A stretch of DNA of 32,682 nucleotides, taken from Ruminococcus sp. (lineage in GTDB: Bacteria; Bacillota; Clostridia; Oscillospirales; Ruminococcaceae). Shown one piece after another: positions 1 to 32,682 of the stretch. Location: assembly GCA_017542125.1 (NCBI GenBank), contig JAFXXU010000038.1:1-32682 (forward strand), written 5' to 3'. The notes under the pieces were generated by a model that made no database searches, was not told the DNA's origin, and worked only from the letters and a program-made list of their open reading frames with translations. A program made the position numbers and the translations under genes. Each line of letters starts with the position of its first letter. Within the stretch, counting starts at the first letter, position 1.

Positions 1-141
1 CCGGCTTATCCGTCATTATTACCGTGTCAACTTGTTGACACTATTCTCCTTGCCGGGCGCCAGCCCGCCTGCGTCGAATTTAGGCAATCTGACGAAAACC
101 TGGACTTCGCATCTGACGCACAGGGGTCGTGCGGTGTTGCC
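1..141 (+). repeat. MITE-like interspersed repeat, copy 1 (left end cut by window)
   Basis: This is the right-hand part of a repeat also present at 16767-16957 (same orientation) and 32529-32682 (inverted). It ends with TGCGGTGTTGCC, the inverted complement of the left end seen in the other copies. The 31-base core at 68-98 is identical in all three copies. A copy-specific perfect hairpin (GTGTCAAC-TT-GTTGACAC) sits at 24-41, where copies 2 and 3 have only a few bases. No reading frame for a transposase is present, so it is a non-autonomous element or a structured repeat. The left end lies outside the window. Confidence 0.85.
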
Positions 142-234
142 TATAAGAACAGCAAAGGCCGGAAAGCCAAATGCGGAGCATAGGCCGCGCCCTTGGAACC
201 GCGGTCTTCGCTCCGCGTTCGTTCTATTGGCTTA
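142..234. other. short intergenic stretch with one GC-rich hairpin
   Basis: No credible gene is seen between the repeat and the terminator of the nitrogen operon. Positions 195-220 can form a hairpin with CGCGG paired to CCGCG plus outer GAA/TTC pairs around one bulged C, with an 8-base loop. There is no T-run after it on either strand, so it is not a plain terminator. It could be part of another repeat or an RNA structure. Confidence 0.35.
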
Positions 235-278
235 TGCAAAAAAGGCAGCACCGCTTTGGTTTGGCGGTGCTGCCTTTG
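235..278 (-). terminator. intrinsic terminator of the glutamate synthase/glnA/ANTAR operon
   Basis: A 14-bp stem (241-254 paired with 264-277) surrounds a short loop. On the minus strand it is followed by a run of seven T. It lies just after the stop codon of the last operon gene at 288, as expected for the operon end. A T-rich stretch also follows on the plus strand, so it may act both ways. Confidence 0.88.
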
Positions 279-287
279 TTTGTTTTG

Positions 288-875
288 TTATTGCCCGCTT
301 GCGGCGATGATCTCTTCTGCGATCACTCGCTTCGGGACGCATCTGTCCATCGCCAGCTTCTCTATGCTGTGGTGGGCATCCTCTTCGCTTAGGCCTTTCT
401 CGGAGATGAGCAGCCATTTCGCACGGTTCACGAGCCGTATCTCCTGCATCTTATCCTCCAGCTTCACCGAGCGCTTTTCAAGGTTTTTCAGACGCTCGCA
501 GCTGCTCTCCAGCCAGTCGAAGGCCTGGGTGACGAGCTGACGCGGCGAGGGCTTGGGCAGGGTGTAGACCCCGTAGGGACAGACCTGCTCGAAGATCTCG
601 GTGTAGTATTCGTTCCGCACCAGCAGCAGTACCGAGGATCTGCTGCCCTGTGAGCGGTCTATCGCAAAGCGGAGGCCGTCATCGTCCGGCAGGGGAGAAT
701 TCACTATCAGAAAATCATATGCGGCGTCGTTGGCGGTGCGCTTAGCTGCACTTATGCTCTCAACGAGCTCGCTGCGGTAATACTGCCGCTCTGCCAGCAG
801 AGCTTTCAGGGACTCGTTGAATTTCGGCTGCGCCGAGACGGTCAGCACGCTGTATTGCCGTTCTTTAAGCTCCAT
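288..875 (-). CDS. ANTAR-domain antiterminator, NitR/GlnR type (pseudo-receiver + ANTAR)
   Basis: The 195-residue product has an N-terminal receiver-like domain (about 1-110), a coiled-coil linker rich in Leu/Glu/Lys (about 115-140) and a C-terminal ANTAR domain (about 140-192) with the typical pattern VNRAKWLLISEKG followed by a three-helix segment. ANTAR proteins bind paired hexaloop RNA hairpins and prevent formation of an intrinsic terminator. I chose the second ATG (875) because AAGGAG lies 7 bases before it, while the ATG at 881 is only one base from that site. It is the last gene of the nitrogen operon, 55 bases after glnA, like the nitR gene beside glnA in solventogenic clostridia. 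The receiver region keeps few acidic-pocket residues, so classical phosphorylation is uncertain. Likely targets are the hairpins at 7268-7287, 7436-7451 and 7534-7551 (inference). Confidence 0.9.
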   Translation of the reverse strand: MELKERQYSVLTVSAQPKFNESLKALLAERQYYRSELVESISAAKRTANDAAYDFLIVNSPLPDDDGLRFAIDRSQGSRSSVLLLVRNEYYTEIFEQVCPYGVYTLPKPSPRQLVTQAFDWLESSCERLKNLEKRSVKLEDKMQEIRLVNRAKWLLISEKGLSEEDAHHSIEKLAMDRCVPKRVIAEEIIAASGQ

Positions 876-930
876 TGGCATTCTCCTTTCCGGTTCGGAT
901 AACTGCCTGCGGCGGCAGGAAAGCGGCTCG

Positions 931-2139
931 TCAGCCGCAGTAGATACCGATCATTCTCTCGGGCAGACACTCGGCTATGAAGCTGCTGGATGCAGCCGCA
1001 CGCTTGGCCTCCTCGAGAGACATGGGAAGCGTTTCAAAGCCCCGGGTCGCCTGCTCGTCGGCCTTGAAGAGGTCAAGGTCAGCCACGGGCGGGAGGTAGA
1101 GCCCCTTCTTATAGCCGTAGAGGCCTGCATAGATCAGCAGCGTAAAGGCCAGATAGGGGTTCGCTGTGGGGTCGGGGGAGCGGAGCTCTGCACGCCTGTA
1201 CTCGCCTGTTGCGGCGGGGATCCTCACCAGCTGGGAGCGGTTCTCGCCGGACCAGGAGACGAACTTGGGCGCCTTATTGCTGCCGAAGCGGCGGTAGCTC
1301 TGCTCGGTGGGGTTCAAAAACAGGGTCATAGCCTTGATATGTTCAAGTATCCCCGCGATGACCGAGGGCAGTATGATATGGTTCTTATCCTCCTTGACGG
1401 AGATATTTATGTGGAAGCCGTTGCCCGGCTTATCGGCCAGGGGCTTCGGTGAGAAATCAGCGCAGAGGCCGTTCTGATGAGCCACGGTCTTTACCACGGT
1501 GCGGAAGGCCATGGCGTCGTCGGCGGCACGGAGGGCGTCGCCGTAACGGAAATCTATCTCGTTCTGACCCGGCCCCTCCTCGTGGTGGGAGCTTTCGGGG
1601 GAGATGCCCATTTTTTCGAGGGTCAGGCAGATCTGCCTGCGGATGTTCTCGCCCTTATCATCGGGGGCGATATCCATATAGCCTGCGCGGTCATAGGGGA
1701 TGGTAGTGGGGTTATCGTGCTCATCCAGCTTGAAGAGGTAGAACTCCAGCTCAGAGCCGAAGGAGAACTGGAGCCCTTCCTTGGCTGCTTCCTTGACAGC
1801 TCCCGCAAGGAGGCTGCGGGTATCGCACTCAAAGGGCTTGCCGTCGGGCTGCTTTATGGAGCAGAACATCCTTACGACCCTGCCGTGCTCGGGTCTCCAG
1901 GGGAGGACCGAGAGGGTATCGGGGTCGGGGAAGAGCAGCAGATCGGAGCGGGCTTCGTTGGCAAAGCCGCGGACTGCCGAGGCATCGAAGCCGATGCCCT
2001 GCTCAAATGCCCTTTTCAGCTCCGAGGGCATGATAGAGATGTTCTTCTGCCCGCCGAAGGCATCACAGAAAGCGAGGCGTATGAACTTTACGTCCTCCTC
2101 CTGGCAGTATTCGATTATCTCATCGGCTGTGTAGTCCAT
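931..2139 (-). CDS. glnA: glutamine synthetase type I, short form
   Basis: This enzyme joins ammonia to glutamate using ATP. The 402-residue product carries the GS signatures in order: FGSELEFYLF, HHEEGPGQNEIDFRYGDA, GNGFHINIS, the NRSQLVRIP active-site segment and ELRSPDPTANPYLAF. It starts at an ATG 6 bases after GGAGG. Bacterial type I enzymes are usually about 440-470 residues. This one ends at ECLPERMIGIYCG, about where others continue for another 20-40 residues, and the adenylylation tyrosine region is absent. It sits 19 bases after the GXGXG subunit gene, so it is co-made with glutamate synthase, which would use its product. A second, unrelated GS (glnN) lies on the other side of the divergent promoter. 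It could be a glutamine-synthetase-like ligase with another substrate, but the operon favours true GS. Confidence 0.9.
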   Translation of the reverse strand: MDYTADEIIEYCQEEDVKFIRLAFCDAFGGQKNISIMPSELKRAFEQGIGFDASAVRGFANEARSDLLLFPDPDTLSVLPWRPEHGRVVRMFCSIKQPDGKPFECDTRSLLAGAVKEAAKEGLQFSFGSELEFYLFKLDEHDNPTTIPYDRAGYMDIAPDDKGENIRRQICLTLEKMGISPESSHHEEGPGQNEIDFRYGDALRAADDAMAFRTVVKTVAHQNGLCADFSPKPLADKPGNGFHINISVKEDKNHIILPSVIAGILEHIKAMTLFLNPTEQSYRRFGSNKAPKFVSWSGENRSQLVRIPAATGEYRRAELRSPDPTANPYLAFTLLIYAGLYGYKKGLYLPPVADLDLFKADEQATRGFETLPMSLEEAKRAAASSSFIAECLPERMIGIYCG

Positions 2140-2158
2140 ACGGTACCTCCGTTATCTG

Positions 2159-2878
2159 TCAGTTTGCGACATACATCTGTCGGTAGGGGTTGCTGCTGTC
2201 TGGCGTTACCACGGTAAAGGGTGCGTCCAGCAGCTCATCCAGCTTATGGCCGAAATAGAAGCAGAAGCGCCTCAGATAGTGGGCGATCTCTTCAAGATCC
2301 TCGCTGCCGGCGGGGCGGGTGTGGACCTGGTGAGGGAAGTGGATCCCCTTGCATTCGGAGCGAAGATACATCTTGCCGCCGTGCATACCCGTGGTTGGGA
2401 AGTTGCCGACTATGGGCTTGCCGTCGGTATTGAGACCGAGGACGATGATGACTCCGCCCGCCTGATATTCTCCGAGAAAGCTGCCGGCTCTCCCTCCTAT
2501 AACGAGGGCGGGCTGCTTTTCCTTATAAGCCTTCATATGTATTCCTGCGCGGTAGCCTGCGTTGCCCTGGACGTAGATACGTCCGCCGCGCATTGCGTAA
2601 CCCACAGCGTCACCCACATTGCCGTGGATGACGATGGTGCCGTCGTTCATAGTATCGCCCACGGCGTCCTGGGCGTTGCCCATTACCTCGATCTTGGCGC
2701 CGTTGAGGTAGGCGCCCAAAGCGTTGCCGGGTATCCCGCTGACGGTGACGGTCTTATCGGAGATGCCTGCGGCTAAAAACCTCTGCCCCAGGCAGTCGGT
2801 GATAGTGCAGCTCCCGCGGGCTGCTCTCAGGGTCTCGTTGAGCTCGCGGTAATCGAGCCCTGTTGCATTTATGTTCAT
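2159..2878 (-). CDS. glutamate synthase GXGXG (beta-helix) subunit
   Basis: The 239-residue protein matches the C-terminal right-handed beta-helix domain of glutamate synthase large subunit, here as a free polypeptide. Repeated glycine turns are visible (GNALGAYLNGA, GNAQDAVGDTM, GNVGDAVGYAMRGG, GNAGYRAG), followed by GGKMYLRSEC and an HKLDELL segment. In fused GltB this domain packs against the synthase domain and supports the ammonia channel. The related FwdC subunit of formylmethanofuran dehydrogenase shares the fold, but the neighbouring synthase and glutaminase genes settle the role. The ATG overlaps the stop of the FAD gene by one base (TAATG), and GGAGG lies 9 bases before it. Confidence 0.9.
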   Translation of the reverse strand: MNINATGLDYRELNETLRAARGSCTITDCLGQRFLAAGISDKTVTVSGIPGNALGAYLNGAKIEVMGNAQDAVGDTMNDGTIVIHGNVGDAVGYAMRGGRIYVQGNAGYRAGIHMKAYKEKQPALVIGGRAGSFLGEYQAGGVIIVLGLNTDGKPIVGNFPTTGMHGGKMYLRSECKGIHFPHQVHTRPAGSEDLEEIAHYLRRFCFYFGHKLDELLDAPFTVVTPDSSNPYRQMYVAN

Positions 2879-4113
2879 TATACCACACCTCCCAGCTTTT
2901 TGCTACGCTTTTCAGCAGAAAAAATTGCCAATGAGGGAAATTTTTTCATTTCCGCAATACTTTCTTCATCAAGTTCGGTCTTTTCACGCACCAGAGAGGT
3001 ATAGACGCCTGCGCGGCACACATCACCGATGAGCATATAGCCGCAGAGCCTGCCTTCCTTGATGAACAGCCTTTTGATACCGCCCTCGGTCTTCTGCTGG
3101 CTCATCTCGGCGTCCTCGGGGTAGCTGCCCGCAGTGGCGCAATGGAGGCCGAAGAAGCCGATGGAGTTCATAGGCACGGCGTTATCGAAGACCTCGGAGC
3201 CGCCTGCCATATTCACGCCGGCGCAGTGGCCCTGCATATAGGCGTTGGGGAGTATGGCGAGGACGCGGTTCTGGCCGATGGAGCTGTCAAAGCCCTCGGC
3301 GCAGTCGCCGGCGGCGAAGATATCAGGGGTGGTGGTGCGCATATCCGTGCCCACCACGATGCCTCTGTTCACCTTGCAGTCAGCCTGCTTTGCAAGCTCG
3401 GTCTCGGCTCTTACGCCCACAGCCAGCACCAGGATGTCAAACTCAACCTCGGCTCCGCTCTTCATAAAGGCCTTGCTGCCCTCGAAGCGGACGGCGGTGT
3501 CTCCCAGCATAAAGGAGATGCCGTTTTCTTCCAGCCTGTGCTGCATAAGAGCGGCACACTCGCTGTCGAGTATGGAGGAGAGGACTCTGTCAGCCAGGTC
3601 GCAGACGGTGATGCTGCCAACTCTTTCGGCGATGCCCTCGGCGCATTTGAGGCCGATAAGACCTGCGCCCACGATCAGTACCCGGGCGCTCTTATCGAGA
3701 GCCTTTTCAAGAGCCAGGCTGTCGTCAAGGGTCATAAAGGTGAACTTCTTCTCCACCGTATCCAGCCCCTCAAAGGGAGGAACGAAGGGGGATGAGCCGG
3801 TGCAGAGGCAGAGCTTATCGTAGAAGAGGCGCTTCTTGTTTTCAAGTGTTACCGACATCTTCTTGGTATCGACTTTAACGGCTCTGCCGTATATCAGGTT
3901 GACGTTGTTTTTCTCGTAGAAATCCTCGGGGCGGTAGCGCATTTTTTCAAGGGTGGTCTTGCCCTCGAGGTAATAGGAGATGAGTGGGCGGGAATAAACG
4001 TGGTGCTCCTCCCCGGAGACCACGGTGATATTGCCGTCGGGGTCGGTGCTGCGGATGCCCTCGATGCAGCCCACAGCTGCCGTGCCGTTACCGATGATTA
4101 GATATTCAGCCAT
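2878..4113 (-). CDS. NAD(P)/FAD-dependent oxidoreductase subunit of the split glutamate synthase
   Basis: The 411-residue product is a two-dinucleotide-domain flavoprotein of the nitrite-reductase/rubredoxin-reductase kind. The FAD-binding GNGTAAVGC lies at the N-terminus (about residues 8-16), a second nucleotide motif GAGLIGLKCAE near residue 150, and the FAD ribityl motif IFAAGDCAEG near residue 270. It probably passes electrons from NAD(P)H through the ferredoxin subunit to the synthase. I chose the ATG at 4113, 8 bases after GAGAGG. A GTG at 4122 would overlap the ferredoxin stop as GTGA but sits only 2 bases from AGGAG. The protein is not the usual GltD small subunit, which has its own N-terminal Fe-S domain. 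Here that function is on a separate gene. Confidence 0.87.
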   Translation of the reverse strand: MAEYLIIGNGTAAVGCIEGIRSTDPDGNITVVSGEEHHVYSRPLISYYLEGKTTLEKMRYRPEDFYEKNNVNLIYGRAVKVDTKKMSVTLENKKRLFYDKLCLCTGSSPFVPPFEGLDTVEKKFTFMTLDDSLALEKALDKSARVLIVGAGLIGLKCAEGIAERVGSITVCDLADRVLSSILDSECAALMQHRLEENGISFMLGDTAVRFEGSKAFMKSGAEVEFDILVLAVGVRAETELAKQADCKVNRGIVVGTDMRTTTPDIFAAGDCAEGFDSSIGQNRVLAILPNAYMQGHCAGVNMAGGSEVFDNAVPMNSIGFFGLHCATAGSYPEDAEMSQQKTEGGIKRLFIKEGRLCGYMLIGDVCRAGVYTSLVREKTELDEESIAEMKKFPSLAIFSAEKRSKKLGGVV

Positions 4114-4118
4114 CTCTC

Positions 4119-4547
4119 TCACCTCTCCTCATAAACTATGGCGTTGTTGGGGCAGCCCGCAGCGCAGGCGGGAGCTCCGCAGCTGTTCTCGAGACAGAGC
4201 TCGCATTTCTGAGCTGCGCCGGAGGGTCCGGGAGCTACTGCTCCGTAGGGACATACCAGCACGCAGGTCAGGCAGCCGACGCATTTCTCACGGTCTATCT
4301 TGACGGTGCCGTCCACCTTGGAAATGGCTCCGGCGATGCAGCTCTTTACGCAGATAGGGTCGGTGCAGTGCCGGCAGGAGACGGCGTAATGGATCTTTCC
4401 GCTGTCCTCGACGTGGATCCTGGGGAATATGGGCTTGTCCCTAAGAGCCTTGGCCATATCCGAGAGCCCGGAATTGGCGAAGGCGCAGTTGTATTCGCAG
4501 AGATGACAGCCCAGACACCACTGCTCGTTTACATATACTCTTTTCAT
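4119..4547 (-). CDS. four-cluster 4Fe-4S ferredoxin subunit
   Basis: The 142-residue protein holds 17 cysteines in four groups: C11/14/17/21, C58/61/66/70, C89/92/95/99 and C115/118/123/128/132. This is the HycB/DmsB-type layout that binds up to four [4Fe-4S] clusters. No signal peptide or membrane segment is seen, so it is cytoplasmic. It lies between the synthase gene (14 bases upstream in the operon) and the FAD oxidoreductase gene (5 bases downstream), so it probably wires the flavoprotein to the synthase. The start has AAGGAGG about 9 bases before it. Similar proteins serve formate dehydrogenases and aldehyde oxidoreductases, and use with another partner cannot be excluded. Confidence 0.9.
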   Translation of the reverse strand: MKRVYVNEQWCLGCHLCEYNCAFANSGLSDMAKALRDKPIFPRIHVEDSGKIHYAVSCRHCTDPICVKSCIAGAISKVDGTVKIDREKCVGCLTCVLVCPYGAVAPGPSGAAQKCELCLENSCGAPACAAGCPNNAIVYEER

Positions 4548-4561
4548 AGTGATGTCCCTCC

Positions 4562-6067
4562 TTATTCGCCTGCGTGGGAGATACCCAGTATCGAAAGCTC
4601 TTTCTCGGTGAGGCCCACGCCGCGGAGCATCAGCCTGTTGCCGCGGAGGCTCTCGATGGAGTTGATACCCATACCGCCCATGAGCTCCTTGATCTCGTGC
4701 CTCCAGGCGTCCATAAGATTGACCAGCCTGCGGGAGCCCATATCCGGGTTGAGGCGCTTAACAAGCTCGGGATCCTGGGTGGCTATGCCCCAGTTGCACT
4801 TGCCGCTCTGGCAGGTGCGGCAGAGGTGGCAGCCCAGTGCCAGCAGAGCAGCGGTAGCCACATAGACTGCATCGGCACCCAAAGCTACTGCTTTTACCAC
4901 ATCCGCTGCCGAGCGGACGCTTCCGCCCACTACGAGGGAGACGTTATTGCGTATGCCCTCGTCACGGAGGCGCTGATCGACGGAGGCGAGAGCCAGCTCG
5001 ATGGGTATGCCCACGTTGTCCCTGATACGGGTAGGGGCGGCGCCGGTGCCGCCGCGGAAGCCGTCGATGGCGATTATATCCGCGCCGCTGCGGGCGATGC
5101 CGCTGGCGATAGCTGCGATGTTATGGACAGCCGCTACCTTTACGATAACGGGCTTTTTGTACTCGGTGGCTTCCTTGAGGGAGAACACCAGCTGCCTCAG
5201 ATCCTCTATGGAGTAGATATCGTGGTGAGGTGCGGGAGAGATAGCGTCGGAGCCTTCGGGGATCATACGGGTGCGGGAAACGTCGCCCACGATCTTGGCA
5301 CCGGGAAGATGCCCGCCGATACCGGGCTTTGCTCCCTGACCCATTTTGATCTCAACGGCAGCCGCAGCCTCGAGATAATCCTTGTGAACGCCGAAGCGCC
5401 CCGAGGCTACCTGTACCACGGTATTGGGGCCGTAAACGTAGAAGTCCTCGTGGAGACCGCCCTCACCGGTGTTGTAGCAGATGCCCAGCTCGGTAGCCGC
5501 TCGCGCCAGAGAGGCGTGGGCGTTGTAGCTGATGGAGCCGTAGCTCATAGCCGAGAACATTACGGGCATCGAGAGCTCCAGCTGGGGGGCGATCTCGGTG
5601 ATGAGCTCGCCGTTGGCATTGCGCCTGATCTTATCCGGCTTCTTGCCTAAGAACACCTTGGTCTCCATAGGCTCGCGGAGGGGGTCTATGGGAGGGTTTG
5701 TTACCTGGGAGGCATTTATCAGTATCTTGTCCCAATACACGGGCAGGGGCTTGGGGTTGCCCATGGAGGACAGCAGCACGCCGCCGCTGTTGGCCTGCTT
5801 GTAGATCTCCTTGATGGTCTCGTCAGACCAGTTGGCGTTCTCACGGAGGCGGCAGTCGCTCTTGACTATTTTCAGCGCGTGGGTGGGGCAGAGGGAAACG
5901 CACCTCTGGCAATTGACGCACTTTGCCTCGTCCGAGATCATTATGCCCAGATCGGGGTCGAAGCGGTGTACCTCATTGGCGCACTGCCTTTCACAGACGC
6001 GGCATTTGATGCAGCGGTTCTCGTTGCGAACCACCTCAAATTCGGGATATATGTAATGCTCCTTCAT
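4562..6067 (-). CDS. gltB: glutamate synthase, FMN/Fe-S synthase subunit with N-terminal ferredoxin domain
   Basis: The subunit makes glutamate from 2-oxoglutarate and channelled ammonia. The 501-residue protein starts with two CxxCxxCxxxC clusters (C19-C29 and C50-C60). An FMN-binding TIM barrel follows, with MSYGSISYNAHASL, NTGEGG, KMGQGAKPGIGG and IDGFRGGTGAAPT, and then the Fe-S motif GCHLCRTCQSGKC near residue 415. This is the short, archaeal-type synthase. The glutaminase and beta-helix domains fused in proteobacterial GltB are encoded separately here. The ATG overlaps the preceding stop by one base (TGATG), which fits translational coupling. Confidence 0.95.
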   Translation of the reverse strand: MKEHYIYPEFEVVRNENRCIKCRVCERQCANEVHRFDPDLGIMISDEAKCVNCQRCVSLCPTHALKIVKSDCRLRENANWSDETIKEIYKQANSGGVLLSSMGNPKPLPVYWDKILINASQVTNPPIDPLREPMETKVFLGKKPDKIRRNANGELITEIAPQLELSMPVMFSAMSYGSISYNAHASLARAATELGICYNTGEGGLHEDFYVYGPNTVVQVASGRFGVHKDYLEAAAAVEIKMGQGAKPGIGGHLPGAKIVGDVSRTRMIPEGSDAISPAPHHDIYSIEDLRQLVFSLKEATEYKKPVIVKVAAVHNIAAIASGIARSGADIIAIDGFRGGTGAAPTRIRDNVGIPIELALASVDQRLRDEGIRNNVSLVVGGSVRSAADVVKAVALGADAVYVATAALLALGCHLCRTCQSGKCNWGIATQDPELVKRLNPDMGSRRLVNLMDAWRHEIKELMGGMGINSIESLRGNRLMLRGVGLTEKELSILGISHAGE

Positions 6068-7158
6068 CAGAACTTGCCCTCCTTGACTCTGACGATTACC
6101 GGTTCTCCGCCTGCGGGTGCGTAGAGGTTCTCGGCGTCGGGCTCCATGACCCTGATCGCAGCCTCTTCGCTGGCGATGAATACCTTATCGTTCTTTTCGG
6201 CAGTGACCATACTGCGCAGCTTTAAGCGGTCGTTTAATGCCATAAGGCCGCCGTTCCAGCCGTAGACTATGGAGAAAGGCCCGGTTATCAGCAGGCTGGG
6301 GAACACCGTCCGCAGGAATGTGAGCTTCTCCTTTTCCTTCTCGGGCTTGGCGTTGATCGTTGACCAGAAGGGCGCCGCGATGACTGAGGCTGCCTCCTCT
6401 AAGGTAAGACCCTGACGGCGCAGCAGATAGTCTAAGATGTAGGTGATGACCTCGGTATCTGTCTGCAGAGTGCATTTGTAGCCGAACATCTCTATATAGC
6501 GGCGGTTGGCATCGTAGGAGGATATCTCGCCGTTATGGACTATGGATGAATCCAGCAGGGAGAAGGGGTGAGCGCCGCCCCACCAGCCGGGGGTGTTGGT
6601 CGGGTAACGGCCGTGAGCCGTCCAGGAATAGCCCTCGTACTCTTCAAGGCGGTAGAAGACTCCCACGTCCTCGGGGTAGCCCACAGCCTTGAAGCAGCCC
6701 ATATTCTTACCGCTGGAGAAGACGTAAGCGCCGTTCATCTCGGTGTTGATCTTCATAACCGTGCGGGCGGTGAACTCGTTTTCATCCACCTGCTCGGAGG
6801 CCATTACCGAGGTGAGGGGAGCGCAGAAGTAGCGCCAGATGATAGGCTCGTCGGTGATCTGGGGGATCTTGCGGGTGGGTATCAGCTCGCCCTTGACTAC
6901 CTCGAACCTTTCCTTTAAATAAGCCTCGCACTCCTTGCGGGTGGAGCGGTGGTCGAAGAAGATGTGGAAAGCGAACAGATCCTTGTATTCGGGATATATG
7001 CCGTAGGCGGCGAAGCCTCCGCCCAGACCGTTTGAACGGTCGTGCATGGGCTTCATCGAGTTGTAGATGACATCACCCGTAATGCCCTTGCCGTCCCTTG
7101 ATATCACAGCCGCGATCGCACAGCCTGACGGTATGCGAACCTCGCCCTCTCTTTTCAT
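6067..7158 (-). CDS. glutamate synthase glutaminase subunit (class II amidotransferase)
   Basis: This 363-residue protein is the Ntn-hydrolase part of glutamate synthase, releasing ammonia from glutamine. Visible features are a cysteine near the N-terminus (SGCAIAAVIS), HGRYPTNTPGWWGGAHPF, the oxyanion-hole segment HNGEISSY and TDTEVITYILDYLL. I placed the start at the ATG at 7158 because AAGGAG lies about 9 bases before it. The longer frame to 7239 adds 27 unlikely residues that run through the leader terminator. It is the first gene of the operon. The nucleophilic cysteine is not directly after Met as in PurF or AsnB but a few residues inside, as is usual for the archaeal-type stand-alone subunit. 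Confidence 0.92.
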   Translation of the reverse strand: MKREGEVRIPSGCAIAAVISRDGKGITGDVIYNSMKPMHDRSNGLGGGFAAYGIYPEYKDLFAFHIFFDHRSTRKECEAYLKERFEVVKGELIPTRKIPQITDEPIIWRYFCAPLTSVMASEQVDENEFTARTVMKINTEMNGAYVFSSGKNMGCFKAVGYPEDVGVFYRLEEYEGYSWTAHGRYPTNTPGWWGGAHPFSLLDSSIVHNGEISSYDANRRYIEMFGYKCTLQTDTEVITYILDYLLRRQGLTLEEAASVIAAPFWSTINAKPEKEKEKLTFLRTVFPSLLITGPFSIVYGWNGGLMALNDRLKLRSMVTAEKNDKVFIASEEAAIRVMEPDAENLYAPAGGEPVIVRVKEGKF

Positions 7159-7207
7159 AGCGTTCACTCCTTGATATAAATGTACATTGAATAACAGCTT
7201 CAGAAAA

Positions 7208-7276
7208 TAAAAAAAGCGTACATTCCACCGACCCATCACGCAAAACCCGCAGAATGGGGAGATATGGAATGAACGC
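7208..7276 (-). terminator. leader terminator (attenuator) of the glutamate synthase operon
   Basis: On the minus strand, 7265-7276 pairs with 7216-7227 in 11 of 12 positions, and a T-rich run follows (complement of 7204-7215). It lies between the promoter and the first gene, so transcription must read through it. Its ascending arm shares bases with the hexaloop hairpin at 7268-7287, so the two structures exclude each other. Confidence 0.85.
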
Positions 7277-7287
7277 CATTGCTCATT
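7268..7287 (-). promoter_or_regulatory. candidate ANTAR target hairpin in the glutamate synthase leader
   Basis: Read on the minus strand, AAUGAGC and GUUCAUU form a 7-bp stem (one G-U pair) around the hexaloop AAUGGC. ANTAR targets are described as hairpins with six-base loops having A at loop position 1 and G at position 4, and this loop fits. It begins at about the predicted transcript start. The 3' arm and part of the loop are also the ascending arm of the following terminator. I did not find a clear second hexaloop hairpin before the terminator. Confidence 0.65.
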
Positions 7288-7294
7288 TGCAAGT

Positions 7295-7323
7295 ATTATA
7301 TCCTAAAAATTCATTTCTGTCAA
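7295..7323 (-). promoter_or_regulatory. sigma-A promoter of the glutamate synthase operon
   Basis: On the minus strand a perfect TTGACA (7318-7323) is followed after 17 bases by a perfect TATAAT (7295-7300). The start of transcription should be near 7288, giving a leader of about 130 bases. It points away from the glnN promoter at 7397, so the two nitrogen units are divergent. Confidence 0.92.
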
Positions 7324-7396
7324 TAGAATTATGCAAGTTTGTGAAAATAATGCAAGATTTGTTGTGAGATTATGCAGATATTTGTCGGAAACGTAC

Positions 7397-7425
7397 TTGA
7401 CAAAGTCAAAAAGATAGTGTATAAT
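7397..7425 (+). promoter_or_regulatory. sigma-A promoter of glnN
   Basis: TTGACA at 7397-7402 and TATAAT at 7420-7425 are both perfect and separated by 17 bases. Transcription should start near 7432, leaving a leader of about 190 bases with two terminator-like hairpins. Because both divergent promoters are consensus, control is expected after initiation. Confidence 0.92.
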
Positions 7426-7435
7426 ACAAAGCATA

Positions 7436-7451
7436 GAGGCAAGGACGTCTC
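7436..7451 (+). promoter_or_regulatory. candidate ANTAR target hairpin 1 in the glnN leader
   Basis: GAGGC and GUCUC form a 5-bp stem (one G-U pair) around the hexaloop AAGGAC, with A at loop position 1 and G at position 4. It starts a few bases after the predicted transcript start. The loop and 3' arm overlap the ascending arm of the terminator at 7440-7491. A second stem (GCACC/GGUGC, 7457-7471) follows, but its loop is five bases (GAUGA), so the second half of a canonical pair is doubtful. Confidence 0.65.
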
Positions 7452-7491
7452 CCAGGGCACCGATGAGGTGCAGGGCGTCCTTGTCTTTTTT
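7440..7491 (+). terminator. first leader terminator (attenuator) before glnN
   Basis: CAAGGACG (7440-7447) pairs with CGTCCTTG (7476-7483), with further pairing inside, and TCTTTTTT follows. It lies about 130 bases before the glnN start codon, between promoter and gene, so it should stop most transcripts unless antitermination occurs. Confidence 0.88.
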
Positions 7492-7533
7492 GGTTGTTAT
7501 ACTTTTATTACAGCCTTTTTCGATATTTTTGAT

Positions 7534-7574
7534 GGGGGCAAGGGCGTCTCCGGTAAGGGATAGTGATATCGCTT
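7534..7574 (+). promoter_or_regulatory. candidate ANTAR double hairpin (second set) in the glnN leader
   Basis: GGGGGC and GUCUCC pair (two G-U pairs) around the hexaloop AAGGGC at 7534-7551. A few bases on, GAU and AUC at 7559-7570 close a second hexaloop, AGUGAU, with a weaker extended stem across a G-G mismatch. Both loops have A1 and G4. The pair matches the two-hairpin layout of known ANTAR targets. An alternative fold of the second part is AGUG/CGCU around AUAU. The first hairpin overlaps the following terminator arm. Confidence 0.55.
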
Positions 7575-7597
7575 TATCGGAGGCGCCCGAGCTTTTA
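7542..7597 (+). terminator. second leader terminator-like hairpin before glnN
   Basis: GGGCGTCTCCG (7542-7552) pairs over 11 positions, one of them G-U, with CGGAGGCGCCC (7578-7588). The tail is GAGCTTTTA, a short T-run, so it may be a weaker terminator or a pausing structure. It ends about 20 bases before the glnN ribosome binding site. Confidence 0.65.
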
Positions 7598-7620
7598 GAT
7601 CACGAACGGAGGAAAAAACA

Positions 7621-9717
7621 ATGAGTAAGGTAACAGAGATCTTCGCAAGCAACGTATTCGATGACAGAGTAATGAAATCAAGGCTTTCGGCCAAGGTATA
7701 TAATTCACTTAAGAATACCATTGACCTCGGCACAAGGCTCGACCCGTCGGTGGCCGATGCGGTAGCCGAGGCTATGAAGGAGTGGGCAGTTGAAAAGGGA
7801 GCCACACATTATACTCACTGGTTCCAGCCCCTCACCGGCATCACTGCCGAGAAGCACGACAGCTTCATCTCCCCCTCGCCGGACGGCAGAGTTATCATGG
7901 ACTTCTCCGGCAAGGAGCTCATCAAGGGTGAGCCTGATGCATCCTCATTCCCCTCCGGCGGACTGAGAGCTACCTTTGAGGCCAGAGGCTACACCGCCTG
8001 GGATCCTACCTCCTACGCCTTCATCAAGGGCAAGACCCTTTGCATCCCCACAGCCTTCTGCTCCTACGGCGGAGAGGCTCTCGACAAGAAGACCCCGCTG
8101 CTGCGTTCCATGCAGGCACTCAACAAGCAGGCACTGCGTATCCTCAAGCTCTTCGGCAACGATACGGTAAAGCACGTTTCCACCTCGGTAGGACCCGAGC
8201 AGGAATACTTCCTTATCCCCCAGGAGCTTTACGATAAGAGAAAAGACCTTATTTATACAGGGCGCACACTTTTCGGTTCCAAGCCCCCCAAGGGCCAGGA
8301 GATGGACGACCACTATTTCGGCGTGATCAAGCCCAGAGTTGAGGCTTATATGACCGACCTCAACGAGGAGCTCTGGAAGCTGGGCATCCTTGCCAAGACA
8401 CAGCATAACGAGGTGGCTCCCGCTCAGCACGAGCTGGCTCCCATCTACGCTACCACAAACATCGCCACCGACCACAACCAGCTGACCATGGAGATCATGC
8501 AGAAGGTTGCCAAGAAGCACGGCCTTGTCTGCCTGCTCCACGAGAAGCCCTTCGCAGGGGTGAACGGCTCCGGCAAGCACAACAACTGGTCTATCTCCAC
8601 TGATACCGGCGTTAACCTGCTGACTCCCGGCGAGACCCCCTACGAGAATGCACAGTTCCTGCTGTTCCTCTGCGCAGTTATCAAGGCTGTTGACGATTAT
8701 CAGGATCTGCTCCGTATCTCTGTTGCCACCGCAGGCAACGATCACCGTCTGGGTGCTAACGAGGCGCCTCCGGCAGTTATCTCTATCTTCCTCGGCGAGG
8801 AGCTGGAGGGCATCCTGAAGGCTATCGAGACCGATACTCCCTATGAGGGCATCGAGAAGAAGGTAATGAAGCTGGGCGTAAGCGTTCTTCCCAGATTTAC
8901 CAGAGACACCACCGACAGAAACAGGACCTCGCCCTTCGCCTTCACCGGCAACAAGTTCGAGTTCAGGATGCTGGGCTCTTCAAACTCCATCGCCTGCGCC
9001 AACATCATGCTCAATGCTGCTGTTGCAGAGAGCCTGAAGATCTACGCCGACCGTCTTGAGGGTGCTGAGAACTTTGAGGAAGCTCTCCACCAGATGATCA
9101 AGAAGACCATCACCGATCACAGAAGGATCATCTTCAACGGCAACGGTTATGACGATGCCTGGATCAAGGAGGCCACCGAGGTAAGAGGTCTGCTGAACTA
9201 CCGCACCACTCCCGATGCTATCCCTCACCTGATGGATGAGAAGAACGTTAAGATGCTCACCGAGCACAAGGTCTTCTCCGAGGAGGAGCTCCGCAGCCGT
9301 ACCGAGATCACCCTTGAAAACTACTGCAAGGCTGTTGTCATCGAGGCTAACACCATGGAGCAGCTGGCCCGCAGAGAAATCCTCCCCGCTATCGAGGAGT
9401 ATGCGGCATTCGTTGCCAAGACCGCAAATGCCAAGAAGTCCTTGGCTACCGACCTGGCCTGCACCTACGAGACCGAGACTGTCAAGAAGCTCTCGCAGCT
9501 GGCATCCGACGCTTACAAGAGCCTTGACAAGCTGGCTGCCGCTTTGGTAAAGGTACAGGGCGCAAAGGACGTTATCGAGGAAGGCTATCTTATCAGAGAC
9601 GAGCTGCTGGGAGTAATGGACGAGCTCCGTGCCTCCTGCGATGAGGCGGAGACCATCACCGCTGCTAAGTTCTGGCCGTTCCCGACCTATGACGAGCTGC
9701 TTTTCGGAGTACGCTGA
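7621..9717 (+). CDS. glnN: glutamine synthetase type III
   Basis: The 698-residue product is a full-length GSIII, the large glutamine synthetase family typical of Bacteroidetes, cyanobacteria and gut firmicutes. It shows GPEQEYFLI, the [14 protein letters not shown] segment, [24 protein letters not shown] and the [11 protein letters not shown] stretch. GGAGG lies 8 bases before the ATG. It stands divergent to the glnA-containing operon and has its own promoter and attenuated leader. It is followed by asnB after 82 bases. Having GSI and GSIII side by side suggests different affinity or conditions of use, possibly tuned by the same ANTAR protein (inference). Confidence 0.97.
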
Positions 9718-9744
9718 ATATAATAACATACCAACAGGAGCTGT

Positions 9745-9770
9745 GGCTGCCGTAGAATTATGCGGCAGCC
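9745..9770 (+). promoter_or_regulatory. GC-rich hairpin in the glnN-asnB gap
   Basis: GGCTGCCG and CGGCAGCC form a perfect 8-bp stem with a 10-base loop. The following GAGTTCTGTTTG is only mildly T-rich, so this could be a weak terminator that lowers asnB expression, or an mRNA processing or stability element. No promoter is evident after it. Confidence 0.5.
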
Positions 9771-9799
9771 GAGTTCTGTTTGATACAGGAGGAATTATT

Positions 9800-11377
9800 A
9801 TGTGCTGCATAATGGGCTGGTGCTCACCGAGAGCCGATATGGGGCTGATGAGGGAGTGCTTTGAGAGAACGAAGTCGAGAGGCCCCGACGATACCCGATT
9901 TGCTGAAACGCCGGGAGGCATCCTGGGGTTCCACCGCCTTTCGATAATGGGTCTTACCCCCGAGGGTATGCAGCCCTTTGAGCTTGACGGCAGCTTCGTT
10001 GTCTGCAACGGCGAGCTCTACGGCTTTGAGGCTCTGAAAGAGGAGCTGATAAAGAAAGGCTATACCTTTAAAAGCGGCTCCGACTGCGAGATACTTCTTC
10101 CCCTGTGGAAGGAATACGGAGCGGAGATGTTTGCAAAGCTGGATGCGGAGTTTGCCTGCGTGATCTACGACGGGCAGACGGGCAGGTTCATCGCCGCCCG
10201 TGACCCCATAGGCATCCGTCCCCTTTACTACGGCTATGATAAGGAGGGCAGCCCGGTATTCGCCAGCGAGCCCCAGAACCTTGTTGGCATCGCTGACAAG
10301 ATAATGCCGTTCCCTCCGGGGCATTACTATGACGGGGAGCTCCACTGCTACAACGACATCGCACACCCGCAGAGCGTTTGCTATGACACCCATGAGGAGA
10401 TCTACAAGAACATCCACGACAAGCTGGTGGAGGGCGTAAGAAAGCGGCTGATCTCCGATGCAAAGGTGGGCTTCCTGCTTTCGGGCGGACTTGATTCCTC
10501 ACTGGTATGCGCTATCGCTCAGAAGTATTCCGACAAGCCTATCCGCACCTTTGCCATCGGTATGAGCGAGGACGCCATAGATCTGAAATACGCCAAGCAG
10601 ACCGCCGACTATATCGGATCGGAGCACACAGAGGTCATCATCACCAAGGATGACGTTATCGGGGCTCTGGAAGAGGTCGTCCGGCTGCTGGGGACCTTTG
10701 ATATAACCACCATTCGTGCCAGCATCGGTATGTATCTGGTCTGCAAGGCTATCCACGAGCAGACGGATATCAGAGTTATCCTCACCGGTGAGATCTCGGA
10801 TGAGCTCTTCGGCTACAAGTACACCGACTTCGCACCCTCGGCAGAGGAGTTCCAGAAGGAAGCCGAGAAGCGCATCCACGAGATACATATGTACGACGTT
10901 CTCCGGGCCGACAGGTGCATCTCGGTAAACTCTCTGGAAGCGAGAGTACCCTTCGGCGATCTGGACTTTGTGGAATACGTTATGGCCATAGACCCGGAGA
11001 AGAAGCTGAACACCTACGGCAAGGGCAAGTATCTGCTGCGCCGCGCCTTTGAGGGCGATTATCTCCCCCACGACATCCTTTACAGAGAGAAGGCTGCCTT
11101 CTCCGATGCGGTGGGGCATTCGCTGGTAAACTACCTCAAGGCCTATGCCGAGGAATACTACACCGATGAAGAATATGAGACCCTGCGTCAGAAATACACC
11201 CACGCCCAGCCCTTTACCAAGGAGTCGCTGCTTTACAGAGAGCTCTTTGAGAAATACTATGCAGGCCAGGGCGAGATGATCAAGGACTTCTGGATGCCCA
11301 ACAAGTCCTGGGAGGGCTGCAACGTCAACGACCCCTCAGCCCGTGTGCTCTCAAACTACGGAGCAAGCGCGGTGTAA
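9800..11377 (+). CDS. asnB: asparagine synthetase, glutamine-hydrolysing
   Basis: The 525-residue enzyme makes asparagine from aspartate, ATP and glutamine. I set the start at 9800, after AGGAGG, because the protein then begins Met-Cys-Cys. Removing Met exposes the Cys nucleophile of the class II glutaminase, as in AsnB proteins. The glutaminase part shows SRGPDD, HRLSIMG and VCNGELYG. The synthetase part begins near residue 215 with the PP-loop LLSGGLDSSLV and later has LTGEISDELFGY and VPFGD. A longer frame to 9629 only reads backwards through glnN. Slightly shorter than E. coli AsnB (554). It lies between glnN and pyrG on the same strand. Confidence 0.95.
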   Translation: MCCIMGWCSPRADMGLMRECFERTKSRGPDDTRFAETPGGILGFHRLSIMGLTPEGMQPFELDGSFVVCNGELYGFEALKEELIKKGYTFKSGSDCEILLPLWKEYGAEMFAKLDAEFACVIYDGQTGRFIAARDPIGIRPLYYGYDKEGSPVFASEPQNLVGIADKIMPFPPGHYYDGELHCYNDIAHPQSVCYDTHEEIYKNIHDKLVEGVRKRLISDAKVGFLLSGGLDSSLVCAIAQKYSDKPIRTFAIGMSEDAIDLKYAKQTADYIGSEHTEVIITKDDVIGALEEVVRLLGTFDITTIRASIGMYLVCKAIHEQTDIRVILTGEISDELFGYKYTDFAPSAEEFQKEAEKRIHEIHMYDVLRADRCISVNSLEARVPFGDLDFVEYVMAIDPEKKLNTYGKGKYLLRRAFEGDYLPHDILYREKAAFSDAVGHSLVNYLKAYAEEYYTDEEYETLRQKYTHAQPFTKESLLYRELFEKYYAGQGEMIKDFWMPNKSWEGCNVNDPSARVLSNYGASAV

Positions 11378-11413
11378 AACCTATCGAAAACTGACCCATC
11401 AAAAATATCTTAG

Positions 11414-14446
<3,033 letters not shown>

Positions 14447-14460
<14 letters not shown>

Positions 14461-15634
14461 TATGAATTATTCCCACTTAAAGGACTCATACCTCTTTTAC
14501 AATATCGCTCAGAAGGTAAAGGCTTATCTGGAAGAGCACCCGGATGCCCACATCTACCGCCTCGGCATCGGAGACGTTTCGCTGCCGCTCTGCGACGCTG
14601 TCATCAAGGGGCTCCATCAGGCAGCTGAGGATCAGGCTGATGCAGCCACCTTCAACGGCTATATGCCCGAATGCGGCGCACCCTTCCTCAGGACCGCTGT
14701 AGGGGATTACTACCGCGGCAGGGGAGTGCAGGTGGCTGACGATGAGGTGTTCATCTCCAGCGGAGCTTCCGACGAGCTGGGTGACATCCTTGACCTCTTT
14801 GACAGAGTGAACCGCTCGCTCATCATCGAGCCTGCTTACCCCGCCTACGTTGACGCCAACATTATGGGCGGCAGGGAGATCGTTCACCTGCCTTCCTCCC
14901 GGGAGAACGGCTTCCTGCCCCTGCCCGATGAGAGCACCGAAGCAGAGCTTATCTACCTCTGCTCGCCAAACAACCCTACGGGTGCAGTGTTCAGCCGTGA
15001 GCAGCTGAAAAAGTGGGTGGATTTTGCCAACGCCCACGGCTCGGTGATCATCTTCGATGCGGCATACGAGGCCTTCATCGAGGACGAAAGCCTGCCCCAT
15101 TCCATATTTGAGATCGAGGGCGCCCGCACCTGCGCCATCGAGATCTGCTCACTCTCCAAGACGGCGGGCTTCACCGGCACGAGACTTGGATATACGGTCA
15201 TCCCGAAGGAGCTTGAGCGCTGCGGCATGAAGCTGAACGATATGTGGATCCGCTGCCGCACCACCAAGACCAACGGCGTATCCTACGTTATCCAGAGGGC
15301 GGCGCTGGAGGTCTTCACCCCCGAGGGTCAGAAGCAGATACACGCCAACATCGACATCTACAAGAACAATGCCCGCACACTTATGAAGGCTCTGGACGAG
15401 CTGGGCATCTGGTACACCGGCGGAAAGAACGCGCCTTACATCTGGCTGCGCTGCCCCAACAATATGGGCAGCTGGGAGTTCTTTGACTTCCTGCTGAACG
15501 AAGCCCAGATCGTGGGCACCCCCGGCGAGGGCTTCGGACGCTGCGGCGAGGGCTACCTGCGGTTCTCCACCTTCGGCAGTCCCTCGGAGACGGAAAAGGC
15601 TGCGGAGAGGCTGGTCGCTCTGCTCAAAAAGTGA
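14447..15634 (+). CDS. dapL: LL-diaminopimelate aminotransferase
   Basis: The 395-residue PLP enzyme matches the DapL family, which turns tetrahydrodipicolinate directly into LL-diaminopimelate with glutamate as amino donor, for lysine and cell wall. Evidence is the N-terminus (NMNYSHLKDSYLFYNIAQK), RLGIGDVSLPL, the SPNNPTGAV motif and the PLP lysine in SLSKTAGFTGTRLGY. AAAGGAG lies 7 bases before the ATG, inside purF. It ends the nitrogen-using operon, just before a strong terminator. Glutamate as donor links it to the upstream ammonia-assimilation genes. Confidence 0.92.
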
Positions 15635-15640
15635 ATGATA

Positions 15641-15677
15641 AAAGTCTGAACGTTTTTATGGCGTTCAGACTTTTTTT
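15641..15677 (+). terminator. intrinsic terminator after dapL
   Basis: AAAGTCTGAACG pairs with CGTTCAGACTTT around a short loop and runs straight into a T7 tract. It closes the glnN-to-dapL group and precedes the promoter of the metal-resistance operon. Confidence 0.92.
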
Positions 15678-15688
15678 ATCCCGACCCC

Positions 15689-15717
15689 TTGACAAAGAAG
15701 CAATTATATGCTATCAT
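15689..15717 (+). promoter_or_regulatory. promoter of the metal-resistance operon
   Basis: TTGACA (15689-15694) and TATCAT (15712-15717) are separated by 17 bases. The -10 box overlaps the edge of an inverted repeat that resembles an SmtB/CadC operator, so repressor binding would block the promoter. Confidence 0.85.
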
Positions 15718-15718
15718 A

Positions 15719-15732
15719 TGAATAGATGTTCA
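15719..15732. promoter_or_regulatory. candidate SmtB/CadC-type operator
   Basis: TGAATA-GA-TGTTCA is an inverted repeat with five of six positions matching, like the TGAACA-N2-TGTTCA sites of ArsR/SmtB family repressors. It lies directly after the -10 box. A second inverted repeat, TACAT-TAT-ATGTA (15749-15761), lies further into the leader and may be another site. Confidence 0.65.
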
Positions 15733-15790
15733 AGTGTTGTTAGAAATATACATTATATGTAAGTAATACAAGACTGTGCGAGGTGATAAA

Positions 15791-16126
15791 ATGACAGAGG
15801 AAGCCTACAACAGAAACATTGTGGATAAGCTCCGCACCGAAATGCCCGACGATGAATCCCTCTACGATCTTGCCGAGCTGTTCAAGGTCTTCGGGGACAC
15901 CACAAGGATACGCATTCTCTACGCGCTGCTGGAAAGCGAGCTTTGCGTGGGGGATCTGGCGGATTTCCTGGGGCTTACACAGACCGCCTGCTCACATCAG
16001 CTGAGAGTGCTGAAAAACAACAAGCTGGTAAGGTTCAGGCGCGAGGGTAAGGCGATGATCTATTCTCTTTCCGACGACCACGTTAAGTCGATACTGGAAA
16101 AGGGGATGGAGCACGTTGAGGAGTGA
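15791..16126 (+). CDS. ArsR/SmtB-family metal-sensing repressor
   Basis: The 111-residue winged-helix protein resembles SmtB/ZiaR, with ELCVGDLADFLGLTQTACSHQLRVLK as the DNA-binding region. The last helix carries D95, H97, H108 and E111 in the DxHx10HxxE pattern, the alpha-5 zinc-type site of SmtB and CzrA. It should leave DNA when it binds Zn, Cd or Co. The start is the ATG at 15791 after AGGTGA. A GTG at 15776 lacks a good binding site. It is the first gene of an operon with a methyltransferase and, after a repeat insertion, a metallochaperone and a P1B ATPase, which fits autoregulated metal export. Confidence 0.93.
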   Translation: MTEEAYNRNIVDKLRTEMPDDESLYDLAELFKVFGDTTRIRILYALLESELCVGDLADFLGLTQTACSHQLRVLKNNKLVRFRREGKAMIYSLSDDHVKSILEKGMEHVEE

Positions 16127-16140
16127 GGAGATAAGGAATT

Positions 16141-16749
16141 ATGGGAAGAAGCATCTGGGATAGATTTTCGCCGATATATGACGTTTCGGAGACAGTCTAT
16201 AACGGCAGCGTTTACAATGCCACCGGCGAGAGGGTAGCCGAGTACATCTACCCCTGCGACGAGGTGCTGGAATGTGCCTGCGGGACAGGGGCGATAAGCG
16301 TTTATATCGCCTCAAAATGCAAAAGGCTCACTGCCACCGATATGTCAGAGGGGATGCTGCGCCAGGCGGAGCGTAAGCTTAAAAACCGCTACAACGTCCG
16401 GCTGAGGAAGGCTGATATAACGCATCTGAAATGCAGAGACGGCAGCTATGACAAGGTGGTGGCGGGGAACGTCATCCACCTGCTGGATGACCCGGAGGGC
16501 GCCGTAAGGGAGCTTATGCGGGTCTGCAAGCCGGGCGGAAAGGTGATAATCCCCACATACATAAACGAATCGAAGCTCACCAGCAGAGCAGCTGTCGGGG
16601 TCATCAGAAAGTTCGGCGTGGATTTCAAGAAGAGCTTCACGCTGGACAGCTACAAGCAGTTCTTCGCGGATATGGGGTATGATAACGCGGAGTTCACCCT
16701 TGTAAACGGCAGGATGCCCTGCGCTATCGCGGTGATAACAAAGGAATAA
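16141..16749 (+). CDS. SAM-dependent class I methyltransferase
   Basis: The 202-residue protein has the Rossmann-type methyltransferase motifs: VLECACGTGAIS (motif I, about residues 41-52), a TATDMSEGML segment, DKVVAGNVIHLLDDP and the VCKPGGKVII strand. The substrate is unknown. It follows the repressor by 14 bases and so belongs to the metal operon. UbiE/COQ5-like and other small-molecule methyltransferases look alike. A role in metal or metalloid methylation would be a guess: conserved arsenite-binding cysteines of ArsM are not evident. A repeat element begins 17 bases after its stop. Confidence 0.85.
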   Translation: MGRSIWDRFSPIYDVSETVYNGSVYNATGERVAEYIYPCDEVLECACGTGAISVYIASKCKRLTATDMSEGMLRQAERKLKNRYNVRLRKADITHLKCRDGSYDKVVAGNVIHLLDDPEGAVRELMRVCKPGGKVIIPTYINESKLTSRAAVGVIRKFGVDFKKSFTLDSYKQFFADMGYDNAEFTLVNGRMPCAIAVITKE

Positions 16750-16766
16750 GCTGCGAAAATAACTAA

Positions 16767-16957
16767 GGCAACACCGCACAACCCGCGGCTGACGCCTCTG
16801 CACATCATCTGCCGTGTCAAGCCTGCTTGACGACCGGCTTATCCGTCATATTACCCAAATTCTCCTTGCCGGGCGCCAGCCCTCCTGCGTCGAATTTAGG
16901 CAATCTGACGAAAACCTGGACTTCGCATCTGACGCACAGGGATCGTGCGGTGTTGCC
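16767..16957 (+). mobile_element. complete MITE-like repeat, copy 2, inside the metal operon
   Basis: The 191-bp element begins GGCAACACCGCAC and ends with its exact inverse, GTGCGGTGTTGCC. It is flanked on both sides by CTAA (16763-16766 and 16958-16961), consistent with a 4-bp target duplication. It contains no gene. It shares with copy 1 almost all of its right half, including the 31-base core at 16884-16914. It has its own stem-loop, GTCAAG-CCTG-CTTGAC, at 16816-16831, with outer GCCG/CGGC pairing. It separates the methyltransferase from the HMA protein gene and ends only 26 bases before that gene. Confidence 0.88.
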
Positions 16958-16983
16958 CTAAATCATTAAAGGAGTTAACCACT

Positions 16984-17205
16984 ATGAAAAAGACTTTTGA
17001 ACTGGATGAACTGGACTGCGCCAACTGCGGCGCCAAGATGGAGGCTGCAATCAAGAAGATCGACGGCGTCAACGACTGCTCGGTAAGCTTTCTGACACAG
17101 AAGCTCACCCTCGATGCGGACGATGCACGCTTTGACGCTATCGTTAAGGAAGCCAAGAAGGTCTGCAAGAAGATCGAGCCCGACTGCGAGATCATCGTAA
17201 AATAA
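16984..17205 (+). CDS. small HMA-domain metallochaperone
   Basis: The 73-residue protein is a single heavy-metal-associated domain with the metal-binding pair in DCANCGAKME (Cys-x-x-Cys) near residues 12-15. Such domains bind Zn, Cd or Cu and hand the metal to P1B ATPases. The start has AAGGAG 9 bases before it. It lies one base ahead of the ATPase gene, whose product lacks the N-terminal HMA domain often fused in this family, so the two probably work as a split pair. Confidence 0.92.
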   Translation: MKKTFELDELDCANCGAKMEAAIKKIDGVNDCSVSFLTQKLTLDADDARFDAIVKEAKKVCKKIEPDCEIIVK

Positions 17206-17206
17206 T

Positions 17207-19051
17207 ATGAAACGCAAGCAGAAAAGGATCCTTTATCGGATAATCATAAGCGCCGTCCTGCTGGCGGCAGTTAGGATATTCTGCCCCGATGAATGGTGGG
17301 CGGCGTTTATCTATGCGGTGCCTTATGTCATCATCGGCTATGACGTTATCAGGAAAGCCGTTCTGAATATCGCTCACGGCCAGGTCTTCGATGAGAATTT
17401 CCTTATGGTGATCGCCACCATCGGTGCCTTTGCCACGGGGGAATATATGGAGGCCGCCGCCGTAATGCTGTTCTATCAGACGGGGGAGCTGTTCCAGAGC
17501 GTGGCGGTGGGGAAGTCGAGGAAGTCCATCTCGGAGCTTATGGATATCCGCCCCGACTACGCCAATATAATGCGTGACGGCGAGCTGGTCACCATCGACC
17601 CGGACGAGGCGGCGGTAGGCGATGAGATCATCATTAAGGCAGGGGAGAGGATACCCCTTGACGGCGTGGTGCTGGAGGGCGAAAGCTCTGTGGATACCTC
17701 TGCGCTGACGGGTGAGAGCCTGCCGAGAACTGTCCGCGTGGGTGACGATGTCATCAGCGGGTGCGTGAACCAGTCGGGTGTGCTGAGGGTGAGAGTCACC
17801 AAGCCCTTCGGGGAGTCCACGGTAACAAGGATCCTGGATCTGGTGGAGAATGCAGCCTCAAAGAAAGCAAAAGCGGAGAATTTCATCACCCGCTTTGCAA
17901 GGTACTACACCCCCTCGGTGGTCATCGCGGCGGCTGCGCTGGCGGTGATACCCCCGCTGTTTGCGGGCGGTTGGCTGATGTGGCTCCACAGAGCCCTGAT
18001 ATTCCTGGTAATATCCTGCCCCTGCGCACTTGTTATATCTGTGCCCCTCAGCTTCTTCGGAGGCATAGGCGGAGCCGGCAGGCAGGGCATACTTGTCAAG
18101 GGCGGCAGCTATCTTGAAGTCCTGGCACGCACCGAGACGGTGGTCTTTGATAAGACGGGGACTCTCACCAAGGGCGTTTTCAACGTCACGGCGGTGCATC
18201 CGGAGAGCATAGACGAGGGCAGGCTCATAGAGCTTGCTGCCTATGCCGAGAGCTACAGCACCCATCCCATAGCCAAGTCAATACTTGACGCATTCAACAC
18301 CGAGCCTGACCGTTCGAGAGTGACCTCATGCGAGGAGCTTTCGGGCAAGGGGATAGAGGCTGTTATCGACGGGCTCACCGTCTGCGTGGGCAACGATAAG
18401 CTGATGGACAGTATCGGTGTGAAATGGCATCCTTGCCACCACGTGGGCACTACCGTACACGTTGCGGTGGATGGGAAGTACGCGGGGCATATCGTTATCT
18501 CGGACGAGGTAAAGGAGACCTCGGAGCGGGCGGTTGCAGCGCTCAGAGAAGCGGGCGTGAGCAAGACCGTAATGCTGACGGGAGACTCGGACAAAGTCGG
18601 GCAGGACGTGGCGAAGCGCCTGGGTATAGACGAGGCATACACCGAGCTGCTGCCTGCGGACAAGGTCGAGAGGGTAGAGGCGCTCATTTCGGAGAAGAGC
18701 GAAAAGGGAGCGCTGGTATTCGTCGGCGACGGCATAAACGATGCGCCGGTGCTTTCGCGGGCTGATGTGGGTATCGCGATGGGAGCTATGGGCTCCGATG
18801 CGGCGATAGAGGCAGCGGATATAGTTCTGATGGACGACGACCCGGCAAAGATAGCTAAGGCGATAGGGATATCCCGGAGAACGCTGAGGATAGTTTACGA
18901 GAACATTATCTTTGCTCTGGGGGTAAAGGCGCTGGTGCTGATACTCGGGGCATTGGGTCATGCTAATATGTGGGCGGCTGTATTTGCGGATGTAGGAGTA
19001 TCGGTGATAGCGATACTGAACGCGATGCGGGCGCTGAAGATAAAGGAATGA
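17207..19051 (+). CDS. cadA: P1B-type heavy-metal exporting ATPase (Zn/Cd class)
   Basis: The 614-residue membrane pump shows TGES (169-172), the metal-binding CPC in the sixth membrane helix (271-273), the phosphorylation motif DKTGT (D315), the HP motif (353-354) and GDGINDAP (508-515). Lys574 and Asp595 (FADVGVSVIAILNAMR) fit the Zn/Cd/Pb-specific P1B-2 group. Only one base separates it from the HMA gene, and no good ribosome binding site is seen, so it is probably translated by coupling. It lacks the usual N-terminal HMA domain. Export of Zn, Cd or Pb under control of the upstream SmtB-like repressor is the best reading. Confidence 0.95.
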   Translation: MKRKQKRILYRIIISAVLLAAVRIFCPDEWWAAFIYAVPYVIIGYDVIRKAVLNIAHGQVFDENFLMVIATIGAFATGEYMEAAAVMLFYQTGELFQSVAVGKSRKSISELMDIRPDYANIMRDGELVTIDPDEAAVGDEIIIKAGERIPLDGVVLEGESSVDTSALTGESLPRTVRVGDDVISGCVNQSGVLRVRVTKPFGESTVTRILDLVENAASKKAKAENFITRFARYYTPSVVIAAAALAVIPPLFAGGWLMWLHRALIFLVISCPCALVISVPLSFFGGIGGAGRQGILVKGGSYLEVLARTETVVFDKTGTLTKGVFNVTAVHPESIDEGRLIELAAYAESYSTHPIAKSILDAFNTEPDRSRVTSCEELSGKGIEAVIDGLTVCVGNDKLMDSIGVKWHPCHHVGTTVHVAVDGKYAGHIVISDEVKETSERAVAALREAGVSKTVMLTGDSDKVGQDVAKRLGIDEAYTELLPADKVERVEALISEKSEKGALVFVGDGINDAPVLSRADVGIAMGAMGSDAAIEAADIVLMDDDPAKIAKAIGISRRTLRIVYENIIFALGVKALVLILGALGHANMWAAVFADVGVSVIAILNAMRALKIKE

Positions 19052-19138
19052 GAGCATAAGCCGATAAACCAAACGCGGAGCAATTGCGCCGGTCTGGGAA
19101 ATTTGTGCCTTGATACTTTCTTTGTGTGTGATTTGCAA

Positions 19139-19172
19139 AAAGTGCCGTACCTCGAATGAGGTACGGCACTTT
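19139..19172. terminator. bidirectional terminator between cadA and the phosphohexomutase
   Basis: A perfect 15-bp stem (AAAGTGCCGTACCTC and its complement) has a four-base loop. On the minus strand it is followed by TTTTT, so it clearly ends the phosphohexomutase transcript. On the plus strand the tail is TTTGCGTTTATTG, so it probably also ends the metal operon. The rest of the 19052-19185 gap shows no gene. Confidence 0.92.
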
Positions 19173-19185
19173 GCGTTTATTGTTC

Positions 19186-20904
19186 TCAGAACCCAAGTAT
19201 CTTCTTGAAGTCGGCAGCTATCGTCTCTTCCAGAGCCTTGGCTGCTTCACGGGTCTCACCTATGGTGGTGTAGTATGCCTTGATCTTCGGCTCGGTGCCC
19301 GAAGGTCTGATGATGACACTCGCTCCGCCCTCCAGCTTGTAGGCGATAACGTCAGACTTGGGCAGGGTCAGCGCGCTCTTTGCACCTGTCGCTACATCCG
19401 TTTCCTCGGATACGGTGTAGTCGGCGACGGTCAGAGTGTTCAGCCCGCCGATAGCCTTCGGAGGATCTGCCCTCAGTGAGGACATTATCTCCTTCATCCT
19501 CTCCATACCGCTGGCGCCCTCGCACTGGAAGGAGGACTGGGTATGAACATAGTTGCCGTACTGCTTATACATCTCCTCACGCGCCTGGAGCAGCGATACG
19601 CCCTTGGTGCGGTAGAAGGCTGCCATCTCGCAGATGAGCATCGAGGCCACAACTGCGTCCTTATCTCTTACATAGCTGCCGGCGAGGTAGCCGTAGCTCT
19701 CCTCAAAGCCGAAGATGTAGCGCTTCTCCTGGCCGTCCTTCTCCAGGAAGCCGATCTGCTCGCCGATGAACTTGAAGCCCGTAAGAACTTCTCTCAGCTC
19801 AACGCCGTACTCGTCGGCGATCTTCTTGCAGATGTCGGTGGTTACTATGGTCTTGACAGCAACGGGATCCTTGGGCATAGTGCCGAGAGCCGTTCTCTCC
19901 TGGCAGATGTATTTGAGCAGCAGAGCGCCCACCTCATTGCCGGAAAACAGCACATAGTCGCCGTTGGGGTCGGGTACTGCGATACCTACACGGTCGCAGT
20001 CGGGGTCGGTAGCGAGAAGCAGGTCGGGCTTTACTGCCTTGCAGAGCTCGAGACCCTTTGCGAGAGCCTCCTTGATCTCCGGGTTCGGGAAGGGGCAGGT
20101 GGGGAAGTTGCCGTCAGGCAGCTCCTGCTCGGGAACTACGGTGACTTCCTTGATGCCGATCTTTTTGAGGATAGCTCTTACGGGCTTATTGCCTGTGCCG
20201 TTGAGGGGAGTATATACCACCTTCAGGCCGCTGTCGGCCACCAGCTCGGTGTGGATGCCCTGCTCGGCCACCTTCTCCAGGTACTTATCGGTGACTTCCT
20301 GCTTGATGTACTCTGCCTTGCCCTGAGCGAGAGCGTCCTCAAAGGACATTACCTTAGCTCCGCCGAACATAGGAACGTTATTGATCTTGCCGATAACTGC
20401 GTTAGCGGCGTCGAGGGTGATCTGACAGCCGTCCTCGCCGTATACCTTATAGCCGTTGTACTTGGCGGGGTTATGGGAGGCGGTGACCATTATACCGGCC
20501 TTGCAGCCCAGCTCTCTTACAGCCCAGGATAGGCAGGGGGTAGGCATAAGCTCGGGGTAGATATAAGCCTTGATGCCGTTTGCAGCCAGAACTGCGGCGG
20601 CTTCCTTGGCGAAAACGTCGCTCTTGATACGGGAGTCGTAGCTGATGGCAACGGCAGCGTCGGTGAACGCCTCGTTGACGTAATCGGCGAGACCCTGGGT
20701 AGCGCGCCTGATGGTATAGATGTTCAGCCTGTAAGCGCCGGCACCGATAACACCGCGGAGGCCGCCGGTGCCGAATTCGAGATCGCGGTAAAACCTGTCG
20801 ATGATGGCATCGTTATCGCCCTCGATAGCCTTGAGCTCGGCGACGAGATCGGGATCCTCGGTGGCGTTTTCGCACCAGAGCTTATAGAGTTCCATTTCTG
20901 TCAT
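19186..20904 (-). CDS. pgcA: alpha-D-phosphohexomutase (phosphoglucomutase/phosphomannomutase)
   Basis: The 572-residue enzyme interconverts hexose 1- and 6-phosphates. It shows the N-terminal FGTGGLRG signature, the catalytic serine loop TASHNPAKYNGYK, the metal-binding DPDCDR, the sugar-binding GFEESYGY and the phosphate-binding RPSGTEPK near the end. The length and layout match Bacillus PgcA. GAGGTG lies 6 bases before the ATG at 20904. It has its own promoter and terminator, so it is a single-gene unit. Glucose-1-phosphate supply for glycogen or surface sugars is the likely role. Confidence 0.94.
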   Translation of the reverse strand: MTEMELYKLWCENATEDPDLVAELKAIEGDNDAIIDRFYRDLEFGTGGLRGVIGAGAYRLNIYTIRRATQGLADYVNEAFTDAAVAISYDSRIKSDVFAKEAAAVLAANGIKAYIYPELMPTPCLSWAVRELGCKAGIMVTASHNPAKYNGYKVYGEDGCQITLDAANAVIGKINNVPMFGGAKVMSFEDALAQGKAEYIKQEVTDKYLEKVAEQGIHTELVADSGLKVVYTPLNGTGNKPVRAILKKIGIKEVTVVPEQELPDGNFPTCPFPNPEIKEALAKGLELCKAVKPDLLLATDPDCDRVGIAVPDPNGDYVLFSGNEVGALLLKYICQERTALGTMPKDPVAVKTIVTTDICKKIADEYGVELREVLTGFKFIGEQIGFLEKDGQEKRYIFGFEESYGYLAGSYVRDKDAVVASMLICEMAAFYRTKGVSLLQAREEMYKQYGNYVHTQSSFQCEGASGMERMKEIMSSLRADPPKAIGGLNTLTVADYTVSEETDVATGAKSALTLPKSDVIAYKLEGGASVIIRPSGTEPKIKAYYTTIGETREAAKALEETIAADFKKILGF

Positions 20905-20959
20905 AATATCACCTCATACAAGAATTATTTGCAGAGCTCCCTCTGCAATATACATAATA

Positions 20960-20988
20960 ATTATAGCACATCTCCCATGCAAAATCAA
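20960..20988 (-). promoter_or_regulatory. sigma-A promoter of the phosphohexomutase gene
   Basis: On the minus strand TTGATT (20983-20988) and a perfect TATAAT (20960-20965) are 17 bases apart. The leader is short and shows no special structure. Confidence 0.85.
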
Positions 20989-21125
20989 GGCGGGGAGTAC
21001 CTGTCATTGTGCAATATTTGCGGACCTCATTTTTGTGCAGAGAGCCGAAACTGCGGACTCCGGCGGCATTGAGCTGCTCCCGAAATCGTTGTCGTAAACA
21101 AATCGTAAATATTGAAGCAGCGGGC

Positions 21126-21154
21126 TTTACACGGTGAGGTTTTGATGCTATTAT
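21126..21154 (+). promoter_or_regulatory. promoter of the ECF sigma factor operon
   Basis: TTTACA (21126-21131) and TATTAT (21149-21154) are 17 bases apart, about 50 bases before the chosen start. It looks like a housekeeping promoter. I did not see an obvious AAC-type ECF autoregulatory promoter. Confidence 0.75.
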
Positions 21155-21204
21155 ACGTCTAATATATGAGAGGAGTAAAACAACTCTCGGAAAGGAGTGA
21201 GCCG

Positions 21205-21762
21205 ATGGATAACGGTGCAAGTAGCTACCGCCGTTTTCTTGAGGGCGATGAGAGCGGTTTTGTCGAGATAGTCAGAGAATACCGCGATGGGCTCATACTC
21301 TACATAGACAGCTTCGTCGGGAGCATCTCCGCAGCGGAAGATATTGCCGAGGATGTGTTCGTAAAGCTGGGGATCAAAAAGCCCCGGTTTTCAGAACGAT
21401 CCTCCTTCAAGACCTGGCTGTATGCCATAGGCAGGCGTCTGGCGCTGGATTGGCTCCGTAAGCAGAAGAGGCGGGGAGAGATCGTGCCGATAGACAGCTG
21501 TGCCGAGCTTGCGGATAAGCAGCAGCTTGAAGCCGATCACATCCGTGACGAGCGGAACAGGGCTGTACGCAGCGCGATGAAGCGTCTGCGGCCGGAGTAT
21601 GAGCAGGTGCTCTGGCTCATCTACTTCGAGGAGTTCTCCTGTAAGGAGGCTGCCGAGGTGATGAAAAAGAGCGTTCACAGCGTTGAGATGCTGGTATCCC
21701 GTGCAAGACAGGCTCTCAAAGAACAACTTAGCAAGGAGGGTCACGATCATGAAAACATATGA
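21205..21762 (+). CDS. ECF-type RNA polymerase sigma factor
   Basis: The 185-residue protein has region 2 (IDSFVGSISAAEDIAEDVFVKLG and the FKTWLYAIGRRLALDWLRK helix) and region 4 (RLRPEYEQVLWLIYFEEFSCKEAAEVM, then SVEMLVSRARQALKEQL). The ATG at 21205 has AAAGGAG 7 bases before it. A longer frame from 21166 has no such site. It overlaps the next gene by 14 bases. That gene encodes a single-pass membrane protein that may sense the envelope signal and hold the sigma factor. The regulon is unknown. Confidence 0.93.
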   Translation: MDNGASSYRRFLEGDESGFVEIVREYRDGLILYIDSFVGSISAAEDIAEDVFVKLGIKKPRFSERSSFKTWLYAIGRRLALDWLRKQKRRGEIVPIDSCAELADKQQLEADHIRDERNRAVRSAMKRLRPEYEQVLWLIYFEEFSCKEAAEVMKKSVHSVEMLVSRARQALKEQLSKEGHDHENI

Positions 21763-22486
21763 AGAGACCGCAGCAAGCGCACTGACGCGCATACACGAGC
21801 ATCAGCGTAAGAAAAAGCGTATCGTCGCAGCCGGCGGGGCTGCTCTTGCGGCAGCGGCAGTACTCGGCATAGTGCTGATCCCCCGCCTCGGGAGCGGGGA
21901 GCATATCCCGCAGAGCAGTGAGGCGCCTGTATCAGAGAGCCGCCCTCAGAGCGTTACGAGCCACATTGATCATGGCAAGCAGGAGCCTTCCGCTCAGCCG
22001 GCGGAAAGCGCAGCTGAGAATGACTTAGCTGAGAACAGCTCTGAGGTGCAGAACAACGAGCGGTACGATATATACATCAGCACCGACAGAAATCCTTCCT
22101 CTGAGGAACGAGAAAAAAGGACGCTCATATCCTCCTACCCTGTAAACAGGGCAGAGGATTGGCCGGTACCGGGTAAAGGAGAATGTTTTCTCTCCTATGG
22201 CCTCGAATCTGCCATAGGGGATTACGGCGGGGGATATATCTATCAGGTATTGGTTGAAATGTGGGACGGAAACGAGCCCGTCCGCAGCAGGGATGCGATG
22301 CTTGTGGAGGCTGACAGGCTCTACCGTGAGGGTGGCATCACCACGGCGGTGGAGGAGATAACCTACCCTGACGGCGGCAAGAAAAACCAACTGTACCTTC
22401 TCGCAGAGGATCAGCAGGTCCTGGATTTCCCTGCCTCTGACAAATACGGCTATATCCTGAGCCTTTATAACGATAACAGCACCTGA
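21749..22486 (+). CDS. single-pass membrane protein, putative anti-sigma partner
   Basis: The 245-residue protein has a cytoplasmic N-terminus of about 27 residues (MKTYEETAASALTRIHEHQR, then KKKR), one membrane helix (VAAGGAALAAAAVLGIVLIP) and an outside part with a Ser/Glu/Pro-rich linker followed by a compact C-terminal domain (about 120-245). I do not recognise the domain. AAGGAGG precedes the ATG, which lies inside the sigma factor gene. This position is typical of anti-sigma factors, but the cytoplasmic part is too short for a zinc-binding anti-sigma domain (no HxxxCxxC), so it may bind sigma by a short helix or do something else. Confidence 0.75.
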   Translation: MKTYEETAASALTRIHEHQRKKKRIVAAGGAALAAAAVLGIVLIPRLGSGEHIPQSSEAPVSESRPQSVTSHIDHGKQEPSAQPAESAAENDLAENSSEVQNNERYDIYISTDRNPSSEEREKRTLISSYPVNRAEDWPVPGKGECFLSYGLESAIGDYGGGYIYQVLVEMWDGNEPVRSRDAMLVEADRLYREGGITTAVEEITYPDGGKKNQLYLLAEDQQVLDFPASDKYGYILSLYNDNST

Positions 22487-22491
22487 ATATG

Positions 22492-22527
22492 AAAACCGCC
22501 CGCGAGCATTTTCACGGGCGGTGTTTT
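22492..22527. terminator. convergent terminator between the sigma operon and purA
   Basis: ACCGCCCG (22495-22502) pairs with CGGGCGGT (22515-22522). It has A-rich sequence on the left and GTTTT on the right, so it can serve both the plus-strand sigma operon and minus-strand purA. Confidence 0.85.
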
Positions 22528-22529
22528 GC

Positions 22530-23819
22530 TTATTTCAGCTTGCTTGTTCTGTAGATGATGTCCTCGCGCTTGGGGCCGTTGGAGACCATTGTGATGGGGA
22601 AGCCGATATGCTCCTCAACGAAGTCGATGTACTTCTTGCAGTTCTCGGGGAGCTCATCGTAATTCTTGATGCCGCGGATGTCGGTCTTCCAGCCGTCCAG
22701 CACCTCGATAACGGGCTTGCACTTTTCAAGGATCTGAGTGGTGGGGAAGTCGTTGATGCGCTGACCCTCATACTCATAGCCCACGCAAACGGGGATCTTA
22801 TCCAGATAGCCCAGCACGTCCAGAACGGTGAAGGCCACATCGGTAGTGCCCTGGATGCGGCAGCCGTAATGGGTGGCTACGCAGTCGAACCAGCCCATTC
22901 TTCTGGGACGGCCGGTGGTAGCGCCGTACTCGCCGCCGTCGCCGCCGCGCCTTCTGAGCTCCTCAGCCTCATCGCCGAAGATCTCGGAAACGAAAGCGCC
23001 TGCTCCAACTGCGGAGGAATAGGCCTTTACGACGGTAACGATCTGCTTGATCTCATAGGGGGGGAGACCTGCGCCGATAGCGCCGTAGCCTGCAAGTGTG
23101 GAGGATGAAGTAACCATAGGATAGATGCCGTGGTCGGGATCCTTCAGTGAGCCCAGCTGACCCTCCAGGAGGATATTCTTGCCGTCCTTGATAGCCTGCC
23201 AGAGGTAGGCGGACACATCGGCGACATAGGGCTTGAGCATCTCGCGGTACTCCATAAGGGTATTGAACAGCTCATCGGGGTCGATGGCGGGCTTATGGTA
23301 GAGGTGCTCCAGCAGGATATTCTTCTGCTCCAGGACTCTTTTGATCTTCACCTTGAGGGTATCCTCGTGGAAGAGCTCCTGAACCTGGAAGCCGATCTTG
23401 GCATACTTATCGGAATAGAAGGGTGCGATGCCCGACTTGGTGGAGCCGAAGCTGGCCTTGCCGAGACGCTCCTCCTCGTACTGGTCGAAAAGGATATGAT
23501 AGGGCATAACGATCTGGGCGCGGTCGGAGATAAGGATCTTCGGCATAGGAACGCCCTTGGAGGTTATGTCGTTCACCTCGTTGAAAAATCTCTTTACATC
23601 CAGGGCAACGCCGTTGCCGATGATGCTGGTTGTATGGTCATAGAAAACGCCCGAGGGGAGAGTGTGCAGCGCGAACTTGCCGTAGTGGTTGACGATCGTG
23701 TGGCCTGCGTTGGCGCCGCCCTGAAAACGGATAACGATATCCGACTCCTGCGCGAGCATATCAGTGATCTTGCCCTTGCCCTCGTCGCCCCAGTTAGCGC
23801 CTACGATTGCTCTTACCAT
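22530..23819 (-). CDS. purA: adenylosuccinate synthetase
   Basis: The 429-residue enzyme joins IMP and aspartate using GTP, the first step to AMP. It has GANWGDEGKGK at the N-terminus, QGGANAGHTI, HTLPSGV and TTGRPRRMGWFD. I chose the ATG at 23819 because AAGGAGG lies 8 bases before it. The longer frame adds 23 residues of leader. It is a single gene with its own promoter, far from purF, and uses aspartate rather than glutamine nitrogen. Confidence 0.97.
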   Translation of the reverse strand: MVRAIVGANWGDEGKGKITDMLAQESDIVIRFQGGANAGHTIVNHYGKFALHTLPSGVFYDHTTSIIGNGVALDVKRFFNEVNDITSKGVPMPKILISDRAQIVMPYHILFDQYEEERLGKASFGSTKSGIAPFYSDKYAKIGFQVQELFHEDTLKVKIKRVLEQKNILLEHLYHKPAIDPDELFNTLMEYREMLKPYVADVSAYLWQAIKDGKNILLEGQLGSLKDPDHGIYPMVTSSSTLAGYGAIGAGLPPYEIKQIVTVVKAYSSAVGAGAFVSEIFGDEAEELRRRGGDGGEYGATTGRPRRMGWFDCVATHYGCRIQGTTDVAFTVLDVLGYLDKIPVCVGYEYEGQRINDFPTTQILEKCKPVIEVLDGWKTDIRGIKNYDELPENCKKYIDFVEEHIGFPITMVSNGPKREDIIYRTSKLK

Positions 23820-23893
23820 TAAGTTTTCCTCCTTGAATTTCAGCCTTGGTGTGCCGAAGCGCTTCTGCGCCTCTACAAACAACACCAAAATAC

Positions 23894-23922
23894 ATTATAA
23901 CACAAGCATTCTGATTTGTAAA
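23894..23922 (-). promoter_or_regulatory. sigma-A promoter of purA
   Basis: On the minus strand TTTACA (23917-23922) and TATAAT (23894-23899) are 17 bases apart. The leader of about 70 bases holds no purine-riboswitch-like fold that I could see. Confidence 0.87.
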
Positions 23923-23971
23923 GAGGGAAATTCAGGTTTTCTCACGTTTTTTCATTCAAAAATTGCGAAAA

Positions 23972-23996
23972 AGGAGCATCCGCGGGGGATGCTCCT
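23972..23996 (-). terminator. terminator after the lipoprotein gene
   Basis: On the minus strand AGGAGCATCC pairs with GGATGCTCCT and is followed by TTTTCGC. It lies about 25 bases after the lipoprotein stop codon. Confidence 0.88.
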
Positions 23997-24022
23997 GAAT
24001 TATCGCTGTATTTTTGCGCGGA

Positions 24023-25009
24023 TCATTCACGCCAGGGCTTGCCGTCGGATGTGGCGACGTAATCGAGATACTGGTCGTTGGTGAGGATGTTTCCGCAGTC
24101 TATGGTCACCTTTTTGAAGATGAGGCCGCCTGCGCTCTGGAACAGAATGCCGTTGAAAGCAGTGCTGGGGTCTTCAGCATTCTTGATGGATTCGATGCAG
24201 GCATTCACGACTTCCTTTGTGACTGTGAATTCAATAACAGCACCCTCCTCGCCCCAGTTCTTCCATTCTTCGGGAGACCATTTGATCATACCGTCGGGCT
24301 TGCAGTAAAGGGGAGCGAGCTTGGTGTCGTCGTCGGCCATATATACGTCCTCATACACAGCCATCAGATTTTCGTCCTCGTGGCTGGCATCGGGGACATT
24401 CTTGCCGTCGGCGTTCACATAAAGCTTCAGCTTGTACTTGCCGTCGGTGTAGTTTTCCATTCTCCAGAGCTCTGCACCCAGAGGGAAGTCTGCCTTGATA
24501 GTACCCTGCTTTTCACCGAAATGTCCCCAGCCTGCATCGTAGCCAAATGACTCGCATGCATTGGCCAGTGAGGGCAGGAAACCTATCTGCTTGTCGCCGG
24601 GGTCGATGCCCTGATCCATCATTTTCAGCAGCTTATCGCTTAACTTGACTTCAATGGTGAATTTAAGGTCGGTGTCGGCAGGGAAGGTGTTTGCGTCAAA
24701 ATAGGATCCCAGGGGGTTAGCCCATTCAGCCGTGTCGATATCGTCCTCTTCAAACTCAAAGACCGATTCGGTGGCTTCGGGATCAAAGGTGTAGGCGGGC
24801 TCGACGGGAGCGGCCTCTGTGGTGGTGACAGGAGCCTTGGTCTCGGGAGCAGACGTTGTGGTAACAGCTTCGGTAACAGCTTCGGTAACGGTCTCGGAAG
24901 CTGTTGTTGTGGTCTCCTTGCTGTCGGATGAGGACGACGAGCTGTCGCCGCAGCCGGCAAGGGCAGCGCAGACTGTAACTGCGCAGAGCAATGCAAGTGT
25001 TCTTTTCAT
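24023..25009 (-). CDS. secreted lipoprotein with Ser/Thr-rich linker, function unknown
   Basis: The 328-residue protein starts with a lipoprotein signal (VCAALAGC, lipid-bearing Cys near residue 19). A run of serines follows, then a Thr/Glu/Ala linker with a short TEAV repeat up to about residue 70. The rest (about 75-328) is a mostly beta-type extracellular domain rich in Asp, Glu and aromatic residues, perhaps sugar-binding, but I recognise no family. I chose the ATG at 25009, 7 bases after GGAGG. It has its own promoter and terminator and lies next to another secreted protein gene in the same direction. Confidence 0.85.
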   Translation of the reverse strand: MKRTLALLCAVTVCAALAGCGDSSSSSSDSKETTTTASETVTEAVTEAVTTTSAPETKAPVTTTEAAPVEPAYTFDPEATESVFEFEEDDIDTAEWANPLGSYFDANTFPADTDLKFTIEVKLSDKLLKMMDQGIDPGDKQIGFLPSLANACESFGYDAGWGHFGEKQGTIKADFPLGAELWRMENYTDGKYKLKLYVNADGKNVPDASHEDENLMAVYEDVYMADDDTKLAPLYCKPDGMIKWSPEEWKNWGEEGAVIEFTVTKEVVNACIESIKNAEDPSTAFNGILFQSAGGLIFKKVTIDCGNILTNDQYLDYVATSDGKPWRE

Positions 25010-25050
25010 TTTTATTCCTCCAAAGCAGCCCGAAGGCTTATTATATAACA

Positions 25051-25079
25051 ATTATATCATTACGTTTAAGGTTTATCAA
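25051..25079 (-). promoter_or_regulatory. sigma-A promoter of the lipoprotein gene
   Basis: On the minus strand TTGATA (25074-25079) and TATAAT (25051-25056) are 17 bases apart, about 40 bases before the start codon. Confidence 0.85.
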
Positions 25080-25110
25080 CCAAAACATATTCCCGGATAT
25101 AAAAATATGC

Positions 25111-25142
25111 AAAAAAAGAGCTCCCCGAAGGGAACTCTTTTA
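25111..25142 (-). terminator. terminator after the anchored secreted protein gene
   Basis: On the minus strand AGAGTTCCC-TTCG-GGGAGCTCT is followed by TTTTTTT. The loop is a UUCG tetraloop closed by C-G, and the stem has one G-U pair. Confidence 0.92.
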
Positions 25143-25158
25143 ATAAACAAGTAATAAA

Positions 25159-25824
25159 TTACTTTCTCTTGGTAGCTACGAAAGCAGCGCCTGCAACAGC
25201 GATACCTGCGAGAGCGATACCAGCAGCGGCACCGGCCTTAGGAGTATCGTCGGTCTTAGGAGTCTCCTCCTTGGGAGTATCCTCCTTGGGGGTCTCCTCA
25301 GCAGGAGTCTCCTCAGCGGGAGCAGCCTTAGGAGCATCGCAGCCAAGAACGGTAACGCTCATGCTCTCAACGAAATCGTTAAGCTCATTAGCTTCCTTGG
25401 CGTCATCGCCCCACCACTGCTGAGCCCAAACCTGAACATACTGTTCTTCGGGCTTCTTGATGAGCTTCTTGTAGCTTGTCTCGATAACTGCATCGGTGAT
25501 ATCCTCGCCCTGAACGAGATCGCCGGCCGACTTCCAACCGCCCATATCGCTGTTGGTACCGTAAGCACCGCCGTGCCAATACTCATCGCCGGGATCCTTC
25601 ATCTTAACGCTGATCTTGAAACCGGTGATGTTCTCGAGCTCTGCAAGATCAGAATAGATCTTGGGGTTCTGCTGATCATTGCCGCCGAAGATGTAAGCCC
25701 AGAAAGTACCGTCAGACTCAACGATGCAATCTGCAGGGATCTCGTAGTCAGCGGAAGCGCTTACTGCCATTGTAGCTGCCATAGCGAGTGCAGCCATGCC
25801 TGCGAAAATCTTGCGAATTTTCAT
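25159..25824 (-). CDS. secreted, cell-envelope anchored protein, function unknown
   Basis: The 221-residue protein has an N-terminal signal peptide (KIFAGMAALAMAATMAVSASA). A domain of about 130 residues follows, rich in Trp and Gly (FWAYIFGGN, EYWHGGAYG, VWAQQWWGDD). Then comes a proline-rich spacer of repeated EETP/KEDTP units (about 170-195) and a C-terminal hydrophobic helix with a KRK tail. The spacer ends in DTPKAG, which looks like a worn sortase motif of the PxTG type, but the threonine is missing. GGAGG precedes the ATG. The Trp-rich domain suggests carbohydrate binding, but I recognise no family. It has its own promoter and terminator. Confidence 0.82.
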   Translation of the reverse strand: MKIRKIFAGMAALAMAATMAVSASADYEIPADCIVESDGTFWAYIFGGNDQQNPKIYSDLAELENITGFKISVKMKDPGDEYWHGGAYGTNSDMGGWKSAGDLVQGEDITDAVIETSYKKLIKKPEEQYVQVWAQQWWGDDAKEANELNDFVESMSVTVLGCDAPKAAPAEETPAEETPKEDTPKEETPKTDDTPKAGAAAGIALAGIAVAGAAFVATKRK

Positions 25825-25881
25825 AATTTTTCTCCTCCATTTTTGATAGTAGGTTACGAATTGGTTTCAATTCATAACTGT

Positions 25882-25910
25882 ATTATAACAGATTTGTTCG
25901 AGAAAATCAA
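25882..25910 (-). promoter_or_regulatory. sigma-A promoter of the anchored protein gene
   Basis: On the minus strand TTGATT (25905-25910) and TATAAT (25882-25887) are 17 bases apart. Confidence 0.87.
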
Positions 25911-26053
25911 GGGCTTTTTTGAATTTTCCTGCATTCGGGCGACAAAATACTGCACAAACTTATCACTGGTATTTTAGCAGATTTTCACAAAGTTGACAAG
26001 TACCATTATGCAGGATATGGGAGCCCTGATTTTCATATTGCCCTTATCGGAGC

Positions 26054-26509
26054 TCAGAGTATCTTGCCGTCGAGGCAATCCAGAACTATTGTAAAGGGGC
26101 CGTCGTTCACGAGGCTGACCTTCATCTCCGCTCCGAAGCGCCCTGTGCCTACGGAGGCGCAGCGCTCCCTCATCAGCGAGACGAAATACTCGTAGAGTCT
26201 TTCAGCCTCGGCGGGGTCGCCGGCATTTATGAAGCTGGGACGGTTGCCCTTATGGCAGTCCGCCAGCAGGGTGAACTGCGAAACTATCAGCACTCCGCCG
26301 CCCACATCCCCCAGGGAGAGATTGGTCTTGCCCTCGCTGTCCTCAAATATGCGCAGGGCTGCGATCTTATCCGCAAGACGCTCGCACTCCTTTTCGGTAT
26401 CGCCCTTGGCGGCACCGAAGAGTATCATCAGCCCCTTGCCTACGCTGCCGACGGTCTCGCCGGCTATTGCCACCGATGCGCTCTCAACGCGCTGTATCAC
26501 CGCCCGCAT
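26054..26509 (-). CDS. dtd: D-aminoacyl-tRNA deacylase
   Basis: The 151-residue protein removes D-amino acids wrongly attached to tRNA. It has MRAVIQRV at the N-terminus, the catalytic [17 protein letters not shown] stretch and VNDGPFTI, which replaces the usual NxGPVT. The start is one base after the aldose epimerase stop, so the two genes are coupled. Its link to its neighbours is probably only shared transcription. Confidence 0.95.
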
Positions 26510-26510
26510 A

Positions 26511-27368
26511 TCAGTACACCTTTATATAGTAGCCGAAGGTGTACTCCTTGCCGGCTGCCAGCTTTACTGCGTGGGGCTTCTGCTCTATGTCGGGGTACTC
26601 GTCGTCGGCATAGACGGGGACAGAGGTCCAGGGCTCCAGGCAGACGAACCTTGCCTCGTTATTGCCGGTCGGCGACCAAACTGAAATGCAGCCCACGCTG
26701 TTCGTCCAGCCAAGCTCTACGCCTCTGGGGCTCTTATCGCTTTTCAGCGTGACCTTTTTGGAGAGGGGAGCGTCCTTCATTATAACGTCGTTATCGAAGA
26801 GGGGGCGGGTCATATCAAGTCTGCTTTCGCCGTTCAGGATGGTGCGGGTGCCGTTCCAGACCTGGATGACAGTCTCCGGTTTTTCGTACTCCACATAGTA
26901 GTCCTCAAAGCTCAGGACCTCCTCAAGAGGGCAGTTGAAGGCGGGGTGGCCGCCCAGGTAGAAATACATATCCCCGCTGCCGGTGTTTTTAACGGTATTG
27001 CTGACGTACAGCACGCCCTCGCTGATCTCATAGCTTACGGTCAGCAGGAAATCGTAGGGATAGACCTTTTTCGTTTCGTCGGAGGAGGCCAGGGTGAAGC
27101 TCATTTTCTTCTCCGAAGCGCCGGAGGCTTCAAACACGCTGTCACGGGCAAAGCCGTGGTTGGCGGGCATGGTGTATTCTGCCCCTCCCGCTCTGTATTT
27201 CTTCCCCGCGGGGGAGCAGATGAACGGGAACAGCACCGGGGCGTATCTTTTCCAGGCGTCGCCGCACTGCCAGAGGTACTCCTTGCCGTCAAGGCTTACG
27301 GAATGGAGCTCGGCTCCCGCAGTATCCGCAGAGACGGTGAGCCTGCCGTCGGAAATGGTGGTCAGCAT
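26511..27368 (-). CDS. aldose 1-epimerase family protein (LacX/GalM-like)
   Basis: The 285-residue protein belongs to the galactose mutarotase-like fold. Visible are the HGFARDSVF segment, [10 protein letters not shown] and [11 protein letters not shown] with the catalytic glutamate. The sequence is of the LacX-like branch, whose real substrate may be a sugar other than galactose. AAGGAGG precedes the ATG. It follows cpsD after 56 bases, with a hairpin in that gap that could reduce its expression. Confidence 0.88.
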
Positions 27369-27383
27369 AATTATTCCTCCTTA

Positions 27384-27417
27384 CAAATAAGGCAGGCGCG
27401 GATGCACCGCTCCTGCC
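27384..27417 (-). terminator. hairpin/terminator between cpsD and the aldose epimerase
   Basis: On the minus strand GGCAGG-A-GCGG, a TGCAT loop and CCGC-G-CCTGCC form a 10-bp stem with one A-G mismatch, followed by TTATTTGT. It ends just before the ribosome binding site of the epimerase gene. It may be a partial terminator, which would leave the epimerase and dtd on read-through transcripts. Confidence 0.6.
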
Positions 27418-27424
27418 GTTATGA

Positions 27425-28243
27425 TCATTCTTCTTCCTGTTTTGACTTGGCGGCTCTCTGTTTAGCCTGCTTTTTCTTGACCTTCTCAGCAGACTCGGCA
27501 TAGCTGTAACCGTAGCCGTAGCTGTACTTGCTGTACTTGCTGTAACGGTAGCCGCGCTTGTAGCCGGTCTTGCCCAGGGTCTGCATCTGACCCAGAACAA
27601 CTCCGAGGATGTGGCCTTCAGCGAACTTGATAGCGTCGATAGCGTCCTGGAGGGCGTCCTTCGGGGTCTCGCCCTGCTTGGCTACAAGAGCCACGCCTGC
27701 GATGAAGGGCAGCATATTCAGGGTATCGGATACTATGTTTATGGGAGGCGTGTCGATGATTATATAATCATAGAACTCAGTGAGCTTATCCAGCAGCACC
27801 TTCATATTGTCGCTTCCCAGCATTTCCGAGGGGTTGGGGGGGATGGGGCCCGAGGTGATAACGTCAAGACCCGTGGTGACCTGGGAGTTGAGCACCTCTC
27901 TGAATGAGTCGATACCGCCCAGCAGGGTGGAAAGACCCACCTTGTTCTGGAGGTTGAAGGTGCGGTGTGCCACCGGCTTACGGAGGTCGGCGTCGATGAA
28001 CAGGACCTTGGAATCGGTCTGGGCAAAGGTGATGGCCAGGTTTGCTGCGATGGTGGATTTACCTTCGGAGGGCAGCGCCGACGAGATGGCAATTATCTTG
28101 CTGTTTCTGGTGGAGAGGGCGAACATTATGTTCGTTCTCAGCGCCTTGAAGGCTTCGGTGACGGCGAAGGGCATATCCTTATCCAGAAGCGTCATACGCT
28201 TCTTCTTGGTGGAGTCGCTCTTCTGCTTCTTGTTAATACTCAT
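27425..28243 (-). CDS. cpsD: bacterial tyrosine kinase CpsD/CapB
   Basis: The 272-residue kinase has Walker A (ALPSEGKST), Walker A' (VLFIDADLRKP) and Walker B (YDYIIIDTPP), as in BY-kinases that control capsule polymer export. A cluster of nine tyrosines (starting YKRGYRYSKYSKY) lies near residues 225-248. Unlike most relatives it is followed by a Lys-rich tail of about 24 residues. I chose the ATG at 28243 (AAGGAGG 9 bases before), which lies inside the cpsC end. The partner membrane activator is CpsC, just upstream. No glycosyltransferase or flippase gene is in the window, so the polymer it serves is encoded elsewhere, or it acts on other targets. Confidence 0.93.
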   Translation of the reverse strand: MSINKKQKSDSTKKKRMTLLDKDMPFAVTEAFKALRTNIMFALSTRNSKIIAISSALPSEGKSTIAANLAITFAQTDSKVLFIDADLRKPVAHRTFNLQNKVGLSTLLGGIDSFREVLNSQVTTGLDVITSGPIPPNPSEMLGSDNMKVLLDKLTEFYDYIIIDTPPINIVSDTLNMLPFIAGVALVAKQGETPKDALQDAIDAIKFAEGHILGVVLGQMQTLGKTGYKRGYRYSKYSKYSYGYGYSYAESAEKVKKKQAKQRAAKSKQEEE

Positions 28244-29009
28244 ATCTCGACGCCTCCTTCTCATCCATTTCAAGATCGGGGATCTCGCCCAGAACGGGTA
28301 TCGAGAAGGCCTGCCTTATATCCTCGGCGGTGCGTATGCGGTTATCGAGCAGCTTTCTGATGATAACTACGGCAACTGCGATGACGAAGCCTATAAGTGC
28401 GCCTATGATAGTATATCTCTTTACGCTGGGACCGGAGGGGCCGGTGGGCTCCTTGGCGTGGCCTATGGTCTCGACCGAACCTGCCTTGGTAACATCCTTT
28501 AAGAGCTGCTTTGCAAAGGAGGCGATATCGTTGCAGATCGCAGCGGAGAGGCCGGGGTCTCTGGAAACCGTTGAGATCTGGATAACCTCGGTATTGTTCA
28601 GTGCCTTGGCGCTTACGAGCCTTCTGATCTGGCCGGCGGAGATATACTCGTTGCCGTCCTTATCCTTGTCGATCGAGAAGAACTGCTTGAGCTGGTCTGC
28701 GCCGTAATCCTCCAGCAGCATCTGAGATACCTTATCGTATACCACATCGTCATCAAGGATAACGATGTAGGTGGAGGCAAGGCTCTTTGCAGCCGAAAGG
28801 TCGGATGCGGTGGCTGTATCGCTGGTCTGCTCACCGGAGTTCTTGACGTATATGGACACCGAGGAGGTGTACTGAACGGGCAGCCAGAACTTGGCGTAGC
28901 AGAAGGCTGCCGCCGCGCAGAGCACGGTCAGAAGCGCTATGAACTTGATGCGGCTGAGCAGCAGGTAGAATATTTCCGCAAGATTTATCTCTTGTTCCTG
29001 TTTCTCCAT
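28233..29009 (-). CDS. cpsC: Wzz/CpsC-type chain-length determinant and kinase activator
   Basis: The 258-residue membrane protein has two membrane helices, near residues 20-45 (FIALLTVLCAAAAFCYAKF) and 205-228 (YTIIGALIGFVIAVAVVII), with an outside loop between them. The C-terminal cytoplasmic piece (RIRTAEDIRQAFSIPVLGEIPD) is the typical kinase-activating end. I placed the start at the ATG at 29009, 8 bases after AAAGGGA. It overlaps cpsD by 11 bases, so the pair is coupled. Confidence 0.92.
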   Translation of the reverse strand: MEKQEQEINLAEIFYLLLSRIKFIALLTVLCAAAAFCYAKFWLPVQYTSSVSIYVKNSGEQTSDTATASDLSAAKSLASTYIVILDDDVVYDKVSQMLLEDYGADQLKQFFSIDKDKDGNEYISAGQIRRLVSAKALNNTEVIQISTVSRDPGLSAAICNDIASFAKQLLKDVTKAGSVETIGHAKEPTGPSGPSVKRYTIIGALIGFVIAVAVVIIRKLLDNRIRTAEDIRQAFSIPVLGEIPDLEMDEKEASRYEY

Positions 29010-29050
29010 TTGAACGTCCCTTTCATGTATAATATAACATACCAAAGCTA

Positions 29051-29079
29051 ATTATATACTATTTTTCTCTCAATGTCAA
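29051..29079 (-). promoter_or_regulatory. sigma-A promoter of the cpsC-cpsD operon
   Basis: On the minus strand a perfect TTGACA (29074-29079) and a perfect TATAAT (29051-29056) are 17 bases apart, about 40 bases before the cpsC start. Confidence 0.92.
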
Positions 29080-29142
29080 TGACAAAAACAGACAATATCG
29101 TGAAAAATTACGGACTTTTGTGGGCATTTCCCCAAAAGGGGT

Positions 29143-29934
29143 TTATATACCTATCACATACTGAGCGTTTTTGAAGAATACCTGCTCCTTTTCATCGTCG
29201 GTGAGGGGGAGGGCGTCGATCTTTTCAAAGGCATCGCGGGAGCTGGTCCAGGGGCAGTCGCTGGCGAAAAGAACCCGTGAGGCGCCGTGGCGGCGTATCA
29301 TTCTGAACATGAGCTCATCGGGGATATACATGGGGTAGGAGGTATCGAGATAGACCTCGCCGCTCATACCGCAGATGTGTTCAAAGGAATCCTGCCAGCG
29401 CTCGTTGCCGCCCATATGAGCCAGGATCACCCGCAGCTTCGGGTGGCGGCGGAGCATCTCGGCGCAGGGCTCGGGCTCGCAGTATATCAGGTCGGGGGAA
29501 AGGGGGTCTAGGCCTGCGTGTATGGTCAAGGGGAGACCCAGTTCCTCCAGCAGGGAGAACATCCTGTCCACACGGGGCTCGTTTATAAAGAAGCCCTGAT
29601 AGTCCGGGTGGAGCTTGATGCCTCTGAGCCCCAGCTCTTTGATACGGTAAAGCTCCTCCTCCAGATCCTCCGCCTCGGGGTGTACGCTCCCGAAGGAGAC
29701 GATCTTTCCCTGGTTATTCTCGGCAGCCCAGTCGTTGATTATTCTTTGCTGGGTGGGCTTGGTGGCTATGGGCAGCAGCACTGCCTTGTCAACTCCCCAT
29801 TCGTCCAGCAGGGCGAGGGCAGAAGAAAGCCTTCCGTCGGTGAGAGCCTTCTGATGGCAGGTGGTCTCGAGCTGAGATATGGCTCTTGCGGCTATCTTCT
29901 CCGCAAAGGCGTGTATATGGGCATCTATAAGCAT
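29143..29934 (-). CDS. metal-dependent amidohydrolase (amidohydrolase_2 family)
   Basis: The 263-residue TIM-barrel protein starts MLIDAHIHAF, with the HxH metal site. It has IKLHPDYQGFFI, TIHAGLDPLS, ILAHMGGNERW and FASDCPW with the catalytic aspartate, all typical of the ACMSD/resorcylate-decarboxylase-like amidohydrolases. The substrate cannot be told from the sequence. AAAGGAG lies 7 bases before the ATG at 29934. It has its own promoter, and no clear terminator before cpsC was seen. Confidence 0.88.
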   Translation of the reverse strand: MLIDAHIHAFAEKIAARAISQLETTCHQKALTDGRLSSALALLDEWGVDKAVLLPIATKPTQQRIINDWAAENNQGKIVSFGSVHPEAEDLEEELYRIKELGLRGIKLHPDYQGFFINEPRVDRMFSLLEELGLPLTIHAGLDPLSPDLIYCEPEPCAEMLRRHPKLRVILAHMGGNERWQDSFEHICGMSGEVYLDTSYPMYIPDELMFRMIRRHGASRVLFASDCPWTSSRDAFEKIDALPLTDDEKEQVFFKNAQYVIGI

Positions 29935-29968
29935 AAATGTGCTCCTTTCCTGTGCACTGACAGAAGCT

Positions 29969-29997
29969 ATTATAGCACATATCGCAGAAAAATGCAA
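29969..29997 (-). promoter_or_regulatory. promoter of the amidohydrolase gene
   Basis: On the minus strand TTGCAT (29992-29997) and a perfect TATAAT (29969-29974) are 17 bases apart. Confidence 0.83.
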
Positions 29998-30058
29998 GAT
30001 TGCTACAAAAGAAGCCTTGCTCTGACATAGAATTGTAATAAAAATTCACAAAAATTCA

Positions 30059-30087
30059 TTGAAAGTTATTCAGCAATGTGGTAAAAT
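30059..30087 (+). promoter_or_regulatory. promoter of the von Willebrand A protein gene
   Basis: TTGAAA (30059-30064) and TAAAAT (30082-30087) are 17 bases apart. The leader of about 70 bases contains GGCGCTCCGAACTGGGCGCG-type sequence with a possible weak hairpin but no T-run. Confidence 0.75.
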
Positions 30088-30163
30088 TTAATATAGTATA
30101 AAGATATTGTCATAAGAGGCGCTCCGAACTGGGCGCGTGATCAACTAAGGAGTGTATGTGTAT

Positions 30164-32473
30164 ATGGCGGAAAAAATATCAGCGGCTGAGGCGATAAGCC
30201 GTCAGCAGAAAAAAGGCAGCGGCAAGAAAAAACTCTGGATACTCTTCGGCGTGATCGTCGTAATAGTTGTTATCATCTCGGTGATAACCTCTATTCAGGT
30301 GGTCAGCAACAGTAAGATAGAGAAGGCCAAGGCTGTGGTGGCGCAGATAGACTTGAACACCACCTACAAGCAGGCGGAGTTCCGTGACGGCGACGACTGG
30401 GACACCGACGGCGTTGCCAACGGCAGCGAGAGCAAGAGCGGCACCAATCCCCAGAATGAGGATACGGACGGAGACGGCATCTCCGACGGAGCTGAGCTGG
30501 AGCTGGGCACCGATGCCCTCAACCCCGATACCGATAAAGACGGTATGCTGGACGGCTATGAGATCATGGCGGGCACAGACCCCAAGAATCCCAAGACCGA
30601 CGGCACAACCTCCGACGGCAGCAGGAAGGTGACCATTGACCGCACCTACGGCGAGGTCAGCGTTGAGATCACAGGCTCACCCAATGTCGCGGACATTACC
30701 ATCGAGAAGCTGGATCTTACCAGCATAAGCTCCAATTCCAGCATAGTTACCAAGGCTTACGATATCTATACCGATTTCAGCTACGACAAGCTCACCGCCA
30801 CCTTCACCGTCAACAAGGAGAAGCTCTCAAAGGTGGGGGCATCCTTCGGGGATCTCACGGTGCTGAAATTCAACAGCGCCGAGAAGAAGTACGAGAAGAT
30901 CGACTCCAGGGCAGATGAGGCAGCGGGCACCGTTTCGGCTGATCTTTCGGAGCTGGGAGTTTACGTTGTGGGCATCGAGCGCACAGCCAATGAGGAGCCC
31001 TCGACGAGGATAGCCTTCCTTATCGACAACTCCGGTTCCATGTATGCCGAGTTCACCGGCTACGACGTTGAGTTCAAGAGGCTTGACTTCGCCTCCGAGC
31101 TGATTTCCAAGCTGGAGGGCGACTACACCTTTATGATCTCGAAGTTCACGGCTGATTACACCAGGCTCACCGAGTTCACCAACGATAAGTCAAAGCTCAC
31201 TGCTTCTCTCGACAGCATCAGGAACGGCTCCGAGACCTTCAACGGTACTCACAGCCAGTCCTCGCTGGAGAAGTGTATAGCCGAGTTCACCGGCGGCACT
31301 CACCGGGATATGATAGTGTTCCTCACCGACGGTGAGTCCGACGAGCCCAACCCCAAGACCCTTGCTGAGCTCACCAAGCTGGCTAACGACAAGTCCATCA
31401 CCATACTTACTGTCGGCCTCGGAAGAGATATCGACAGGACCTGGCTCCAGCAGCTGGCAGCCGGCACCGGCGGAAAGTATTATTCGGCATTTGAGGCCAA
31501 CGCCCTCACCGATGTTTACAAGCAGATCGAGACCACCCTGGATTACGATATGGTCTCCTACAACAACAACGACGATAAGATCGAGGGCTACTCCCTCTAC
31601 AACACCGGCTTCAAGCCCGAGACCAACGGGTTCTCCTTCAAGGATTTCAGAACCACCTCCGCCTCCGGCGTGGACTTCGGAATGGCGGTATTCGCAAGAG
31701 ACTGGTACCTCGGGAATATGAAGATGACCCTGGGCGAGGTGGATCCCAAGCAGGAGAGCAACCTCAAATACAAGGCTGCCGGCTACGATATGACCGGCAC
31801 ACAGCTTGAGGAAAGCTACAACGCCCGCAAGCCTCTGAGCTCAATAATCACCACAGCCTTCACCGGCGAGCTCACGGATGTCAAGCAGTATCTTGATTTC
31901 AAGAGCGGCGGCAACATCCTCCAGGTTAGCGACAGCAAGCTTGAAAAGGCACAGAAGTCCGGCTGGGCGGTACAGGAATACCCCATAGAGGGCTCCGCCA
32001 TAGAGTGGAAGAGGGTACAGCTCCTTTCCCTGGACGTTGCAAACTCCTCCGATAAGATCGCATCGGCTTATTCCAAGTGGGAGGCTGAGCTTTACAAGGC
32101 TCTCCACACCCTTAACGCTCTGCAGTGGGACGATGAGGAGTACGAGTTCAACCTCACCTCCGGCGACGACGGCTTTGAGAGGCTCAAGACCATGCTGGCA
32201 GAGGGCATCCCGGTAGTAACCACTATCGACGACAGCCACACGGTAAACGCCATTGGTCTTATCCAGGATTCCACCGCACACCGCAAGTATATCCTCCAGG
32301 TTTACGACAGCAACTATCCTTCAAAGGTCAAGGAGATATACATTACCCGCTCGCCCATAGCAGTCTGCACCGTAGCGGACGGCAAGGCGACGGTATCCTC
32401 CACCACCTTTGAGTATTCCACCACCTATGAGGGCAAGCAGGTCGGGCTTTCCTTCTCGGATGTCAAGTACTGA
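30164..32473 (+). CDS. membrane-anchored von Willebrand A protein with calcium repeats
   Basis: The 769-residue protein has a Lys-rich cytoplasmic start, one membrane helix (24-44) and Asp-rich thrombospondin type 3-like calcium repeats (about 75-150: DWDTDGVANG, DTDGDGISDG, DTDKDGMLDG). A beta-rich spacer follows, and then a von Willebrand A domain (about 281-457) with a complete MIDAS (D288, S290, S292, T362 region, D389 in LTDGESD). The C-terminal part (about 560-725) has GIPVVTTIDDSHTVNAIGLI and ILQVYDSNYP, resembling the His and Asp/Asn half of papain-like peptidases, but no cysteine lies before it in that region. The start is uncertain. The ATG at 30164 is 11 bases from AAGGAG, and GTG 30158 is 5 bases from it. 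A surface adhesion or sensing role is likely. Confidence 0.85.
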   Translation: MAEKISAAEAISRQQKKGSGKKKLWILFGVIVVIVVIISVITSIQVVSNSKIEKAKAVVAQIDLNTTYKQAEFRDGDDWDTDGVANGSESKSGTNPQNEDTDGDGISDGAELELGTDALNPDTDKDGMLDGYEIMAGTDPKNPKTDGTTSDGSRKVTIDRTYGEVSVEITGSPNVADITIEKLDLTSISSNSSIVTKAYDIYTDFSYDKLTATFTVNKEKLSKVGASFGDLTVLKFNSAEKKYEKIDSRADEAAGTVSADLSELGVYVVGIERTANEEPSTRIAFLIDNSGSMYAEFTGYDVEFKRLDFASELISKLEGDYTFMISKFTADYTRLTEFTNDKSKLTASLDSIRNGSETFNGTHSQSSLEKCIAEFTGGTHRDMIVFLTDGESDEPNPKTLAELTKLANDKSITILTVGLGRDIDRTWLQQLAAGTGGKYYSAFEANALTDVYKQIETTLDYDMVSYNNNDDKIEGYSLYNTGFKPETNGFSFKDFRTTSASGVDFGMAVFARDWYLGNMKMTLGEVDPKQESNLKYKAAGYDMTGTQLEESYNARKPLSSIITTAFTGELTDVKQYLDFKSGGNILQVSDSKLEKAQKSGWAVQEYPIEGSAIEWKRVQLLSLDVANSSDKIASAYSKWEAELYKALHTLNALQWDDEEYEFNLTSGDDGFERLKTMLAEGIPVVTTIDDSHTVNAIGLIQDSTAHRKYILQVYDSNYPSKVKEIYITRSPIAVCTVADGKATVSSTTFEYSTTYEGKQVGLSFSDVKY

Positions 32474-32485
32474 TAAGATAAGAAC

Positions 32486-32526
32486 ACCGCCGTACAGGCA
32501 GCTCCTGTACGGCGGTAATTGTTTTT
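32486..32526 (+). terminator. terminator after the von Willebrand A protein gene
   Basis: ACCGCCGTACAGG pairs with CCTGTACGGCGGT around a five-base loop. AATTGTTTTT follows. The inverted repeat copy starts 2 bases later. Confidence 0.92.
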
Positions 32527-32528
32527 AA

Positions 32529-32682
32529 GGCAACACCGCATGACCCCTGTGCATCAGTATGCGCAACCTCAACTGGCGTTGAGGCACAGATTTTCGTCAG
32601 ATTGCCTAAATTCGACGCAGGCTTGCAAGCGAAGTTCACTTCGCTTTACGCAACGTCAAGGAGAATTTGGGTAATATGACGG
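32529..32682 (-). repeat. MITE-like interspersed repeat, copy 3 (inverted, cut by window end)
   Basis: It begins GGCAACACCGCA on the plus strand, which is the end of the element in reverse. The 31-base core is present as its complement at 32591-32621, and the last bases (GGGTAATATGACGG) match the complement of the block near the start of copies 1 and 2. Two copy-specific hairpins are inserted between the blocks: CCTCAAC-TGGC-GTTGAGG (32567-32584) and AGCGAAG-TTCA-CTTCGCT (32628-32645). The far end is outside the window. Confidence 0.85.

Follow-up and report, generated by a model that had tools for sequence, protein, structure and literature searches.

Candidate single-hexaloop ANTAR targets in the divergent glutamate synthase and glnN leaders of a Ruminococcus species and related Clostridia

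How might two divergent sets of nitrogen genes be governed from the few hundred nucleotides that part them? The stretch of Ruminococcus sp. DNA that we analyzed (32,682 nucleotides; ‘the window’) contains two transcription units, delineated by open reading frames and Pfam matches, that run away from each other on either side of positions 7160–7620. On the minus strand (931–7158) are gltB1 (the glutaminase part of glutamate synthase), gltB2 (the synthase part), genes for a ferredoxin-like protein and a pyridine-nucleotide oxidoreductase, gltB3 (the GXGXG part) and glnA; the last gene in this operon (288–881, minus strand) encodes an ANTAR regulator with a pseudo-receiver and a C-terminal ANTAR domain. 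This order, from gltB1 to the ANTAR gene, is repeated in many related loci, and the gene spacing suggests that the ANTAR gene is carried on the gltB transcript. On the plus strand is glnN (7621–9717; Pfam GSIII_N and Gln-synt_C), which encodes a type III glutamine synthetase.

Two divergent leaders with three hairpins

An initial annotation of the window had proposed three hairpins with the loops AAUGGC, AAGGAC and AAGGGC, and we find all three at the coordinates claimed. Its placement of both leaders downstream of consensus promoters is equally accurate: TTGACA-17-TATAAT is matched at 12 of 12 positions, with a 17-nt spacer, both for the glutamate synthase operon (7295–7323, minus strand) and for glnN (7397–7425, plus strand). 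The hairpin of the former leader (AAUGAGC-AAUGGC-GUUCAUU; 7268–7287, minus strand) is at the predicted 5′ end of its RNA. The first glnN hairpin (GAGGC-AAGGAC-GUCUC; 7436–7451, plus strand) lies 10 nt past the −10 box; the other (GGGGGC-AAGGGC-GUCUCC; 7534–7551, plus strand) makes a second module, presumably on the same transcript. This second hexaloop is inconstant among the five nearest relatives compared, since it was not found in two of them (L002, L004); L003 has it with four pairs, and it also occurs in L074 and L142.

Folded by themselves, the three hairpins do form but are unremarkable against shuffled sequences (−5.9, −5.6 and −8.5 kcal/mol for 7287–7268, 7436–7451 and 7534–7551; z from −0.7 to −1.4). 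When downstream sequence is included in the folds, longer terminator-like hairpins win, and each takes up the 3′ arm of a hexaloop hairpin, so that the sharing of bases with a terminator, another element of the initial annotation, is recovered for all three. On the minus strand, a terminator hairpin with a U tract (7209–7277; −32.3 kcal/mol, z −3.2) reuses the 3′ half of the loop together with the 3′ arm. On the plus strand, the first hexaloop is overlapped by a terminator with a U tract (7438–7491; −32.5 kcal/mol, z −4.9), and the second by a terminator-like hairpin (7542–7597; −43.1 kcal/mol, z −7.0) whose U tract is weak (GAGCUUUUAG). A simple terminator scan reported pieces of the first plus-strand terminator only, and neither of the other two.

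We also noted several features of the plus strand beyond glnN. Behind it, in a row, are asnB, pyrG, purF and an aminotransferase gene (9800–15634; open reading frames, gap sequences and Pfam), and all of the genes from glnN to the aminotransferase (7621–15634) are separated by short gaps or overlap. These four genes are possibly on the attenuated transcript of glnN; such an arrangement may join glutamine synthesis to three glutamine-using enzymes. Inside the genes of the row there are weak plus-strand promoter-like matches of 9/12 at 11232–11260, 10/12 at 14799–14826 and 9/12 at 15024–15051. The gap between glnN and asnB holds a strong hairpin (9744–9771; 11 pairs, a loop of 6 that is not of the A1/G4 kind, and a poor U tract) that might be a partial terminator or a processing site. 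Farther on, a pair of near-consensus promoters that face opposite ways, matching at 11/12 and 10/12, overlap at 15689–15732, just before a gene for an ArsR-family regulator (15776–16126).

Conservation of the hexaloop and its terminator

At the level of sequence, a chance origin of these hairpins is excluded by comparison across genomes, and not from the window alone. Our sample comprised the window, 80 genome loci matched through glnN and 30 stretches around related ANTAR genes or matches to a strict sequence pattern; the locus titles name Ruminococcus, Lachnospiraceae, Oscillospiraceae, Christensenellaceae and other Clostridia. From these we took 95 glnN and 68 gltB1 upstream regions no shorter than 150 bases (protein identity of 55% or more and 45% or more, respectively), kept without redundancy removal; in their last 150 nt, 93 of the 95 and 67 of the 68 are distinct. 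A core hexaloop, defined as C-AANG..-G with a second pair of G·U, A-U or G-C and a stem of at least four pairs, is present in 92/95 glnN and 65/68 gltB1 regions, as compared to dinucleotide-shuffle means of 1.65 and 0.35. The proposal that both divergent leaders carry hexaloop elements of the ANTAR type is thereby borne out. The enrichment is peculiar to the loop letters: in 77 glnN regions there are 122 hairpins with A1/G4 hexaloops versus a mean of 5.5 in 50 shuffles (22 times), while the other three classes of loop letters reach 1.4 to 1.8 times their shuffles.

The position of the element is equally constrained. For this count we retained the 77 glnN and 60 gltB1 regions that have a promoter of at least 10/12 (18 and 8 regions, respectively, were dropped) and searched for the core CANNGNNG at 12–32 nt past the −10 box, the stem playing no part in the choice: it occurs in 71/77 glnN and 58/60 gltB1 regions, and pairs 2, 3 and 4 then form in 70, 70 and 71 of the 71, and in 57, 58 and 58 of the 58. 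A displaced control, with the core at 45–72 nt past the −10 box, returned 4 glnN and 2 gltB1 regions. A swapped-loop control (CGNNANNG, 5–32 nt past the −10 box) matched 0/60 gltB1 but 20/77 glnN regions; bearing in mind that the bare core pattern is therefore nonspecific in glnN leaders, it is the stems and the shuffles that carry the case there. The stem starts 6–11 nt past the −10 box in 118 of 127 leaders (at most seven pairs counted; two of the 129 leaders, with one-pair stems, were set aside), which puts the hairpin at about +1, the predicted 5′ end of the RNA.

Covariation was analyzed on 79 distinct 20-nt rows (80 were found; the L012 glnN row, with a one-pair stem, was dropped), in which 88.6% of the cells of the stem are paired. 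Compensatory changes, the lack of which among relatives had been named in advance as grounds for rejecting the hairpins, are present: both sides are changed in 122 cells versus 57.4 in shuffled rows (0/500 as high) and 2–17 in slid controls, and the covariation score is 0.556 versus 0.065–0.192 in the latter. Pairs that show any change on both sides are no more numerous than in shuffles (5 versus 4.9). Much of the covariation is a difference between two leader types, AAUGAGC/GUUCAUU before glutamate synthase and UAAAGGC/GUCUUUG before glnN, whose loop and top two pairs are the same, the compensated differences being at pairs 3–5; fewer changes are seen within a type. The search itself required a C-G closing pair; next to it, G·U is found in 117 of 129 hairpins, A-U in nine and G-C in one.

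Conservation of the loop, too, had been put forward as a check, and it was found: among 125 hairpins with a G-C/G-C core, collected without requiring the letters, A1 is present in 115 and G4 in 112. The further suggestion that AANGRC is a recognition code stands in part. That consensus fits 113/129 promoter-proximal loops, but close relatives have AAAGGA, AAAGAG and AAGGAU; the portion that holds is AANGR, with A2 in 128/129 and a purine at position 5 in 129/129. Even these letters need not be a protein code, since many of the terminators take the 3′ half of the loop into their own pairing.

The overlap with a terminator is likewise general. The 3′ arm of the hexaloop is predicted to participate also in a downstream hairpin with a U tract in 53/57 gltB1 leaders (that of the window, 7209–7277, among them) and 46/60 glnN leaders; with shuffled downstream sequence this falls to 51/570 and 69/600, or about 10%. 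These counts omit leaders with stems of fewer than four pairs, namely one gltB1 leader and 11 glnN leaders, the window's glnN leader included. A recount over all regions, made without a shuffle control, gave a terminator and U tract for 58/65 first gltB1 modules, 67/92 first glnN modules and 43/55 later glnN modules. The folds thus predict that the last hairpin and an intrinsic terminator are mutually exclusive, as is expected of an ANTAR target.

Might these observations be explained without an ANTAR protein? The dyad at +1 to +20 could be a DNA operator for a repressor or an activator, the hairpin being a by-product of its palindrome; a near-perfect inverted repeat, just downstream of strong promoters and strongly conserved in sequence within each leader type, is what one would then anticipate. 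However, the G·T that lies beside the closing pair in the 117 cases noted above pairs in RNA and breaks a palindrome in DNA. Furthermore, the half-sites, which a DNA-binding protein would be expected to keep, differ between leader types while the asymmetric loop and top pairs are shared; the 3′ arm is reused in terminators, and later modules are, with one exception, at least 54 nt behind the first. We judge an operator to be very improbable. A metabolite riboswitch, or the use of the hairpin by some other RNA-binding protein, strikes us as scarcely credible: the regulated genes are mostly related to glutamine or glutamate, as in some riboswitch regulons, but the conserved part is about 20 nt, the leader to the start codon is short and leaves little room for an aptamer, and Rfam searches at gathering and permissive thresholds gave nothing relevant in the window or in the leaders of the ten related loci that were searched whole. 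Moreover, A1 and G4 in a loop closed by a C-G pair constitute the ANTAR-target signature as published in the accessible text of PMC3369931 and PMC7496416.

One hexaloop per terminator

An ANTAR target of the classical, dual-hexaloop type has to be weighed as well, in which two widely spaced hexaloops, or those of two divergent nascent RNAs, would act as P1 and P2. Two or three hexaloop modules do occur in 48 of the 95 glnN leaders (41 and 7, respectively). Among loci with both leaders, the hexaloops are divergent and within 1.2 kb of each other in 36/42, and in 30 of these they are 105–183 nt apart, which (as at 7268–7451) would place two nascent hexaloops side by side; one dimer could in principle touch both, and the EutV dimer in its crystal is described, in the accessible text of PMC8934654, as contacting the hexaloops of two RNA molecules. 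On the other hand, a single module is what we find in 60 of the 68 gltB1 leaders (five have two and three have none) and in 44 of the 95 glnN leaders (three have none). Apart from one pair only 16 nt apart, consecutive loops lie 54 nt or more from each other, and as far as the available portions of the two reports go, EutV tolerates much less: the linker is 5–12 nt, EutV induction is drastically cut by one of 3 or 14 nt (Ramesh 2012, PMC3369931), and a 20-nt extension abolishes antitermination in vitro (Walshe 2022, PMC8934654). In addition, single leaders stand before other genes: glnA (L149), gltB (L162), a glutamate dehydrogenase gene (L166) and an aminotransferase gene (L165). A dual target is, in our estimation, unlikely.

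Nor does a nearby partner hairpin come to light. Within 32 nt past the hairpin, 7/57 gltB1 and 4/60 glnN leaders contain another A1/G4 hexaloop with a stem of at least three pairs, no excess over seven other pairs of loop letters (5–10 and 2–17, respectively), and a P1 upstream of a hairpin that is itself 5′-terminal would need to be encoded inside the promoter. Of the features by which Ramesh 2012 defined ANTAR targets, these leaders show the hexaloop with A1 and G4, and lack P1 plus P2 with a short linker.

As regards precedent, the closest is EutV/EutW and the eut leaders of Enterococcus faecalis, which, from the accessible text of PMC3369931 and PMC8934654, share with our leaders the A1/G4 hexaloops and a last hairpin whose 3′ arm is common to an intrinsic terminator; the eut leaders have two hairpins joined by a short linker, whereas ours have one at the very 5′ end. 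Deletion of P1 is described there as lowering EutV-dependent induction in vivo (PMC3369931), and full binding of EutV as needing both stem-loops (PMC3369931; PMC8934654). For NasR and the nasF leader, in the portion of PMC7496416 available, in vitro selection gave a C:G closing pair with A1/G4, as here, but full affinity needs two hairpins, single P2 being bound weakly (about 12 μM), and NasR has a nitrate sensor domain in place of a pseudo-receiver. Our literature search, which covered main texts from largely open-access sources, returned no description of a single-hexaloop leader or of a glnN/gltB leader.

The system as predicted here is of an ANTAR-target type already known, in a single-hexaloop form that is widely conserved in gut and rumen Clostridia; relative to the published tandem-hexaloop targets, the predicted architecture is new, with one hexaloop per terminator and no room for P1. 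The dual motif of published genome searches would not be expected to find such leaders, to judge from the accessible descriptions of that motif. The accessible text of PMC8934654 asks why two hairpins are needed, expects single hexaloops where the timing of transcription is irrelevant, and calls for bioinformatic work on them. The 104 natural single-hexaloop leaders reported here (44 glnN and 60 gltB1; 101 distinct in their last 150 nt), typically inside a predicted attenuator, make that question, as posed there, directly testable.

The ANTAR regulator, its candidate regulon and a proposed mechanism

In the genome to which the window belongs (2.9 Mb, 90.5% complete) we found one ANTAR gene, that at 288–881, and ANTAR-type targets in this genome are therefore most likely its targets. 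Its product has an ANTAR domain (PF03861) at 56.4 bits (Pfam cut-off 27.3), while its Response_reg match, at 23.9 bits, is under the cut-off of 30.2. We aligned it with the proteins from the 81 loci, of 89, that gave a match (82 sequences in all, without redundancy removal). The phospho-acceptor site is Asn (N61) in 77/82, and S16, at a position that is acidic in ordinary receivers, is found in 75/82; the phospho-acceptor Asp and acidic pocket of an EutV-type response regulator are thus absent. At the sites by which EutV contacts RNA, K155, E166, H170 and M178 (EutV K149, E160, Tyr164 and Met172) are invariant in 82/82, so that the ring residue that stacks on G4, here His rather than Tyr, and the Met plug are both retained. 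The positions of EutV K143 and K147 are Arg or Lys in 81/82 and 79/82, but that of R142 is Ile in 80/82 and that of R168 is Glu in 78/82. The recognition surface is predicted to be unlike that of EutV, perhaps in a way that may enable the use of a single hairpin.

These features set the subfamily among its relatives. EutV is, according to the accessible text, similar in being a response-regulator-like protein with a C-terminal ANTAR domain and a nitrogen theme, and different in being activated by phosphorylation, for which the subfamily's acceptor residue is mostly unsuited (Asn for Asp, as above). A receiver that is devoid of the acceptor Asp would probably get its signal through a partner or a ligand, not by phosphorylation. 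AmiR of Pseudomonas aeruginosa (PDB: 1qo0) also combines a pseudo-receiver with an ANTAR domain and has His at the aligned G4-stacking position; it differs in serving an amidase operon, and its RNA is counted among dual-hairpin targets. AmiR is controlled by its partner AmiC (from the accessible part of PMC8934654), and the resemblance suggests AmiR-like partner control of the present subfamily. By gene context, being encoded alongside the genes for glutamate synthase and glutamine synthetase, the regulator also resembles NitR of Clostridium acetobutylicum and Clo1313_2030 from the GS-GOGAT cluster of C. thermocellum (PMC4676874), which the accessible text of that study proposes as an ammonia-sensitive antiterminator, describing no RNA target. 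We noted, too, that the window's GlnA (931–2139, minus strand), at 402 aa, is a short protein whose scores fall under the curated cut-offs for glutamine synthetase equivalogs, and that glnA directly precedes the ANTAR gene in those compared loci that show both; GlnA could be the sensor partner of the ANTAR protein.

To extend the comparison we used R1, a 20-nt covariance model, which was scanned over 148 genomes of the same family. In the window's own genome, the three hairpins rank 1, 2 and 4 (28.0, 20.0 and 18.9 bits; E-values 2.8e-4, 0.093 and 0.20) for 7268–7287, 7534–7551 and 7436–7451, respectively; two of them were in the training set of R1, the one outside it being that at 7533–7552. 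Because the model is small and its matches are widespread (some match at E up to 0.5 in 145/148 genomes), we used it only to ask how far 150 listed places lie from ANTAR genes: 42 of these have an ANTAR gene no farther than 12 kb away, where about 1.5 were expected, and 39 of the 42 are upstream of it, in a comparison that left out the ten weakest ANTAR rows and is partly non-independent, some of these leaders having trained R1. We inspected 14 R1 places. Eleven are no more than 12 kb from an ANTAR gene and belong to genomes that supplied no training stretch; eight of these 11 combine a nearby promoter of at least 9/12 with an overlapping terminator, which those in G110, G075 and G136 do not. 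Sequence patterns were set aside. The strict pattern matched 20/148 genomes and missed the window's own genus, because the stems have drifted there; a looser pattern gave 13 matches in the window's genome, below its reversed control (21). Of its ten extra matches, two have stems of 5 and 6 and are coding by eye, and eight have stems of 3–4; no U tract was seen in the inspected flanks of the ten.

Eight further hexaloops in relatives hint at the breadth of the regulon. In six of them, a promoter that matches at 9/12 or better lies close upstream and a terminator overlaps the hairpin; the genes behind these leaders are, by Pfam, CTP synthase, pyrG (L157, L147, L163), a glutamate dehydrogenase type (L166), a class IV aminotransferase (L165) and a full-length-type glutamate synthase (L162). 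At L155 there is a promoter, with no terminator and no Pfam match, and at L168 neither promoter nor terminator; by eye, a pyrG-like start follows the leader of L294. Of 12 glnA regions with a promoter, 3 have a hexaloop and nine have none; the three are those of L143, L149 and L064, where a glnA-ANTAR unit with its own promoter has its own hexaloop leader. These units favor the earlier suggestion that the regulator, encoded in an operon that it would control, is autoregulated. The claim that the ANTAR protein controls both operons of the window gains support from the comparison, given the sole ANTAR gene found and the hexaloops that overlap terminators in both leaders.

The distribution of ANTAR genes is of limited help in this respect. 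Among the genomes of the loci, 71/76 have ANTAR, including those of searched loci without the motif, and hence its presence cannot separate glnN loci with the motif from those without. No ANTAR match was obtained in 5/76 (L012, L032, L033, L036, L074), where the hexaloop is present and assembly incompleteness may be responsible. Across the 148 genomes, a strong ANTAR orthologue (at least 145 bits) and a best R1 E-value of at most 7e-4 are associated (18/19 versus 2/129; Fisher test), as could be explained by shared descent alone. One genome, G079 (88% complete; L300, L165), carries a strong gltB-type hexaloop leader and another hexaloop before an aminotransferase gene, and neither protein nor Pfam search found an ANTAR gene in it; there is either an assembly gap or another reader of the hairpin.

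Drawing on what sequence comparison establishes (the hairpins, their position and covariation, the terminator overlap, the single-hexaloop layout, the one ANTAR gene found and the residues of its product), we consider it highly probable that each leader acts as an attenuator, its one antiterminator hairpin being held by the ANTAR protein; binding, antitermination, the signal and autoregulation are what we infer. Transcription would start at a strong promoter, and the first ~20 nt would fold into the hexaloop, with its C-G closing pair, usually a G·U next to it, and the loop AANGRN. Left to itself, this hairpin would lose its 3′ arm to pairing with downstream sequence in an intrinsic terminator, so that at low protein activity terminators would form and transcription would stop after about 60–80 nt. 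At high activity, the ANTAR protein, most likely bound as a dimer to a single hexaloop, would hold the first hairpin as soon as polymerase releases it; with the terminator thereby blocked, polymerase would read through into gltB-glnA-ANTAR or glnN. A 5′-terminal hairpin and long terminator arms may give the protein time to bind without a recruitment hairpin. In the glnN leader, two modules in series would make for steeper control, and from its place at the end of the gltB operon the ANTAR gene would regulate itself. Nitrogen or glutamine status is the probable signal, with a partner protein or a ligand to convey it.

Many gut and rumen bacteria have an ANTAR regulator gene together with glutamate synthase, and for this regulator we offer a candidate RNA target and a candidate regulon, which would amount to control of their ammonium assimilation. 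On balance we lean towards a broader proposition: that a single 5′-terminal hexaloop is enough for cotranscriptional ANTAR antitermination across a large part of the Clostridia, its reader being an ANTAR subfamily with a pseudo-receiver, which, by way of a partner, senses glutamine or ammonium and governs together the makers of glutamine and glutamate (gltB, glnA, glnN and, in relatives, glutamate dehydrogenase) and the users of glutamine (pyrG in relatives). If this is true, P1, which does the recruiting in the EutV model, could be dispensed with wherever polymerase makes the hairpin before anything else.
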